Origin: Prochlorococcus marinus XMU1419
GTDB lineage: Bacteria; Cyanobacteriota; Cyanobacteriia; PCC-6307; Cyanobiaceae
Reading direction: 5' to 3'
Length of the DNA: 64,000 bases
NCBI RefSeq assembly: GCF_017695955.1
Contig: NZ_JAAORO010000003.1
Location: 248,001-312,000 of the forward strand
The notes under the pieces: model-generated
What the model saw: only the letters and a program-made list of their open reading frames with translations
Database searches by the model: none
Told to the model about the DNA's origin: nothing
Translations under genes and position numbers: made by a program
Shown: positions 1 to 64,000 of the stretch, one piece after another
How positions within the stretch are numbered: the stretch's first letter is position 1
Layout: every line of letters starts with the position of its first letter

Positions 1-1026
1 TTTAAAGTATTTGGCCCTGGCAGAGATGGAGCAAAATTGGAATATAGCAAATCTTGGGCCAAGGAGTTTATGCAAGACGCAAATATTCCGACTGCAAAAT
101 TTTGGAAAGTAAATTCTTTTGAGGAAGCAAAAAAAATTATCTATTCATCCTCTATACCACTTGTAGTGAAAGTGGATGGATTAGCTTCAGGAAAGGGTGT
201 TTTTATTCCCGAATCAACAAAAGAGTGTCTTGAAGCAGCAGAATCAATCTTCAACGGTAAATTTGGTAACACCAATAATTTAGTAGTCTTAGAGGAAAAA
301 ATTAAAGGTCCGGAAGTTTCAGTTTTTGCGCTATGCGATGGGAAGAAATACGTAATACTTCCGTCCGCACAAGATCATAAACGTCTAAATGAGAAAGACA
401 AAGGTCCAAATACAGGAGGGATGGGAGCATATTCCCCAGCTCCTCTCTTAACAGATTTTTACCTTGATAAAATAATTAAAGAGATAATTGAACCAACAAT
501 AGAAGAATTAAATAAAAAAAATATTGACTATAGAGGAGTAATTTATTTTGGATTAATGATCACAGAATCTGGGCCCAAAGTTATAGAATATAACTGTAGA
601 TTTGGAGATCCAGAATGCCAAACAATAATGCCTTTGATGGATCAAAATTTTGTATTTCTTCTAGAAAAATGCTCGATGGGAAATTTAAGTAATGATGAAA
701 AAATTAAAACCTCAAATAAGGTCAGTGGTTGTGTAATAGCAACCTCAGAGGGTTACCCTAACGAATATAGAACTGGCTTGCCAATAAAAATAGGAGAAAT
801 TGACTCTTGCAATTGTCAAGTTTTCGACTCAGGCACCTCACTAAGTAAAAATGGGGAATTATTAACTGATGGTGGAAGAGTCTTAAGTATTGTCTGTCAA
901 GATAAAAATTTCGATATTGTTTTTGAAAAGGCATATAAAAATTTAAAAAAAATACATTTTGATGGCATCTACTATAGAAATGACATAGGCCACCAAGTGA
1001 GAAAAAACCTTTCTGAGGAGAATTAG
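1..1026 (+). CDS. purD: phosphoribosylamine--glycine ligase, 3' part
   Basis: GAR synthetase of purine synthesis, joining phosphoribosylamine to glycine with ATP. The reading frame is open from base 1 and starts inside the protein (VFGPGRDGAKLEYSKSW), so about the first 90-100 residues lie outside the window. The TTG at 37 is internal. The ATP-grasp signature is clear: VVKVDGLASGKGV, the LEEKIKGPEVSV strand, KGPNTGGMGAYSPAP, and the metal-binding VIEYNCRFGDPECQ. The nblS gene follows after 4 bases, suggesting cotranscription. Confident call; only the 5' truncation limits it. Confidence 0.95.
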   Translation, partial: FKVFGPGRDGAKLEYSKSWAKEFMQDANIPTAKFWKVNSFEEAKKIIYSSSIPLVVKVDGLASGKGVFIPESTKECLEAAESIFNGKFGNTNNLVVLEEKIKGPEVSVFALCDGKKYVILPSAQDHKRLNEKDKGPNTGGMGAYSPAPLLTDFYLDKIIKEIIEPTIEELNKKNIDYRGVIYFGLMITESGPKVIEYNCRFGDPECQTIMPLMDQNFVFLLEKCSMGNLSNDEKIKTSNKVSGCVIATSEGYPNEYRTGLPIKIGEIDSCNCQVFDSGTSLSKNGELLTDGGRVLSIVCQDKNFDIVFEKAYKNLKKIHFDGIYYRNDIGHQVRKNLSEEN

Positions 1027-1030
1027 GCTT

Positions 1031-3097
1031 ATGAAAGATACCAATAATCAAGAAAATAGTGGTTATCACATAGCCGATAACAAAGATATTAATAATAACT
1101 ATTGGATTAATAGGCTTTTTGCCTGGTGGAGTGGGTTTAGTTTAAGAACAAAATTATTAGCGATAGCTACTCTTGTTGTAAGTTTACTAATGACAGGAAT
1201 AACATTTTTTGCCCTAAATAGTATTCAAAGAGATGCAGGAATGAACGATACTAGATACGCAAGAGATCTAGGATTATTATTATCGGGGAATGTCACAGAA
1301 TTAGTTGCTAATAACCAGAAAAAAGAAATATCGAATGTAGCTGAAAAATTTTGGAGATCAAGCCGAAATCTACGTTATATATTCTTTACTGATGCCGAAG
1401 ATATTGTTCAACTAGGCATACCAATTAGTGCCACTCCAACAAGTTCAGATAGTGAATTTCAGCTTACTCGAAGATTAAAGTTACCAGCAGAGTTAAAGAA
1501 AAGACCGCAATTCCCTTTAGTTAGGCAACATGTTACACCACAAGGTCAAGTTACAGATGTATTTGTTCCAATGTTGTGGAAAGGGAAATATCTTGGAACT
1601 TTAGCTTTAGGAGTTACACCCAATAAAAAAGCTTTAGCAAGCGCTGCACTTACAAGAGAACTCACCATAGCAGTATTCATATCAATTTGGGTTTTAGTGA
1701 TACTTGGAGCTGTATTCAATGCTTTAACAATCACAAGACCTGTAAGGGAATTAGTAAGAGGTGTCAGAGAAATTTCAAAAGGAAACTTTAAATCAAGAAT
1801 TTCTCTACCTATGAAAGGGGACTTAGGAGAACTTTTAAATGGATTTAACCGAATGGCTACTCAATTAGAAAATTACGATGAGGCAAATATTGAAGAACTT
1901 AAAGCTGCTCAAATAAAACAGCAATCTCTTATAGCAACTATGGCTGATGGAGCAATATTATTGGATTCCCAAGGCAGGATTGTACTAACTAATCCAACAG
2001 CGAAAAGATTATTTCGTTGGGAGGGTAGATTCCTAGAGGGAAAATATTTTTTAAATGAGATTCCTGAAATTCTTTCTAATGACTTACATATAAACATAGA
2101 GGCACTATTAAACAGAGAAAAGGAAAAAGACGACTTGAGGTTTAGCTTAGGTGAACCAGCTAGAACCTTAAGAATTGTCTTGCAATCAGTATTGGATACA
2201 AATAAAGTTGAATTAAAAGGTATTGCCGTCACAATTCAAGATCTAACAAGAGAGGTAGAACTCAATGCAGCACAAAACAGATTTATTAGTAACGTTTCGC
2301 ATGAATTAAGAACTCCACTTTTTAATATTAAGAGTTACGTAGAGACATTACATGATTTAAAAGATCAGCTCTCTAATGAAGAACAACTCGAATTCTTAGG
2401 TATTGCAAATTCAGAGACTGATAGGCTAACACGACTTGTTAATGATGTATTAGATCTATCAAGACTAGAGTCAGGGAAAATAATTCAACTTGAGGAAATG
2501 GATATTAAACCAGCAATAGAACAGACTCTCAGAAATTACAGATTAAATGCCATAGAGAAAAATGTCACATTGGCACATGATATTGAAGAAACTATCCCTT
2601 CAATTCTGGGAAATTTTGATTTACTTTTGCAAGTTTTTGATAATTTATTGGGTAATGGACTGAAATTTAGTCCGAAAAATAGCAATCTTACGATAAGAGC
2701 TTATACTTGGCCAGATTCATGTCCTGCCCTCCCTCCTAACACAAAAAATGATGAAGCTCCTCAATGTGAATTAGTTTCTCCATTACCAAAAGTAAGAATT
2801 GAGATCGCCGACACAGGCTCAGGAATATCTCAAGCTGATCAAGAAAAGATATTTGACCGTTTTTACAGGGTGGAAAACTCGGTACATACTGAGCAAGGAA
2901 CAGGCTTAGGCTTGTCTATAGTACGAGGTATAATTGAAAAACATGGAGGAGAGATTCGCATGGCTAGTGAATTAGGAGTAGGAACAACCTTCTGGTTTGA
3001 TTTAGCCTTAGCACAATCTGATAAAGATGAGTTATTAACTCAGGCTATTAATAATACAGATAATTTCTCAAGCTCTGAAATTAAGGAAGTTATCTAG
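1031..3097 (+). CDS. nblS: NblS/Hik33-type sensor histidine kinase
   Basis: Membrane sensor kinase of 688 residues. Domains in order: a transmembrane segment near residues 38-60, a periplasmic sensor loop, a second helix near 210-230 (LTIAVFISIWVLVILGAVF), HAMP (about 230-280), PAS (about 295-400), HisKA with phospho-acceptor His424 in SNVSHELRTPLFNIKSY, and a HATPase domain (DNLLGNGLKF, DTGSGIS, GTGLGLSIV). This layout matches cyanobacterial NblS/DspA (Hik33), which responds to high light and nutrient stress and controls hli genes; several hli genes lie in this window. It follows purD by 4 bases and meets kaiC tail to tail with a 4-base overlap. The family is clear; the signal sensed is inferred from relatives. 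Confidence 0.9.
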   Translation: MKDTNNQENSGYHIADNKDINNNYWINRLFAWWSGFSLRTKLLAIATLVVSLLMTGITFFALNSIQRDAGMNDTRYARDLGLLLSGNVTELVANNQKKEISNVAEKFWRSSRNLRYIFFTDAEDIVQLGIPISATPTSSDSEFQLTRRLKLPAELKKRPQFPLVRQHVTPQGQVTDVFVPMLWKGKYLGTLALGVTPNKKALASAALTRELTIAVFISIWVLVILGAVFNALTITRPVRELVRGVREISKGNFKSRISLPMKGDLGELLNGFNRMATQLENYDEANIEELKAAQIKQQSLIATMADGAILLDSQGRIVLTNPTAKRLFRWEGRFLEGKYFLNEIPEILSNDLHINIEALLNREKEKDDLRFSLGEPARTLRIVLQSVLDTNKVELKGIAVTIQDLTREVELNAAQNRFISNVSHELRTPLFNIKSYVETLHDLKDQLSNEEQLEFLGIANSETDRLTRLVNDVLDLSRLESGKIIQLEEMDIKPAIEQTLRNYRLNAIEKNVTLAHDIEETIPSILGNFDLLLQVFDNLLGNGLKFSPKNSNLTIRAYTWPDSCPALPPNTKNDEAPQCELVSPLPKVRIEIADTGSGISQADQEKIFDRFYRVENSVHTEQGTGLGLSIVRGIIEKHGGEIRMASELGVGTTFWFDLALAQSDKDELLTQAINNTDNFSSSEIKEVI

Positions 3098-4635
3098 TTA
3101 TTGTCTAACCCTTTAAAAACATTTTGTACATTTTGATCAGGAACAACTCTATGAGGAGCGCCACTAAATATTTGTTCAAAGTTAGAAAAAGAATCTTTTA
3201 TTTCAGGTCCTCGATTTGTAATAATAAATTCTCTTATGCGTTTATCATGCCATGATCCACGCATTTTAAAAACATTTAAAGCTCTAGCCATCTCTCCTTT
3301 TATTTCTACATATTGAAGTAGCAATATAGTATCAGTAATTGTAGAAATATGAGAGTCAGTAATAGAATGGCTTCCCATAAACTCTTCTGCAGTATTGGTA
3401 AAAAATCCTGCAATTTCTTCTTGTTTTGTATAACCAGTTACTGCAATTACAAACTGTCGAAATGCGTTCAAACTTACACCCCTGGCTAATGCAGAGAGAG
3501 AATCTATTGCCATTCTCTTTGGTTTAAATTGATTAATTTGCGTTTTTATAATTTGCAAGTGATCTTCTAAGCCAGTTGATTCGGGATAAGCACAAATAAT
3601 TTTTAATAAACCATCACTTTCCATCTTTTCAAAGTCTATGCCCCAACTAGTAGCATTCCTTAGCAATTGAGCCCTTGATTCTTCATATGCAAACAGTATC
3701 GCTCTTTCATTATTGTTATACGCATCTTCTACAAATTTTGATACAAGCATTGTTTTACCTGTACCAGTTGCTCCTGTAGCGAGGATGATGGAGTCTTGAA
3801 AATAACCTCCTCCACACATATCGTCAAGATCTTTAACTCCAGAGCTAATCCTAATATTTGAGGATCTCTGCGTTAATCTCATTGCTCCAAGAGCAAACAC
3901 ACTTATACCATCCATACCCATAGTGAATGGATATTCACCTTTCATATGTACAGTGCCTCTCAATTTCAGAACTTCTAGGGTTCTTCTTCTCTTCTCTGAC
4001 TCAAGAACATTTCTCAATAAAACAACATTATCAGACACAAATTCTTCTACTCCATATCTAGCGATTGGGCCGTAGTCATCTACCCTTTCAGTAGTCATAA
4101 CTGTTGTCACACCTATCTCTTTTAATCTAGCTATCAGTCTAAATATCTCTCTTCTAACAACGTAAATCGCATCATACTGTTGAAAAACCGCAGTTATTGA
4201 ATCTATTGCAACTCTCTTAGCTTTATATTTTCTAATCGCATAACTAATTCTCTCAATAAGACCAGATAAGTCAAAATTACCTGCGACATCTTGACCGTCA
4301 GGATCTGGAGAGGCATCCAATATAAACAATTTATTTTGGTCAATTAATTCTTGTAAATCCCATCCGAAGCTAGCAGCGTTTCTTATTATATCTAAAGGCG
4401 ACTCTTCAAATGTGACGAAAATACCTGGTTCATCAAAATTGCAAATTCCATGGTGTAAGTATTGAAGAGAAAAAACAGTTTTGCCAGTCCCTGATGTGCC
4501 GCTGACAAGAGTGCTTCTAGATACAGGCAGACCTCCTCTGCAAACATCATCAAACCCCTCTATACCAGTAGGTAATTTTTGGACTTGCATTTTATTTGAT
4601 TTGCCAAATTTCTTTTCTTTCATAGTTTTATTCAA
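3094..4635 (-). CDS. kaiC: circadian clock ATPase KaiC
   Basis: Hexameric clock ATPase of 513 residues with duplicated RecA-like domains. Walker A motifs are GTSGTGKT in the CI half and GATGTGKT in the CII half. The CII phosphorylation sites are intact: DSHISTITDT places Ser at residue 431 and Thr at 432, the same numbers as in Synechococcus elongatus. The C-terminal tail is present though it differs from the S. elongatus one. kaiB lies 59 bases upstream on the same strand. No kaiA is present, as is typical of Prochlorococcus, where the clock is thought to act as an hourglass needing daily resetting (established for the genus). Confident. Confidence 0.97.
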   Translation of the reverse strand: MNKTMKEKKFGKSNKMQVQKLPTGIEGFDDVCRGGLPVSRSTLVSGTSGTGKTVFSLQYLHHGICNFDEPGIFVTFEESPLDIIRNAASFGWDLQELIDQNKLFILDASPDPDGQDVAGNFDLSGLIERISYAIRKYKAKRVAIDSITAVFQQYDAIYVVRREIFRLIARLKEIGVTTVMTTERVDDYGPIARYGVEEFVSDNVVLLRNVLESEKRRRTLEVLKLRGTVHMKGEYPFTMGMDGISVFALGAMRLTQRSSNIRISSGVKDLDDMCGGGYFQDSIILATGATGTGKTMLVSKFVEDAYNNNERAILFAYEESRAQLLRNATSWGIDFEKMESDGLLKIICAYPESTGLEDHLQIIKTQINQFKPKRMAIDSLSALARGVSLNAFRQFVIAVTGYTKQEEIAGFFTNTAEEFMGSHSITDSHISTITDTILLLQYVEIKGEMARALNVFKMRGSWHDKRIREFIITNRGPEIKDSFSNFEQIFSGAPHRVVPDQNVQNVFKGLDNN

Positions 4636-4694
4636 GAAATTTAAAATAAAAATAAACTTTAAATTTATCCTTAATTATAAAAGTTTTCTATGTG

Positions 4695-5012
4695 TTATTT
4701 ATCTCCACTATATTCAGTTTCAGTTAATTCATCAAAAAGTAAATCTAAACCAATTAAAACTTTCTCTCTATCAGAAAGATCACCAATAATTCGTCTGACA
4801 GGTGGAGGCAAAATTTTAGCTAATGTTGGGGTAGCTAAAATCTTATCTTCCTCAGCAAGTTGAGGCTGCTTTAGTACGTCGATAACCTTTAAAGCATAAA
4901 CACCTTTAAATTCATTTTCTAAAATTTCTCTTAAAGTATTCAAAGCCCTCATTGAATTGGGAGTATTCCCCGCAACATAGAGTTTTAAAATATATGTTTT
5001 TCTTGCTGCCAT
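4695..5012 (-). CDS. kaiB: circadian clock protein KaiB
   Basis: Thioredoxin-like, fold-switching clock protein of 105 residues that binds the KaiC CI ring. The family core is seen in [18 protein letters not shown] and [23 protein letters not shown], followed by [13 protein letters not shown]. Length is normal. It is first in a kaiB-kaiC unit. Only 145 bases separate it from divergent rplU, where kaiA stands in some other picocyanobacteria, and I see no readable kaiA remnant there. Confidence 0.97.
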
Positions 5013-5157
5013 AGTTATGGTTCCTCACTTTGGATATAAAAGATTTAAAACAATCCTTGACTTATTACACTACAAAATAAGAAAATAGACAAACAATTAT
5101 GATTGCTCATTAGGCGTAATCAAATTAAAAGTTTGAGCCTGATAGCGTCCTTAAGAT

Positions 5158-5598
5158 ATGACAAATTCTAAAAAATCTTCAGACAATTCTTCAAAAAATA
5201 ATGAGTTATACGCAATTGCGGAAACTTCTGGTCAACAATTTTGGTTCGAAGTCGATAGATACTATGATATTGACAGACTTAATGCAAAAGAAAAAGATAA
5301 AATTACCTTAGAGAAGGTTCTACTATTAAAAGATAAAAACTCAATCACTATTGGTAAACCTTATATAAAAGATGCAAAAATTGAATTAGAGGTAGTTTCT
5401 CATAAGAGAGATAAGAAAATTCTTGTATATAAGATGCGCCCCAAGAAAAAGACAAGAAGAAAGATGGGTCATAGACAAGAACTTACGAGAGTTATGGTAA
5501 AATCTATATCAATAGGGAAAAGTTCTCCAAAGCCTTCTACAAAAAAGGAAACTGTTAAAAAGGAACTTAAACCAAAATCAGAAAAATCTACAAATTAA
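5158..5598 (+). CDS. rplU: 50S ribosomal protein L21
   Basis: Binds 23S rRNA in the large subunit. The L21 core is recognisable (YAIAETSGQQFWFEVDRYYD, VYKMRPKKKTRRKMGHRQ). The protein is 146 residues, longer than the usual 100-105. It has a Ser/Lys/Asn-rich N-terminal extension of about 15 residues and a Lys/Ser-rich C-terminal tail of about 35 residues. It starts a rplU-rpmA pair; the next start is 9 bases after its stop. Confidence 0.95.
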   Translation: MTNSKKSSDNSSKNNELYAIAETSGQQFWFEVDRYYDIDRLNAKEKDKITLEKVLLLKDKNSITIGKPYIKDAKIELEVVSHKRDKKILVYKMRPKKKTRRKMGHRQELTRVMVKSISIGKSSPKPSTKKETVKKELKPKSEKSTN

Positions 5599-5607
5599 AA
5601 TTTTCCA

Positions 5608-5868
5608 ATGGCACATAAGAAAGGAACAGGTTCTACAAGAAACGGAAGAGATTCCAATTCCAAAAGATTGGGCGTAAAAGCTTATGGTGGAGAAAAAGTA
5701 ACTGCTGGCTCAATTTTAATTCGTCAAAGAGGTACATCCTTTCTACCAGGAATTAATGTAGGCAAAGGCAAAGATGATACACTTTTTGCACTCAAAGAAG
5801 GAACCGTAAATTTCGAGAGCATAAAAAGAAATTTAAGGAATAGAAAAAGAGTTAATGTTGTAATCTAA
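5608..5868 (+). CDS. rpmA: 50S ribosomal protein L27
   Basis: Large-subunit protein of 86 residues whose N-terminus reaches the peptidyl-transferase centre. [21 protein letters not shown] is preceded only by Met, so no N-terminal propeptide needs removal. Cotranscribed with rplU. Its 3' end overlaps the tail of the convergent methyltransferase gene by 17 bases. Confidence 0.97.
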
Positions 5869-6601
5869 CTTTCTTATAAGCTCTTGTAGTTATCAATATA
5901 GGATGAAAAACTTCTAAAAACTCAGATTGAAGTTTCTCAAAAAACTTATCCACTAATTGAACATCATCAATATGGAATGGATATTCATTATTTTCTCCTT
6001 TGTAGAAATACCAGTTAAATAAAGCAATGGAATTATAATCCATAAATTCGTGGAAAATATCAATTTGAGCAGCTGGATCTGCGAGATGTTCCAAAACATC
6101 TAGGCAAATTATCGTATCAAATTTGGATATTTTTGTATCCTTGATCGTCTTGCAAAAAGATAGTTTTTTTTTGACCCCTAATTTCTTAGCTCGATATTCA
6201 ACAAAATTTCTATTTTTTTCATTAATGTCTACAAAAAAAACATGTTCAACTTTTGGAGACATTGCATTAGCTAAGGCGTGCGTTCCAATACCTCCTCCAA
6301 AATCTAAAACTAAATCTCTAGAAAATTGCTGCTGAAGTTTTAAAGTATCAGCGATGTAATCCTTGCTTGAAATATGCCAGGCAGCTAAATCTGCTATATG
6401 CCTCTCTCCAACAATTTCAGTATAAAAATCTGAAACATCACTTAAAACATCACCAGGATGTAAATTTGCTAAATTCATCTTTGCATTTGCTAAGAATTTA
6501 TCTAAATTACATTCTTTAATAGATAAGTATTCCATTAAATGTGATTTTAAATTAAAAGCATTATCTATAAACTCTTTTAAAATAAAACTATTGTTGTTCA
6601 A
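5852..6601 (-). CDS. class I SAM-dependent methyltransferase, substrate unknown
   Basis: Soluble protein of 249 residues. The SAM-binding motif I is [15 protein letters not shown] near residue 98, followed by [10 protein letters not shown] (motif II acidic residue) and [15 protein letters not shown] (post-II). About 90 N-terminal residues precede the Rossmann core and may bind the substrate. TTG is the likely start at 6601. It lies convergent to rpmA and divergent from truB. The substrate cannot be read from the sequence. Confidence 0.75.
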
Positions 6602-6677
6602 TTTCGTACTTTAAAATTTCAATACAAAAATCATAGAATAGTAATAAATCTTTCTCAAAATATTCTTAATATTAAAA

Positions 6678-7595
6678 ATGGAAACTATAAATGGATTCTT
6701 AGTAATTAATAAAGACAAAGGATGTACTTCTCATGATTGTGTTAGACAAATAAGGAAGTTACTAAATACAAAAAAAGTTGGGCACACTGGAACCCTAGAT
6801 CCAGATGTTACCGGAACATTACCCATTGCAATAGGCAGTGCCACAAAATTTATTCAATATCTTCCTCAGGGTAAAAGTTATATAGGACAAATTAAATTAG
6901 GGATAAGAACTAAAACTGATGATATTCAAGGAGAAATAATTAATCAAAAAGATTGGCCCATAATCACTAGTGAGCGGTTAGATCAATATTTAAATCACTT
7001 CAGAGGAATCTTTAAACAAATTCCACCAAAAGTATCTAGCGTTCATGTAAATGGTGTAAGGGCTTATAAAAAATCTTTTAATAATGAAGATTTTGAATTA
7101 ACACCAAGAGAAGTAAAAATAGACGAGCTAATATTACTGCGATGGGATCAAATAAACGGAATCATAGAAATAAAAATCCAATGTTCAGCTGGTACATACA
7201 TAAGGGCAATTGCGAGAGATCTTGGGAGAATTCTCAATTCTGAGGGCTGTCTTCTTCAACTAAAAAGGATTTCAGCTTGTGGCTTTAATGAAGAAGAATC
7301 TATAAAAATATCTGATATGGAAAAAAATAAACACAAAACTAAAAATTTTATTATTCCAACAATTTCTGCCCTTAATCACATTTCAACATTAGTCTTAAAT
7401 AAAAAAGAAGAAATCAATTTTTGGCAAACTGGAAGAGCAATAAAAGTTGATATTAATTACTTAAATAAAAGCATAAATTTTGATTATAAAAAACCTGTAA
7501 AGGTTATAGATAATAGAAAAAAACTCTTAGGTATAGGCTTTTTTAGCAAAGCACAAACTTACTTAAATCCAAAATTAGTCCTAGATGCAAAATAA
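6678..7595 (+). CDS. truB: tRNA pseudouridine-55 synthase
   Basis: Makes the universal pseudouridine in the T-loop of tRNAs. The catalytic Asp lies in [19 protein letters not shown] near residue 42, and [14 protein letters not shown] is the conserved later motif. Length of 305 residues is normal. It ends 4 bases before the stop of the convergent SpoIID gene. Confidence 0.96.
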
Positions 7596-7599
7596 CTTT

Positions 7600-8985
7600 T
7601 TATAAAAAATATTTTTTAAATGGTTTTATTTCAACTCCTTTATAGAAATGTTTTAATATCTTATCTGCTTTTTCTCCCCTACTCGCCATATACTTAGCAC
7701 CCCATTGACTCATCCCCACGCCATGACCAGATCCATATCCTGAGACTAACAATAACTTTTCTGAGGAGTAGGAGGAATTAAGAAGATTTCTTGGAACTAA
7801 TAATCTTTGACCTATATTTATTAATGATGAATTTTTAATATTGTTCAAGGCGACTAATTCGTCAATACTTACGTCATATTGATCAGCAATCTCTATCAAG
7901 GTTTCTCCAACTCTCACAATATGGGTAAGAGGTTCATTTTCTAATGAATTTGTCGACAATAATTTAAGGTTTTTATTACCAGGTTTGGTCTCATTATCTT
8001 CAATAAATTTAAATCTTACTAGAGTACTTTTAAGGTTCATTCTTTTTCGAATATCAACACCTGAAATTTGATCAGTTCCAAAATCACCATTAATAATTAC
8101 ATTTTTAACTCGCCCAGTGCTTGTTACATTTAAAATTTCTATTTGATTTATTCCTCCTATTCTTGGAAATAGTTTTTTCAACTGAGATTTTGAGAATTTT
8201 TTATTCCATCTAAGTTTTGGATTATCACCATCAAAGTCTTTAACACTTGATAAATATGGATATTTATTTTTCCATACATCTTGGCTATTTTCCGTCATAC
8301 CACCAGAACTACTATGAAATAAAGAATTAATTAATTTATTTTTATAAGTCAAAACTAATGATCTTGTAGAGTTTACTGCCCTTTGCGTTTTATATGTCCT
8401 AGCCTCTAGTCCTATATAGACCTGATTCCTATTTGTAGAATCAATATCATAAAGAGAATTTCCTTTTTGCTTTAAAGCATAAGTTCTTGATGCGATAGCT
8501 TGAGCTTTTAATGCTTCTAAAGGCCATTTAGCGGGCATTTCTGAACCAACAACACTACCGAGATACTTTTCAATCCCAAGAACATTAACTACCAATATGT
8601 CATTTTTATTTATGAAAATCTTTAATTTACCTGCATATCTTTTTTGACCAACCCAAATACCTCTTCTATCTAAGGAACGAACTTCAAACTTTTCTCCATT
8701 TTTCAAGTCATAAATTTTCTGCTTATTCTTATCAAACAATAAAGTAGTTCTTTTGTTTTTTTTTGTTAAAGTTAAACCTTTAATTTTATTATTAGAAAAT
8801 CCTTGACCTTTGATTATTAATGGAATTGACCTATCTGACCTAATTCTAATTTTTTTGTCTTTTATTATAAGAACATTTATAGTAGGTTCTGCTAAAGCCG
8901 AAACAGTTCGATTCTGGAGAAAACAAAAAATGACGATGCTTGCTAAACAAAATTTATGAGAATTTTTTAAAATTTTTAATATCAC
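7600..8985 (-). CDS. SpoIID/LytB-domain protein with an inserted LysM
   Basis: Exported protein of 461 residues with a hydrophobic N-terminal segment (FCLASIVIFCFL). The SpoIID/LytB core is seen in YLGSVVGSEMPAKWPLEALKAQAIASRTYAL and SLFHSSSGGMTENSQDVW. A LysM module (about residues 355-400, RVGETLIEIADQYDVSIDEL) then interrupts the domain before its last motif, GYGSGHGVGMSQWGAKYMA. In sporulating bacteria SpoIID is a lytic transglycosylase; here a role in remodelling or binding peptidoglycan is inferred. Confidence 0.85.
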   Translation of the reverse strand: MILKILKNSHKFCLASIVIFCFLQNRTVSALAEPTINVLIIKDKKIRIRSDRSIPLIIKGQGFSNNKIKGLTLTKKNKRTTLLFDKNKQKIYDLKNGEKFEVRSLDRRGIWVGQKRYAGKLKIFINKNDILVVNVLGIEKYLGSVVGSEMPAKWPLEALKAQAIASRTYALKQKGNSLYDIDSTNRNQVYIGLEARTYKTQRAVNSTRSLVLTYKNKLINSLFHSSSGGMTENSQDVWKNKYPYLSSVKDFDGDNPKLRWNKKFSKSQLKKLFPRIGGINQIEILNVTSTGRVKNVIINGDFGTDQISGVDIRKRMNLKSTLVRFKFIEDNETKPGNKNLKLLSTNSLENEPLTHIVRVGETLIEIADQYDVSIDELVALNNIKNSSLINIGQRLLVPRNLLNSSYSSEKLLLVSGYGSGHGVGMSQWGAKYMASRGEKADKILKHFYKGVEIKPFKKYFL

Positions 8986-9073
8986 TTTGTTTTAAAAACA
9001 AATTTTGAAATTGCCTTAGTCTGACTAGAAGTCTAGATTTAATCCATATAAAAAAACAACAATATTAATATAA

Positions 9074-10012
9074 GTGAACATCACTTTCCTAGGAACAAGC
9101 TCTGGAGTACCAACCTTAACAAGAAATGTCTCCTCCTTAGCACTAAAATTATCTCAAAGTGCTGAGGTGTATCTTTTTGATTGTGGGGAAGGAACACAAC
9201 ATCAATTAATGAGAAGTAAAATCAAATCTTCTCAAATTAAGAAGATATTTATTACGCATATGCATGGTGATCATATATATGGATTGCCTGGCCTTTTAGC
9301 CACCTTAGGTTTATCAGGCAAAAGTAAGGGTATTGAAATTTACGGCCCTTCAGAGCTGAAAGATTTTATAAATTCTGCACTTCGTAGTAGTTTCTGTAAA
9401 TTATCATTCCCATTACATTTCGTGGAAGTTGAAAATTTTGCATCAGAAAATAAAATTTTATTTGAAAACAATAATCTAAAGGTTAATTGTGCCTGCCTCA
9501 AACATAAAATACCTGCTTATGGTTATCGAGTTAGCGAAAAAGATAAGCCGGGTTTATTTGATATCAAAAAAGCAGAGACTCTGAGAATAGCACCTGGACC
9601 AATCTATTCTGAATTGCAACAAGGTAAAAAAGTCTCTTTAGCAGATGGGAGATCCTTCGATGGGAAAGATTTCTGCGGCCCTCCAAGGAGGGGAGAAAGT
9701 TTTGTTTATTGCACAGATACTATCTTTAGCGAATCAGCAGTATCTTTATCAAAAAATGCCGATTTACTAGTGCATGAATCAACATTTTCTCAGGAAGATG
9801 AGATTATGGCATATGAAAAACTACATTCCACAACAGTCATGGCTGCGAGAACAGCATTATTATCTAATACAAAAAAATTAATTATTACTCATTTTAGTCC
9901 AAGATACACTAACAAAAATTCAATTACGCCAAGCGATTTGCTTAAAGAGGCTCAAAAAGTTTTTCCAAATACTCACCTTGCAAAAGATTTTCTAACTACT
10001 GAAATTAAATAA
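9074..10012 (+). CDS. rnz: ribonuclease Z
   Basis: Metallo-beta-lactamase-fold endonuclease that removes 3' trailers from tRNA precursors. The zinc signature HMHGDHIYGLPGL is near residue 62. FLGTSSGVPT near the start and the later LKHKIPAYGYR, HESTF and ITHFSPRY match ElaC-type RNase Z. GTG at 9074 gives the usual N-terminus MNITFLGTSSG. Length of 312 residues is normal. Confidence 0.95.
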   Translation: MNITFLGTSSGVPTLTRNVSSLALKLSQSAEVYLFDCGEGTQHQLMRSKIKSSQIKKIFITHMHGDHIYGLPGLLATLGLSGKSKGIEIYGPSELKDFINSALRSSFCKLSFPLHFVEVENFASENKILFENNNLKVNCACLKHKIPAYGYRVSEKDKPGLFDIKKAETLRIAPGPIYSELQQGKKVSLADGRSFDGKDFCGPPRRGESFVYCTDTIFSESAVSLSKNADLLVHESTFSQEDEIMAYEKLHSTTVMAARTALLSNTKKLIITHFSPRYTNKNSITPSDLLKEAQKVFPNTHLAKDFLTTEIK

Positions 10013-10044
10013 ACTGCAACAGTTCGTGAGAAGAAGGGTCGTAA

Positions 10045-10647
10045 ATGACCAACCCATGGAATAATAGTCATAGGTTTTCTATATTGATGTTGATCGAAAT
10101 GGTTTCTATTTTTTCATCACTACATAAGTCTTGTAAAAGACTATTAATTTTTCTCCCTTTAATTATTGGTTTACTTATTAATCCAATCTCTGCGAACGCA
10201 CTCTATCCTAGTGATCCCTCATCAGTTGACGTACTAAAAGATGATCTTCACGGTGCAGACCTCCATAATACTGAATATGTTAAATATGATTTATCTAATC
10301 AAGATTTAGGAGAAGCTAATCTTCAAGGCGCATATATGAGCGTAACAACTGCAAAAAACTCTAGTTTTAAAGGAGCTAATATGACTGACCTCATTGCATA
10401 CGCAACTCGCTTTGATAATGCTGATTTTACTGATGCGAATCTTACCAATGGTGAACTAATGAAAAGTGTTTTTGATGGGGCAATTATTGATGGAGCAGAC
10501 TTTACTGATGCAAATCTTGATCTTTCTCAGAGAAAATCATTATGTGAAAGAGCTAGTGGAACTAACTCACTAACTGGAGTTAATACAATTGATAGTCTTG
10601 AATGCACTGGCTTAAAAGGTTACATGCCTCCAAAACCAAAAGCTTAA
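10045..10647 (+). CDS. lumenal or periplasmic pentapeptide-repeat protein
   Basis: 200 residues. A long basic-hydrophobic leader (LLIFLPLIIGLLINPISANA) ends with an ANA-type cleavage site near residue 52, so export to the thylakoid lumen or periplasm is likely. Pentapeptide repeats of the A(D/N)LXX type follow (LGEANLQGAYM, FKGANMTDL, FDNADFTDANL, IDGADFTDANL). Two late cysteines flank the C-terminal tail. The start is uncertain: an internal Met near residue 14 would also leave a signal peptide. Function is unknown; a structural or binding role is usual for the family. A terminator follows at 10685. Confidence 0.8.
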   Translation: MTNPWNNSHRFSILMLIEMVSIFSSLHKSCKRLLIFLPLIIGLLINPISANALYPSDPSSVDVLKDDLHGADLHNTEYVKYDLSNQDLGEANLQGAYMSVTTAKNSSFKGANMTDLIAYATRFDNADFTDANLTNGELMKSVFDGAIIDGADFTDANLDLSQRKSLCERASGTNSLTGVNTIDSLECTGLKGYMPPKPKA

Positions 10648-10656
10648 TATTTAAAG

Positions 10657-11025
10657 CTAACTGACTTCAGAAGGGAAGATATTACCAGGCTTTTTTGAGC
10701 CTGGTTTTTTGCTATACCACCATTCTTGTATATCAGAAGAAAATTTCTTTGAAAAAAGAGTTATAACTGTCTCAACAGGTTTTGATCCAGGCTCCAAAAT
10801 CTGTACTGAGTAAGATGGGCATTTTCTAGAAGCCATATCCGCAACGAACCTAGAACCTATTCTTCTCCAACTAGGCTCCTTACTTCTCCAAGCGAGCCTT
10901 GAACAGGGCCAGGGTAATTCTTCTCTATCATAAAGTCTGCAACATGGTCCAATTACCTTATAACTGTACTGACCTCCATAACTTGATTGAACACTACCTG
11001 TCTTGAAAAATTCAAATTTATTCAT
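10657..11025 (-). CDS. conserved hypothetical protein
   Basis: 122 residues, soluble, rich in Trp, Arg and Ser. The centre has GPCCRLYDREELPWPCSRL and then RKCPSYSVQI, giving four cysteines. I do not recognise the family beyond a picocyanobacterial hypothetical. The last codons (KKPGSKKPG) are encoded by the inverted repeat that acts as terminator for the convergent pentapeptide gene. A terminator separates it from petF upstream. Confidence 0.7.
   Translation of the reverse strand: MNKFEFFKTGSVQSSYGGQYSYKVIGPCCRLYDREELPWPCSRLAWRSKEPSWRRIGSRFVADMASRKCPSYSVQILEPGSKPVETVITLFSKKFSSDIQEWWYSKKPGSKKPGNIFPSEVS
10685..10710 (+). terminator. rho-independent terminator of the pentapeptide gene
   Basis: Stem CCAGGCT (10685-10691) pairs with AGCCTGG (10698-10704), followed by six T. 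It lies 38 bases after the stop of the pentapeptide gene and inside the 3' coding end of the convergent gene. Confidence 0.8.
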
Positions 11026-11029
11026 TTAT

Positions 11030-11058
11030 AAAAAAAAACCACCTTCATAGAGGGTGGC
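11030..11058 (-). terminator. rho-independent terminator after petF
   Basis: Read on the minus strand, CCACC (11057-11053) pairs with GGTGG (11043-11039) and a T-run follows. It is 46 bases downstream of the ferredoxin stop. Confidence 0.75.
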
Positions 11059-11103
11059 AAAGAAATAATGAATAATCAACTTAGAAAAGTTAATTTTTTA
11101 TAA

Positions 11104-11403
11104 TTAATACAATTCTTCCTCTGCATGAGTTGTAATTGTTACGTCAGATGTTGGGTACGCAACACATGTAAGAACAAAACCAGCTTCTAGTTGGTCATCA
11201 TCCAAGAAACTTTGATCTGATTGATCGACAGTGCCTGAAGTAACTTTTCCTGCACATGTTGAACATGCTCCAGCTCTGCAGGAATAAGGAAGGTCGATAC
11301 CTTGTTCTTCAGCAGCATCAAGGATGTACTGATCATCAGGTACTTCAATAGTTGAATTGAGACCTTCACCCTCACTGATTAGTGTAACTTTGTAAGAAGC
11401 CAT
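11104..11403 (-). CDS. petF: plant-type [2Fe-2S] ferredoxin
   Basis: Carries electrons from photosystem I to FNR, nitrogen assimilation and thioredoxin reductase. Length is 99 residues. The cluster cysteines are in [15 protein letters not shown], with the fourth in FVLTCVAYP. It is acidic, with a normal C-terminus (THAEEELY). It is monocistronic, with its own terminator at 11030. This is the usual photosynthetic isoform. Confidence 0.95.
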
Positions 11404-11537
11404 TTAAAAAAAAAATTGTTGGTAATTAATACCTATCAACTACATTTTTAACATCGATTGGGTCGATATGTGAGATTTTGAAGTAAAAAATGACACAATA
11501 AAATGTATTAATGAATATCTATAAGAAAAACTTATAC

Positions 11538-12449
11538 TTATGTTTGATCGGTAGGTTTTTGAGCAGAAATGCATACCCAATCTTTTCTAGTTGATACATC
11601 CAATAATTTCAAGTCATTCTGAATTAATGTTTTTATAATTTCATCTTTTTGTGAATCTAGAATTCCACTAAAAATGACTTCCCCATTGTTTCTCAAGCAC
11701 TTATAAATATTTGGAATCATTCCTTTTATTACTTCTGCAAGAATATTGCATAAAACAAAATCAAATTGTGTGAGTTGATTTTTTAAAATTACCTCACTAA
11801 AAGATCCCAAATATGTATTTAAATTGTTTAAATCACCGAAATTTAGTTGGAAATTAGATTTTGTTGAATTTATAGCTAAATAATCATTATCCACTGCATA
11901 AACCTCTTTAGCGCCAAGCAATCTTGCGGCGACACTCAAAATCCCGCTACCACTCCCAATATCTAATATCTTTTTATCAGAAAAGAAAATATTCTCCATT
12001 TTTTCTAAGCAAAGATAAGTCGAAGGGTGACTTCCTGTACCAAAGGCTGCGCCAGGATCAATTTTTATGATTTTTTTATCTTTAAATTTCTCATTTAAAT
12101 TCATCCAACAAGGCAATATTAAAAGATTATTTCCTACTAATTCAGGTGCCCAATATTTCTTCCAGCTTGTCAACCAGTCCTCCTCTTTAATAATACTCCA
12201 ATCAAAAAATTGATTCTTCGGGGCATTAATATTTAGAAGTTTGCTAATTATTTGTTCAAAATCACACTTAGAACTTTCACCCCAATCATCGACTGGAAGC
12301 CATATATTCACCTCTTTTTTATTTTCATTTTTAATTAAATATTCAAATGAAAAACTAAATATTCCCAGCTCATTTAATTTCCAAATAATAATTTCTTCTG
12401 AATCACTTTCTATCAGAAAAGTTAGTTTATACCAATCTTTAATTGCCAT
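11538..12449 (-). CDS. prmA: ribosomal protein L11 methyltransferase
   Basis: SAM-dependent enzyme that trimethylates ribosomal protein L11. The N-terminal substrate-recognition domain is followed by [17 protein letters not shown] and the SAM motif [21 protein letters not shown], then [13 protein letters not shown], the PrmA NILA signature. Length of 303 residues is normal. It sits 18 bases downstream of serA on the same strand, so cotranscription is likely. Confidence 0.93.
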
Positions 12450-12467
12450 TATATAGAGCTGGCCTCT

Positions 12468-14054
12468 TTATAAAGTAACTGGATTAGCGTTGGTAATTCC
12501 CTCTACTTCAATAATGGTGTCAAGCAACTTATTAGGAATTGGATCATCAATACTTAGAACCATAACAGCTTCCCCTCTAACAATTTTGCGCCCAACTTGC
12601 ATCGAGGCAATATTTACATTGTTGCTACCTAATAAAGAACCAAGCTTGCCAATAATACCAGGCATATCCCTGTGCCTAGTAACCAGCATGTATCTACTTG
12701 GTGATACATTAACAGGATATTGATCAATACTTATAATTCTTAATTCCCCATCAGCAAAAATGCTACCTGCTACGCTATGGTCTCCATTATCTCCATAAGT
12801 GGTTAACTGAAGCGACCCACTAGCAAATTCAGGTCTCGCCTCATCTTTATTCTCGACTACCGAAATACCTCTTGAATCTGCTTCTAGAGAAGCATTCACA
12901 TAATTAATCCTATCTCCCAAAGCTTTACTTAGAAGGCCTTTTAGACTAGCTATTATTAATGGCTGAGAAGGATGTTGAACAAATTCACCTTGAAGCTTTA
13001 CTTCTAGTTTTTGAATCTGCCCACCTGAAAGCTGGCTTATAAGCAGACCCATTGTTTCAGCCAACTGCAAATGAGGTTTTAGACTATCCATAATATCAGG
13101 GCTCAAACCTGGAATATTTACTGCAGTTCTAGCAGATAAACCAAGCAATACATCTCTTATTTGTTCTGCAACATCAACAGCTACATTTTCTTGTGCTTCC
13201 CGTGTAGATGCTCCTAAATGTGGGGTAAGAATAAGATTCTTTTCAACCTTCAAAAGTGGTGAATTAGATTCCAAAGGTTCTTTAGAAAAGACATCTATTG
13301 CAGCACCTGCAATCAATGATTCATTTAAAGCTTCTGCTAATGCTTCTTCATCAATTAAGCCTCCTCGAGCACAATTAATCAATTTTGCACTACTTTTCAT
13401 ACTTTTAAGTACGTCTATATTTACTAAATTTTCTGTATCTGGTGTGCGAGGCAAATGCAAAGTTACATAATCAGATTGTTTGAATAAATCCTCTAGTTCA
13501 GATAGTTTAACTTGTATTTGTTGAGCCCTTTCAGTTGAGACAAAGGGATCATATCCGTAAACATCCATTCCTAATGCATTAGCAACTTTCGCTACATGAG
13601 CACCAATTTTCCCTAAACCTACTACACCTAATTTTTTCTTATAAAGCTCATTACCAACAAATTTCTTTCTTTCCCATTTACCTGACAAAGTACTACTATT
13701 AGCAATTGGAATATGTCTAGATAAAGCCAACATCATAGCTATGGTATGTTCAGCAGCAGCTATTGTGTTGCCCCCTGGAGAATTAACAACAAGAACTCCT
13801 TTTTGCGTTGCAGCCTTAACATCTACATTATCAACTCCAACTCCTGCTCTTCCAATAATTCTCAGTTTACTTGAAGAGTTAATAATTTCTCCGGTCACTT
13901 GAGTACCAGAGCGAATCATTAAAGCATCATAATCTTTAATAATAGAAGCTAGCTCAGAGTCTGAGATTCCTATCTTCTGATCAACCTGAGCAACTTGTGA
14001 AAGAATATCGATTCCTGTTTGATCAATTGGATCTGTAATGAGAACTTTTGTCAT
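12468..14054 (-). CDS. serA: D-3-phosphoglycerate dehydrogenase
   Basis: First step of serine synthesis: oxidises 3-phosphoglycerate with NAD+. It is the long form (528 residues): substrate domain, NAD domain (LGVVGLGKIGAHVAKVANALGM), catalytic Arg/Glu/His regions (NCARGGLIDEEAL, LTPHLGAST), an intervening domain, and a C-terminal ACT regulatory domain (YMLVTRHRDMPGIIGKLG). The ACT domain suggests feedback by serine or a related ligand. prmA follows. Confidence 0.96.
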   Translation of the reverse strand: MTKVLITDPIDQTGIDILSQVAQVDQKIGISDSELASIIKDYDALMIRSGTQVTGEIINSSSKLRIIGRAGVGVDNVDVKAATQKGVLVVNSPGGNTIAAAEHTIAMMLALSRHIPIANSSTLSGKWERKKFVGNELYKKKLGVVGLGKIGAHVAKVANALGMDVYGYDPFVSTERAQQIQVKLSELEDLFKQSDYVTLHLPRTPDTENLVNIDVLKSMKSSAKLINCARGGLIDEEALAEALNESLIAGAAIDVFSKEPLESNSPLLKVEKNLILTPHLGASTREAQENVAVDVAEQIRDVLLGLSARTAVNIPGLSPDIMDSLKPHLQLAETMGLLISQLSGGQIQKLEVKLQGEFVQHPSQPLIIASLKGLLSKALGDRINYVNASLEADSRGISVVENKDEARPEFASGSLQLTTYGDNGDHSVAGSIFADGELRIISIDQYPVNVSPSRYMLVTRHRDMPGIIGKLGSLLGSNNVNIASMQVGRKIVRGEAVMVLSIDDPIPNKLLDTIIEVEGITNANPVTL

Positions 14055-14153
14055 TTAAGATTGGTTCTTTAATCTTTTACTTTAACTTAATCTATAGTGT
14101 ATGTATCTTATTTTATTAATTTGAATAACACACAAACATTTGAGGATTGAAAT

Positions 14154-14720
14154 TTGACTAAAAGTATTGTGATATTTGAAGACATTGATAAATGTATCCA
14201 GCTATTTGATGTTTTCAAAGAAAAATCAGTAATGCTCTCTGAAGCTATTTTGATCCCACCAATAAGTGAGAAAATATCATCAGACGAAACAGAATTGCTC
14301 AATGCGAAAGCAAATATCTTATTCAAATCTCAAAATTTTGAAGATATAAGAATCTTAAATCCTAAACTTGATAGAAAGATTAGACAACAAGATATGAGTA
14401 GATGGCTAATGCCATTTGGGTTTATAGCTGGAATAGCTTTTTCAAATATGACAAATTTATCTACCTTCAGCTTTCTTGGTTTAAATAATATCGGGCAATC
14501 ATTAATTGGAGGTCTTTTAGGAATGGGTTCAGGATATTTAGGAAGCATTGTTTCTTCTGCAAGTATCAACATTAATAGAAATAAAGAGTTAAGATCGATC
14601 ATTAATTTTAATAAAGAGGGTAAATGGCTTGTTCTACTTGAAAATCAAATTGGAGCTGAATTACCATGGGCTTTGATAAAACAATCAGAAGCAAAAGATG
14701 TAATTTTTTTAGAAGGCTAA
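14154..14720 (+). CDS. conserved cyanobacterial membrane-associated hypothetical protein
   Basis: 188 residues with a TTG start at 14154. A soluble first half is followed by a Gly-rich hydrophobic central stretch (WLMPFGFIAGIAFSNM to IGGLLGMGSGYLGSIVSSA, about residues 82-140) that may form two membrane helices, then a soluble end. Its stop abuts the ATG of the S4-domain gene, so the two are probably coupled. I do not know its function. Confidence 0.75.
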   Translation: MTKSIVIFEDIDKCIQLFDVFKEKSVMLSEAILIPPISEKISSDETELLNAKANILFKSQNFEDIRILNPKLDRKIRQQDMSRWLMPFGFIAGIAFSNMTNLSTFSFLGLNNIGQSLIGGLLGMGSGYLGSIVSSASININRNKELRSIINFNKEGKWLVLLENQIGAELPWALIKQSEAKDVIFLEG

Positions 14721-15512
14721 ATGATTGACTTAAAAGAGATCTTAATAAATTCAAATTACAAAAAAGAAACTGAGGAATTAATAAATATTGCTAACTTAGC
14801 CTACAAACACTGGGAAACTTATTGGACTGGGTTTAATTCAACTTATGTTTGCGAAGAGATTTTAAAAGATTTTGAAAATTTAAATGATTTCAAATTTTTT
14901 ATTTATGGAGGATTCTCCTCTGCCCAAAGATCTAGGATAGCTTGCTTTAGAGGAGATAATGTTCCTGAAGAGGATGCGCTAAAAAGTAATTTTCCAGCTC
15001 AAGGAATAAAAATTAATGGAAATTTTTTATTTGATAATGCTACACAAGACGACTTTAGATCCCTCCTAATTGAAAATGGGGTTAATCAAATAAAAGTTGG
15101 AGATATATGGACTATTGGCGATAGGGGAGCACAAGGGATAATAGATAATTCAAATATTAAGCATCTAGATGAAAAGATTTTTTATTTAAGAGACGTAAAA
15201 GTAAAAGTTAATGTAGTAGGTATAGATGAATTACAAATACCTGCTGGAAGATCAAAAAAACTTGTCAATACAGTAGAAGCTTCAACAAGATTAGATGCTA
15301 TAGCTTCAGCTGGATTTAGGGTATCACGAACCAAAATCATTGAAAGGATAGAAAATGGAATGCTCAGATTAAATGGAAGCAAAGTTAATAAGCCAACAAT
15401 TAATCTAAAAATTGGCGACAAACTAGAACTTGAAAATAAAGGATTTATTGAAATTCTAAATTTAGAAATAACCAAAAGAGAACGATGGAAAGTTAAATTA
15501 CTTAGAAAATGA
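14721..15512 (+). CDS. photosystem II S4-domain protein (YlmH-like)
   Basis: 263 residues with an S4 RNA-binding domain at the C-terminus (about 185-250: RLDAIASAGFRVSRTKIIERIENGMLRLNG). The N-terminal two thirds match the YlmH-like proteins of cyanobacteria, annotated as photosystem II S4-domain proteins, including FFIYGGFSSAQRSRIACF and VGDIWTIGDRGAQGI. It probably binds RNA. A direct photosystem II role is an annotation tradition and is not shown by the sequence. Confidence 0.85.
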   Translation: MIDLKEILINSNYKKETEELINIANLAYKHWETYWTGFNSTYVCEEILKDFENLNDFKFFIYGGFSSAQRSRIACFRGDNVPEEDALKSNFPAQGIKINGNFLFDNATQDDFRSLLIENGVNQIKVGDIWTIGDRGAQGIIDNSNIKHLDEKIFYLRDVKVKVNVVGIDELQIPAGRSKKLVNTVEASTRLDAIASAGFRVSRTKIIERIENGMLRLNGSKVNKPTINLKIGDKLELENKGFIEILNLEITKRERWKVKLLRK

Positions 15513-15561
15513 AACGCAACCTGCTATTTTCTTATAAGGGGGATTAAAAATTCCTCAATTT

Positions 15562-15633
15562 GGGCGATTAGCTCAGTGGTAGAGCACTACCTCGACACGG
15601 TAGTGGCCACTGGTTCGAATCCAGTATCGCCCA
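15562..15633 (+). tRNA. tRNA-Val (GAC)
   Basis: 72 bases folding as a full cloverleaf: acceptor GGGCGAT/ATCGCCC, D-stem GCTC/GAGC, anticodon stem CTACC/GGTAG, T-arm ACTGG-TTCGAAT-CCAGT, discriminator A. CCA is not encoded. The anticodon GAC (15594-15596) reads GUC and GUU. The base before it (position 33) is C rather than the near-universal U. Confidence 0.95.
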
Positions 15634-15700
15634 TTAAAACTTTTGACGAACTAGGTTATATCCACAGAAAATAATTTCATTTTTTAGATTGTTAAAAAAG

Positions 15701-16318
15701 ATGAAACTTAATCAAATAATTAATCTACATAAGGGGCTCACTGCATTTGTAGTGATAGGTCTTATGATTTTTTTTGATAATTTTACGATTGCTCCCTACG
15801 TTTATTTAGCACTGCATGGTACTTATGGATTACTTTGGCTTCTAAAAGAAAAGATATTCCCAGATCCTTATTTTAAAGAAAAAATCAATTTTTTAACTTC
15901 AGTTACTGGTTTTATTTTCCTTGGAAGTTACTGGGTAGCTCCCTACATTCTTATCTCATCTCAGAAATCTGTTCCAAATATCGTAATAGCTGTATCTGTG
16001 TCTATAAATATAATTGGTGTGTTTCTACACTTTGCAAGTGATGCCCAAAAATATTTTTCTCTTAAATTAAAAAAAGATCTAATTAAAGAAGGATTTTTCA
16101 AAAATATAAGGAATACAAATTATCTAGGAGAAATACTAATTTATCTATCATTCGCCATACTTTCAATGAGTTTCATACCATTAGTAATTCTTGCAATATT
16201 TTTCTCTATAGTTTTTCTACCAAGAATGATAAAAAAAGATAAATCGCTTTCAAAATATGATTCATTCGAAGAATACAAAAAGAAAAGTGGCCTTATATTG
16301 CCTAAATTAAATGCCTGA
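15701..16318 (+). CDS. membrane methyltransferase-like protein (isoprenylcysteine/phospholipid methyltransferase fold)
   Basis: About 205 residues with five or so membrane helices. The C-terminal NIRNTNYLGEILIYLSFAIL followed by FLPRMIKKDKSLSKYDSFEEYKKKSGLILP resembles the end of the ICMT/PEMT and steroid-reductase-like families, which use SAM or NADPH at the membrane. ATG at 15701 is preferred; a TTG lies 12 bases upstream. It overlaps the next gene by 8 bases. The substrate is unknown. Confidence 0.7.
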   Translation: MKLNQIINLHKGLTAFVVIGLMIFFDNFTIAPYVYLALHGTYGLLWLLKEKIFPDPYFKEKINFLTSVTGFIFLGSYWVAPYILISSQKSVPNIVIAVSVSINIIGVFLHFASDAQKYFSLKLKKDLIKEGFFKNIRNTNYLGEILIYLSFAILSMSFIPLVILAIFFSIVFLPRMIKKDKSLSKYDSFEEYKKKSGLILPKLNA

Positions 16319-16862
16319 TAACAACTTACCCAGTTGGAGGCAAGATTTAAAATCTTCTAGAAAAAAAGAGGGCAAATCACCCTCTAATAGATGGATACAG
16401 CTTGCAACAGTCAGCGAAGAAAATGAGCCAAGATTAAGAACAGTTGTTTTCAGAGGATGGCACAAAGATAGTTCAATGATTATTTTTACAGATAGAAGAA
16501 GTGAAAAAATTGGACATTTAAAATCCAACCCCAATGCAGAAATATTATGGTTCTTTTTGAAAACCAAATCACAATATAGATTCAAAGGAAAAATACATGA
16601 ATTAAGTGATAACAAAAATTATTGGGATTTATTATCAGAAAAATCAAAATCTTCTTGGTTTTGGGGATCTCCTGGAGAGAAAATAAACCCTAAAGTCCAA
16701 TCTTCTTATGAAATATTATCCAATCTTCCTAAGTCAGAAAATTTTGCAGTTCTAAATTTTGAAATCGATTCAGTAGATCTTCTTAAATTAGAACAGCCTG
16801 TTCATAAAAGATATCTTTGGGAAAAGAGTAAGAAATGGGAAAAAGTTGAAATTAATCCTTAA
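16311..16862 (+). CDS. pyridoxamine 5'-phosphate oxidase-like FMN protein
   Basis: 183 residues with the split-barrel flavin fold. The N-terminal RWIQLATVSEENEPRLRTVVFRGW, TDRRSEKIGHLKSNPNAEILWFF and the C-terminal KRYLWEKSKKWEKVEINP match the PNPOx-like family common in cyanobacteria. It probably binds FMN. It may act on a different substrate from true PdxH. Translationally coupled to the preceding membrane protein by an 8-base overlap. Confidence 0.8.
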   Translation: MPDNNLPSWRQDLKSSRKKEGKSPSNRWIQLATVSEENEPRLRTVVFRGWHKDSSMIIFTDRRSEKIGHLKSNPNAEILWFFLKTKSQYRFKGKIHELSDNKNYWDLLSEKSKSSWFWGSPGEKINPKVQSSYEILSNLPKSENFAVLNFEIDSVDLLKLEQPVHKRYLWEKSKKWEKVEINP

Positions 16863-16936
16863 ATATTTCTAAATTGTATATTTAGGTTGAAAAACATATA
16901 GTGATCAGTCAGTTTTAAAAAAGAAGTATTATTCAT

Positions 16937-17110
16937 ATGAATTTCTCAGAAATTCCAGAAAACCCTTTTATTTTTTTATCTTGGGTGACTGCTATAGGGC
17001 TATTTATAAGTCTTTCTGAAGCAACAATTAAAATAAAACTTGAGAAGAGAAACAGTTATAGAAAAAGGTTAGAACTAATCAATAACCTTTATCCTAAAAA
17101 GTTAGCTTGA
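16937..17110 (+). CDS. small single-helix membrane protein
   Basis: 57 residues from ATG at 16937. The hydrophobic segment PFIFLSWVTAIGLFISLSEA is followed by a basic, helical tail (KIKLEKRNSYRKRLELINN). Its 3' end overlaps the convergent DoxX gene by 9 bases. Function is unknown. Confidence 0.6.
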   Translation: MNFSEIPENPFIFLSWVTAIGLFISLSEATIKIKLEKRNSYRKRLELINNLYPKKLA

Positions 17111-17653
17111 AGTATCTGAGAGTATGTTCGCTTGCAGAAATTGAAATAAGCCTCCTTTACTTGCTTCTTCTTTAACTTCAACTTCCCTAGAATTTTTTGA
17201 TTTTGTTGAAGGAATGATTTCCTCTTCATCTTCAGATTTCAAAATTCTAATAATAACTTCATCTAAGGAGAAATTACCAGGCCCTGTTAATGCAATTGAA
17301 GTTGCTGAAGCGAAATACAAAAGTAAAAGCTCTAGTAAGAAAATATTAAAACCTGAAGTGACAAGTGCATGGTATATAGCGACAGAAATTGTTCCCACAA
17401 TTGCCAAAGCCCCGAATCTTGTAGCTAATCCGATAATTAGTAGCCAACTACCACCTATTTCGGAGAATGCTGCTATGTATGATAAAAATATTGGGAATGG
17501 GAGATGTAAAGGTCTGACAAAAGCGTCAGCGAAATTTTCTATATTTGCTAATTTCTCATAACCGTGATGAATAAGAACAGTTCCAGTTATAACCCTAAGA
17601 ATTAATAAAGCAGTATCTTTGCTAAACGACTTGGTAAGAATTGTTGAAAGCAC
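17102..17653 (-). CDS. DoxX family membrane protein
   Basis: 183 residues with four hydrophobic helices in the first 130. It carries the family pattern LILRVITGTVLIHHGYEKL and PFPIFLSYIAAFSEIGGSWLLIIG. A charged cytosolic tail (EDEEEIIPSTKSKNSREVEVKEEA) follows. DoxX-like proteins are linked to redox or stress functions in other bacteria; the role here is unknown. A second DoxX protein lies at 43251. Confidence 0.85.
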   Translation of the reverse strand: MLSTILTKSFSKDTALLILRVITGTVLIHHGYEKLANIENFADAFVRPLHLPFPIFLSYIAAFSEIGGSWLLIIGLATRFGALAIVGTISVAIYHALVTSGFNIFLLELLLLYFASATSIALTGPGNFSLDEVIIRILKSEDEEEIIPSTKSKNSREVEVKEEASKGGLFQFLQANILSDTSS

Positions 17654-17789
17654 TATAAAAAAATTATCCTTAAGTAAAAATAACTAGTCACGGTATCCAT
17701 CGTGGATTAAACCGCAAAAGTCGCGCCTAATTAAGTATTTATACTTAGTACTCTAATAAATTCTTATCCTGATTAGGAAGTCAACTAAG

Positions 17790-18944
17790 TTAAAAATTAT
17801 TTTTTGAATAATTTTCTAATATTATCTGATTGATTTTCGGAATATTTTCTTTAAATTTGAAAAACCCTTTTTTGGCGAATTTCCAAGCAAATAAATCTTC
17901 ATCTCTAACAAGGTTAAAAATTTTTTTATGGTGTAAATTTTTAAATTCAGTTATGAAATCATAATTTTCTCCCACTCCAGGATAAATAATGTCTATTTCA
18001 TTAGTATTTTTAAAAGTATTTTCCAATGAATAAGGATCAATCTGTTCAACATTATCAAATTGCTCTACAAATTCAGAGACCAAATCTTGTTTAAATTTCA
18101 AAACAGATTCAGACAATTTAATTTGTCTTTGTTCATTTTTTAAAAGGATAATAAATACTTTTTTATAGCTTAGAAGTAAATTTTTAAGGGTTGCAAGGTG
18201 CAGATCATTTTCAAACATAATCAGATTATCTGATTTAGGATCCATATCATTTTTATAAATCTCATCTTCAAATGGTATTTGATTAGATTCTTCAAGAAAA
18301 ATTTGTTGATTACTTATTTTTTCTACATTAAATCTATTATTTGAAAACTTTCTGAGGTTTGATGATGAAAAAAGATATTGTTTTCCCTTCGTTTGCAATC
18401 CTCCTACCCATCTCCAGCTAAGGAGATTAGATGAAGCATCTCCATCAAAAAGATATTTAAAGAAAAACTTTGCTCCCAATTGCCATGGGAGGCCTAAATT
18501 AAATATCCAAGTACTCGCAAACCACATTCTTGTATGGTTATGCAAATAGTTGTACTGCTTTAATTCATGGACCCAAGAATTAAAAAAATCTAATTCTGTA
18601 TTACCATTAATTGCACTTTCATATAGCTCATAATCAAAATCGAGATTGTTTTCTGAAATAAAGTTTTTCCAAACTTTAGGTCTATTTTCCAACCACCCTT
18701 TCCAGTAAACTCTCCAAAATATTTCTTCAACAAATTTAGTTGAATTTTTGATTTTGTACTTACTTTTAATATCATGTATCAGATCATATTCCGATAATAT
18801 TCTGTGAGTAATGAAAGGCGATAATTTTGAAACTGAACTTTCGTTATTTGGCCCAAAATCAAAATTTCTTAATTTTGCATAATCATTGATTTTGTATTTC
18901 GCAAAATTTTCCCAGGTTTTTTGAGCTTTTAATAAAAATGACAT
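17790..18944 (-). CDS. photolyase/cryptochrome-like protein with swapped domains
   Basis: 384 residues. The first 205 match the helical FAD-binding domain of photolyases: NYLHNHTRMWFASTW (131-145), then LFDGDASSNLLSWRWVGG (165-182), a version of the DGDxxxNxxxWxW flavin signature. The alpha/beta domain that normally precedes it is missing at the N-terminus. Residues 240-384 instead begin LIMFENDLHLATLKNLL, close to the photolyase opening strand (WFRxDLRLxDNxAL), and end FAWKFAKKGFFKFKENIPK, which resembles the end of that domain. A circular permutation is inferred. Whether it repairs DNA or senses blue light cannot be told. Confidence 0.7.
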   Translation of the reverse strand: MSFLLKAQKTWENFAKYKINDYAKLRNFDFGPNNESSVSKLSPFITHRILSEYDLIHDIKSKYKIKNSTKFVEEIFWRVYWKGWLENRPKVWKNFISENNLDFDYELYESAINGNTELDFFNSWVHELKQYNYLHNHTRMWFASTWIFNLGLPWQLGAKFFFKYLFDGDASSNLLSWRWVGGLQTKGKQYLFSSSNLRKFSNNRFNVEKISNQQIFLEESNQIPFEDEIYKNDMDPKSDNLIMFENDLHLATLKNLLLSYKKVFIILLKNEQRQIKLSESVLKFKQDLVSEFVEQFDNVEQIDPYSLENTFKNTNEIDIIYPGVGENYDFITEFKNLHHKKIFNLVRDEDLFAWKFAKKGFFKFKENIPKINQIILENYSKNNF

Positions 18945-19127
18945 TTCTCCTAACTTTAAAAAATTTTTTTTGGTATTGATAGAAATTTCAAAAATTTGAT
19001 TTCAAATTTATCCTTAAAATTTTCTATTTCACTTTTAAGTAAATATGTTTGATTGAAGTATTTAATTTAAACGTCTTATAAGTACATTTTATACTTTTAA
19101 ATCGCTCTCTGCGTAGGAGGATATTTA

Positions 19128-19181
19128 GTGGTCAATTACTTTTTAGATCTAATTTTTATTTTCAAATCTTTATTTAAATGA
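19128..19181 (+). other. possible 17-residue mini-ORF with strong ribosome site
   Basis: GTG at 19128 follows TAGGAGGATATTTA, an unusually strong Shine-Dalgarno for this genome, and opens an 18-codon frame ending TGA. A TATACT box lies about 40 bases upstream. It could be a leader peptide for the ligase-like gene or the stub of a lost gene. Nothing else is seen in the 276-base gap. Confidence 0.25.
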
Positions 19182-19220
19182 TTTTTTCTAAAAGATTTTT
19201 AAATATTTATCAAAATTATT

Positions 19221-19970
19221 ATGAATAATTTATTAGTGAGAGATGTTAAGTATCTAGATGAACAATACAGAATAGGTGAAGGCATAATTTCGGATGATGC
19301 ATTTAAGCAACTTGAAAAGCTCTTTATTCCTGTTGATCCAGAGCCTGACTACTTTAATCAAAAAAATAATAAACTTTTGCCAAAATTAGCCAAAGAAAAC
19401 TATAAAGAATTTTTGGAAAGTTTATTAACAAAAACAAGATTAAGCATTCAACCAAAAATTGATGGCTGTGCTATTGCAATTAGATATATAGATGGCAAGT
19501 TTAATAAAGCAATTACAAAAAAAGGATTAGATGTTTCAAGCAAAATTAAACAAATTAAAAATGTCCCCGATTGTATTCCTATCAAACGAGATTTTCAAAT
19601 TAGAGGTGAACTATACGCTACAAACCAAGTTGCCGGCATTTCCCAAAGAATTACAAGAAAATACCTCAATGATAAGAAAGGGATTGGAGAAAGTCTCCGC
19701 TTTTGCTGTTTCCAAATACTTAATGGAAGACTTAATCAATACGAAACCCTTAACTATCTTAAAAAATGTGGCTTCAGCACCCCTGACAGTTACTTCACAA
19801 ATCATACAAGCGAAATCCAAATATATAAAAAAAATTGGTTAGAGAAAAAAATATTTGCGAAATATCCAACTAATGGGATAGTTATAAAAATAAATAGTAG
19901 GAAATTACAGTTACTTAGAGAGAAAAGTTTATCTCAAAATAACGAATGGCAATATGCCATTGAAAAATAA
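19221..19970 (+). CDS. stand-alone NAD+-dependent DNA ligase adenylation domain
   Basis: 249 residues. The nucleotidyltransferase core of LigA is readable: PKIDGCAIAIRY (motif I, Lys79 as the adenylated lysine), FQIRGELYA (motif III), NGIVIKIN (motif IV), and WQYAIEK near the end (motif V-like). The N-terminal part keeps a degraded Ia region (ISDDAFKQLEKL). The OB fold, zinc finger, helix-hairpin-helix and BRCT domains are absent. It is about a third of full LigA length (about 670). The genome presumably keeps a full LigA elsewhere, so this is an accessory or degraded enzyme. Activity is unproven. Confidence 0.7.
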   Translation: MNNLLVRDVKYLDEQYRIGEGIISDDAFKQLEKLFIPVDPEPDYFNQKNNKLLPKLAKENYKEFLESLLTKTRLSIQPKIDGCAIAIRYIDGKFNKAITKKGLDVSSKIKQIKNVPDCIPIKRDFQIRGELYATNQVAGISQRITRKYLNDKKGIGESLRFCCFQILNGRLNQYETLNYLKKCGFSTPDSYFTNHTSEIQIYKKNWLEKKIFAKYPTNGIVIKINSRKLQLLREKSLSQNNEWQYAIEK

Positions 19971-20077
19971 TATTGAATAGTATCTTCAATAAGAGCTCAC
20001 GATACTAAATTCCATTATTTACAGTAGAAAGTAATTAAATTTTGGTTAAATTCCAAAACAATCTGCAGGATTACTAA

Positions 20078-21007
20078 ATGACTGCCACTATTTCAAGACC
20101 TAAAATCTCTAACTGGGAAACATCTAATATTCCAAATCTTACAGGCAAAACAGCGCTAATCACAGGTGCGAATAGTGGTCTTGGATACTACACTGCTAAG
20201 GCCTTAGCAGAAAAAAATGCTCATGTTGTTATAGCTTGTAGATCGCTTGAAAAAGCTAATCAAACTATCAAAAAACTTAAATGTCTTAATCCTGAAGGAT
20301 TATTTACACCTTTAGAATTAGATTTGTCAGATTTAAAAAATATTATTGAAATTCAGTCCAAAATTTTTGATAATTTTGAAAATTTAGATTTACTAATCAA
20401 TAATGCAGGCATTATGCATCCGCCTAAAACTCTTAGTGCTCAAGGATATGAAATACAATTTGCAGTTAATCATCTAGCTCACATGCTTTTGACTTTAAAG
20501 CTACTTCCAATTATTGAAAAAAAAGAAGAATCTAGAATAGTGACGGTAACTTCCGGAGCACAATTTTTTGGCAAAGTTGGTTGGAAAAATCTGAAAGCCG
20601 AAAACTATTACAACAAATGGGAATCTTACTCCAATAGCAAATTGGCAAATGTAATGTTTGCTTTGGAACTAAATGAGAACTTAAAGCACAAAAATATACT
20701 TTCTTTAGCTGCTCACCCAGGAATTGCAAAAACAAATCTCTTTACTGCTCAAAAACCTAACCCTGGTCCATTAGAAACATTCTCATTAGAATTATTTAGT
20801 CCTATTTTTCAAACTGCTGAGATGGGTGCTCTACCTCAGCTTTTTGCAGCTACTTCACCAGACGCAAGAGGCGGTGATCATTATGGTCCTAGATTTAATT
20901 TCAGAGGTCATCCAAAACTATCCCCAACTTCTCCTTTCGCCATGAATAAAAAAGAAAGAAAAAATTTATGGGAAAAAAGCCTTGAAATACTTAGTAACTT
21001 CCTATAA
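20078..21007 (+). CDS. short-chain dehydrogenase/reductase
   Basis: 309 residues with a complete classical SDR fold: TGANSGLGYYTAKAL for NAD(P), LLINNAGIM, the serine in VTVTSGAQ, and YSNSKLAN as the catalytic Tyr-x3-Lys. The layout resembles retinol-dehydrogenase and protochlorophyllide-reductase-like SDRs (GGDHYGPRF near the C-terminus). The true substrate is unknown. Its stop overlaps the next convergent gene by 6 bases. Confidence 0.88.
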   Translation: MTATISRPKISNWETSNIPNLTGKTALITGANSGLGYYTAKALAEKNAHVVIACRSLEKANQTIKKLKCLNPEGLFTPLELDLSDLKNIIEIQSKIFDNFENLDLLINNAGIMHPPKTLSAQGYEIQFAVNHLAHMLLTLKLLPIIEKKEESRIVTVTSGAQFFGKVGWKNLKAENYYNKWESYSNSKLANVMFALELNENLKHKNILSLAAHPGIAKTNLFTAQKPNPGPLETFSLELFSPIFQTAEMGALPQLFAATSPDARGGDHYGPRFNFRGHPKLSPTSPFAMNKKERKNLWEKSLEILSNFL

Positions 21008-21268
21008 ATTTTTCATTTTTACTAACTTTAAAAAATATTTCAAGATATGTAATTCACTCTCTGAGAGTTTCATAAATTCTGTTAAGGCATCATAATTCTT
21101 TTCATCAATTTTTTTTGACAATTTAATAAAATTATCATGGTTTTCATTAACAAAGCGCTCAGCAATCTGAGATGGAGTTAAACCCTGCTCAATTAATTTA
21201 CCTGGAGCATTTTTCTCCCACTTTTCATAAAACCAAGAGAACCAATATTTTGCAGTATTATCTTCCAT
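21002..21268 (-). CDS. small hypothetical protein, paralogue of 31711
   Basis: 88 residues, charged and helical. The core GLTPSQIAERFVNENHDNF and ALTEFMKLSESELHILKYF aligns with the protein at 31711-32037 (GKNPRDVAEDFISRNS, TLDQFLKLTECEMHVFRIL). The two form a small family I cannot name. No membrane segment or metal-binding motif is seen. Confidence 0.7.
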   Translation of the reverse strand: MEDNTAKYWFSWFYEKWEKNAPGKLIEQGLTPSQIAERFVNENHDNFIKLSKKIDEKNYDALTEFMKLSESELHILKYFLKLVKMKNL

Positions 21269-21366
21269 GGAAAACTTTTCTTAGGCGAAACTATAAATAC
21301 TGAAGAAAGATCTCATGATTGAATTACCCCTTAAACACAATTAATATAAATACAATTATAAATTAA

Positions 21367-22767
21367 ATGATAGATAATCATTCAAGTAAAAGAAATATTA
21401 ATCTTGTAATTGGATTAGGTAAATCTGGATTTTGGGCTGCCAAGTATTTGAGAAGCATCAATAAAAGAGTAATTGTTTGGGAAAGTAAAGATGGGAGAGA
21501 CTTCTTAGAAAGAAAAACAGAATTAGAAGAGCTTAATGTACTAGTTTCCCTGAAAAAAGAATTTGTATTTGAAGAAATTCAACCTTTTGTGAAAGAGATT
21601 GAATCTGTTGTTGTAAGTCCATCAATACCTTATGACCATATAACTATTATTGAATTAAAAAAAAAGGGGATTCAAGTAATTGGAGAAATTAATGTTGCAT
21701 GGGAAATTTTAAAAGACACTAATTGGATAGGTATTACTGGCACTAATGGCAAGACTACTGTTACTCATCTACTAAGCCATATACTCTCCGATAATGGATT
21801 ATATGCTCCTTTTGCTGGAAATATTGGTACACCTTTATGTAAATATGCTCACTCCAAAAAACATGAAAAAATTGATTGGGTTGTAGCTGAATTAAGCAGT
21901 TATCAAATAGAAATATCTCCAGAAGTAAAACCTAATATTGGAATATGGACAACCTTCACAGAAGATCACCTTGAAAGACATAAAACACTTGAGAACTATT
22001 TCAACATAAAAAAAAGCTTGCTAGAAAAATCTGATTTTAGAATTTATAATTATGACGATGAAAACCTCAGAAATCACTGCAGTTCGCTATCAAGAGGGGT
22101 TTGGATAACAACTAGTTTCGATAAATCAAATTTTATTCAATGCGATTATTGGATAGATGATCAAGCATACATTGTTGAGAGAGGAAAGAAATTATTCAAA
22201 CTTGAATATTTTTCTTTAAAAGGAATGCATAATCTTCAAAATCTTTTATTGGTAATTGCAGCAGCAAGAAAAGTTGGATTATCTGGAAAGAAGATTAAAG
22301 ATTCTTTATCTAATTACAAACAATTACCCCATAGGATGGAAACAATTTATAAAAATAATGATCTGGAAATCATTAATGATAGTAAAGCTACAAATTTTGA
22401 CTCATCTATTGCAGGAATAAGTTCAATTGAAGGTCAAATAATAATCATTGCTGGTGGTAGATTAAAAGGTAATGAATATAGTGAGTGGATAAAAGTTTTA
22501 AAGAAAAAAGTTAAATGTGTTTTTCTTTTTGGAGAAAGCTCAAAAGTCCTTAAAATGGCTCTTATAAAGGAAGGATTTAAAAAAAATATTTTTGAATTTT
22601 CAGAACTAAAAGAGCTTTTAAATTTTGTTTTTCATTATTTACAAAATAATAGGGTTGGAACATTATTATTCTCACCATCATGCTCTAGTTTTGATCAATT
22701 TAAAAATTATGAAGAGCGTGGAGATTATTTCAAGAAACTAATAAGTGAAAAATTAAAGGTTAATTAA
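21367..22767 (+). CDS. murD: UDP-N-acetylmuramoylalanine--D-glutamate ligase
   Basis: Adds D-glutamate to UDP-MurNAc-L-Ala in peptidoglycan synthesis. ATP motif [19 protein letters not shown]; then [31 protein letters not shown] and [11 protein letters not shown], all typical of Mur ligases and MurD in particular. Length of 466 residues is normal. Confidence 0.96.
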
Positions 22768-22883
22768 TCCATTTTTTGTTCAAGTATCATTTCGTAATTT
22801 TCAGGTCGGTCATCACAACCGTATACCCTCTAGCAAATATTCACTTAATTAGTTAGATTTCGATTATAAATTAATCACTAGCA

Positions 22884-23198
22884 ATGAGTGAATCTAACAA
22901 TTTACCTCAAGCAATAAGTCATAAAAAATTAAGCTACTTGATGCTTAAGGCACAAAAGGATTCTTATTTTTCTGATGAATTAGCAAAAATAGAAAGCCCT
23001 GAAAAAAGAGAATTTGAAGAATTAATCAACAACTGGGAAGCTTCAACTAAGAAGGTAGTTAATGAGTTATCAAAAAGAAAAGAGATTTTACTAAAAGATA
23101 AATCACCAAATTCTTTAATTGCACTTGGTGCCATGGAAGTTCACCTTAATATGGCTTTGCAAGCCTTAAATGCATTTAATAAAGGAGTTGATGAGTAA
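22884..23198 (+). CDS. small soluble hypothetical protein
   Basis: 104 residues, predicted almost wholly helical and charged (ESPEKREFEELINNWEASTKKVVNEL). It ends with a less polar helix (LGAMEVHLNMALQALNAF). No known domain is recognised. It lies between murD and the convergent pirin gene. Confidence 0.65.
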   Translation: MSESNNLPQAISHKKLSYLMLKAQKDSYFSDELAKIESPEKREFEELINNWEASTKKVVNELSKRKEILLKDKSPNSLIALGAMEVHLNMALQALNAFNKGVDE

Positions 23199-23211
23199 AA
23201 TAACAGTTAAA

Positions 23212-23943
23212 TTATAAGGAAGGCATCGAAAATAAGAGAAAATCTAAGTTTTTTTCAGTATCTAAAGAAACATCATCATAATAATTAACTTCAAAACCCA
23301 AGCCATCTCCAGATTCGAGAAATATATTTGATTTAGAGTCTTTACTTTTTAATAAAAGATTACCTTCTATTATTTGTATCCAATTATATTTATCGATTTT
23401 TAATGGCAATTTTTTTTCTTTAATTGGCTTATATTTACAACGCCATAAAGAGATACTTTGATTTAGAAAAAGCTTATTATTTTTACCTTCTTTGTAATTA
23501 AAAATAAGATTGTCCCACAACTTTTCATTTAATGAAATTTGATCATATCGAGGTTTGATATTTTCTTTTTGAGGGTATATCCAAATCTGGAACAACTTAC
23601 AATTCACATTTTCTTCATTCTTCTCGCTATGAGAGATTCCAGTACCTGCAGACATAACTTGTACTTCATCTTTGTGAATTTTCCCAAGATTGTTTAAAGA
23701 GTCTCTATGAGTTATTGCTCCTTTTGTTACGACAGTAATTATTTCCATATTTGCATGAGAATGTGTATCAAATCCTGCATTAGGAGAAATAATATCTTCG
23801 TTTATAACTCTAATTTTCCCAAAATTATCCCATTTTGGATCTCTATGCTCTGCAAAAGAAAATGAATGCATCGAATTTAGCCATTCTCTAGTCGATCTAA
23901 ATCTTTCGTGCGATTTCCTTATTTTAATTATTTTCAAAGACAT
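23212..23943 (-). CDS. pirin family protein
   Basis: Bicupin of about 243 residues. The N-terminal cupin keeps the metal ligands FDTHSHANMEIITVV and THRDSLN, with VQVMSAGTGISHSEKNE as the pirin signature. Bacterial pirins can act as quercetin dioxygenases or redox regulators; the role here is unknown. ATG at 23943 is preferred over the TTG 9 bases upstream. Confidence 0.88.
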   Translation of the reverse strand: MSLKIIKIRKSHERFRSTREWLNSMHSFSFAEHRDPKWDNFGKIRVINEDIISPNAGFDTHSHANMEIITVVTKGAITHRDSLNNLGKIHKDEVQVMSAGTGISHSEKNEENVNCKLFQIWIYPQKENIKPRYDQISLNEKLWDNLIFNYKEGKNNKLFLNQSISLWRCKYKPIKEKKLPLKIDKYNWIQIIEGNLLLKSKDSKSNIFLESGDGLGFEVNYYDDVSLDTEKNLDFLLFSMPSL

Positions 23944-24030
23944 AAATACCAAGAAATAAATATGTTGTATTTGTGTAAATTAAATATTTTTGAAAATTAT
24001 AATTTATGAATAAGTGAAATTACTTTTTAT

Positions 24031-24159
24031 TTATTTGTTGATTTTACTTTGTGCTTTATTTGCTTTATTAATTATTTTTTTTGCTTCTTCTCTTGTAGAA
24101 CATTTTTCTGCCTCAACATTCAAGTTTTTTAGTTTATTTAATTGCTTTGAAATTTTCAT
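24031..24159 (-). CDS. 42-residue Lys-rich microprotein
   Basis: ATG at 24159 opens a 43-codon frame coding a charged helix (KISKQLNKLKNLNVEAEKC, then TREEAKKIINKANKAQSKI). Coiled-coil-like. It has the amino-acid balance of a real gene but is short and of unknown role. Confidence 0.45.
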   Translation of the reverse strand: MKISKQLNKLKNLNVEAEKCSTREEAKKIINKANKAQSKINK

Positions 24160-24241
24160 ATTAGGTTAACTTAACAAATAGAAATTAACACATATTTAAT
24201 GGATTAGCTAAAAATACTGGTTTGCATTTGAGCCTTGCTAC

Positions 24242-24778
24242 CTAAAAATAAGATTGGAGGATGGAATAATCAGAACAATATAGAGGGTGTATTGGATTAT
24301 CTTTGATTGTTTTCTTAATTAAAAGCGGTCCAAGAGGATTATCAAAATTACTTTTCCTAATTGAGTTATATTGCATTATTTTTTTTGATATTCTTTTATT
24401 TCTATTTAGAAATTTACCTTTGTTGCCCCAACCTAACCATAAATCACAATTTTTACTTTCAGACCAGTGTTTTAAGTTTTTATAAATATGATTATTGTTT
24501 AGGTACCCCACAGGGTTTTTATGTTTAAAAAGTTTTTCTGGTTTGCTTGAAATAAGAGCAAATAGATTTATTAATTTTACTTTGCCGTAATTATTGTTTT
24601 TCGAAATTTTGATTATCTTTTTTGTTGTGTTGTCCAAGAAAACTTCATCCGATAATGAGGGATTTAAACCAATAAAGATAATCTCTTTTTTAGATTTAGA
24701 AATCTTATAACTTAAACTCCATCTATATAGTTTGTTTGCACTTATTAAACAATTTCTTTCTAGAAATAAATAATTCAA
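24242..24778 (-). CDS. DUF1643 family protein
   Basis: 178 residues. IIFIGLNPSLSDEVFLDNTTKK and KVKLINLFALISSKPEKLFK match DUF1643, a soluble family of unknown function often near mobile or accessory genes. DLWLGWGNKGKF and the HPLYC motif near the end are also typical. Start overlaps the stop of the upstream DUF2214 gene by 4 bases, so the two are coupled. Confidence 0.8.
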   Translation of the reverse strand: MNYLFLERNCLISANKLYRWSLSYKISKSKKEIIFIGLNPSLSDEVFLDNTTKKIIKISKNNNYGKVKLINLFALISSKPEKLFKHKNPVGYLNNNHIYKNLKHWSESKNCDLWLGWGNKGKFLNRNKRISKKIMQYNSIRKSNFDNPLGPLLIKKTIKDNPIHPLYCSDYSILQSYF

Positions 24779-25260
24779 CCTAAACCTACACCTCTAGCCA
24801 TGAGAGTGGCAAAAAAAGGTATAGTTGCAAAGCCCACTAATTCAGTAGTAATGATTATTCTGAACCTATTGACTAGATTTTCAGATATTTCAGGTAATTT
24901 ATTCTTACTTAATGGAATGGCCCATAAGATATAGGTTGTTGTTGGATATAAAGAAAGTAATCCCACAAGAATATAAAGAGAAACCTTTATCCAAAACACA
25001 GGATTACCTGTATAGAAATCACCTCCTTGACCAAAATACTTAACACGCAAAATCCCAGTAACTAATATCGCAACTCCTGCTAAACCATAAACCACATCTG
25101 CAATTATCATTGAGATCGTCTCATTTCTATTAAGACCTACTTTGAGAGTCAATCTTTCAAATAAAAGAGAACCGAAACACAGTATTATTCCTAAATAATG
25201 AACATATGCTACTAATGCACTTTTAGCAATTTCACCTGTCAATAAAGTTCCTAATAACAT
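24775..25260 (-). CDS. DUF2214 family membrane protein
   Basis: 161 residues with four membrane helices (VAYVHYLGIILCFGSLLFERL, DVVYGLAGVAILVTGILRV, FWIKVSLYILVGLLSLYPT, TELVGFATIPFFATLMARG). Matches the cyanobacterial DUF2214 family; an early His in the first helix and YFGQGGDFY are typical. Function is unknown. Confidence 0.82.
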   Translation of the reverse strand: MLLGTLLTGEIAKSALVAYVHYLGIILCFGSLLFERLTLKVGLNRNETISMIIADVVYGLAGVAILVTGILRVKYFGQGGDFYTGNPVFWIKVSLYILVGLLSLYPTTTYILWAIPLSKNKLPEISENLVNRFRIIITTELVGFATIPFFATLMARGVGLG

Positions 25261-25348
25261 TTTCTAGTCAAAATTTATACAATACTAACCACCAAATAAA
25301 GAATTTGTTTAGAAAATAAATTAAACAATAAAAAGTTAGGTATTGAAT

Positions 25349-26098
25349 CTAGGACTCTAAAAACCTTTTTTGACCATCTTCAAAGAAATCCTTTTTATTC
25401 CATACTTCGATTACATCTGGGAAATGTTTTTCCATACAATTATCACAAACCCCATGACTGAATCTAATATCACTAATTTTCGAAAGATATTTTTCTAAAT
25501 GCATCCAATCGCCCTCCTTATTTTTCACTTCTCTGCAATATGAACAGACAGATAAAATACCTTCCTGTTTGTGCAAGTTAGACAAAGCATCTAGCAAGTT
25601 CAATGACTTTTTTCTAAGCTCTAAGAATGAAACTATTTGCTTGGATAATAATTCCATAATATTGAATTGTTGTGTAGTTAGATTTCCTGGCTTTCTGTCT
25701 ATTACACAAAGAGTTCCAAGTTTATTACCATCACTATTTCTAAGGGGGAAACCTGCATAAAAACGAATCTTGGGGTCTCCTGTTACCAATGGATTATTTA
25801 TAAACCTTTCATCTTGGAAAGCATCATGAATAATTAATGGACTATTTTCTTTTATTGCATGGGTACAAAAAGACCAATCTCTTCTAGTTTCTGATATTTG
25901 AAGTCCTATTTTGGATTTAAACCATTGTTTATCTTTGTCTACCAATGTCATTAAAGAAATAGGCACATTACAGGTTGTAGCAGCAATTTTTGTAATATCG
26001 TCATAACATGATTCTGGCTTGGTTCCCAAAATCCTATATTCTGCTAAAGCTTTTAATCTTCTTTCCTCTCCTTCTTTTTTTGATACAAGATTCTGCAT
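25349..26098 (-). CDS. GAF-domain protein with C-terminal CxxC-CxxC module
   Basis: 249 residues. The GAF domain (about residues 30-165) has TTCNVPISLMTLVDKDKQWFKS, RDWSFCTHAI and FYAGFPLRNSDGNKLGTLCVIDRKPG, the version common in bacterial signalling proteins. The tail (about 180-235) carries CSYCREVKNKEGDW and SHGVCDNCMEKHFPDV, a Cys4 module often attached to GAF and response-regulator proteins. No kinase or cyclase output domain follows. The ligand is unknown. Confidence 0.82.
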   Translation of the reverse strand: MQNLVSKKEGEERRLKALAEYRILGTKPESCYDDITKIAATTCNVPISLMTLVDKDKQWFKSKIGLQISETRRDWSFCTHAIKENSPLIIHDAFQDERFINNPLVTGDPKIRFYAGFPLRNSDGNKLGTLCVIDRKPGNLTTQQFNIMELLSKQIVSFLELRKKSLNLLDALSNLHKQEGILSVCSYCREVKNKEGDWMHLEKYLSKISDIRFSHGVCDNCMEKHFPDVIEVWNKKDFFEDGQKRFLES

Positions 26099-26217
26099 TA
26101 ATCTTCACCAATAATTAAAACTTTAAAATTAAAGTTTCTCCAAAAAACTTTTTCCGTCTAATACTTAATAAAAAAAAGATAAACTTATTGAATTGTTACT
26201 TACTGATTTATTACTTA

Positions 26218-27462
26218 TTAATTTAATATTGATTGATTTAGCTTTGAGACTGCCATCCCAGCGATCCATCCACTTGTCCAACAATGTTGAAAATTAAATC
26301 CACCAGTGATCCCATCAACATCCAAAACTTCTCCAGAAAAAAATAACCCTGGACAAATTAAGCTCTCCATACTTTTAAAATTAACCTCATTAATTTTTAC
26401 GCCTCCGGAGGTAACAAATTCCTCTCCAAATGGACCTTTGCCCGAAATTATATATTTATCCCTCATCAGAGTATTTATCATTTTCTCTCTTTCATCCGCC
26501 ATTAAATCAGCCCATTTTTTCTCTTTATCAATACCTATTTTATTTAACAAAAAAATCCATAATCTTTTTGTTAATAGTGGAACAGGTCTACTATTAATAA
26601 GATTCATCTTGCCTTTATTTAATCTTAAATAATTAATTTTTTCTTTTAACTCCTCATAACTTAAAGAAGACCATTTAATGATTAAATTAAATTTATATTT
26701 TTGGCTATAAAGTTCCCTTGCTGCAATTGATGAAAGTTTTAATACTGCTGGCCCACTAAACCCCCAATGCGTTATTAGTAAATCGCCTCTATTTTGAAAA
26801 TTCTTATTGTTTAAATTAATTTCTATATCTATGGCCCTTATCGATACACCACTACATTCATCCAAATTTGGTTCTTTTGTGGAAAAAGTAAAAAGTGATG
26901 GCACGGGTTTAACAATGGTGTGTCCAAGATTTTGAGCTAATTTATATCCGCTTGGATTACCTCCAGTTGAAAGAATAATATTTTTTGCAGTTACCTTTGC
27001 TTTTTTAAGACTAAAAATATTAAATATATTATCTGGAGTTTTTGCAATTTCTTTTACAAAAAATTTTGTTATAATCTCTACGTTTTTTGATAAAGCACTT
27101 TTTCTCAAACAATCAATAACATCCGAAGAAGAATTAGACACTGGGAATACTCTTAGATCTTCCTCAATTTTTAATTTTAAACCTTTTTTCTCAAACCAAT
27201 CGTATACATCTCCAGCGGCAAAACGATTAAATGATTCTAAGAGCTGAATTCCACCTCTGGGGTAATTCTCAATTAGTTCATTCGGTATCCATGTCGCATT
27301 AGTGACGTTACATCTTCCCCCTCCACTAATCCTTACTTTCTCCATAAGTTTTGAAGTTCCTTCAAGAATTATTATTCTTTTTACTCCATTTTCAGCAGCA
27401 GTTATTGCTGTCATAAAACCGGCTGCACCGCCTCCAACAACTGCTAAATCAAAAGGTTCCAA
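26218..27462 (-). CDS. HI0933/BaiN-family flavoprotein
   Basis: 414 residues. N-terminal FAD-binding DLAVVGGGAAGFMTAITAAENG, RISGGGRCNVTN, a central ILSTGGNPSGY and C-terminal FSGEVLDVDGITGGFNFQHCWTSG are hallmarks of the HI0933/YhiN family of FAD-dependent reductases. The substrate is unknown in cyanobacteria. It is preceded by an intergenic stretch shared with the divergent gene at 27648. Confidence 0.88.
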   Translation of the reverse strand: MEPFDLAVVGGGAAGFMTAITAAENGVKRIIILEGTSKLMEKVRISGGGRCNVTNATWIPNELIENYPRGGIQLLESFNRFAAGDVYDWFEKKGLKLKIEEDLRVFPVSNSSSDVIDCLRKSALSKNVEIITKFFVKEIAKTPDNIFNIFSLKKAKVTAKNIILSTGGNPSGYKLAQNLGHTIVKPVPSLFTFSTKEPNLDECSGVSIRAIDIEINLNNKNFQNRGDLLITHWGFSGPAVLKLSSIAARELYSQKYKFNLIIKWSSLSYEELKEKINYLRLNKGKMNLINSRPVPLLTKRLWIFLLNKIGIDKEKKWADLMADEREKMINTLMRDKYIISGKGPFGEEFVTSGGVKINEVNFKSMESLICPGLFFSGEVLDVDGITGGFNFQHCWTSGWIAGMAVSKLNQSILN

Positions 27463-27647
27463 AAACTTATTATTTAATATGCTTCAATCTGATAATAGCA
27501 AGTAGTTATAAAGAAAAATTAGTCCAACAACCATAAAAAAATAAATATAAAACTTTAAAACTACATAATAAATTGCTACGTTTCGCTAATTTTGTAATTT
27601 CTAGAAAAATCAACACAGTCGTTATTTTTATGCTTTAAGTTAATTAA

Positions 27648-27884
27648 ATGAGTCTGTTATTTTCTTACGTTAAATATTCTGAGGCCAGTTTTCCTATGAC
27701 TGGTCAATATACTGCTCTTCTTTTAATAACTTCTGTTATTTGGGTTCTACTTTGGTTTGGATATAGACAAAATAAGATAAATGATGAGATCAAGAAAAAA
27801 GAAAAAGAAGAAAGAATTAATGCGAAAGTTCAAAGAAGAAAGAAGTTAGAGAGTTTGTACCCTACTAATAAAAAAACTGTTTAA
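27648..27884 (+). CDS. small membrane protein with charged helical tail
   Basis: 78 residues: one membrane helix (YTALLLITSVIWVLLWFGYR, about 23-42), then a strongly charged coiled-coil-like tail (KINDEIKKKEKEERINAKVQ). Probably anchored with a cytosolic tail. Function is unknown. Confidence 0.65.
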   Translation: MSLLFSYVKYSEASFPMTGQYTALLLITSVIWVLLWFGYRQNKINDEIKKKEKEERINAKVQRRKKLESLYPTNKKTV

Positions 27885-27903
27885 AATAAACAATTTTAGA
27901 AAC

Positions 27904-28002
27904 ATGAAAAAAAATAATTTCAAATCACTAATTCAGTACTTACCGGGAATTTTGATTCTTATTTATGTATTCTTTTTAGCATTTACTCAATTTATAAAAT
28001 AA
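27904..28002 (+). CDS. 32-residue single-helix membrane microprotein
   Basis: ATG at 27904, 33 codons. A short basic N-terminus is followed by one helix (YLPGILILIYVFFLAF). It lies 19 bases after the previous stop and 20 before the EamA start, which suggests an operon. Function is unknown. Confidence 0.45.
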   Translation: MKKNNFKSLIQYLPGILILIYVFFLAFTQFIK

Positions 28003-28022
28003 AATTTTAAAAGTTATTCGTT

Positions 28023-28895
28023 TTGATTGGAATCCTTTCTGCTTTTGGAGCTGCTACATCTTGGACATATGCGTGCTTTATTTGGCGCTCGCAAACTCAA
28101 AAATATAAATCAATAGATATTAATTTAATAAAAAATATAATAGCTTTTTTAATTTTTATACCTGCTTTTATCAATCTAAGTTCTACAACTGAATTAAAAA
28201 ACATATTTATCCTACTAATTAGTGGAATAATAGGTATTGGTTTAGGTGATACTTTCTATTTAAAGTCACTACAAACAATTGGCACAAGAAAAACTTTATC
28301 TATAGAAACTCTTTCTCCGTTAATGGCAGCTTTATCAGGAGAATTTTTTATTAATGAAAATTTAACAACTAAATCATGGGTTGGAATAATTATAGTAACG
28401 ATTTCGCTATTCATAATTCTCAGAAAAGATAACGATTTTAAAGAGGAAAACTCCTCTTTCTCAGAAAAAAATAACTTTAAGATTTTTGCTTTTCCTTTTT
28501 TATCAGTTTTATGTGCTGTTCTTGGAGGTCTTTTATCCAGGATTGTTTTCCTTCAAAGCAATTTATCTCCTTTCCTTACAACTGAAATAAGATTATTAGG
28601 TGCAATAATTTTTTTAATTAGTCTAAAAGGATTTAAGATTAATTTTTTCTTAAAAAATATAGACAAAAAACAACAAAAAAGATTTTTTATTTCAATACTT
28701 CTTGGAACAAATGTAGGAATATTTCTACAACAAGTTGTGTTTAAAACCCTTCCCATTGGAGTAGGTTGGGCTTTATTAAGCATATCTCCAGTAATTTCCT
28801 TATTTTTTGCTAAGACTGAGGAAAGAGAAATTACCAAAAAAATAATATTTTTTACTTGTTTTTTATTTTTTGGCTTGACATTAATAATTCTTTAA
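28023..28895 (+). CDS. EamA/DMT-family transporter
   Basis: 290 residues, about ten membrane helices in two EamA halves (GILSAFGAATSWTYACFIWRS; later SVLCAVLGGLLSRIVFLQ). LGDTFYLKSLQTIG and the repeated pattern around GWALLSISPVISL are typical of drug/metabolite exporters. TTG is the probable start. The substrate is unknown. Confidence 0.85.
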   Translation: MIGILSAFGAATSWTYACFIWRSQTQKYKSIDINLIKNIIAFLIFIPAFINLSSTTELKNIFILLISGIIGIGLGDTFYLKSLQTIGTRKTLSIETLSPLMAALSGEFFINENLTTKSWVGIIIVTISLFIILRKDNDFKEENSSFSEKNNFKIFAFPFLSVLCAVLGGLLSRIVFLQSNLSPFLTTEIRLLGAIIFLISLKGFKINFFLKNIDKKQQKRFFISILLGTNVGIFLQQVVFKTLPIGVGWALLSISPVISLFFAKTEEREITKKIIFFTCFLFFGLTLIIL

Positions 28896-28972
28896 TCTCT
28901 TAGTTAATGTAAAAAATACTCATGTTAATAAAAATCAAAATAAATAAAATTACCCTATAAACACTCAAAACA

Positions 28973-29095
28973 ATGAAAGCATTAAAGAAAAAAAGACTCG
29001 GCACGTTGGAAGTTTATGTTATTTTTTTAAGCTGCATTTATGCAGGCTTTATAAGTTATAAATCTCTATTAAATGTTTTATTTACTTGGAATTAA
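28973..29095 (+). CDS. 40-residue membrane microprotein
   Basis: ATG at 28973, 41 codons. A basic start (KALKKKRLGTLE) leads into one helix (VYVIFLSCIYAGFISY). It overlaps the convergent microprotein at 29092 by 4 bases. Function is unknown. Confidence 0.45.
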   Translation: MKALKKKRLGTLEVYVIFLSCIYAGFISYKSLLNVLFTWN

Positions 29096-29226
29096 TTAAT
29101 TCTTTCTAATGATTTAATCAACTTACCTCCATCTTGGTCATCATCATCATTTGAAGCGAAAAATAAAAAAAATATTCCTAAAGAAGCTATAGATAGCGAA
29201 ATTGACAATACAGAAAGCTCATCCAT
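29092..29226 (-). CDS. 44-residue membrane microprotein with acidic DDQDGG motif
   Basis: ATG at 29226. A single helix (LSISLSIASLGIFFLFFA) is followed by SNDDDDQDGGKLIKSLERIN. The acidic motif DDQDGG-x-LI recurs in the protein at 30362. Both appear to be tail-exposed microproteins of one family; the role is unknown. Confidence 0.5.
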   Translation of the reverse strand: MDELSVLSISLSIASLGIFFLFFASNDDDDQDGGKLIKSLERIN

Positions 29227-29344
29227 AAATTAGAAATTTTTTTTATGATAAACGAAAAAAAATAAAAGACAGTAAAGAAATACACATTCTCGAAAATAAA
29301 TATTTCTTTTATTTGTAAAATGAAAAACACATCCGAACTATTTC

Positions 29345-29620
29345 GTGAAAGTTCTAATAACTTCCCCCTGTAGTGCAAGCTTAATAATTCAGTATGGAAT
29401 AAAAAGTTGGCCTATTTGGGAATGTGAGCCAAGCAAATTTCAATGGAGTTACGATGATAAGGAAATTTGCTTAATTATTGAAGGTCAAGCGAAAATAAGT
29501 ACTCAAAACGGTGACATATACGTTATTAAAGCTGGAGATCTTGTTGAGTTTCCTGCTGGACTTAACTGCGAATGGGAAGTAACCAAAAGTATTAAAAAAC
29601 ATTATCGATTGGGTAGCTAA
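29345..29620 (+). CDS. DUF861-type cupin protein
   Basis: 91 residues. WPIWECEPSKFQWSYDDKEICLIIEGQAKI and GDLVEFPAGLNCEWEV are the signatures of small DUF861 cupins (plant and bacterial). GTG start. Single-domain; may bind a metal or small ligand. Function is unknown. Confidence 0.82.
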   Translation: MKVLITSPCSASLIIQYGIKSWPIWECEPSKFQWSYDDKEICLIIEGQAKISTQNGDIYVIKAGDLVEFPAGLNCEWEVTKSIKKHYRLGS

Positions 29621-29711
29621 ATTTAAGAAAAAAGATTTTTTCTTCTTTACTGTTAAGTCAATGTAGATAAAATATGGTTAATAGATAACTTTCAAGAAGG
29701 AAACTAATATT

Positions 29712-29882
29712 ATGCCTTTTACTGATCAAGAATATTTTGAGGTTATTGAAAAAAACGAAATAGTAAAAAATGCCTTTGAAAATATTAAGCAAATTTGCAT
29801 TGATTTACAAAAACAAACAAATTGTCCTGAAGAGGATCTAAAAGATTTTCTTGAATTTATTTCTAAACAATGGAATAAGTAA
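29712..29882 (+). CDS. 56-residue soluble microprotein
   Basis: ATG at 29712, preceded by AAGAAGGAAAC about 14 bases upstream. Acidic, helical (EYFEVIEKNEIVKNAFENIK), with two Cys (ICIDLQKQTNCPEEDL). No family recognised. Confidence 0.5.
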   Translation: MPFTDQEYFEVIEKNEIVKNAFENIKQICIDLQKQTNCPEEDLKDFLEFISKQWNK

Positions 29883-29945
29883 TAATTAAAAAGCCTTTTA
29901 AATACTAAATTTAAAATTTCAATTTAATTTCTGAGACAATAAGTT

Positions 29946-30077
29946 CTAATCTAATTCCTTTTTTGGTTTTGTATTGATACTGGAAGTTCCCTTAGCAGCA
30001 GAAACGAAGAAAAAGAAGCCTACAATTCCTGATATACCAAATATCGCAGCCAAAGGATCAAAAGTGAAAGAAAACAT
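29946..30077 (-). CDS. 43-residue membrane microprotein
   Basis: ATG at 30077 gives FSFTFDPLAAIFGISGIVGF running into FFFVSAAKGTSSINTKPKKE, one helix and a basic tail. A longer frame back to 30128 is open but less likely. Function is unknown. Confidence 0.5.
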   Translation of the reverse strand: MFSFTFDPLAAIFGISGIVGFFFFVSAAKGTSSINTKPKKELD

Positions 30078-30361
30078 AGAATTTATAAAATCAAGATAAA
30101 TAATAGTTTTTGAATCAAAATTGTACAATTATTGTTAAGTATAAAAAATAACAATCGCGCGATTCATTATGTCATTTTTAGTTTCTCAGTAGGTTCAAAA
30201 AAATTATTATTCAAATTGAATTTAAGAATAAAAATATCAATACATACCAAATATCTATTCGTGCTAAAGAGAAAAGTTTTTAAAAAATATTTATAGAAAT
30301 ATTGAATAAAACACTACCCAGAGGATCCACAATTGTTGTTTCTTTAGATTATTATCAATCT

Positions 30362-30544
30362 ATGACAGAATTTTATTCAGCTTCTTCCTTAGTAAGTCCT
30401 TTTACAGCGATACTATGGTGCCTTTATCCAGTAGCTGTACTTGTAATCATTGAATTACTCCTGGGGGGTGGGTTTGATGATGACAATAATGACGATCAAG
30501 ATGGTGGAATGCTAATACCTGCTTACTCTAGATCAGACGTTTGA
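30362..30544 (+). CDS. 60-residue membrane protein with acidic DDQDGG tail
   Basis: ATG at 30362 (a TTG 60 bases upstream is also in frame). Helix SPFTAILWCLYPVAVLVIIE is followed by a Gly/Asp tail with FDDDNNDDQDGGMLIP. The tail matches that of the microprotein at 29092. Function is unknown; the acidic tail could bind cations or a partner. Confidence 0.55.
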   Translation: MTEFYSASSLVSPFTAILWCLYPVAVLVIIELLLGGGFDDDNNDDQDGGMLIPAYSRSDV

Positions 30545-30573
30545 ATTAAAGTCTCATAAGTAATTTAATTAAA

Positions 30574-30714
30574 TTGGCGGACATTATTAATACAACTCAT
30601 ATTTCCCTAATTACACTTACCATCCTTATGATTTCCTCTCTAACCTGGCTCGTCTTAAAAACCCTTAAGGAAGGTAGAAAGGCTCTTATAGAAATAGATA
30701 AGGATAGATCGTGA
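30574..30714 (+). CDS. 46-residue membrane microprotein
   Basis: TTG start at 30574; helix ISLITLTILMISSLTWLVLK followed by a charged tail (TLKEGRKALIEIDKDRS). It lies 29 bases after the previous gene. Function is unknown. Confidence 0.45.
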   Translation: MADIINTTHISLITLTILMISSLTWLVLKTLKEGRKALIEIDKDRS

Positions 30715-30959
30715 AATACAATAAACATTCAATAATGTAGAATTTGATTAGATTTATAAAACTCTTAGATTTATAAGTTTTACTTACTAAAAAGATATAT
30801 TTCTAATATCTAAAACTTTTCATTCTCAAATTTTGGGAAAAGCATAAAAAACTTAGATAAATACTAGAATTTGTCTGATTGCTAAGTCAAAAAATTACCA
30901 ATCTGTTGAAATCCCATTTTTATGAAAGGACTTCTTTGTTATTACTTTAATAAATAAAA

Positions 30960-31055
30960 ATGCATCTAAATTCTTTACTTTATATTTGTTCTATATCTTT
31001 ATTCATTTATATAATGGCGCTGTTTTGGAGAGACTTGCCAAATCAAAAAAAGTAA
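30960..31055 (+). CDS. 31-residue membrane microprotein
   Basis: ATG at 30960: SLLYICSISLFIYIMALFW then RDLPNQKK. One helix with a short basic tail, similar in size to photosystem small subunits but not recognisable as any of them. Confidence 0.4.
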   Translation: MHLNSLLYICSISLFIYIMALFWRDLPNQKK

Positions 31056-31137
31056 ATAAATAATTAATATTAATTTTGTTGCTTATAAAAAAAAATTGAG
31101 TTATTAATTTAATATTGGATTTAATTTTTTTATATAA

Positions 31138-31302
31138 ATGCTGAAAGAAACTTCAAATAACAATAACAAAAACATATTTTCAAAAACTAACGGTATTGCA
31201 AAAGAAAAGATGATTTGCAAAGACGGATTCTGTTCATTACCAAATCGAGATGAGCTCCCAAAACAAGATTCAAATGATATGAATTTATTTGATCCTATTT
31301 AG
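31138..31302 (+). CDS. 54-residue Asn/Lys-rich microprotein
   Basis: ATG at 31138. Soluble and polar, with KMICKDGFCSLPNRDELPKQ holding two Cys five residues apart (C-x4-C). No family recognised. Confidence 0.4.
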   Translation: MLKETSNNNNKNIFSKTNGIAKEKMICKDGFCSLPNRDELPKQDSNDMNLFDPI

Positions 31303-31371
31303 TAAATAAAAAAAATTTTTAAAAAATTGAAGATTAAATTGATAGTGTTAAATTATTTGAATTTTTAATTT

Positions 31372-31707
31372 ATGCTTAATGACTTTTTGAATGCATATAA
31401 AGAGTTTTGGATTAAAGCTACAGAATTCAAAGGATTCACATCTCGATCAGACTGGTGGTTAGTTCAATTAGCCAATCTTATAATTTCTTCCCTAACTATC
31501 CCAATATTTTTAAAAACGTTTGGTTTTAATGCTTATGGATTAGTTTGTGTCATTCCTCAAATAGCTATTGACATAAGAAGAATCAGAGACTTTGGGAAAG
31601 ATTGGAAATGGATCTTTATTAATTTAATACCAATCTTCGGATGGATCTTGTGGTTTATCTGGTTAGGCTTTGGTAAGAAAGGTAATGGAAAAAATAAACT
31701 TCTATAG
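31372..31707 (+). CDS. DUF805 family membrane protein
   Basis: 111 residues. FKGFTSRSDWWLVQLANLII, DIRRIRDFGKDWKWIFINLIP and FGWILWFIWLGFGKKGNGKN match DUF805, an integral membrane family of unknown function. Three or four helices. It converges on the hypothetical gene at 31711 with 3 bases between stops. Confidence 0.85.
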   Translation: MLNDFLNAYKEFWIKATEFKGFTSRSDWWLVQLANLIISSLTIPIFLKTFGFNAYGLVCVIPQIAIDIRRIRDFGKDWKWIFINLIPIFGWILWFIWLGFGKKGNGKNKLL

Positions 31708-31710
31708 AAA

Positions 31711-32037
31711 TTAACTTTTTATTTTTTTTCTTTTTTTAAAATCTACAAATCTTATCTTGTTTCTTAACTCTAATTGTTTTTCAAGAATTCTAAACACATG
31801 CATCTCGCATTCGGTTAATTTAAGAAACTGATCGAGTGTATCTTTATCTTCTTCATCAAAATCTTCGAAAACTTCTGAAATAGCAATACTATTTCTAGAT
31901 ATAAAATCCTCTGCTACATCTCGTGGATTTTTTCCTGATTCAAAATCCTGAAAAGCTTCATAAGAATTAAGTTCCCTCGTTAACCATTTAAACCATGGTT
32001 CATTTTTATTATGTTTTTTATTTATGATTTTCTTCAT
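31711..32037 (-). CDS. small hypothetical protein, paralogue of 21002
   Basis: 108 residues, charged, helical. It shares the core DVAEDFISRNS-x-DQFLKLTECEMHVFRIL with the protein at 21002-21268 and has extra basic ends (KKIINKKHNKNE; DFKKRKKIKS). Unknown function. Confidence 0.65.
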   Translation of the reverse strand: MKKIINKKHNKNEPWFKWLTRELNSYEAFQDFESGKNPRDVAEDFISRNSIAISEVFEDFDEEDKDTLDQFLKLTECEMHVFRILEKQLELRNKIRFVDFKKRKKIKS

Positions 32038-32247
32038 AAAAAATTTTTTACTAGTTTAATCATTATTAGTTATTCATTCTTTGACAGCTGTACAATTACT
32101 TATTTTTAAAATTTAATTAAAAATAAACCTAATTTATTTTTTTAAAAATAACTAGCATAATTACCCTTAAAGCTATGTAAAGAATAAGTATTTATTACTC
32201 ATTTTTTTGTTTATGACATAGCTAGAATTTGTTTTTAATAAAGAACA

Positions 32248-32466
32248 TTGTCAATTCCTTTTTATGACTTTCCTTCGTCTCCAATTTTAATAATTGGTGC
32301 TCTTGGCATTGCAGTCGCAATAGCAGTTTTTTTTGTCTCTTACCAAAAATATTTCAATTCTCCTTTGAACAAAGAGCGTGCAGAAAAGAAAAAATCCCTA
32401 ATTAAGGAACAAAAAGAATTAAATAAAAGATTAGAAAAAATAGAACAAGATTTAAAAAGTTTATAA
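32248..32466 (+). CDS. membrane protein with coiled-coil tail
   Basis: 72 residues from TTG at 32248. One helix (SPILIIGALGIAVAIAVFFV) and a heptad-like charged tail (KKKSLIKEQKELNKRLEKIE). Function is unknown. Confidence 0.6.
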   Translation: MSIPFYDFPSSPILIIGALGIAVAIAVFFVSYQKYFNSPLNKERAEKKKSLIKEQKELNKRLEKIEQDLKSL

Positions 32467-32551
32467 AAATTACTATTAAATAGAGACGAGTGAATGATCT
32501 CGAATTCAAGACCATAATTTCTTAAGACGGAATTTTGGTCTATAAGTGAAT

Positions 32552-32707
32552 ATGGATAAAGATCATCTTATTGATTTAATTTCTAATAGTCTTCTTACTG
32601 AGATCAAAGATTCTGAATCAAGTAGGAACATCAGTGATTTCAAGAATTACCTAGAGAAATTAAATTTAGAACAATTAAGGACTATGTCTAAAGAATTTAT
32701 TCTTTAG
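32552..32707 (+). CDS. 51-residue soluble microprotein
   Basis: ATG at 32552. Acidic, helical: DLISNSLLTEIKDSESS and FKNYLEKLNLEQLRTMSKEF. No motif recognised. Confidence 0.45.
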   Translation: MDKDHLIDLISNSLLTEIKDSESSRNISDFKNYLEKLNLEQLRTMSKEFIL

Positions 32708-32788
32708 TAATCTGTAGTAAAAATTAGATTTAATAGTTAATAATCAAAACTTCATTAAATTTGTTATCTTCATTAGAAAAGGTGGAAT

Positions 32789-33895
32789 ATGCACGATGTA
32801 AAAAGAAGTGACTTTTCAATAAAGCCATTCCTTAAAAGAAATAATTTTAGAGCTCTTTATCAAATTCTCACTACCATTATTCCAATAATTTCTATTTGGT
32901 TAATTATTTACCAAATAATAAATCATCCTTTTTCTTCACTTATTAAATGTCTTTTATTGATACCTATTATCTGTCTTCTGACGCTGTTCTCTTCTAGAAC
33001 ATTCTCATTAATGCATGATTGTGGTCATAATTCTCTTTTTACAAAACGTAAATTAAACCGCCTTTTTGGATTTTTGCTGGGTTTGATTAATGGTATTCCA
33101 CAGAAATCATGGTCTATTGATCATGCATTTCATCATAGAAATAATGGTAATTGGGAGATTTATAAAGGTCCCATAGATGTTTTAAGTCTTGAAGAATATA
33201 ATTCTCTCTCTAAGAGAGAAAAGATATTTTACAAAATAAGTCGTAATTGGATAATGCTTTTCCCAGGCGGATTCTTTTACTTAGTTTTAAAGCCTAGATT
33301 AGGACTTATTATTATTATTTTTAATTTAACTAAAGATATAGTTAAAGAAACTTTTATCAAAATAAAAAACAGGAGATTTTCAGAACTTTTAGCTATTAAT
33401 TCGAGAGTAAAGCCGCCTTTTACAGATTATGGGGATAACTTTAGTGAATTATTTGAATTAATCATTAACAATGTAGTTGTAATAATTGGTTGGATATTTA
33501 TGTGCAGATGGTTAGGTTCAGTTTTTTTCTTATCATTTTATTCCTTGGTAACTACACTTTCAGCCGCAATCCTAATATGTGTATTTTTCGTACAGCACAA
33601 CTATCAAAATGCATATGCTAAAAATACACAAAATTGGGATATAGTCGATGGAGCGATTTTAGGTAGTAGCAATTTAGATATACCTAATTGGCTAAATTGG
33701 TTTTTAGCAGACATATCTTTTCACAGCATTCATCATCTCTCCGAGAGAATACCAAATTACAATTTAAGAGATTGTCATAAAGCAAATATGCATTTGCTTC
33801 ATAAATCAAAGTTTTTAAAATTAAGAGATTTTCCTAACTGTTTCAGATATATTATTTGGGACAGTAAGAATGAAAAATTAATTCCAATAAGCTAA
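32789..33895 (+). CDS. fatty-acid desaturase family protein
   Basis: 368 residues, four or more membrane helices. The three His boxes of membrane di-iron desaturases are present: HDCGHNSLF (about residue 75), HAFHHRNNGN (about 112), and HSIHHLSERI (about 320). The spacing differs from the second desaturase at 35486. It could act on acyl lipids or a carotenoid-like substrate; which one is not visible. Confidence 0.82.
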   Translation: MHDVKRSDFSIKPFLKRNNFRALYQILTTIIPIISIWLIIYQIINHPFSSLIKCLLLIPIICLLTLFSSRTFSLMHDCGHNSLFTKRKLNRLFGFLLGLINGIPQKSWSIDHAFHHRNNGNWEIYKGPIDVLSLEEYNSLSKREKIFYKISRNWIMLFPGGFFYLVLKPRLGLIIIIFNLTKDIVKETFIKIKNRRFSELLAINSRVKPPFTDYGDNFSELFELIINNVVVIIGWIFMCRWLGSVFFLSFYSLVTTLSAAILICVFFVQHNYQNAYAKNTQNWDIVDGAILGSSNLDIPNWLNWFLADISFHSIHHLSERIPNYNLRDCHKANMHLLHKSKFLKLRDFPNCFRYIIWDSKNEKLIPIS

Positions 33896-33898
33896 TAG

Positions 33899-34051
33899 TT
33901 AATTCAACCTTCTTCTCAATTTTCTTTTTAGAGGAATATTGCTATATGCATGAGTACCAATAGATGGTGGTAAGTCATTCTTTAATGGATGCATAAAAGC
34001 ATTTGCCATACTCTCTAACATTTTCGAAAGCCAATTAATTAATGATTTCAT
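33899..34051 (-). CDS. 50-residue basic microprotein
   Basis: ATG at 34051. An amphipathic N-terminus (KSLINWLSKMLESMANAFMH) is followed by PLKNDLPPSIGTHAYSNIPL and a basic end (KRKLRRRLN). Convergent with the desaturase, 3 bases apart. Function is unknown. Confidence 0.5.
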   Translation of the reverse strand: MKSLINWLSKMLESMANAFMHPLKNDLPPSIGTHAYSNIPLKRKLRRRLN

Positions 34052-34339
34052 TTGAAAATATAAAAGTGTACTTTTTATCTTCTAACTAAATTACTTAAAA
34101 GTAAATCAGTCTTTATACTGATTTGATGAAAGATTAACTTATAAAATTAATATTGAACAATTAAAAGTGTTTCTTTCTTTTATCTTTTAAAAAAAATAAT
34201 AATACTACCTTTTCAAAGGCAAACTAGGTGAAATATAGCTTTAGTAAATAATACTTATTTTTTCTAATTCACTTAATAAATTAAGTTATTGAACATAAAT
34301 TCGTGCTATATCTCTATTCCAAATAAATTAGACAATATT

Positions 34340-34498
34340 ATGAATGATTCATTTGTTTCTACTAACCAAAACACAGAAATAGATTCTATTAATTCATATT
34401 TTGAGTGTATTACTGAATGCAGTATTGTGGATGGTCATCAAGAATGTATTACTCGTTGTTTAGAAGTTCATTTAAAGGGGGGTGAGCAAAATGAATAA
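34340..34498 (+). CDS. 52-residue protein with paired CxxxC motifs
   Basis: ATG at 34340 (a TTG at 34289 is also open). YFECITECSIVDGHQECITRC gives a C-x3-C / C-x3-C pattern, which suggests a helical hairpin tied by two disulphides. The protein at 46658 has a related arrangement. The next gene overlaps its end by 8 bases. Function is unknown. Confidence 0.55.
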   Translation: MNDSFVSTNQNTEIDSINSYFECITECSIVDGHQECITRCLEVHLKGGEQNE

Positions 34499-34643
34499 AA
34501 ATAATTCACCTCAAAGAAAAACAACTTTAAAATGGAACTCGAATGGAGAGCTTTCCGAAATTGATATGTTAAGAATTTTAGAAAAAATATCATCTCATGA
34601 TCTTAATCAATGTGAATTAACATGCGATTCTGATAAAAATTAA
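34491..34643 (+). CDS. 50-residue microprotein, translationally coupled
   Basis: ATG at 34491 overlaps the previous stop and follows GGGGGGTGAG, a very strong ribosome site. Polar protein with ELSEIDMLRILEKISSHDLN and two Cys near the end (QCELTC, C-x3-C). The overlap implies coupled translation with the CxxxC protein. Confidence 0.55.
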   Translation: MNKNNSPQRKTTLKWNSNGELSEIDMLRILEKISSHDLNQCELTCDSDKN

Positions 34644-34770
34644 GTTGTTTTTTAAATATATTTAGCAATACTGCTGATAAAAAAGCAGCTTATGGGATTT
34701 TTGTAATATATCAATTTTAATTAAACAGATTTCAATTAAGATTTAGAACATTTTCGAAATATCATAAGTT

Positions 34771-34923
34771 TTATTTTAAAAAATTAATTTTAGAACTTCT
34801 AGTTTTTTTTAAGAATGTTTTACTAATTTCTTTTTTTGTTAGTTGAATTGGTTTTACAAAACCTGAATCTCCGTGGGTTGGACAATAATAAGTCATAAGC
34901 ATCCACTTTTTTTCTTCATCCAT
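34771..34923 (-). CDS. 50-residue hypothetical microprotein
   Basis: ATG at 34923: DEEKKWMLMTYYCPTHGDSG then FVKPIQLTKKEISKTFLKKT. The CPTHG motif with nearby His could bind a metal. Unknown. Confidence 0.45.
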   Translation of the reverse strand: MDEEKKWMLMTYYCPTHGDSGFVKPIQLTKKEISKTFLKKTRSSKINFLK

Positions 34924-35110
34924 AACTAATTTCTTTATAAATAATGATTAAGTAAATAGGATAAATTAAGAAAATTGATTTTTTTTAATCTTTTTTTCTT
35001 TTTTACTTAATAATTTATAAAAATTTTGAATCCATTCTCACAAAATAGATATAAATACGCATGACTTTAAAAAAAAATCCTGCTATTTATAAATAAACTC
35101 AAAATTATTC

Positions 35111-35242
35111 ATGTCTCTAGAATCGATATTGATGGTAGTTGCTCCAATCTGTCTTTTTACCGTAGGAGTTATTGTTTTACCTATTTTAGTAAAGCCACGT
35201 AAACAATCTGGTTTACCTAAGAGGTATATACGCGGTCTTTAA
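35111..35242 (+). CDS. 43-residue membrane microprotein
   Basis: ATG at 35111. One helix (ILMVVAPICLFTVGVIVLPI) and a basic tail (LVKPRKQSGLPKRYIRGL). Unknown function. Confidence 0.5.
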   Translation: MSLESILMVVAPICLFTVGVIVLPILVKPRKQSGLPKRYIRGL

Positions 35243-35254
35243 ATTAATTAAGCT

Positions 35255-35341
35255 TTAAGGAAGAGCATAGACAATCAGCATTAGAAAAAAAGAAATAATT
35301 AATAAGATTGCGATAAAAGAATAATAAAAAATGTTTGGCAC
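35255..35341 (-). CDS. possible 28-residue membrane microprotein
   Basis: GTG at 35341; almost entirely one hydrophobic helix (PNIFYYSFIAILLIISFFLM). Such lengths fit photosystem or cytochrome small subunits, but I recognise none. It could be chance in AT-rich DNA. Confidence 0.25.
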   Translation of the reverse strand: MPNIFYYSFIAILLIISFFLMLIVYALP

Positions 35342-35485
35342 AAATAGTTTTATTTGCAGATGAAATTAAAATCTCAAAAACTGTATCAAAAAAAAATTAT
35401 AAATTCTTTCATTATGAGATTCTGTGATGGATAATAGAATATATAAATTCACTTTTATTTAACAAAATTGTAAACAAAAAAAAAT

Positions 35486-36652
35486 TTGAGTAAAATAAAT
35501 TTTTCAGGTCTTAAAGGCCAAGCGCTTGTAATAGAGGATAAAGATATTCCAAGCATAAAAGAATTTCAGGATGTTATTCCAGATCACTACTTTAAGTGCA
35601 ATACCAAAACTTCATTGAGGTATCTTTTACAATCAGCTTTAATTCAATCATTAGTAGTTGCGATTGGGGTATCTATTCCATTTACCCCCAAAATGATCCC
35701 AATTTGGATTGTTTACGCATTACTATCAGGTACCACTGCAATGGGATTCTGGGTAATTGCCCATGAATGTGGACATGGAGCATTCTCTAAAAACAAAACA
35801 TTGGAATCTATAACTGGTTATTTACTACATTCATTACTTCTAGTGCCTTATTTTTCTTGGCAGCGTTCTCATGCAGTTCATCATAGATTCACAAATAACA
35901 TAACCAATGGAGAAACTCACGTACCTTTAGTAATTAAAGGGAATGGAGTTACAGAAAAAGTTGGCGGAGAAAAAGAATTACATTTTTCAAATTCCTTAGG
36001 TAAGAAAAATTATGGAATTCTTCAACTTGTTTTACATCTAATATTTGGCTGGCCTGCTTATTTACTTACTGGAAGTACAGGAGGTGTTAAATATGGCACG
36101 TCAAATCATTTTTGGCCAATTAAACCATTTTCTAAAGCATTATGGCCATCGATTTGGGCCAAGAAAGTCTGGATATCAGATATTGGTGTAGGTTTGACAT
36201 TATTAGGAATTGTTTATTTAGTTCTAAAGTGTGGAATATTTCCAGTAATTGCTTTATATTTTGGTCCTTTATTAGTGGTTAATTGTTGGCTAGTAGTTTA
36301 TACATGGCTTCATCATACAGATTCTGATGTACCTCATCTTTCAAATACGGAATTTTCCTTTATGAGAGGGGCATTTCTCTCTATTGACAGGCCTTACGGT
36401 AAAGTCCTTAATTTTCTTCACCACAATATAGGTTCTAGCCATGTCGTTCATCATGTATGTCCAACGATCCCTCATTATCATGCAAAAAAGGCAACTGTCT
36501 TAATTAAAAAAGCCTTTAAAAAAGCATATCTTTTTAATCCCGATCCAATACACAAAGCACTATGGAATATTGCTTGCAATTGCGTTGCTGTTAAGTCAGA
36601 TATCAAGAGAGGAAGATATATATGGCAATCTTCATACAAAATGGTGGATTAA
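35486..36652 (+). CDS. desA: DesA-type delta-12 fatty-acid desaturase
   Basis: 388 residues with several membrane helices. His boxes: HECGHGAFS (about residue 93), HAVHHRFTNN (about 129), and HVVHHVCPTIPHYHA (about 317). These and FLHHNIGSSHVVHH match acyl-lipid delta-12/omega-6 desaturases of cyanobacteria. It would insert a double bond into membrane lipid acyl chains. TTG start. Regiochemistry is inferred from family resemblance. Confidence 0.85.
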   Translation: MSKINFSGLKGQALVIEDKDIPSIKEFQDVIPDHYFKCNTKTSLRYLLQSALIQSLVVAIGVSIPFTPKMIPIWIVYALLSGTTAMGFWVIAHECGHGAFSKNKTLESITGYLLHSLLLVPYFSWQRSHAVHHRFTNNITNGETHVPLVIKGNGVTEKVGGEKELHFSNSLGKKNYGILQLVLHLIFGWPAYLLTGSTGGVKYGTSNHFWPIKPFSKALWPSIWAKKVWISDIGVGLTLLGIVYLVLKCGIFPVIALYFGPLLVVNCWLVVYTWLHHTDSDVPHLSNTEFSFMRGAFLSIDRPYGKVLNFLHHNIGSSHVVHHVCPTIPHYHAKKATVLIKKAFKKAYLFNPDPIHKALWNIACNCVAVKSDIKRGRYIWQSSYKMVD

Positions 36653-36770
36653 AATATAATAAGCATCAATTTTTTATCACATTAATTTACGCAAATCTGA
36701 AAAGAATATAAAAGAATTAGCAATAACAAATTTTTCATCTTAGATAAGTACTCACAAACTTAGTAATTCT

Positions 36771-36932
36771 ATGAGTGGCGACAATTTACATGGTAAACAG
36801 CCTATTAAATTTTATTCGGAAAAAATAACACTTACAAAAGTTGAATTATTAGAAAGACAGTTGAGTTTAGGCGAAAAAATTTCAGATTTAGATCAAAAGC
36901 ATAAAGAATGGAGCAAAAAACTATCAGGTTGA
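36771..36932 (+). CDS. 53-residue soluble microprotein
   Basis: ATG at 36771. Charged helical protein (KITLTKVELLERQLSLGEKI) probably forming a coiled coil. Function is unknown. Confidence 0.5.
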   Translation: MSGDNLHGKQPIKFYSEKITLTKVELLERQLSLGEKISDLDQKHKEWSKKLSG

Positions 36933-36983
36933 TCATCTAATAAGATGAATTTTAAGAACTTATTGATATTTATATTTTCCTTA

Positions 36984-37601
36984 TCAAGAAACTTTTCTGT
37001 AAATTATTGAAAAATTATTTGCAGGCATTCTAATAATATCCTCTTGAGAAAAACCATTTTTCTTACTCTCATCACAAACTTCCTCAAGATTTTTAATACC
37101 CCAAAGATCATTTTGCATTTTTAATGAATTATCGAAAAAATAATTACTTTCACTTATATGCTTATTACAAATTTTAAATGGACCATACAAAATCAAAAAT
37201 TGTCCCTTATTCAGTAATTTTCCTGACTCTCTAAAGAGTGCTACAGTACAAGACCACTCTGCTACATGAATCATATTTATAGAGACTATTCCTTGCAAAG
37301 AATTAGCTAAAATAAGTGGAATTTTCCAAGGAATTTTTTCTACATCAATCTCAAGAGGCTGGGGCATTTTCTTAGAGAGGTCTTCATACTCAATCCAAGA
37401 ACTTATACTTTTTCTATGCACCAATTCCGGATCACTTGTTTGCCAAATTATTTCAGGAAAGCGTTTTTGAAAAAACACTGCATGTTCACCACTGCCACTC
37501 CCGATTTCCAATACTGAACCTTTTTTTATAATTCTGGATAGTACATCACCAATGCAGTCTCTATTTCTTTGAGTTGCCGAAAAAAAAAGTCTATTATCCA
37601 A
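36984..37601 (-). CDS. DUF938 SAM-dependent methyltransferase-like protein
   Basis: 205 residues. SATQRNRDCIGDVL at the N-terminus, VLEIGSGSGEHAVFFQKRFP (SAM motif I), SINMIHVAEWSCTVALFRES, and LILYGPFKI match DUF938. Substrate is unknown. Confidence 0.85.
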   Translation of the reverse strand: MDNRLFFSATQRNRDCIGDVLSRIIKKGSVLEIGSGSGEHAVFFQKRFPEIIWQTSDPELVHRKSISSWIEYEDLSKKMPQPLEIDVEKIPWKIPLILANSLQGIVSINMIHVAEWSCTVALFRESGKLLNKGQFLILYGPFKICNKHISESNYFFDNSLKMQNDLWGIKNLEEVCDESKKNGFSQEDIIRMPANNFSIIYRKVS

Positions 37602-37653
37602 AATTAAAAAAAATTGGGCGCTTCAGTAAAAATAATAATTCTAAAATCCTTGA

Positions 37654-37764
37654 TTATTTAACCTTTCTCAATTTAGGAGTCTTGAAAAACATTATTTTAA
37701 GGCTAAAGAATAATATTGAAATTGTAAGAGCAGGCAAGATATAAAGTATTAAATCAGAACTCAT
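37654..37764 (-). CDS. 36-residue membrane microprotein
   Basis: ATG at 37764 (an ATG at 37797 would add 11 residues). One helix (LILYILPALTISILFFSL) and a basic tail (KIMFFKTPKLRKVK). Unknown. Confidence 0.45.
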   Translation of the reverse strand: MSSDLILYILPALTISILFFSLKIMFFKTPKLRKVK

Positions 37765-38184
37765 TAGAGAAGGAATCCTTCCAAAAATTAAATGCATGTA
37801 GTAGGTCGCGAATGACATAAATTCAAATATATCTAATTTATTAATAGCAATTATTTGAATTCTAAAAACTACTTTTAGTCAAAAATCAAAAATTCGCAAA
37901 AAAAAGAGTCAGCCTGTATCCCTACTAGCTGACCCTTCTATTATATTAATTTAAATTACCTCTAAATGAGGATATAACTCTAAAAAAACAAGGTGAAAAA
38001 GCTTAAATTTTTTTTTTTCAAATTTAAAAAATAAAAACAAAAATAAAAACATCGATAAGGTATATTTCGACACATATATGTAGCAGAATTTCAAATTTCC
38101 CTGATAAAGCAAGGAATAATTCCTGATTTTTCTTTACATTATTAAATAATTATGTTATATTTGTTAACAAATTACATAAACAAA
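37765..38184. other. 420-base gap with an orphan terminator
   Basis: No convincing gene seen. The gap holds a minus-strand terminator near 37898 with no gene feeding it, long homopolymer runs near 38010, and the upstream region of the hli pair. Confidence 0.5.
37898..37933 (-). terminator. orphan minus-strand terminator
   Basis: On the minus strand GTCAGC (37933-37928) pairs with GCTGAC (37913-37908), and an eight-T run follows (37905-37898). No minus-strand gene lies immediately upstream, so it may end a small RNA. Confidence 0.5.
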
Positions 38185-38292
38185 ATGACTCCAGAAGCAG
38201 AACGTTTTAATGGTTGGGCAGCAATGTTAGGTTTCGTTGCAGCCGTTGGTGCATATGTCACAACAGGTCAAATCATTCCAGGTTGGTTCTAA
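38185..38292 (+). CDS. hli: high-light-inducible protein, 35 residues
   Basis: ATG at 38185. The frame reads TPEAERFNGWAAMLGFVAAV then GAYVTTGQIIPGWF: one chlorophyll-binding-type helix with the Hli ending TGQIIPG. Hli proteins bind chlorophyll and carotenoid and protect photosystems. Its TAA overlaps the ATG of the next hli gene by one base, so the pair is coupled. Confidence 0.88.
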   Translation: MTPEAERFNGWAAMLGFVAAVGAYVTTGQIIPGWF

Positions 38293-38432
38293 TGAAAAAT
38301 AACGAACCAAAATTAGTTGAAAAAGAAAAAATCGTTGCTGAAAAGCTTAACGGTAGATTCGCAATGTTAGGTTTTGTTGCTCTGGTTGGAGCATATTTAA
38401 CTACAGGTCAAATCATTCCTGGTTTTATCTAA
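38292..38432 (+). CDS. hli: high-light-inducible protein, 46 residues
   Basis: ATG at 38292. KEKIVAEKLNGRFAMLGFVA then LVGAYLTTGQIIPGFI: the ExLNGRxAMxGF chlorophyll-binding motif and the TGQIIPG ending. It overlaps the preceding hli by one base and is followed by a terminator. Confidence 0.92.
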   Translation: MKNNEPKLVEKEKIVAEKLNGRFAMLGFVALVGAYLTTGQIIPGFI

Positions 38433-38458
38433 TATAAATTTTTTTAATTCTCATCAAA

Positions 38459-38490
38459 AGTCTAATTTAAAATTAAATTAGGCTTTTTTT
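38459..38490 (+). terminator. terminator of the hli pair
   Basis: AGTCTAATTT (38459-38468) pairs with AAATTAGGCT (38475-38484), with one G-T pair, followed by six more T. 26 bases after the hli stop. Confidence 0.75.
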
Positions 38491-38845
38491 AACGGGATTT
38501 TATTGATAAAAAATTATCTTTATTAATTAAAGTTGGAATAATCCTATTTGTAACAAAATAGTATGCTAAAAATCAGCATAAAAACAATATCTCATTCCTA
38601 AAAATTAGATTCGGAGTTTTTTGTGGCAATTTTATAATCTATATATGCGGGAAACAAATCAAACTAAGAAAGTCTTCTAGCAATAATATAAAAAACATAA
38701 TTTTTACTGCTGGAAAGCTAAAGAAGGAAAATAATATCTTAAAAAACATTTTAAAAAAAATATTAATTTGATTATTTTTCTTTTTTAAAACTTAAATTTA
38801 TTTGTTAATTGATGCTATCTTTTATCCAGATAATTCGAAGATTGA
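38491..38845. other. 355-base gap, no gene seen
   Basis: AT-rich. A short hairpin TATGCT/AGCATA lies near 38563-38581. No ORF of gene-like composition was found. Confidence 0.4.
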
Positions 38846-38974
38846 ATGAGAGTAAAGCTTGAACCAGATACAGCATTCATTGGCAAAAAGTTTGCTTATA
38901 TATTTTTAGGAATAATATTTAGCCTAAATGCTATAACTTTTATTTGGTTTTTTTTATTTTCAAATTTAAATTAA
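38846..38974 (+). CDS. 42-residue membrane microprotein
   Basis: ATG at 38846: VKLEPDTAFIGKKFAYIFLG then IIFSLNAITFIWFFLFSN, one long helix. Unknown; its place between hli genes may be meaningful. Confidence 0.5.
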   Translation: MRVKLEPDTAFIGKKFAYIFLGIIFSLNAITFIWFFLFSNLN

Positions 38975-39033
38975 GAACTAAATTTTCGTTTAAAACGGTT
39001 GAATTATATAGCTTAAAAAAAGTTATCTAGGTA

Positions 39034-39240
39034 TTAAAAAACTCCTGGAATGATCTGACCGGTTGTGACATAGGCTCCCATTAGTGCAACGAAACCAACC
39101 ATAGCCCATCTTCCATTTACTTTTTCTGCATTTTGGGGATATCCATCGTAAGAAACAGTTTCATCAATATAAGGCCTAGTTTCTGATGGGAACATATTCT
39201 GTCTTCCACCTGATTCTGTTGTAACTCCTGATTTTGACAT
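39034..39240 (-). CDS. hli: high-light-inducible protein, 68 residues
   Basis: ATG at 39240. A polar N-terminal half is followed by NAEKVNGRWAMVGFVALMGA and YVTTGQIIPGVF. This is the longer Hli form, with chlorophyll-ligand motif ExVNGRxAM. It ends with the family TGQIIPG. Confidence 0.92.
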   Translation of the reverse strand: MSKSGVTTESGGRQNMFPSETRPYIDETVSYDGYPQNAEKVNGRWAMVGFVALMGAYVTTGQIIPGVF

Positions 39241-39699
39241 TAAAAAGATAATAATTGTTAACTAAAGTAACACAAATATTAACTTATGTAAACCAAAATC
39301 TCCAATGATTTTCCTCTGATTATTTTTATTAGGAGTTAATATGAGACATTTCTGCTTAAAAAATCAACAAGCTACATTTTTTTTTAATCAAACCACTTTT
39401 TTTATCAAATTCGCAATAAATCTTTAAAAATAAGCATTTATACCCACACTAAGTAATTTTACTTATTAGGATAGTTATAGCATTTAGGAAGTGCTTAGCT
39501 GGTTAAATCAGAAATCTGAATTAACTATGTCGTCATGAGCTTGTCAGTGGGATACTTGCAAGCTCTTTCAATTTTAAAGAAAGCAAATATACTAATTATT
39601 AAAAAAATTATTTGAATTATTAAAAAAAATCTTTGAGATAAGCAACCTATGTCAAAGATTTATTTATTTGCTAAATAGATAATAGACCTAACAAAATTT
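39241..39699. other. 459-base gap with a hairpin near 39536
   Basis: No gene seen. GAGCTTG (39537-39543) can pair with CAAGCTC (39558-39564), followed by TTTCAATTTT, which resembles a weak terminator. The preceding 80 bases are less AT-rich than the surroundings, so a small RNA on the plus strand is possible. Confidence 0.35.
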
Positions 39700-39801
39700 A
39701 TGTCTTTAGATTTTATTCTCATACCATCTTGTATTTTGATTATCCTTTTTCTTTTAAATCGAGAAAATATGATCTATAAAAAACATCAAAAAGTTAAATA
39801 A
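39700..39801 (+). CDS. 33-residue membrane microprotein
   Basis: ATG at 39700. Helix SLDFILIPSCILIILFLL, then NRENMIYKKHQKVK. Unknown. Confidence 0.4.
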   Translation: MSLDFILIPSCILIILFLLNRENMIYKKHQKVK

Positions 39802-39932
39802 TATCATTTTTCAAAAAAATACTTAATACTAAAGGTCTAGAGATCGTAAAAAAATTTTTTTTCCTGAAAATAATAAATTTCAAAAAAATGCTTTAATAAA
39901 GTTTGAAAAGCTTAGAGAGTTTAGTAGAGAAA

Positions 39933-40052
39933 CTATACTAACTTTTTTCTTAAAATTAATTTTTCCCAATATAATTTTGAATTATTAATTTGATTTAGTT
40001 TTTGTTGGCAGTGTATGCAATTGCATTCATTTAATAAAGTTTTAGTTTTCAT
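39933..40052 (-). CDS. 39-residue microprotein with CxCxxC
   Basis: ATG at 40052. KTKTLLNECNCIHCQQKLNQ then INNSKLYWEKLILRKKLV. The C-x-C-x2-C cluster could bind zinc. Unknown. Confidence 0.45.
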   Translation of the reverse strand: MKTKTLLNECNCIHCQQKLNQINNSKLYWEKLILRKKLV

Positions 40053-40231
40053 TAAATATCCTTTTTATTTAAAAAAACAAATTTTTTACTTTTCTGCAAG
40101 AATAAATAAATAATTTTTTTGTTTTAAGTATTGAATAATTCTATTTACATTAACCAGAAAGCAATATTGTTCTCTAAATCATCAATAATTTATAATACAA
40201 AAATAGACAGTACAAATTAAATAACCCTCTT

Positions 40232-41437
40232 TTGAAACTTTTTAATCAATTGCCAATAAAAAAAACTATAAATAAAATAATTTCTCCTTGGTATTCAATT
40301 CCTTTAATAGATAGATGGCTATTAGGACAAATAGTGCCACCTATGTTATTTGCCATTTCTGCTTTTACTGTTATTTCATTATCTGTTGGAGTCATGTTCG
40401 ATCTCATAAGGAAAATAGTCGAGTATGGCTTACCTGTATTACAAGCTTTACGAGCTTTATTTTTTAGCCTGCCTAGTTTTTTAGTTTTATCATTTCCAAT
40501 GGCTGTTTTATTGTCTACATTATTATCTTATGGAAAACTTTCAGCCAATTCTGAATTACTAGCTTTAAGGTCGTTAGGAATTACTAAATATAGATTTATA
40601 GCTCCAGCTATTGCAGTTTCAATATTCATGACAGGATTAACATTTTATTTCAATGATAATTTAGTGCCCACTAGTAATAGGCTTGCCGAATCAACTTTAA
40701 GATCAGGAATAGGAAGTTCTTTTAATAAAGGGAAAAATAAATACAACATCATTTTCACTCGAAAAGGATCAAGGATAGACTCTAATACTAATAAGCCAAC
40801 GAAAGTAAATACTTATACAACTCACATTTTCTATGCTTCAAGGTTTGAAAAAAATATTATGAGAGATGTTACAGTCTTAGACTTTTCCAGAGAAGATATA
40901 AGGCAAATCCTTACTGCGAATAGTGCCATCTTTGATAAAGATAATTCTTCTTGGATATTTAAAGATGGAAGTATTGTTACAACTGACTCTATTGGTCAAA
41001 CAACGAATATTAAATTCAAATCATATACATATCCATTTGTAGAAGGTCCATTAGATCTCGCAAAAGTCCCCAAAGATGCAAGCGATATGTCTTTAAAAGA
41101 AGCTTTAGATGCTGAAAAAATTTATAAAAAGATAGGAAATCTTAAGGAGACTAGAAAGATTCAAGTACGAATTCAAGAAAAATTCACTCTTCCTTGTGCA
41201 TGCTTAGTATTTGGATTAATAGGAAGTAGTTTAGGGGCAAAATCTAATTTAAGATCCTCTAAAAGTCAGGGATTTGGGTTAAGTGTGATACTTATATTAA
41301 TTTATTATGTAATGTCATTCGTGTTCAGCTCATTTGGAGTAAAAGGTTTAATAAATCCGATTTTTGCTGCTTGGTTACCTGTCTTAATCTCTATCGGGGG
41401 TGGAATTTATTTCTTGAGAAAATCAAGTTCTTTATGA
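40232..41437 (+). CDS. LptF/LptG-family permease (YjgP/YjgQ)
   Basis: 401 residues: six helices, three at each end, around a beta-jellyroll-like soluble region. RWLLGQIVPPMLFAISAFTV, SFPMAVLLSTLLSYGKLSANSELLALRSLGI, and C-terminal SFGVKGLINPIFAAWLPVLI match the permease of the lipopolysaccharide export ABC transporter. Cyanobacteria often have one such protein serving both F and G roles. TTG start. Confidence 0.88.
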   Translation: MKLFNQLPIKKTINKIISPWYSIPLIDRWLLGQIVPPMLFAISAFTVISLSVGVMFDLIRKIVEYGLPVLQALRALFFSLPSFLVLSFPMAVLLSTLLSYGKLSANSELLALRSLGITKYRFIAPAIAVSIFMTGLTFYFNDNLVPTSNRLAESTLRSGIGSSFNKGKNKYNIIFTRKGSRIDSNTNKPTKVNTYTTHIFYASRFEKNIMRDVTVLDFSREDIRQILTANSAIFDKDNSSWIFKDGSIVTTDSIGQTTNIKFKSYTYPFVEGPLDLAKVPKDASDMSLKEALDAEKIYKKIGNLKETRKIQVRIQEKFTLPCACLVFGLIGSSLGAKSNLRSSKSQGFGLSVILILIYYVMSFVFSSFGVKGLINPIFAAWLPVLISIGGGIYFLRKSSSL

Positions 41438-41565
41438 TCCTTTGAGAAGATTAATAAGCAAAAACTATTTTAAAAATTAGCAAAATTGTACAAATTAATA
41501 ATGGCAAGACTTTCTCTAAAAATTATTTACTTTTTATAGCTGTCTATATGTAATCCTTACAAAGT

Positions 41566-41757
41566 TTAGAACCAATCTCTTCTTAAAGTACCAAATATAT
41601 CATTAATTTTTGAACCTATATCTCTTCTTAAAGTACCAAATGTATCCTTAATTTTTAAACCTATATCTCATCTTGCAACATTTAACTTTACATTAGCTTG
41701 ATATGCTCTGCCTACAAGAACAACCAAAAAAAGAAATACTTTTTTTGTAATTTCCAG
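41566..41757 (-). pseudogene. broken secreted repeat protein with in-frame TGA
   Basis: The minus frame reads a signal-like start (ITKKVFLFLVVLVGRAYQA), then NVKLNVAR, a TGA at 41668-41670, and then a 15-residue repeat: KIKDTFGTLRRDIGS followed by KINDIFGTLRRDWF and TAA. Before the TGA the remnant AR*DIGL aligns with RRDIGS, so an AGA-to-TGA change fits. No ATG start is present in frame. Probably a decayed gene. Confidence 0.5.
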
Positions 41758-41869
41758 TATGTGAAAATAATATTATTGAAACTTAATTTAATTCTTAAAA
41801 TGAATAAAAAGTTAATAAAGAATTTTTATAATTAATTTAATTAATCTATTTAAATGATAGATTCATAGA

Positions 41870-42013
41870 CTAATTAAACCAACCTTTTTTCTTTGTTTTA
41901 ACTTCTGGCAATGTCTTAATTTTGGGAGATTCGTCAACTCTTCCCTTAATAATCATAAGGGGGACAATTGCCCATAAGGATAAAAATAAAATCCAGAATA
42001 AGTAAATGTTCAT
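41870..42013 (-). CDS. 47-residue membrane microprotein
   Basis: ATG at 42013. Helix NIYLFWILFLSLWAIVPLMI and a basic tail with DESPKIKTLPEVKTKKKGWF. Unknown function. Confidence 0.55.
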   Translation of the reverse strand: MNIYLFWILFLSLWAIVPLMIIKGRVDESPKIKTLPEVKTKKKGWFN

Positions 42014-42343
42014 AGTGTAAAGCGATCAAATACATTTTAAAGTCGACCAAAATATATTTGCGAATTTCTTTTTAAAGTTCCAATTTAAATGTATAATTCT
42101 TTTTTTTGTAAATTTTTTCCAAAAATTCATTCGCAAAACAAATAATAATTTGAATTTTAATAATTAGTAAATTGGAAAAATTTATAAAATCAATTTGAAA
42201 GATTTGCACTCAACATGACCACTGCTTTGCTTCAGCTAATCAGGAGTGCAATATCTATAATGACATTATAAAAAAGAAATCGTGAATGTTGCTAACCCTT
42301 ATCAGTTTTTATATTCATAATTTTTAAGCAAAAGTTCAAATTA
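42014..42343. other. 330-base gap with a strong stem-loop
   Basis: No gene seen. GAT-TTGCACTC (42201-42211) pairs with GAGTGCAA-T-ATC (42244-42255) with one bulged T; the 32-base loop has an inner CTG/CAG pairing. It lies about 90 bases upstream of the zinc-finger microprotein and could be a leader structure or small RNA. Confidence 0.4.
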
Positions 42344-42502
42344 ATGAAAAATTGTAATTTATGTCATAAGCCAGATAGAGTTCATTACAGGGTTAAATCT
42401 AAAATTTATACTGAATGGATTTTTTGTTGTAAAGAATGTTGGAATATAATTTCAAAACATAGCGAATATTCCTATGGTGGGACAAGGAAATTAAAAATAT
42501 AA
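42344..42502 (+). CDS. 52-residue zinc-finger-like protein
   Basis: ATG at 42344. KNCNLCHKPDRVHYRVKSKI then YTEWIFCCKECWNIISKHSE: CxxC and CCxxC pairs 24 residues apart form a likely zinc ribbon. Typical of small nucleic-acid or protein binding modules; partner unknown. Confidence 0.65.
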   Translation: MKNCNLCHKPDRVHYRVKSKIYTEWIFCCKECWNIISKHSEYSYGGTRKLKI

Positions 42503-42576
42503 AATAATTAGTACCTATAAATAAATTGGATTAATTATTAGCCAAACTTCTTAACAACAAAAAATAAATTAATTTT

Positions 42577-43053
42577 CTAAAAGAGATTGTTAATTTCTTT
42601 TTTTATAGATTTATAATTTGAATCCATATCTTCAATAAATTCATCAACTTCTTTTCTTACATCATTATATTTATTAATTTTTTGTTTGCTTTTCTGATAT
42701 AAAATTGATGAAAATGTCCCTGGATTGATACTTTCAACCCAATATCCTGCCAAACAATAAAATTGATTGGGTATAAAAGTAATAATAAATACTCTCTTAG
42801 AATTTTTATATTGATTGATTATCTTATTAGCTAAATCTCCCCTAGTTTTGTTAGCTCCAAGTAAAGTGATATCTTTTGCAAAATTCTTAAACTTTGTTGA
42901 TACATTTTTACTTTTTTCTATTAAATTTTTAGAAACTATTTTTTCAAAGGAATAACAATAATCAAACAAAAGAGTATTTTCATTTTTAGAAGGATAAATT
43001 GTTATAAAAGAACTAAAAAGTAAAAAAAAAGGAAAAAGTAATTTATTTAACAT
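42577..43053 (-). CDS. exported hypothetical protein
   Basis: 158 residues with a signal-like start (NKLLFPFFLLFSSFITIY). The mature part is charged, with YCYSFEKIVSKNLIEKSKN, LANKIINQYKNSKRVFIITF and QFYCLAGYWVESINPGTFSS. Two Cys may form a disulphide. Family not recognised. Confidence 0.65.
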   Translation of the reverse strand: MLNKLLFPFFLLFSSFITIYPSKNENTLLFDYCYSFEKIVSKNLIEKSKNVSTKFKNFAKDITLLGANKTRGDLANKIINQYKNSKRVFIITFIPNQFYCLAGYWVESINPGTFSSILYQKSKQKINKYNDVRKEVDEFIEDMDSNYKSIKKEINNLF

Positions 43054-43250
43054 TTTAATCTAAGTTAATTTTATTATTGCATAAAAATAAATCAGCAAGT
43101 CAAAAGCCGGTCTCAATTTAATTTAAAAGATTAACATTTAGAATACTTCTATTATCTAAATAATTCCTTAAAAAAAAAATTTACGTGATTTATAACTAGT
43201 TAATTGGTTAAGCACTTATCTAAATTCATAAAATTTCTTATAATTACATT

Positions 43251-43628
43251 ATGAAGATTCCAAATCTTAAAAATAAAGGTGTCAAATCTTTTTTAGATTT
43301 TTTTTCAAGAGTATCAATTTCGGCAATATTTATTTCAGCCATTCCAGGCAAAATAAATGGTTTTGAAAAAACAGTTGAATATATTGCTTCAAAAGGTATT
43401 CCTGATCCAATTTCATCTATTCTTCTAGTAGGGGCGATTATATGTCTTATCTTAGGTTCGGGATTTTTTATATTTGGAGAAAATCAAAAAATTGGTTCGA
43501 TTTTTTTATTACTTTTTCTGATTCCCACAACAATAATTTTCCATGTGTTCCCTTTTCATCAAAGAGCAGTTCTCATGAATCTAGGATTAATTGGTGGATT
43601 AATTATTTGTGCATTAAGAGAGCCATGA
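43251..43628 (+). CDS. DoxX family membrane protein
   Basis: 125 residues, four helices. FFSRVSISAIFISAIPGKIN, a Gly-rich third helix and IIFHVFPFHQRAVLMNLGLI match the DoxX family. Shorter than the one at 17102, with no charged tail. Role unknown. Confidence 0.82.
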   Translation: MKIPNLKNKGVKSFLDFFSRVSISAIFISAIPGKINGFEKTVEYIASKGIPDPISSILLVGAIICLILGSGFFIFGENQKIGSIFLLLFLIPTTIIFHVFPFHQRAVLMNLGLIGGLIICALREP

Positions 43629-43660
43629 TAATTAGCTTTATCTGGTAAACTCAAATATTT

Positions 43661-43855
43661 TTATTTTTCCTGCCTTAATTCTGGGAAGCAATTTGCAATA
43701 TGGATTAATTCATAAACCTCTTTGTTATCATATTTTTTATTAGGAATTCCACTACCTACTTGGATTCCTCTCTCTTTCATCTTCTTTAAGATCAATTCTT
43801 TTCTTTCAATACTAGACATAGATTTGAATCTTTTTATTCGTTCTTCTTTATTCAC
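43661..43855 (-). CDS. 64-residue charged hypothetical protein
   Basis: ATG at 43855. Helical, basic first half (NKEERIKRFKSMSSIERKEL), then GSGIPNKKYDNKEVYELIHI. No motif known. Convergent to the DoxX gene. Confidence 0.6.
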   Translation of the reverse strand: MNKEERIKRFKSMSSIERKELILKKMKERGIQVGSGIPNKKYDNKEVYELIHIANCFPELRQEK

Positions 43856-43896
43856 TAGATATTTAATTAATTAGGTTTAAGTAAAGTGAATATCAT

Positions 43897-44028
43897 TTAG
43901 CGATTCATTATATATGTAAGAAATCCAGTAAATGTAAGTAACTTAAATCCAATAAAGAAAGGTAAATATTTTTTGACCTTTTTGCCAACAGGCAATAACT
44001 TGTTGAATGAATTCACTATAGTTTGCAT
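43897..44028 (-). CDS. 43-residue membrane microprotein
   Basis: ATG at 44028. A basic amphipathic start (QTIVNSFNKLLPVGKKVKKY) leads into LPFFIGFKLLTFTGFLTYIM, one helix. Unknown. Confidence 0.5.
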   Translation of the reverse strand: MQTIVNSFNKLLPVGKKVKKYLPFFIGFKLLTFTGFLTYIMNR

Positions 44029-44789
44029 TAGTAATTTCTTTATAATGTATATTAACGAATTTTTTTTAAAATTATCAAAGCTACTAATGGTAATACTATT
44101 TGTGGGTAGCTCTTTTATAAATTTATTTTTTTAATGCAATAAAAATGGAAAATAAAGATTACCTAACAACTATTTTTATTTGAAAAAATTACTTTCTTGC
44201 TAGGTAAGTGATTCTCAGGTAAAAATATAAACTTTAGATAGGCTAATGCCTACATCTAAAGCTAATAAAGCGATTAGTAACTTACTCATTTTTTAGAACT
44301 CTCAACTATTTTTTTGTAAAGTTCTTCAGAAATAGGTCGCATAACCTTCTATAAATTTTCTTACAAATTAGTTATTTATAGATTAATTTCTCGTAACAAT
44401 ATATACGAATATATGAATTTTCAAATAGGCAAAAAATATCTGCATAATAAGTTTTTCTTATGAGGTATCAATTAATACTGAGTTAAAAAACTTCGTTAAA
44501 TACCTAAACTTTTTTAAAAAGAATTTGATTAGTAATAAAATTATTTAATTTTTTTAATTTTAATTTTAATTTTGATCAATAAAACAACTTACATATTCAT
44601 TAAAAATACGTCTAGTGTCATCAGCAATAAAAACCTATATATTAATCAAAGGCAATAATTTTTTTAAAAAAACTTTTAAATACCATCATTGTTAGATGTC
44701 TGAGAAAAAATTAAAAATCTTATTTCAAATAATTAGATCCTCTGTAAGTAAGCTTTATCAAATTTTCTTCTAGTTTTCTACAATATACG
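44029..44789. other. gene-poor stretch with tiny overlapping ORFs and a long hairpin
   Basis: Two minus-strand mini-ORFs of 18 codons (44286-44342, RPISEELYKKIVESSKK) and 24 codons (44215-44289, SKLLIALLALDVGISLSK) overlap as ATGA. Within the second, CTTTAGAT-AGGC (44232-44243) pairs with GCCT-AC-ATCTAAAG (44248-44261). These may be remnants or a structured small RNA. No other gene was found. Confidence 0.25.
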
Positions 44790-44932
44790 AATGTTTTTCC
44801 ATTAAAATACATTCTTACCATTATGCAGCTCCTGGAATTGCTCAAGTCCCCGTCCTGTGGCTTGAGTCGTACTGCGGTCTATCAGATGGTAGATCGGACG
44901 ATTTTGTAGCATTTACTACAATCCCTTTTTAA
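44790..44932 (+). ncRNA. candidate structured small RNA
   Basis: A patch clearly richer in G+C than its AT-rich surroundings. In order: hairpin CTCAAG (44841-44846)/CTTGAG (44861-44866) with a C/G-rich loop, hairpin TCTATC/GGTAGA (44878-44893), and a terminator TTGTAG (44904-44909)/CTACAA (44916-44921) followed by TCCCTTTTT. A TATAC promoter-like box lies near 44783. No ORF covers it. It resembles the Yfr small RNAs of picocyanobacteria in character, but I cannot name it. The exact 5' end is uncertain. Confidence 0.55.
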
Positions 44933-45797
44933 AGTATTTTTACTTACTTGTCAACCATTAATAAAAACTAAATTTCAATTTAAAATTGAATTCTTCTCTC
45001 ATAAACTCCCTAAAAAGAATAAAGAACATATAACTACGAGTAACTCCAATAAAAATTGAAATAAATGCTAAGAAAACACAAATTGGGCAATGTGGGAACC
45101 CCACTATGAATTTTCCAATATAAATATTAGTTGAGCCTCTGCACTGAGAATATCAATTCTTCTTCCTAATATTTTAAAAAATTTAATTATTTTGTTCAAA
45201 ATGAAACCTTCTTTAAAAGACAATGATATTATTTAAAGAATGAATCTAGCAATGAGCAAAAATACTGAATCTATTGATATAAAAGAAGTCTTATAGCATT
45301 TTTATAAAATTTGTAACTCCAACATAAACTCAGATACTCTTAATCTAATTAACCGATAATGACTTATGCATATCAAATATAGCAATTACAAATCTAGTTT
45401 TCTTGCAGTGAAAATTTTCTTTTGCTAAAGAATAGAGCGGGCTAAAGTCCAATACTCCAAGAAGTTTTAGTCCTCCTCTTATAGCATGAGAGTAAAACCC
45501 TTGTATTAAATAATATAAAATCTACGCTATTCTAAGATAAATATCTTGATTAATTGATAAATTCATTTTGTATATTGCTATTACAAAATTTTTAAGGTTT
45601 TTTAGATTAGTTACTAAATCCTCGTGGAGAAAGCTTTAGTTAATTTTTTTTATTGGTTATTAATAAGATCAACCGAATCCCATTACGGCGAATCATTGGT
45701 TTCAGTAGAAGTTCCATCTAATTCGATCAAAAGTTTTTCTTGATTTTAGAAAGTTTTTATTTATGGGTTTAATTAACTAAATTCAAAGCTTTCCAAA
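44933..45797. other. 865-base stretch with no convincing gene
   Basis: Contains only stubs, such as an 18-codon frame at 45240, and a small hairpin GTGGG/CCCAC near 45092-45104. Probably decayed sequence; an unrecognised small RNA is possible around 45430-45480, where base composition is less AT-rich. Confidence 0.4.
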
Positions 45798-45899
45798 AAA
45801 GCTATTGCTCTCACTTCATCAATTTTTTTCTAATACCTCTTGATTCAAAAAGCAATTTTTAAAAATATTCTTGCAGGGGGCTTCTCTTGTTTTGGCTAA
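45798..45899 (+). pseudogene. nonsense-broken copy of the microprotein at 50778
   Basis: The frame reads KAIALTSSIFF, TAA (45831-45833), YLLIQKAIFKNILAGGFSCFG, TAA. It aligns with the intact protein at 50778 (IAITIASSTFFLYALGQAPI then FKNILAGAFSCSG); the TAA replaces a TTA leucine codon. The upstream half is no longer recognisable. The same downstream repeat element follows both copies. Confidence 0.65.
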
Positions 45900-45946
45900 T
45901 TAAAAAGCCCTTTTTTTATAGAAGCAAAAAAGCTAAAATATAAAGT

Positions 45947-45990
45947 GATTGACAGTTGATCTAAACTTAGGGGAAAGTACTCTCTATTTT
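45947..45990 (+). repeat. TTGACAG-type repeat with hairpin, copy 1
   Basis: GATTGACAGTTGATCTAAAC followed by TTAGGGGAAAGTACTCTCT. This is the most divergent of four copies; the hairpin survives only with G-T pairs. Other copies at 50975, 54503 and 55688. Confidence 0.6.
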
Positions 45991-46049
45991 ATTTTCTAGT
46001 TTTTTATTTTTGCAAAGATAATTAATCTTCTTATTTCTCTTATCAGCTT

Positions 46050-46166
46050 ATGAATATCTCCCCACACCTATTGATTGATGCTGTTATATTAAGCGCTGCC
46101 CTTACAATAACTTTGGTATTAAGAGCAAAAGGTAATGCTGTCAGAAAAGAAAAAGGAAATAAATGA
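46050..46166 (+). CDS. 38-residue membrane microprotein (first of three overlapping)
   Basis: ATG at 46050. NISPHLLIDAVILSAALTIT then LVLRAKGNAVRKEKGNK. Single helix, basic tail. Its TGA overlaps the next ATG (ATGA), so the following ORF is likely translated by coupling. Confidence 0.55.
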   Translation: MNISPHLLIDAVILSAALTITLVLRAKGNAVRKEKGNK

Positions 46167-46303
46167 TTACTAAAGAAGAAAAAAATAAATTTAAAAAACT
46201 TAAATTATATAAAATTTGGAACTTCCTTATTTATGGAAGTTCAGTTGCTATTGGAGTTTTCTTAGTTTACCTATATTCTGCCTATGTCTTTATAAATAAA
46301 TGA
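46163..46303 (+). CDS. 46-residue membrane microprotein (second of three)
   Basis: ATG at 46163 within the previous stop. A Lys-rich N-terminus (ITKEEKNKFKKLKLYKIWNF) precedes a helix (LIYGSSVAIGVFLVYLYSAY). Overlaps the third ORF by four bases. Confidence 0.55.
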   Translation: MITKEEKNKFKKLKLYKIWNFLIYGSSVAIGVFLVYLYSAYVFINK

Positions 46304-46395
46304 CACACTTATACAGCATAGCGATTACTTATGGGTTTCTGAGTTTTTTACTGCTTGGTGTATTTGCATACCTTACTTTTAAAATAAAACTCTAA
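46300..46395 (+). CDS. 31-residue membrane microprotein (third of three)
   Basis: ATG at 46300 overlaps the previous TGA. THLYSIAITYGFLSFLLLGV then FAYLTFKIKL: one helix with a short basic end. Unknown. Confidence 0.5.
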   Translation: MTHLYSIAITYGFLSFLLLGVFAYLTFKIKL

Positions 46396-46547
46396 TTTTT
46401 ATGTCGTTTGCATAAAAAAACTAAAGATCGTACTCCTTTTTTACATAACCCTTTTAAAAATTTCAAAATTTTCACAATCAGTATTTTTGCTCTAGGAAAT
46501 TTCAGTTATTACATATAAGTTAGTTCTAATAATTAAGGTTTAACTTA

Positions 46548-46655
46548 ATGAGTACATATAAAACAAAATACTTTAAAAAAACAAAAAAGATTGACAACAC
46601 TTTATGGTTGGACAGATTAATTAATCAACTTGAAAAAAAAGAGAAGGAATTTTGA
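46548..46655 (+). CDS. 35-residue Lys-rich microprotein
   Basis: ATG at 46548. STYKTKYFKKTKKIDNTLWL then DRLINQLEKKEKEF, basic start and helical end. The next gene begins 2 bases after its stop. Confidence 0.45.
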   Translation: MSTYKTKYFKKTKKIDNTLWLDRLINQLEKKEKEF

Positions 46656-46657
46656 CT

Positions 46658-46828
46658 ATGAATACTTTTAGAAATAAACAATTCAAAAATCAATTAGATC
46701 CCAAGTATGCCTTCTATGATTGCCTTCGAAGCTGCGAACTAGAGAGTCCCTCTGAAAAATTATTAGAAGAATGTGTAGAGACTTATGATTGGGGGTCTCC
46801 ATCAAAACATTCAAATAACGAAAAATAA
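46658..46828 (+). CDS. 56-residue Cys-containing microprotein
   Basis: ATG at 46658. YAFYDCLRSCELESPSEKLL then EECVETYDWGSPSKHSNNEK. The aromatic-x-C-x3-C ... EC pattern resembles the protein at 34340. Unknown function. Confidence 0.5.
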   Translation: MNTFRNKQFKNQLDPKYAFYDCLRSCELESPSEKLLEECVETYDWGSPSKHSNNEK

Positions 46829-47033
46829 TAGGGCATTTTGCCTCTTAGAGTCGTATGCACATCACAATCTACAAAATCGACTAAGTACTTTTGAATCCTT
46901 AATAATTTCTACTCTTATTGAATTGATAAAGATAGTCGTGACAACCATAATAAATTTATACTCGGGTAATAATACTCTATTAATTTCAAGTTAAAAGGAG
47001 GATAATAAAGATATAGAGATTCAAGGAGGTTTT

Positions 47034-47198
47034 ATGAAACTCACTACTCCATTCAATGCTCTCAGAAATGCGACTTCAGATATCTGGAGAATGCATGATT
47101 TCAATTATCAATTACCCAAAAAAGAATTAAAAAAATATTGGGATCAAGAATGCGTAGCGCATCCTACTCATAGTCATTGCAAACTTTATTGTGATTAA
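47034..47198 (+). CDS. 54-residue microprotein with CP12-like cysteine loop
   Basis: ATG at 47034 preceded by CAAGGAGGTTTT, a strong ribosome site. C-terminus: KKYWDQECVAHPTHSHCKLY then CD. The C-x8-C spacing with Pro at the fourth position after the first Cys is that of the CP12 C-terminal loop; the third Cys three residues on is extra. The paralogue is at 48291. A role is not established. Confidence 0.6.
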   Translation: MKLTTPFNALRNATSDIWRMHDFNYQLPKKELKKYWDQECVAHPTHSHCKLYCD

Positions 47199-47284
47199 TA
47201 TCCAATCTATTTTAAGTGTTCTTACCATTGATTTTTATATTAAATCCTTACTAAAACTCAGTTTTTAAAAAGGAGGAAAAGTAG

Positions 47285-47385
47285 ATGACCAATTTAAGTT
47301 TAGAAATTATTTTTGGATAATCTTAATTGCATATCTTGGATTAAGGTTGAATCAAACTTGGAATGCCTACAAACAACAATATTAA
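47285..47385 (+). pseudogene. frameshifted copy of the microprotein at 48530
   Basis: ATG at 47285 after AAAAGGAGGAAAAG. The frame runs TNLSLEIIFG then stops at 47318-47320. Adding one T in the TTTTT run would continue as FWIILIAYLGLRLNQTWNAY, matching the intact 33-residue paralogue; this copy is 101 bases against 102. A one-base loss in a homopolymer is the simplest reading; a sequencing error is possible. Confidence 0.6.
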
Positions 47386-47577
47386 TAAGAGGACAAAATA
47401 AAACTACTAATGCAACTCACTTTTCAAACAAAGATTTGAAAGGTCTTGATTAGCTAAGAAAATGCAAACTTTAGAAAAAACTCTAAAAAAAATAAAACTT
47501 CACTACTTGCTCCTGTATAAAAAACTATAAAAAAAGTTCACTTTTTCTTATAAATATTTACTTTTATAATTAAGAAT

Positions 47578-47847
47578 TTATCGTTTCGATGCTATTAATT
47601 TTAAAAGTTCAGTTTGAATTTCAGAATTTTTAGCTATGGAAGATACACAAGCTAATGCTGAACTTGCAGATAATCCAAAAGCACCTGAGACAAATAACAC
47701 ATCTGGTCTCGCGTAGGGTTTATTAAATTCAGTCAAGGAGAATATTATTGTCCCAATAGAGAAAACAGCTCCTGAAATACTTATAAAATCGGTAACCAAA
47801 CTAATCTTTGATTTCTTTTTAGATGCTTCTTCAATTTGCGCTTTCAT
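47578..47847 (-). CDS. 89-residue membrane protein
   Basis: A charged start (KAQIEEASKKKSKISLVTDF) is followed by two helices (SISGAVFSIGTIIFSL and DVLFVSGAFGLSASSALACV). A short helical tail (NSEIQTELLKLIASKR) ends it. Not recognised. Confidence 0.6.
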   Translation of the reverse strand: MKAQIEEASKKKSKISLVTDFISISGAVFSIGTIIFSLTEFNKPYARPDVLFVSGAFGLSASSALACVSSIAKNSEIQTELLKLIASKR

Positions 47848-47923
47848 TTGAATTAAGAAATTATTTATTTTATTTTACTCTCCAATTTAAAATTGATTTC
47901 TTCCCAAGAGACTTATCTACCAC

Positions 47924-48076
47924 TTATTTCCTTCCCAACATCCAAATTTTTTTTGAATCTCCATACTTTTTCGTAATCTCTAAAGTTATTGGGTCCATAT
48001 CGAGCCTGAACCAAGAAAGAAAATCGGCTGGTTTTTGAACTCGTAAAAGATACAAGTCTTGCGATTTACTAGGATC
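47924..48076 (-). pseudogene. fragment of the pilin-like protein at 56463
   Basis: The minus frame reads SQDLYLLRVQKPADFLSWFR and LDMDPITLEITKKYGDSKKI. This matches the C-terminal part of the protein at 56463 (WYLLRVEKPAFYFTWFRLDM, DPITGEVTKTCGDSTKVGC), but the Cys codons and the last residues are changed. There is no start and nothing of the N-terminal 145 residues. Confidence 0.7.
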
Positions 48077-48290
48077 TCAAGGATTTGTAATTTTCTATCC
48101 AAACTTTACCCAGACTTTTTTAAATTTAAAATTAAAACCTTTGAAGATATTTTTCTGATTATTATTTTTACTTTGAGAGTTTTTTTTGATCCTTAATCCG
48201 TACAATTTTGTTCCTCTAACCGCACACATAAAACTTGAGATTAACTATTCAAATGAATTAGAACATAATTGTAGGCAAGAGGTAAGTCTT

Positions 48291-48443
48291 ATGGCACTAA
48301 ACGACACATTCACTATCCAAGAGATGGACTTGGATACAAAAAATCTTTCATACGATATTAAAACAAAAGAACTTAAAGCTTACTGGAATAAAGAATGCGA
48401 ACAGCATCCTAGTAATAACCATTGCAAAATTTTTTGCGATTAA
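48291..48443 (+). CDS. 50-residue microprotein with CP12-like cysteine loop
   Basis: ATG at 48291 after AAGAGGTAAG. The protein ends KELKAYWNKECEQHPSNNHC then KIFCD. It shares KELK-x-YW-x-x-EC-x-x-HP-x3-HCK-x2-CD with the one at 47034, while the N-termini differ. The C-x8-C loop recalls CP12, the GAPDH/PRK inhibitor, without the rest of CP12. A longer frame back to 48186 lacks support. Confidence 0.6.
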   Translation: MALNDTFTIQEMDLDTKNLSYDIKTKELKAYWNKECEQHPSNNHCKIFCD

Positions 48444-48529
48444 TACTCGAACTTTTTAAGTATTCTTACGCTTGATTTTTATATATTATCCGTACTAAAG
48501 AATAGTTAGCTAGAAAGGAGGACAAGCAG

Positions 48530-48631
48530 ATGACCAATTTAATTATAGAGATTTTATTTTGGGCAATTTTAATTTCTTATTTAGGATTAAGGTTTTCTAT
48601 AACCCGAGATAGCTTTAAAAAACAGTATTAA
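48530..48631 (+). CDS. 33-residue membrane microprotein
   Basis: ATG at 48530 after AAAGGAGGACAAG, a strong ribosome site. TNLIIEILFWAILISYLGLR then FSITRDSFKKQY. Intact paralogue of the frameshifted copy at 47285; both follow a CP12-loop gene by about 87 bases. Confidence 0.6.
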   Translation: MTNLIIEILFWAILISYLGLRFSITRDSFKKQY

Positions 48632-48644
48632 CTAGGAGGAAGAA

Positions 48645-48743
48645 ATGAAACTTCAAACACAATTAACAGTTCCGAACAAAGCTCTGCGTGATCTTGATTA
48701 TGTTAATAAAGTAGAAGTCTTAGAAGAAACTTTTAAGAGATAA
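48645..48743 (+). CDS. 32-residue microprotein
   Basis: ATG at 48645 after TAGGAGGAAGAA. KLQTQLTVPNKALRDLDYVN then KVEVLEETFKR. Its opening recalls MKLTTPFNALR of the gene at 47034. A degraded similar sequence lies near 47410-47455. Confidence 0.45.
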   Translation: MKLQTQLTVPNKALRDLDYVNKVEVLEETFKR

Positions 48744-48863
48744 TATCAAGATCACCCAACTTAAGAAGATTATCTAGTTTGTTGTAACTGACTATTCATT
48801 AATCAGTTTTCATAGCTTATAAATTCTAAAAATATAAATAAATTTTTAATGAGAGGTTTAACT

Positions 48864-49382
48864 ATGAAATTAAAATTCATGCCAACAACAATTTTTAGAG
48901 AAACCCCAAAAGTGACATTCTTTGATGCAGGTTTGGAGGAATCTAATGGTTGTGATGTAGTAATTCACTCTGAAGAGGCAATATCTCCTCCTGATGATTT
49001 TAAAGATGAACAATATTACGTTCACAATCATCAAATTGATCACAACTTAGTTATCACTGGAGAAAGAACGTTTGTTTTAATAAATCCTTCATGGGATGAA
49101 CCACATCATGTGATTTATTTAAATAGATCTATGGGGGCATTAGAAATTCCTATTGGGACTTATCACAGATCAATTTCAGGAAAAGAAGGTAGTATTGTTT
49201 TAAATCAACCCAAAAGAGATAAATTATTTGATCCCGTTAAAGAATTTATCCCACAAAAATTAGACAAAATAAGTTTAATTAAGGCGAGAAAGAGTCCTGC
49301 TGTTTATTGGATTTACGAAGATAATCAAATTAAGCGAGTCAGCTTTAATCCCTTAGAACGAAAAATTGAGACCCTTGCTTGA
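48864..49382 (+). CDS. hypothetical protein with cupin-like beta-rich sequence
   Basis: 172 residues from ATG at 48864, placed 4 bases after GAGAGGTTTA; an ATG at 48849 precedes that site and is less likely. ETPKVTFFDAGLEESNGCDV, YYVHNHQIDHNLVITGERTF and LEIPIGTYHRSISGKEGSIV suggest a cupin-like sugar- or metal-binding fold with two His. Not firmly assigned. The LOG gene starts 2 bases after its stop. Confidence 0.65.
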   Translation: MKLKFMPTTIFRETPKVTFFDAGLEESNGCDVVIHSEEAISPPDDFKDEQYYVHNHQIDHNLVITGERTFVLINPSWDEPHHVIYLNRSMGALEIPIGTYHRSISGKEGSIVLNQPKRDKLFDPVKEFIPQKLDKISLIKARKSPAVYWIYEDNQIKRVSFNPLERKIETLA

Positions 49383-49383
49383 T

Positions 49384-50244
49384 ATGAACAAAACAAAAAA
49401 AGTTCTTTCAACCAAACTTAATAATTCAAAGAATCTGAATTTAATTATTAATTCTGATACATATAAATTGGCTTATGAAGATCTTGGTTTTCTCAGCAGA
49501 AACGAAATGCGCGGAGTCAGAATGCTGCTTGAAATTACTAAACCAGATTTAATCCTAGAAGCAAATAAAATTCTTTCAACCATTATAATTTTTGGAGGTG
49601 CAAATATCGCTGAAGAGTCAAAAACAAGAGAGAAAATTGACGATATAAAAAAGTTAATTAAAAAAAATCCTTCATCTATTTTGCTTAAACGCAATTTAAA
49701 TAGATTAGAAAATTTGTTATCAATGAGTCACTATTATCAATCCGCAAGGGAGTTTTCTAAACTTGTTTCAATTGATAATCAAAGTAAAGTATGTAATTCG
49801 CATGTGATCGTAACAGGGGGGGGCCCTGGGATTATGGAAGCTGCTAATAGAGGCGCGTTTGAAGCAAATTGTAAATCTATTGGGTTAAATATCAGTCTTC
49901 CCAATGAACAAATCCCCAATGCTTTTATAACTCCAGGTCTTTGCTTTAAATTTAATTATTTTGCATTACGAAAGATCCATTTCGTAATGCGATCAATAGG
50001 AGCTGTATTTTTTCCTGGGGGTTTTGGAACGTTAGATGAATTATTTGAACTACTAACACTGCGTCAAACAGGAATGAAAAATAAAATCCCAATAATACTT
50101 TTTGGAAGAAAATATTGGGATAAGATAATTAATTTCGAATATCTAGCTGATCTTGGATTAATTTCAGATGAGCACTTAAATCTTTTTGAATATACGGACT
50201 CTGTACCCGAAGCATGGGAAATTATAAAATCAGCAAATATCTAG
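49384..50244 (+). CDS. LOG-family protein (lysine decarboxylase-like fold)
   Basis: 286 residues from ATG at 49384. Nucleotide-binding IVTGGGPGIMEAANRGAFEA and GAVFFPGGFGTLDELFELLT (the PGGxGTxxE motif) define the LOG/TIGR00730 family, whose members hydrolyse cytokinin or purine ribotides. It has an N-terminal extension of about 100 residues compared with short LOGs. Probably cotranscribed with the cupin-like gene. Substrate inferred only at family level. Confidence 0.88.
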   Translation: MNKTKKVLSTKLNNSKNLNLIINSDTYKLAYEDLGFLSRNEMRGVRMLLEITKPDLILEANKILSTIIIFGGANIAEESKTREKIDDIKKLIKKNPSSILLKRNLNRLENLLSMSHYYQSAREFSKLVSIDNQSKVCNSHVIVTGGGPGIMEAANRGAFEANCKSIGLNISLPNEQIPNAFITPGLCFKFNYFALRKIHFVMRSIGAVFFPGGFGTLDELFELLTLRQTGMKNKIPIILFGRKYWDKIINFEYLADLGLISDEHLNLFEYTDSVPEAWEIIKSANI

Positions 50245-50269
50245 GATTAGGATAGGTATCCAAAAAATA

Positions 50270-50485
50270 ATAAAGTTTCCCCGTACCATCACCACCCATC
50301 AATTTCCTAAATAGAAACTTTGATGGATAATAAATTTATATTCATAAAGGTTAGAATAGCGCTTATTTCGATCTTTAAAATCGAACAAATCCTTTGATAT
50401 GAACGAAGAAAAGTTTTTGCTAATGAACCATACTCCAGTATTCATAGCAAGGGTTTTAAAAACCTATAAAAAATGTTCACGATAG
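50270..50485 (+). repeat. EVE-leader-like repeat, copy A
   Basis: Contains the box GATAATAAATTTATA (50326-50340) after CTTTGATG. 73 bases from the box starts a 28-codon frame at 50399 (NEEKFLLMNHTPVFIARVLK), resembling the start of the EVE protein at 57353 (TEINYWLMKSEP). Same family as copies near 54338, 56243 and 57244. Probably a decayed duplicate. Confidence 0.65.
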
Positions 50486-50497
50486 GATCACGATTTA

Positions 50498-50629
50498 ATG
50501 GCTTCACCTTCGAGTTGGGAATTCTACAAAGAAGAACAAACTAAGATTTTATGGGTCCATATTTGTACCCAATATTTAACAGGCGTAGCTATTTCAATTA
50601 ATAAATGGTGGAAGACGAGATATCCATAG
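50498..50629 (+). CDS. 43-residue hypothetical microprotein
   Basis: ATG at 50498. ASPSSWEFYKEEQTKILWVH then ICTQYLTGVAISINKWWKTR. Trp-rich, perhaps membrane-associated. Not recognised. Confidence 0.45.
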   Translation: MASPSSWEFYKEEQTKILWVHICTQYLTGVAISINKWWKTRYP

Positions 50630-50777
50630 TTCAAAATGAGAATAGTTTCTAAAAAAGAATATGAACATATAAAAATGCAAAAGCAGCAACAGCAACAATA
50701 AAATTAATCTTTGGTAAATTTTGATGCTGAATATTTTATTTATGCAGCTAGGATAATCCCAGTATATTAATGAATAA

Positions 50778-50933
50778 ATGAATTCCGCATTTACAAAAGT
50801 CTCAAATTTGAAAGTCAAGAGGGTTTCTAAAATAGCCATTACTATTGCATCATCAACTTTCTTCTTATACGCATTAGGTCAAGCACCAATTTTTAAAAAT
50901 ATCCTTGCAGGTGCTTTCTCTTGTTCTGGCTAA
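50778..50933 (+). CDS. 51-residue membrane or secreted microprotein
   Basis: ATG at 50778. A basic start (NSAFTKVSNLKVKRVSKIAI) leads to a helix (TIASSTFFLYALGQAPIF), then KNILAGAFSCSG. Intact paralogue of the broken copy at 45798. Followed by the TTGACAG-type element. Function is unknown. Confidence 0.55.
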   Translation: MNSAFTKVSNLKVKRVSKIAITIASSTFFLYALGQAPIFKNILAGAFSCSG

Positions 50934-50974
50934 AAAATACTTTTTTACAAGATGCTTAGATTCTTGAATAGTAC

Positions 50975-51022
50975 TGATTAACAGTCGATCTAAACTAAGG
51001 GGCAATTAGCTCCTTTTTTTTT
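50975..51022 (+). repeat. TTGACAG-type repeat with hairpin, copy 2
   Basis: GATTAACAGTCGATCTAAAC then TAAGGGGCAATTAGCTCC and eight T. GGGGC pairs with GCTCC through a G-T pair, giving a terminator-like end. Confidence 0.7.
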
Positions 51023-51079
51023 ATCTTGCTATACAAGTACTAGAGGATAATTTAACTTTTCCTTCTTTAATAAAATATT

Positions 51080-51370
51080 GTGGAATTAACTGAGCTAATC
51101 AAAGATTACGTGGCCACAGAATTATTATCAAGTATTGAACTTGATTTTCTTGAAGGAGAGTTATGGGAAACTACTCAACATATTGCTGAAATAAATACAG
51201 TTTTTAAAGCCCCAAAAAAAATATGCGAGAAATTAGACCTAGATGAAAAATCTTGTTGGCAATTATGTTGTGCAGCCGTACTTGACTCCTCAAGACCTTT
51301 AAAGAACGGACAAAAAAGAGCTGATGATTTTAAAAAATTAATTAAACAATATAAAATTAACTTCATATAA
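51080..51370 (+). CDS. 96-residue soluble hypothetical protein
   Basis: GTG at 51080. Acidic N-terminal helices (ELTELIKDYVATELLSSIEL), then CEKLDLDEKSCWQLCCAAVL with four Cys, and a basic end. Family not recognised. Confidence 0.65.
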   Translation: MELTELIKDYVATELLSSIELDFLEGELWETTQHIAEINTVFKAPKKICEKLDLDEKSCWQLCCAAVLDSSRPLKNGQKRADDFKKLIKQYKINFI

Positions 51371-51385
51371 AAAACAGAATAATCG

Positions 51386-51682
51386 ATGAAAAATTTACTT
51401 ATTACATTAATCCTTTTTTTTATACCTTTAGGAGCTTTTGCTGATGAAAGGCAAAGACAAATTGAGTACGAAGCTATAAACCTTGTTATTAAAAAATATG
51501 GAAAAGGCTTAGAAAATAGATTAAAAGGAACTGAATTAAATCCCAATTATCGAAGTTGGTATGAGAATGATTGTTTTGTAAGTGTTGCTGCTGGTACATA
51601 CCAAGAAAGTAATTGGTCCTCAATGGAGTGGTTTAGCGTTAATATCTGTTCTGATTCTGCTGAAATAATTGAAAGTGAATGA
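51386..51682 (+). CDS. 98-residue exported protein
   Basis: Signal peptide KNLLITLILFFIPLGAFA with an AFA cleavage site, then a helical mature part (DERQRQIEYEAINLVIKKYG) and two Cys (NDCFVSVAAG, NICSDS) that could form a disulphide. Its TGA overlaps the start of the amidotransferase gene by four bases. Unknown function. Confidence 0.65.
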   Translation: MKNLLITLILFFIPLGAFADERQRQIEYEAINLVIKKYGKGLENRLKGTELNPNYRSWYENDCFVSVAAGTYQESNWSSMEWFSVNICSDSAEIIESE

Positions 51683-52416
51683 AGGGAATAAAACGACTAT
51701 TAGTTTTGCAGCATTTAGAAATAGAAGGACCTGGTCTTTTTCAACAATTCGCTGAAGAAAGAAATTTAAAAATTGAAATTATTCGTTTGGATAAAAATGA
51801 TAATCTTCCTAAAACAAAAGAAGGTGATTTAATTTTAATTATGGGTGGACCTATGGGAGTCAAAGATATTGGAAGCGATAAATACTCATGGCTTAAGTTG
51901 GAGAGAGATTTTATAAGAAGAGAATTAGAGAATAATAGACCTACAATCGGTGTTTGCTTAGGTGCCCAGTTGATTGCGAGTGCTGCTGGGGGAGATGTTG
52001 AAATTTTAAAATATGGATACCCTCCAAAAGAATTACCAGAAATTGGATGGTCTCAAATTTTTATTGATAAATCAAATAGCGACTTTAAAGCAATTTTTGA
52101 AGACCCTTTGTATGTACTGCATTGGCATGGAGATAGGATTTTATTACCTAATAAAGCATTACTCATTGCAAGCAGTGAACGTTGTAAGGAACAGTTTTTT
52201 AGGATTGGTGATTATGCTTACGGATTACAATTTCACATAGAGACAACGGGAGCAATGATAAATAAGTGGATTAAAGAAGATAAAGAATTTGTCTTTAAAG
52301 GATTGGGACCAAATGGTCAGGAAATTTTAAGAGAAGAAAATGAAAAATATAGTGATAAGACTTTTTTAAAAAGAAAGCTTTTCATAAAAAAATTGTTTGA
52401 ATTATTAGAAAAATAA
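51679..52416 (+). CDS. class I glutamine amidotransferase-like protein
   Basis: 245 residues. GGPMGVKDIG, the nucleophile in TIGVCLGAQLIASAAGG, VLHWHGD and LQFHIETT give the Cys-His-Glu triad of class I GATases. It stands alone without a synthetase domain, like the GMP-synthase-related hydrolases. Substrate unknown. It overlaps the preceding gene (ATGA). Confidence 0.88.
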   Translation: MKGIKRLLVLQHLEIEGPGLFQQFAEERNLKIEIIRLDKNDNLPKTKEGDLILIMGGPMGVKDIGSDKYSWLKLERDFIRRELENNRPTIGVCLGAQLIASAAGGDVEILKYGYPPKELPEIGWSQIFIDKSNSDFKAIFEDPLYVLHWHGDRILLPNKALLIASSERCKEQFFRIGDYAYGLQFHIETTGAMINKWIKEDKEFVFKGLGPNGQEILREENEKYSDKTFLKRKLFIKKLFELLEK

Positions 52417-52430
52417 AAATTTCTAATCAA

Positions 52431-52455
52431 ATAAAAAGGGGTTAATAAAGCCCTT
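52431..52455 (-). terminator. terminator after the hli gene at 52480
   Basis: On the minus strand AAGGG (52455-52451) pairs with CCCTT (52440-52436), then T-rich sequence. It may also serve the converging amidotransferase gene, though the plus-strand T-run is poor. Confidence 0.5.
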
Positions 52456-52479
52456 AAAAATTTTAAAAAATTGTTTTAT

Positions 52480-52608
52480 TTAGAAAATACCTGGAACTAT
52501 TTGACCTGTAAAATAATAAGCCCCTATTAGAGCAAACATTCCAAGCATTGCAGCTTTCCCGTTAAGCTTTTCAGCTTTTTCAGTCATGAATTTTTTAGCG
52601 AATTTCAT
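52480..52608 (-). CDS. hli: high-light-inducible protein, 42 residues
   Basis: ATG at 52608. KFAKKFMTEKAEKLNGKAAM then LGMFALIGAYYFTGQIVPGI and F. Same ExLNGxxAM motif and TGQIVPG end as the other Hli proteins. A separate hli locus inside the island. Confidence 0.9.
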   Translation of the reverse strand: MKFAKKFMTEKAEKLNGKAAMLGMFALIGAYYFTGQIVPGIF

Positions 52609-52760
52609 AATTATTCGAGATAGATTTATATTTACAAATTAATTATTCCTAATAAGTAATTGATGTAGTATTGCCTACCTAAATCAGATTTTTTCTAAAA
52701 ATTTTATTTTTAATTTATTTTTCATTAATATTAGAAATTTAGGGAACACACTTTTTACTA

Positions 52761-54191
52761 TTAATAACACCATCTAAAACCTCCTCCGAATGAGAAGTCA
52801 TTGCCTCCTGAAGATAGACCATATTTGGCATTCAGATTAAACATTAAATCTTGTCTTAATAAAAAATCAGCCCCAATTTTTGCGGAGCCATAATCTTCAT
52901 CAAATAAACGAGCAGATGAATGAGTAGAAGCATTAGAATTTCCCGTTATGACAGCTTTAATATTTCTATTTTCATGATTAGCTAATCCATCATACTCATA
53001 ATTAAGTGCAAAGAAAGGAACCAAAACCCATTTTCCTCCTCCCATTTCTATTTCTTTGTCAACAGAAATTCCCGTCTTGAAAACTAAAGATTCTGCCTGA
53101 TTAGAATAAACAGTCACAAGATTACCTGTTCCTGTTTCGCTGAATTCATCTTGAGTATGAGCCGAGAAAGCTAATCCTAGAGAAGGTTTGAAACGCATTG
53201 GAGTTTTAGAACTTTTAAGGAACTTTTTTAATTTCCATATTCCATTTATTTCAACCATAAATCCATCTGTGTCGTAAGAAGATTTAGCAGCTGTTACTGC
53301 ATCATTTCTCGTCCCCTTGTAATCAAGATCAGAACCTCCAATCAACCCCTTTACTGTAAATTTATCACTAACTTTCTTAACTCCATAAATCGCATAATGA
53401 GTATTATTAGAACTTAACGTCGAAGTTGTTCCTGAAAAGTTGTAGTTGCTTAAATAAGATGTTCCAGTTCCATAAGATATACCAGCTTTCCATTTCTGAC
53501 CAATATGTTTTTCTATATTAAAAGCGCTATTAAAACTATCAACATTATATGACCCCAAAACACTAGTTCCATTTACATAAGAATTTGAATTAGAGGCTAA
53601 GGCATGAACACATAAATCTGTCCCATCAACAACCCATCCATAGTTATTACATTCTCCAGCACTAGCTAAAACAATATCCCTTTGGTTCTTCATAGAACCT
53701 AAGCCAACAGTCTGCATGGCTGAATATGGTTGAACCCATGAAGATTCAACAGATGAAGGGATTGCAAGAGATCCATATGCAAAATTACTTATATAACCAT
53801 CTACTGTGAAAAAATTACCAAAAGCTGCCGTTGTGTGATCATGGACTAATTCTCCTCCAGGTGCATGCGATGCGTGCCAGCCATATGATTGAAAACTAGT
53901 TCCATTATCTGAAATAGCAAATTCTGGACCGTAATATGTATTATTAGAGTTAGGGGAATTATTACCAAGATTCATTTTTACAGCCTCCACAAATATTTGA
54001 GCAGCAGAGGCATCTCCCCACCAAGGAGAAGCCTGAATTAAATCTTTACCATCGTTATAGATTCCACTATGAATTTGTATTGTAAAAGTGTCACCTTGAT
54101 ATTCAACGTCAAAGCTATCTGCATTGACTTTTATTACAGGTAATGTAGCCAGCAACAAAAATTTATATATAAACCTAATATTTTTATTCAA
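52761..54191 (-). CDS. autotransporter-like outer-membrane protein
   Basis: 476 residues. A signal peptide (FIYKFLLLATLPVIKVNA) is followed by a Ser/Asn/Gly-rich passenger of about 190 residues with GWHASHAPGGELVHDHTTAA and SAGECNNYGWVVDGTDLCVH. A C-terminal barrel of about 260 residues has alternating strands (KWKAGISYGTGTSYLSNYNF, WVLVPFFALNYEYDGL, MFNLNAKYGLSSGGNDFSFG). The passenger may keep a short subtilase-like His/Ser region, which is uncertain. It is much shorter than typical autotransporters. Confidence 0.65.
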   Translation of the reverse strand: MNKNIRFIYKFLLLATLPVIKVNADSFDVEYQGDTFTIQIHSGIYNDGKDLIQASPWWGDASAAQIFVEAVKMNLGNNSPNSNNTYYGPEFAISDNGTSFQSYGWHASHAPGGELVHDHTTAAFGNFFTVDGYISNFAYGSLAIPSSVESSWVQPYSAMQTVGLGSMKNQRDIVLASAGECNNYGWVVDGTDLCVHALASNSNSYVNGTSVLGSYNVDSFNSAFNIEKHIGQKWKAGISYGTGTSYLSNYNFSGTTSTLSSNNTHYAIYGVKKVSDKFTVKGLIGGSDLDYKGTRNDAVTAAKSSYDTDGFMVEINGIWKLKKFLKSSKTPMRFKPSLGLAFSAHTQDEFSETGTGNLVTVYSNQAESLVFKTGISVDKEIEMGGGKWVLVPFFALNYEYDGLANHENRNIKAVITGNSNASTHSSARLFDEDYGSAKIGADFLLRQDLMFNLNAKYGLSSGGNDFSFGGGFRWCY

Positions 54192-54309
54192 ATTTAATAG
54201 AGCAAACTAACCAATCATTTTTAGTTTATAAATAAAACAATTGTTATTGGCTTTTAATATCTATGATTTAAAACATAAAAAGATGTAAATACGTTTCCTA
54301 ATCGAAATC

Positions 54310-54445
54310 GTTACTTTCATAACTAGTAAATTCAATGGATAATAAATTTATATCCAAAAATTTTGTTCGAGCTCTAAATTTCGGTAAGACCATTTGACAT
54401 GAATGATACTAACTATTGGCTAATGAACGATGTTCCAGTAGTCAT
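54310..54445 (+). repeat. EVE-leader-like repeat, copy B
   Basis: Box GATAATAAATTTATA at 54338-54352. 61 bases from the box begins a 45-codon frame at 54399 (NDTNYWLMNDVPVVIAMDFE) that runs into the TTGACAG element at 54503. The start matches the EVE protein; the rest does not. Confidence 0.65.
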
Positions 54446-54502
54446 AGCAATGGATTTCGAAAATCAGCTAAATTCCGTCCACACCTCGTCAACACTTTTC
54501 GT

Positions 54503-54546
54503 GATTGACAATCGATCTACAATAAGGAGCAATTAGCTCCTTTTTT
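54503..54546 (+). repeat. TTGACAG-type repeat with hairpin, copy 3
   Basis: GATTGACAATCGATCTACAA then TAAGGAGCAATTAGCTCC and six T. GGAGC (54526-54530) pairs perfectly with GCTCC (54536-54540). The T-run overlaps the stop codon of the convergent DsrE gene. Confidence 0.75.
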
Positions 54547-54922
54547 AATAGCAAAGTACGCTATCCGCTTTAATTGATTCTTCAACTAGAACATCTGGCA
54601 TAACAAACTCTGCAGTGTATCCATCTAAAAGCTTCTCATCGTAACCCCTAGATTTAGCAGACATTCCTGAGACATATATGGTAATTTTTGAATTCTTTAA
54701 ATTTTGAAGATGTTCGTATAAATCTCCAGTCCCTTGACCAACTATTTCACCAGCTTTTTTACAATTTAATATTTGTACTCCATCTCCTGCAAGAAAAAGT
54801 GTTACTTTATGATCGTTTTTTTCTGCAGTAAGGGCAACCAATAAACCTAAAGTTATTTTATTTTTGGATTCTAAACCGCTGTAAATATGAACTAACACTC
54901 TATTGTCGGTAATGATAGACAT
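54545..54922 (-). CDS. DsrE-family protein
   Basis: 125 residues. VLVHIYSGLESKNKITLGLL, KVTLFLAGDGVQILNCKKAG and ITIYVSGMSAKSRGYDEKLL match the DsrE/DsrF sulphur-relay fold. One Cys (NCKK) lies where some members carry the active one; another is at the C-terminal end (SVLCY). It may relay sulphur or be a nucleotide-binding relative. Confidence 0.8.
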   Translation of the reverse strand: MSIITDNRVLVHIYSGLESKNKITLGLLVALTAEKNDHKVTLFLAGDGVQILNCKKAGEIVGQGTGDLYEHLQNLKNSKITIYVSGMSAKSRGYDEKLLDGYTAEFVMPDVLVEESIKADSVLCY

Positions 54923-54987
54923 TTAATCCTCCCTAAATTTTGTTTTTATATCCTAAATAAAATCTATTTTCATTAGCTGTTTTTTTT

Positions 54988-55044
54988 ATGAAACGCTTAC
55001 TACTTGCACCTCTTTCTTATTGGCAGATGGCTATTAAGTATTAA
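54988..55044 (+). pseudogene. stub of an MKRLL-type leader
   Basis: 18 codons from ATG at 54988 (KRLLLAPLSYWQMAIKY). The start resembles the protein at 55997 (KRLLIPPLFKLF) and common Prochlorococcus export leaders. Probably a truncated gene. Confidence 0.3.
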
Positions 55045-55222
55045 AAATAACTCCTAAAAAAAGAAGTCTTCTTCCAACCTTTTTCCATAAATGATTGCGA
55101 ATAATAAATTTATACACCTCTATATTATTGCCAATTTTCTTGCTATTTCCTTATTTTTTCGTAAGTATGCGTATATAGGCTCTAATTTGCTCTAAAAAAC
55201 TGTCATATGGGGGTTAACGATT

Positions 55223-55492
55223 ATGGAAATTCCAGACGGAATGTTGAAAGAAATTAGAGAAAGTGGATACGATCAAGAGCTTGTATATAACTACATAAGA
55301 GAACTATTAAACAGCGATAAACAAATGAATGAAAATAACAATCTAGATCTTATAGACAATTACTTATTAGACAAAGATCTACAAGAACCTGCTGCTGAGA
55401 TACAGATAGCAGCAGAGCTTATAGACAATTACTTATTAGATAAAAGATTTATGAGAGAACTTGAAGATGATAAAGATTATGATGCTGCTTAA
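55223..55492 (+). CDS. 89-residue acidic protein with internal duplication
   Basis: ATG at 55223. EIPDGMLKEIRESGYDQELV resembles a small helical module, and LIDNYLLDK occurs twice (about residues 43-51 and 66-74). The coding DNA repeats nearly exactly over about 28 bases, so the duplication is recent. Acidic and soluble; unknown function. Confidence 0.65.
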   Translation: MEIPDGMLKEIRESGYDQELVYNYIRELLNSDKQMNENNNLDLIDNYLLDKDLQEPAAEIQIAAELIDNYLLDKRFMRELEDDKDYDAA

Positions 55493-55563
55493 TTAGATAA
55501 AGTACCTATTTTTTCCTATTTATTTAAAGGTTATTCTTTTGAGCAAATAACAGGATCAAAACA

Positions 55564-55686
55564 ATGATGAAACTTGCAATAATTTTTTTACCAATTTTAT
55601 TTGCAGTTATTTGGGCTGCTTTTATAGGGTTAAGAATAAATAAAGTAGAAACTAGAGATGGAAAAAGAAAATTAATTAATTACTAA
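55564..55686 (+). CDS. 40-residue membrane microprotein
   Basis: Two consecutive ATGs at 55564. KLAIIFLPILFAVIWAAFIG then LRINKVETRDGKRKLINY. The P-x3-A-x2-W helix faintly recalls small photosystem II subunits such as PsbY, but I would not assign it. Followed at once by the TTGACAG element. Confidence 0.5.
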   Translation: MMKLAIIFLPILFAVIWAAFIGLRINKVETRDGKRKLINY

Positions 55687-55687
55687 T

Positions 55688-55733
55688 TGATTGACAGTCG
55701 ATCTAAACTTAGGAGCAATTAGCCCCTTTTTTA
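55688..55733 (+). repeat. TTGACAG-type repeat with hairpin, copy 4
   Basis: GATTGACAGTCGATCTAAAC then TTAGGAGCAATTAGCCCC and six T. The GGAGC/GCCCC stem has one A-C mismatch. It begins right after the stop of the microprotein at 55564. Confidence 0.7.
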
Positions 55734-55906
55734 TAAACACACTCATCATTTCAACTTTTAGCTGCACATTTGAGGAATTTAAAAATAACGTTACTAATTT
55801 ATTTCTTGAAGAAATGTGCAAAGAGTTTGTTACTGATTATGAGTTTGTAAAAGTCAATGAACACAAATCTCATTTATTAATGAACTGTACTGACTTAAAA
55901 AATTAG
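55691..55906 (+). pseudogene. open frame, probably the 5'-truncated remnant of a small protein
   Basis: The frame opens in the repeat element at TTG 55691 and has no ATG start. IISTFSCTFEEFKNNVTNLF and CKEFVTDYEFVKVNEHKSHL look like the interior of a small soluble protein whose 5' end is lost. Alternatively it starts at TTG. Confidence 0.35.
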
Positions 55907-55914
55907 GAGCAGAA

Positions 55915-55995
55915 ATGGAATCGCCTTTTGCAAAGGAATGGGATAAAAAAAATAATTGTAAGGATACTGTCTATTCAATTGAACTTGTTGGATGA
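55915..55995 (+). CDS. possible 26-residue microprotein
   Basis: ATG at 55915 after TTAGGAGCAGAA. ESPFAKEWDKKNNCKDTVYS then IELVG. The next ATG is 1 base after its stop. Very short. Confidence 0.35.
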   Translation: MESPFAKEWDKKNNCKDTVYSIELVG

Positions 55996-55996
55996 T

Positions 55997-56146
55997 ATGA
56001 AACGCTTACTAATCCCACCACTATTCAAACTATTCAGAACGAGGACTTTCCTTGCATCACTAAATCAAAATACCTGCCCTGTTTTAGATTCAGATGAGAT
56101 AAAAAAACAAGAACAGAAAGAAGCTATTGAAAAGTTATATCCATAA
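55997..56146 (+). CDS. 49-residue microprotein with MKRLL start
   Basis: ATG at 55997. KRLLIPPLFKLFRTRTFLAS then LNQNTCPVLDSDEIKKQEQK. A basic-hydrophobic start and a charged tail. A longer frame back to 55928 overlaps the upstream mini-ORF and is less likely. Confidence 0.45.
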   Translation: MKRLLIPPLFKLFRTRTFLASLNQNTCPVLDSDEIKKQEQKEAIEKLYP

Positions 56147-56149
56147 AAT

Positions 56150-56345
56150 TTCAGCAGAAATTTCTTAGTTCATATTTAAAGCTTTAGAACGATCGTATGT
56201 CACCTATACCATCCATTACTTCCCTTAATAGTGACTTTGATGGATAATAAATTTATAATAAAAAAGTTTGGGTAACGCCTCATGGAAGCCCAAAAAATCG
56301 CCCAAATCCCTTGACATAAATGAAGAAAAATTTTGGCTAATGAAA
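56150..56345 (+). repeat. EVE-leader-like repeat, copy C
   Basis: Box GATAATAAATTTATA at 56243-56257. 73 bases on, ATA replaces the ATG (56316), then NEEKFWLMKSTPV and TAG. The start is lost, so this copy is dead. The 73-base spacing equals that of copy A. The 120 bases after it hold no gene. Confidence 0.65.
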
Positions 56346-56462
56346 AGTACACCCGTCTAGCTATGACTGGGATATCAAGGAATCGTAATTTTTTATTCAA
56401 ACTTTACTCAAACTTTTTTAGCTAATAAGAGATATAAAATCAATTAGAAATAATCGACTTAT

Positions 56463-57071
56463 CTACCAAGTATTTCCTTCCCTACATCCAACTTTTGTTG
56501 AATCTCCACACGTTTTCGTAACCTCTCCAGTAATTGGGTCCATATCGAGCCTAAACCAAGTAAAATAAAAAGCTGGTTTTTCAACTCGTAAAAGATACCA
56601 GTCAAAAAATTTACTGGGATATGAATAAACAGAATAACAACTGGAACTGTTTATGGCTTTAAATGAATACCATTTATAAATAGGTTTTTGCCTAAAACTC
56701 GATGAATCTAAAAAATTAGTTGTTTTACCCTCATTGGCTCTTATTATGCATTCTTTAACACCATTTACCATCTGGTTTTTAATAGCTGAAGCTTGAGCAG
56801 AAGGATTAGGTCTACCTAACCATTCCAGATAAATAGGTGATGACAAAATAAACGTCAATAATCCTATAAAGAACCAAGCACGATAGACAAACTTTTTCTT
56901 TTTAAATACTTTTTTTAAAAAAAAATATACTGTGGTTGAAAATATCAGACCTAATACACCAATTGGAATAAATCCAATAAAAGCAATTGGTAGATACTCG
57001 TTAATTCTTTTTTTTATAATCATTTGATTTTCTCTTTTAATCATAAAACAAAACATTATTAAAATTTGCAA
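56463..57071 (-). CDS. pilin-like protein with two N-terminal membrane helices
   Basis: 202 residues from the first Met; ATG at 57023 (IIKKRINEYLPIAFIGFIPI) may be the real start. Two helices (AFIGFIPIGVLGLIFSTTVY and WFFIGLLTFILSSPIYL) precede an extracellular domain with ASAIKNQMVNGVKECIIRAN, and an end (KTCGDSTKVGCREGNTW) typical of the C-terminal disulphide region of cyanobacterial pilins. The classic prepilin cleavage site is not visible. A broken copy of the last third is at 47924. Confidence 0.6.
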   Translation of the reverse strand: MQILIMFCFMIKRENQMIIKKRINEYLPIAFIGFIPIGVLGLIFSTTVYFFLKKVFKKKKFVYRAWFFIGLLTFILSSPIYLEWLGRPNPSAQASAIKNQMVNGVKECIIRANEGKTTNFLDSSSFRQKPIYKWYSFKAINSSSCYSVYSYPSKFFDWYLLRVEKPAFYFTWFRLDMDPITGEVTKTCGDSTKVGCREGNTW

Positions 57072-57352
57072 TCAAATTAAGGGATCTGCCGTCCAGCTGC
57101 ACTAGACCGCATCAAAGCCCTATTTATTAAATTAATAAGATCCTAAATTTTGGCAGAAAATTGTGAAGTATTTTCTATACATTTTTTGAAAATAGATTTT
57201 ACCCTAATACCACCTATCACTTTCCTAAATAGGTTCTTTGATGGATAATAAATTTATAGTTATTTATTGCGCAGTTCAATCTATAAATTGTCACTTTGAC
57301 TAGCAAGTGACTAGCAGATAACTTACTTACTTTTTCCTTCAAACCTTTTGAT
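57072..57352 (+). promoter_or_regulatory. leader of the EVE gene, copy D of the repeat
   Basis: 281 bases without a gene. Box GATAATAAATTTATA at 57244-57258 lies 109 bases before the ATG, 36-48 bases further away than in the decayed copies. The similarity to copies A and C starts about 100 bases before the box. A patch at 57080-57118 is less AT-rich. The box may hold the promoter -10 region. Confidence 0.5.
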
Positions 57353-57811
57353 ATGACTGAAATAAATTACTGGCTAATGAAAAGCGAACCTCATGCCTAC
57401 AGTATCGATAATTTAAAGAATGATGGGGTTACATTATGGGATGGCATAAGAAATTATCAAGCTCGGAATTTCATGAGAAAAATGAATAAAGGAGATAAAG
57501 TTTTTTTCTATCATTCAAACTGCAAACCCCCAGGCATTGTTGGACTTATGGAAGTGATAGATTTAAATATCGTTGATCCTACGCAATTTGATAAAAATTC
57601 AAAATATTTTGACCCAAAATCAAAAGCTGAAAATCCTAGATGGGATTGTGTAAAAGTAAAATATATATCTACCTCAAATAAGATGCTAAGTTTACCTGAA
57701 TTAAAAATTTTATTTAGTGAGGATGAATTATTAGTTGTAAAGAAAGGAAATAGATTGTCAATATTACCTATCCGAAATGAGGTAGCAAAAATACTATTAG
57801 AAAAAATATAA
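57353..57811 (+). CDS. EVE-domain protein
   Basis: 152 residues. TEINYWLMKSEPHAYSIDNL, GVTLWDGIRNYQARNFMRKM, GDKVFFYHSNCKPPGIVGLM and NPRWDCVKVKY are hallmarks of the EVE (PUA-like) fold, which reads modified bases in DNA or RNA. Length is normal. Its leader and first codons are the source of, or share the source of, the repeats at 50270, 54310 and 56150. Confidence 0.92.
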   Translation: MTEINYWLMKSEPHAYSIDNLKNDGVTLWDGIRNYQARNFMRKMNKGDKVFFYHSNCKPPGIVGLMEVIDLNIVDPTQFDKNSKYFDPKSKAENPRWDCVKVKYISTSNKMLSLPELKILFSEDELLVVKKGNRLSILPIRNEVAKILLEKI

Positions 57812-57817
57812 AAAATT

Positions 57818-58075
57818 TTAATCCTTAAAATTCATTGAAAACATATTTCCAATATAGAGTCGCGTTAAATCTCTATTTTGAAACCCTTTTTGCATCAAAA
57901 ATCCAGCAATCGCGGCTTGTATTATCCTGTATTGATCCCAGTTAGGATGTTTTTCAACAAATTCTTGCATAGCCCTTTGGAGATTTTCTTGAAGTTCGCA
58001 TTTGAAACTAATTACCTCCTCTTTTTGATTTATAACTATTGGGTTCGAATCGTAATTAAACTTTTGCATATTCAA
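57818..58075 (-). CDS. DUF2811 family protein
   Basis: 85 residues. SFKCELQENLQRAMQEFVEK, HPNWDQYRIIQAAIAGFLMQ and NRDLTRLYIGNMF match DUF2811, a cyanobacterial family of helical proteins with unknown role. Convergent to the EVE gene, 6 bases apart. Confidence 0.82.
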   Translation of the reverse strand: MNMQKFNYDSNPIVINQKEEVISFKCELQENLQRAMQEFVEKHPNWDQYRIIQAAIAGFLMQKGFQNRDLTRLYIGNMFSMNFKD

Positions 58076-58379
58076 ATAATTAATTGAATTAAAATTTATA
58101 AAATTAAGTTTTCTTCAAAATTACTAAATCGTCAACAAGAATACTTATGAGACAGTCTTAATTAATAGAATGATGAGAATTAAGTCATAAAGGGGAGGTT
58201 CATGAAAATCAATTTTCTAAAAATAAATCTCTTTTAAATATTAATATTTGTATAAAATCAGAAGTTTTCCACATAATTAGATCAGTAGATATTTTTTAAA
58301 AAATAGTTGTGGAAAAGTTGTGAAAAATTTTTTTGTTTACGGGGAAATATTTCCAAAAAATTCCAAATTTTTTTATCTT
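58076..58379. promoter_or_regulatory. 304-base gap with DnaA-box-like sites and palindromes
   Basis: TTTTCCACA at 58265-58273 and its inverse TGTGGAAAA at 58308-58316 match the DnaA box used by cyanobacteria. TGTGAAAAA at 58319 differs by one base. Between the first two is a perfect 16-base palindrome (58290-58305), and GGAAATATTTCC follows at 58343-58354. No gene is seen. Confidence 0.45.
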
Positions 58380-58751
58380 TTAATTCATTGATTCCCACAT
58401 GTTTTTTATTTCATAAAATAAATTTTGTGCTATAGGTATCGGCCAATACATTTCGAAAGATCTATTTTGGCCTTGACTATCAAAAACAAACCTTAAACTC
58501 CAATCACTTTTTGTACCCTCTAACTCAACATACCAGGGCAGTTGTTCTAATTCTAAAGTAATGGACTCTTCATCCATTAATTCATTTTTGATATCCAATA
58601 TTTGTTGATTAATTCTTATAAGTAAAAGACAAAGTGAATCAAATTCACTTTTTTGCAACTCAATTGACCAATTATCAACCCCAATCAAAAAACAAAATTT
58701 ACCTTTTTTAAAATCTTTAAGTAATCTCCATTTTTTTTTGTTTTCTAACAA
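58380..58751 (-). CDS. DUF1818 family protein
   Basis: 123 residues. KWRLLKDFKKGKFCFLIGVD, NWSIELQKSEFDSLCLLLIR and WSLRFVFDSQGQNRSFEMYW match the cyanobacterial DUF1818 family. Function unknown. It lies 2 bases downstream of rpoZ, so cotranscribed. Confidence 0.85.
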   Translation of the reverse strand: MLENKKKWRLLKDFKKGKFCFLIGVDNWSIELQKSEFDSLCLLLIRINQQILDIKNELMDEESITLELEQLPWYVELEGTKSDWSLRFVFDSQGQNRSFEMYWPIPIAQNLFYEIKNMWESMN

Positions 58752-58753
58752 AG

Positions 58754-58990
58754 TTAACCTGGAAGTAAATCTGGTTGGTCTTGCTCATCGCTAAGTTCAA
58801 TTATGGATCTCTGAACAGGTTTTATACTTGACTCCTCCAATAACCCATCAAAATCATCAAATCGTCTTTGTTTAGCTCTAAAAGCAATTCTTACCGTTGT
58901 TAAGTATCTATTAGTTGATTTTCTTATTAAACTTTCACCTCTTTTAGCAAGATCATTTGAGTCAATACCAGCTTTATTTGATATGTTCAT
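58754..58990 (-). CDS. rpoZ: RNA polymerase omega subunit
   Basis: 78 residues. [40 protein letters not shown] and the acidic end match cyanobacterial omega subunits, which stabilise the beta-prime subunit. Cotranscribed with DUF1818. Confidence 0.9.
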
Positions 58991-59088
58991 AAAATTTCTT
59001 TTTGTTTTACAATATATTTTACAGTTAATTGGCCCTATTCAAAACATAAATTACAAAACGAACTTAAATTGATTCAAAAAAAATTTAT

Positions 59089-60657
59089 ATGGAAAAGAAC
59101 TTATGTGGAACGCTTGCTATTGATTTAGGAAATACTAATACTGTAGTTGCTTTTCAAGATCAAAAGGATCTAAATTCTGCATTAGTTGAAATACCAAACA
59201 TAACATCATCTCCAGGAGTTATACCTACAGCAATTTGGTTTGAAGAATCTTCAAAAATTCCAAAAATAGGTATTAGTGCTCTAAATATGAGAGAAAATGC
59301 AAATTCGGATTTGTTTTTTCATTCGAATTTTAAAAGATTAATTGGAAATCCCTTCGAAAAAATTAATAAGAAAAATATCTTAAAACCTACTGAATGTGGC
59401 GAAAAATTTTTTAAATTTCTATGGGCTAACATTCCTCAAAAATATTTAATAAAGAGACTTGTTTTAACTGCACCTATTGATACATACAAAGGTTACAGAG
59501 AATGGTTAATAAATCTTTGCGGAGAAATATCTGTTGATGAAATAGCACTAGTGGATGAACCTACTGCAGCAAGTTTAGGAATAAAAGTACCATTCGGATC
59601 CAAAATTATGACATTAGATATTGGAGGAAGCACAATCGATATGAATATAGTCAAAATAGAAGGCGGGGAAGGAAAATCTGGTCCAATAGCTGAACTTCTA
59701 AGATTTAAAGGAAATGATATAAGCTCAATTTCAAAACAAAAGATAAGATGTGCTGAAATTATAAGTAAAGCAGGCTCAAAAATTGGTGGTAAAGATATTG
59801 ATCAATGGATTGTTGATTATTTTATCCCAAATAATAAATGTTCAATAAATCTATTAAAGGCAGAGGAAATAAAATGTAAACTCAGCTCACCTGAAATCAA
59901 AAATGAAAGCAAATATCCAATAAAATTTTTCTTTGAAGGAAATCAAGAAAAAGAATATTTCCTAAGTAAAGAAATATTTGAGAATATTGTTATCGAAAAT
60001 AATCTTCTTAATCACCTAGATTCATTACTTAAAGATTTATTAAATGAAGCACGAGGAAAATTTTGCACAGTCGATGACTTAAATGTAATCATTTTGGTTG
60101 GTGGAGGTACTCAAATTCCATTAATTAAAGAATGGATAAAAAAAAAGATTTCAAATATTCAAATCCAGTCACCTCCTCCAATTGAATCGATAGCTTTAGG
60201 TGCATTGGCAATGACTCCAGGTGTAAAAATTAAAGACATATTAAACAAAGGTATTTCTATAAGATTATTCAATAAAAGGGAACAAAAACACTTCTGGCAT
60301 CCAATTTTTTGCAAAGGTCAAACATGGCCAACAGAAAACCCATTAAAACTTATCCTGCAAGCCAGTAAAAATAATCAGCAAATTTTTGAAATAACAATTG
60401 GAGAAACTAAAATAGAAAGAGAATATGATGTAATTTTTGAAGACGGATTACCAAAATTATCAGAGATTCAAAGTCAAGAAGAAATTATTAAATGGAAAAA
60501 AAACCCACTCAAAATAGTGCTAAAAAATAAATCTAATATTGGAATAGACAACTTAAAACTTTTCTTCATGATAAATAAAAAAGGTTATTTATTAGTTGAG
60601 TGTTTTGATATCAAAGGTGAATTTTTAGGAGAATATAATTTAGGAAATATCATATAA
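59089..60657 (+). CDS. Hsp70-like protein
   Basis: 522 residues. The actin-like ATPase is clear: AIDLGNTNTVVAFQ (phosphate 1), VDEPTAASLGI, LDIGGSTIDMNIV (phosphate 2) and VILVGGGTQIPLIKEW (adenosine). The first 380 residues are thus typical; the following 140 form a shortened, divergent substrate domain with no helical lid. It is therefore a DnaK paralogue distinct from housekeeping DnaK. Client unknown. Confidence 0.88.
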   Translation: MEKNLCGTLAIDLGNTNTVVAFQDQKDLNSALVEIPNITSSPGVIPTAIWFEESSKIPKIGISALNMRENANSDLFFHSNFKRLIGNPFEKINKKNILKPTECGEKFFKFLWANIPQKYLIKRLVLTAPIDTYKGYREWLINLCGEISVDEIALVDEPTAASLGIKVPFGSKIMTLDIGGSTIDMNIVKIEGGEGKSGPIAELLRFKGNDISSISKQKIRCAEIISKAGSKIGGKDIDQWIVDYFIPNNKCSINLLKAEEIKCKLSSPEIKNESKYPIKFFFEGNQEKEYFLSKEIFENIVIENNLLNHLDSLLKDLLNEARGKFCTVDDLNVIILVGGGTQIPLIKEWIKKKISNIQIQSPPPIESIALGALAMTPGVKIKDILNKGISIRLFNKREQKHFWHPIFCKGQTWPTENPLKLILQASKNNQQIFEITIGETKIEREYDVIFEDGLPKLSEIQSQEEIIKWKKNPLKIVLKNKSNIGIDNLKLFFMINKKGYLLVECFDIKGEFLGEYNLGNII

Positions 60658-60682
60658 ACTAAAGTCATATTAGAGAAACTAC

Positions 60683-61201
60683 TTATTCATTATCAACATT
60701 ATTTAGACTTAAAAAAATACTTTCATTCTTACTAGTAATGACTTCCTTACCACAAAAATCAGGTTGAATGGGCAATTCTCTATGACCTCTATCTACCATT
60801 ACTAATAACATGACTCTTTTAGGTCTCCCCCATGAATAAAGAGCATCCATTGAAGCTCTAATTGTTCTGCCTGTGTAAATGACATCATCTATCAATAGAA
60901 TTTCTTTTTTCTCAATAGGAGTTGGTATACTCGTGGCTTTTATAAGGCGAGTTCCAACTTTATCTTGATCATCTCTATAAAATGTTGGATCAATAATTCC
61001 TTACATTATTTTTATTCCCGTTTTATGGAATAACTCATTTTCTAGAATTTCGGCCAGATCCATTCCTCTAGTAGGAATACCAATCAAAAGAAGGTTTTCA
61101 ATATTTTTTACTTTTTCGATAATTTCGGAAGTTAAACGTGACAGGGTTCTTTTAAACTCATCTTCAGAAAGTATTATGATCCTTTTTGTTTTATTGGACA
61201 T
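60683..61201 (-). pseudogene. pyrR: pyrR interrupted by an in-frame TAA
   Basis: Bifunctional regulator of pyrimidine genes and uracil phosphoribosyltransferase. ATG at 61201 opens KRIIILSEDEFKRTLSRLTS and LLLIGIPTRGMDLAEILENE, then TGIKIM and TAA (61003-61001). The same frame goes on at once with GIIDPTFYRDDQDKVGTRLI and the PRPP loop LLIDDVIYTGRTIRASMDAL, ending at 60683. Together 172 residues plus the stop, normal PyrR length. One base change (for example CAA to TAA) explains it. Either a recent nonsense mutation or a sequencing error. Confidence 0.88.
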
Positions 61202-61339
61202 GATTTTCCAAAAAATAAAATATCTTTAATATTTTCATAAATTAGCAAAAGCTAACTATTTAAAATATAAATTGTTAAAGAGTATCGTTTAAAGCTAAAT
61301 TTAATAATAGATCACTTAAAAAGGAATTTGATCTAAAAT

Positions 61340-62962
61340 ATGTCAATGATTAGAAGCAAAAATATAAATAGGTTTAACACTCCCCAAAGTCCAGTAGTTC
61401 TTGCAATACTGGATGGATGGGGACATCGAGAAGATATTGTTGACAATGCTATAAAAAGTGCCTCGACTCCAGTCATGGATTCTTTATGGCATGCCTATCC
61501 TCACACTCTAATTAGTGCAAGTGGAGCTGATGTAGGCCTCCCAAATGGTCAAATGGGTAATTCAGAGGTAGGACACCTTACTATTGGTTCGGGAAGAATA
61601 ATCCAACAAGAACTTGTAAGGATTTCAAATGTTGTAAAAAATAATCAGTTGAGCATAATCAGTGAATTAAAGGAGATAGTTGATTCATTAAAAAAGAACA
61701 ACTCTACTTTGCATATCACTGGATTATGTTCTGATGGAGGAGTGCATAGTCATATTGATCATTTATTAGGTTTAATAAAATGGGCATCTGATAATGACTT
61801 AAAAAAAGTAGCTATTCATATCATTACTGATGGAAGAGATACTCCCGCAAAAAGTGCATCTAAATATATAAATCAAATAGAGTCATGTATAAAAAAATGT
61901 AATACAGGCGAGATAGCCTCAATATGTGGAAGATACTGGATAATGGATAGAAATCTTTTATGGGAAAGAACACAAAAAGCGTACGCTAATTTGACTGATC
62001 CAGATATCAAATCAACAAATATTTCTCCCCAAGATTACATTGAAGAAAGTTATAAAAAAAACACTACTGATGAATTCATAGAACCTATAAGAATGACCGA
62101 AAACTATTTAAAAGATGGGGATAGTTTAATTTGCTTTAACTTCCGTCCAGATAGAGCTAGACAAATAATAAAATCACTTTCACAAAAAGATTTCTCAGAT
62201 TTTGAACGAAAAATTGTCCCAAATTTAGATTTGGTTACCTTTACTCAATATGACATAAACTTCCCCGTTAAAGTTGCATTTCCTCCCGAATCTCTCAATA
62301 ATTTTGTCGGCCAAATAGTTTCAGAAAACGGTCTCAAACAATACAGAACAGCAGAGACAGAAAAATATCCTCACGTAACATATTTTTTCAATGGAGGAGT
62401 AGAAATTCCTTTACCGGGAGAAGAGAGACATTTAATTCCATCTCCAAGAGTCGCAACTTATGATATGAAACCTGAAATGTCTGCCGAGGAACTAACTATA
62501 AGTTGTTCTAATGCAATTAAAAGTGGAAACTATGCTTTTGTTGTTATAAATTTTGCCAATCCAGATATGGTCGGTCATACAGGCAATATGAATGCAACAA
62601 TAAAAGCAATAGAAACAGTAGATAAATGTATTGGTCAAATAGTAAATGCTACTGGAGAAATGGGTGGGAGCATTCTCATAACAGCTGATCATGGTAATGC
62701 AGAGGTGATGAAAGGGCCTGCAGGAGAACCATGGACAGCACATACTGTAAATAAAGTCCCTTTAATTTTTGTTGAGGGAGAAAAAAGAAAAATACCGAAT
62801 ATGGGAAATAAGATTGATTTAAGGAACAATGCTGGCTTGGCGGATATAGCACCAACTATATTACAATTACTAGGTCTCCCAATTCCAAAAGAAATGACAG
62901 GAAAATCCCTTATTAAAGAAATCGAGTTGAAAGGTTATAATAAGGTTGTACAACATGTTTAA
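61340..62962 (+). CDS. gpmI: 2,3-bisphosphoglycerate-independent phosphoglycerate mutase
   Basis: Interconverts 3- and 2-phosphoglycerate using two Mn ions. [17 protein letters not shown], the active-site serine in [56 protein letters not shown] and [11 protein letters not shown] are all present. 540 residues, normal. Confidence 0.96.
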
Positions 62963-62986
62963 AGGTAATAAATCTTTATTTAAGCA

Positions 62987-63214
62987 ATGATTCAAATTTT
63001 GAGTTGGATATGGGTATTTTCTGGAACTCTTCTAATACTTTTAGTTTTACTTCATAGTCCCAAAGGCGACGGGATGGGAGGTATCGCTGCTAGTGGAAGT
63101 TCAATGTTTAATAGCGCAAGTAGTGCTGAAGCATCTCTTGACAAAATTACTTGGATTTTCTTAGCAATATTTTTATCTCTAGCAATTATTCTTAGCGCTG
63201 GTTGGATTTCGTAA
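62987..63214 (+). CDS. secG: protein translocase subunit SecG
   Basis: 75 residues, two helices (ILSWIWVFSGTLLILLVLLH and ITWIFLAIFLSLAIILSAGW) flanking HSPKGDGMGGIAASGSSMFN, the SecG signature. It assists SecYE. 24 bases downstream of gpmI, so cotranscription is likely. Confidence 0.93.
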   Translation: MIQILSWIWVFSGTLLILLVLLHSPKGDGMGGIAASGSSMFNSASSAEASLDKITWIFLAIFLSLAIILSAGWIS

Positions 63215-63221
63215 ATTTAAC

Positions 63222-63246
63222 AAAAAAAGAGACCACTAACGTGATC
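63222..63246 (-). terminator. terminator of groL
   Basis: On the minus strand GATCAC (63246-63241) pairs with GTGGTC (63236-63231), then TCTTTTTTTG. It lies 40 bases after the groL stop. Confidence 0.75.
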
Positions 63247-63285
63247 CCTTTAAATTAAAAATAAAATTAGATTACTACTATTAAA

Positions 63286-64000
63286 TTAATAATCAAAATC
63301 ACCACCCATGCCTGGTGCACCGGCGGGTGAAGCTGAATCTTTTTTCTCAGGTAAATCTGCAACAATGCATTCAGTGGTAAGGACCATTCCTGCTATTGAA
63401 GCTGCATTTTGCAATCCTGAACGAGTAACTTTTGCAGGATCAACAATACCAGCGGAAGACATATCAACATATTCTCCAGTAGCAGCATTAAATCCATCAT
63501 TAAATGGCTTAGATTTAACATTTTCAGCAATTACAGCACCATTAGAACCTGCATTTTCTGCAATTCTCATTAGAGGAGCGGTAAGTGAAGCCTCAACGAT
63601 GTTAGCTCCAATAAGTTCTTCTCCTGCCAAATTTTTATCAGCCCAATCTTTTAAAATTGGGGACAGATGAGCAAGAGTTGTTCCTCCTCCAGGTACTATC
63701 CCCTCTTCAACAGCAGCTTTTGTAGCATTAATAGCATCCTCAAGACGAAGTTTTTTATCCTTCATCTCTGTTTCAGTTGCAGCTCCAACCTTAATTACTG
63801 CCACTCCTCCTGCTAATTTGGCGAGACGTTCTTGAAGCTTTTCTTTATCATAAGATGAATCTGTTTCATCCATTTGCTTTTTAATTTGATCACATCTAGC
63901 GGTAACAGCTTGCTCATTACCCTCAGCAACTATTGTTGTAGTCTCTTTATTAATAGTAATCCTTCTCCCAGTTCCAAGCATATCCAAGGTAGCATTTTCT
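63286..64000 (-). CDS. groL: chaperonin GroEL, C-terminal part
   Basis: The frame is open to the window edge ([20 protein letters not shown] near the edge), so the N-terminal half lies outside. [40 protein letters not shown] and [20 protein letters not shown] are typical. The tail is [16 protein letters not shown], without the GGM repeats of E. coli. Terminator at 63222. Confidence 0.95.

Follow-up and report, generated by a model that had tools for sequence, protein, structure and literature searches.

The stretch of DNA analysed here, termed the window, comprises 64,000 nucleotides of a Prochlorococcus marinus genome of 1.64 Mb that holds a single full CP12. Inspection of its open reading frames revealed two paralogous cassettes of small genes, at 47034-47500 and 48291-48791, with the following features.

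47034..47198, + strand: class B Cys-tail microprotein, 54 aa, intact, ending ..YWDQECVAHPTHSHCKLYCD (ORF and relatives)
47285..47386, + strand: membrane microprotein gene of copy 1, a frameshifted pseudogene (four in-frame stops; spacing 1245 to 1246)
~47409..47500, + strand: what is left of the third (class D) gene in copy 1, as pieces in three frames (repeat alignment and translation)
48166..48290, + strand: 5' region of copy 2, conserved (column identity averaging 0.91-1.00 in bins of 25 nt) and apparently untranslated
48291..48443, + strand: class C Cys-tail microprotein, 50 aa, intact, ending ..YWNKECEQHPSNNHCKIFCD (dN/dS 0.16; last 21 codons 0.083)
48444..48529, + strand: conserved spacer upstream of the membrane gene (repeat alignment and related loci)
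48530..48631, + strand: microprotein of 33 aa with one hydrophobic stretch, intact (dN/dS 0.21)
48645..48791, + strand: class D Cys-tail pseudogene (two in-frame stops; both loop Cys lost)

A preliminary description had drawn attention to two gene pairs, 47034/47285 and 48291/48530, and to a C-terminal signature common to their first members. Both pairs were found as described, and the signature, KELK-x-YW-x2-EC-x2-HP-x3-HCK-x2-CD, was borne out in ORFs 47034-47198 and 48291-48443. Pairwise alignment of the two proteins gave a BLOSUM62 score of 118, a value that none of 20,000 shuffles reached (shuffle maximum 57). Additionally, the pattern C-x3-P-x4-C-x2-[YFC]-x(1-2)-stop occurred twice when the window was read in all six frames; 200 codon-shuffled windows gave a mean of 0.01. 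The C-terminal motif shared by both window proteins is far beyond chance.

At the DNA level the repeat between the copies spans ~330 bp in pieces, nearly in register (spacing 1244-1248), and takes in part of the third gene. Identity was 75% over the end of the first genes and the bases just downstream, 85% over the spacer between the first gene and the membrane gene, 84% and 71% over two parts of the membrane genes, and 74% along one segment of the third gene. In copy 1 the membrane partner (47285) is indeed broken, with four in-frame stops and a shift of spacing from 1245 to 1246 inside the gene. The notion of a duplicated cassette holds in that two paralogous cassettes are present, but each originally comprised three genes rather than two and the duplication is not fresh. 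In the original order a Cys-tail microprotein came first, then the 33-aa membrane microprotein, then a further Cys-tail microprotein. This third gene is broken in both window copies; intact cassettes of both types are present elsewhere. ORF 48645-48743 is the truncated front of the class D protein, which in other strains has 48 aa and ends like ..ECxDYPTKEDCLVCCN; in the window it reads MKLQTQLTV..FKR*YQDHPT*EDYLVCCN* (asterisks, stops). We assign the window one B-type and one C-type cassette because both types of three-gene unit are seen at related loci. A recent duplication was considered and rejected, since both cassette types occur in other strains; comparison across these strains indicates an old paralogous pair.

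The cassette architecture was followed in related genomes. A script parsed 24 of 29 class C loci (five were dropped), and in all 24 the class C gene is accompanied by an intact MTNL.. membrane microprotein at 238-239 nt and a full-length class D ORF at 353-356 nt from the class C start. The C-P-C core of class D is substituted in three loci (L005, L021 and L026), the class C gene of L009 lacks the Pro, and that of L028 carries a stop. Downstream of class B, an intact membrane gene lies at 85-88 nt in 14 of 17 cases; in seven of the 17, by a pattern-based count, a full-length class D ORF is present as well, at 196-202 nt. A Prochlorococcus-type cassette also occurs on a contig labelled as a Crocinitomicaceae MAG (L132), likely through contamination. 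Separately, at four loci of another genus (L074, L075, L077 and L087) a 60-aa TM-like protein, MDPxDPA.., lies 15 nt after the Cys-tail gene; it is unlike the 33-aa membrane microprotein of the window cassettes.

Coding status was assessed by pairwise Nei-Gojobori sums. The dN/dS was 0.163 for class C (25 genes), 0.213 for the membrane gene (25 genes) and 0.203 for class D (23 genes, the window and locus L024 being left out); therefore, all three genes are or were coding. Within class C, constraint is strongest over the tail, with 0.083 for the last 21 codons and 0.249 for the N-terminal part. An in-frame reading of the 37 codons that precede class C gave 0.970, and the ATG at 48291 is therefore the most likely class C start. 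By the same value over its last 37 codons (0.97), translation of an 88-aa frame upstream of 48291 was rejected. Within the conserved 5' region, the 25-nt block at 48191-48215 shows, after rounding, a mean column identity of 1.00 across 25 aligned loci and is a possible regulatory element. The cassette region gave no Rfam match to a known structured RNA up to E 1, and the spacer at 48444-48529 no unusual RNA fold (z -1.02). A promoter scan returned seven promoter-like sites against 11.9 in shuffles, with no terminators. The membrane microprotein had no Pfam match and no phage match, and its weak matches consisted of one PHROG at E 0.24 and one PDB sequence at E 9.2.

On motif and profile searches, the Cys-tail genes of the window are members of a multicopy, apparently unnamed family of microproteins of ~48-72 aa in marine picocyanobacteria. 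The N-terminal module varies, frequently reading MKLxTPF.., and the C-terminal motif is YW-x2-EC-x3-P-x4-C-[KL]-x-[YF]-[CDE]-x. A search with window protein P0002 gave matches at E<=1 in all 101 genomes sampled from the genus, with best E values <1e-4 in 98 and 0.0089 to 0.047 in three. Among 250 genomes of the window's family, profile A2, built from the three-Cys members of the window's genus alone, matched 94 at E<=0.1, in 30 of 50 genera, with as many as 10 places in one genome when broken ones are counted. Profile A3, built from 20 relatives, matched 115 of 160 genomes at E<=0.01, weak matches possibly including CP12 tails. The window proteins had no convincing match among Pfam, NCBIfam or PHROG models, and no such family was named in the literature searched. 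Calvin-cycle genes were not seen by eye beside family members in the inspected ORF lists.

The tip of the tail varies with lineage. In other genera of the family Cyanobiaceae, members end YDD, YEG, YEV, YEN and the like with only two tail Cys, and the penultimate D/E is kept in 26 of 27 distinct tails. In the window's genus this acid is absent from 78 of 80 distinct tails, 73 having Cys instead and five stopping after the Y; the exceptions are YED (L091) and YDG (L089). From 80 genome-contig loci, 69 were parsed and 11 dropped for the class A count: a class A paralog without the last two residues was found in 52 of the 69, and in the remaining 17, which are related to class B, these residues are recovered (YCD in 14, and YYD, YDD or YDG in three). 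Class A genes, at loci such as L206, L155 and L152, lie just upstream of a rhomboid-like membrane protein gene (a name read from sequence) in 49 of 52 cases. Near class A, mostly upstream, is also a gene for an iron-binding protein, which we take to be FutA-like (42 of 52 loci). Tail-less MKLxTPF relatives occur in the source genome itself (L213, C3:408297-408410) and in phage P-SSM2 (L126, 1501-1599); thus, the module also exists without the Cys tail.

Members of the family are also carried by T4-like cyanophages. P-TIM68, whose host is MIT9515, encodes a full-length member annotated as a hypothetical protein that adjoins a putative heat-shock gene, and separately encodes CP12. Four IMG/VR loci gave family matches (L208-L211). 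On phage contig L209 the member gene follows an hsp20-like ORF, on L210 it precedes purM-like and DNA polymerase ORFs (these names being read from sequence), and L211 gave the same match. L208 has T4-like phage genes next to a class A gene, together with an ORF that looks fused, and is probably a chimeric assembly. In P-SSM2 and in marine virus AG-345-E02, the tail-less N-terminal module sits at the hsp20 site. A first viral scan with profile A2 had returned 77 pattern matches, none of which was confirmed.

The preliminary description had likened the tail to the C-terminal loop of CP12, which grips GAPDH. Searched against 177,635 PDB sequences, profile A3 placed CP12 in all of its best seven positions (E from 4.5e-5 to 0.042, with 1.2 for the next sequence), and the stricter profile A6, made without weakly matching relatives, found three sequences at E<=10, all of them CP12 (E 0.013-0.068). 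Profile A2 found no PDB sequence. The invariant columns of A3 are C, P and C only, in the C-x8-C arrangement with a central Pro. When the whole family (112 regex matches minus 11 CP12 sequences) was aligned by hhalign with 30 picocyanobacterial CP12, a probability of 88 and an E of 3.1e-6 were obtained over 19 columns ending at both C-termini; none of 150 full and none of 150 tail-only column shuffles reached the real score. Split by type, the two-Cys members gave E 2.9e-7 and the three-Cys members E 0.0049, and the MALND, CCN, MKLFN and MKLTT groups of the window's genus gave E 0.0027-0.094. Because eight relatives had entered through weak matches, the alignment was repeated on a strict set without them; probability was 41 and E 2.8e-4, with 0 of 200 shuffles reaching it.

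The window proteins did not match Pfam CP12 (PF02672), and in simple pairwise alignment with the genome's own CP12 a register other than the tail was chosen. Among nine relatives, Pfam CP12 was the sole match, below threshold, for three, each ending at profile position 70/70; the best score among the nine, 16.3 bits, lies below the gathering threshold of 22.7 bits. Three others match unrelated Pfam families at equally weak E (0.034-0.34) and three match none. Of 146 genomes of the class searched, 114 match; all eight fetched loci from outside the family hold CP12, seven with AWD. The CP12 N-terminal half (AWD_VEE or its picocyanobacterial equivalent) is present in the 30 extracted CP12 and was not seen by eye in the listed members. 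We refer to phrog_2603 as cyanophage CP12 because it matches the CP12 ORF of P-TIM68; this profile ranks P0002 second in its own genome, behind the true CP12, at E 0.014 (E 0.0014 for a two-Cys relative). Window protein P0001 had no PHROG match. Its AF2 model ends a helix two residues after Cys40; the model was given no weight because its confidence is low (pLDDT 68) and Foldseek matched no PDB structure to it.

These profile comparisons argue that the likeness to the CP12 tail is real at the level of the family and runs through the two-Cys relatives; it is thus through intermediates that it reaches the window proteins. The CP12-loop reading is supported in part, by family-level profiles, and falls short for the window proteins taken singly, which are without a Pfam CP12 match and whose three-Cys profile finds nothing. 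A CP12-like tail at the extreme C-terminus of another body was found for the family and not for the three-Cys members alone; by membership, the family is not CP12. A convergent short Cys loop unrelated to CP12 would accommodate a match of only ~20 columns, the silence of A2 in the PDB and the failure of single window proteins to align their tails with their own CP12. Such convergence is hard to reconcile with the database-wide rank of CP12 for A3 and A6, the shuffle controls and the fact that both alignments end at the last residue, and we consider it improbable.

We propose that the C-terminal hairpin may derive from, or mimic, the GAPDH-binding tail of CP12. Since the tail resembles that by which CP12 grips its enzyme, the family may represent extra, specialised versions of the CP12 light-dark switch, and GAPDH is a plausible target. 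The genome's Gap2 keeps the stretches DRNP and SHRDLRRARAA and aligns over its full length with chain A of the S. elongatus entry 3b1j, which also holds CP12; we take these stretches to contain Arg77 and Ser188. In the two-Cys forms, oxidation would close the C-x8-C loop by a disulfide, the closed loop would admit the acidic tip to the NADP pocket of Gap2, in the manner of the CP12 tail and the GapB extension, and these proteins would act as extra redox-gated inhibitors or CP12 competitors without the PRK-binding half. To this reading, of diverged CP12-tail redox microproteins whose two-Cys forms serve in this manner, we assign a probability of about 0.5. For the window's genus, where the tip has mostly diverged, it would mean a loop still gated by redox, with binding that may be weaker, through the thiol or to another partner.

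In both window proteins the penultimate acid of CP12 is replaced by Cys, which weighs against a simple block of the CP12 kind; a repurposed or thiol-based action may apply instead. On the former account the tail is of CP12 descent, GAPDH binding has been lost in the window's genus, and the hairpin has been repurposed as a disulfide or thiol device for another redox partner or, with its membrane neighbour, for a membrane site. The absence of the acid from 78 of 80 tails of the genus, as against its retention in 26 of 27 elsewhere, is in keeping with such a loss, as are the 52 of 69 loci at which class A lacks the last two residues, the membrane microprotein after class C and most class B genes, and the other TM-like protein 15 nt after four members of another genus. 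The class C tail as a whole is under strong constraint, which speaks against this account, and we regard it as somewhat unlikely. On the thiol-based account, a radiation of thiol-tipped CP12-tail microproteins in the window's genus and in cyanophages could hold GAPDH in a mixed disulfide or modulate it during light stress; we offer this as a speculative and rather unlikely possibility. A metal-binding tail, with Zn, Cu or Fe held by the Cys/His cluster C-x2-H-P-x3-H-C-x3-C, is prompted by the tails of the two window proteins, each with three Cys and two His, and by the FutA-like gene beside class A in 42 of 52 loci. Across the family neither the His residues nor the third Cys is conserved, and C, P and C alone, the CP12 signature, are invariant in A3; we give metal binding little credence.

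Returning to the CP12-tail reading, if several free proteins of this kind act on Gap2, control of carbon fixation in Prochlorococcus would be layered, and phages would exploit more of that control than the recognised CP12 gene. Were the tips thiol-bearing effectors, several parallel redox valves on carbon fixation would stand beside CP12. Should GAPDH not be bound at all, the family would still be conserved, multicopy and without a convincing match in Pfam, NCBIfam or PHROGs, and its tail illustrates how a docking motif may move between proteins.

Among the closest known systems, CP12 itself is of small size and has, like the two-Cys members, the C-terminal loop C-x3-P-x4-C-x2-Y-[DE]-x-stop. 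The family differs from it in being multicopy, in lacking a CP12-like N-terminal half and in carrying a Trp shortly before the first Cys. Its members in the window's genus, moreover, mostly have Cys in place of the penultimate acid or have lost the last two residues. In oxidised AtCP12 a short helix ends two residues past the first C-terminal Cys and is followed by a loop (PMC10253348), the penultimate acid of algal CP12 contacts a GAPDH arginine (PMC4436894), and Arg77 and Ser188 are named as NADP-phosphate-binding residues of GAPDH (PMC3838966). A disulfide closes in the tails of CP12 and GapB, with the acidic tip near an NADP-binding arginine (PMC4436894, PMC3838966). GapB and ADK3 are given as proteins bearing CP12 tails in PMC9406205, and PMC3906501 and PMC4436894 present the C-terminal extension of plant GapB as a CP12-derived tail that works without the rest of CP12. 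The GapB tail is fused to GAPDH, whereas that of the window type sits on a free microprotein. Cyanophage CP12 (phrog_2603) is, like the family, phage-borne and has a tail that ends at the same residues; it is a full CP12, unlike the microprotein, and P-TIM68 has both.
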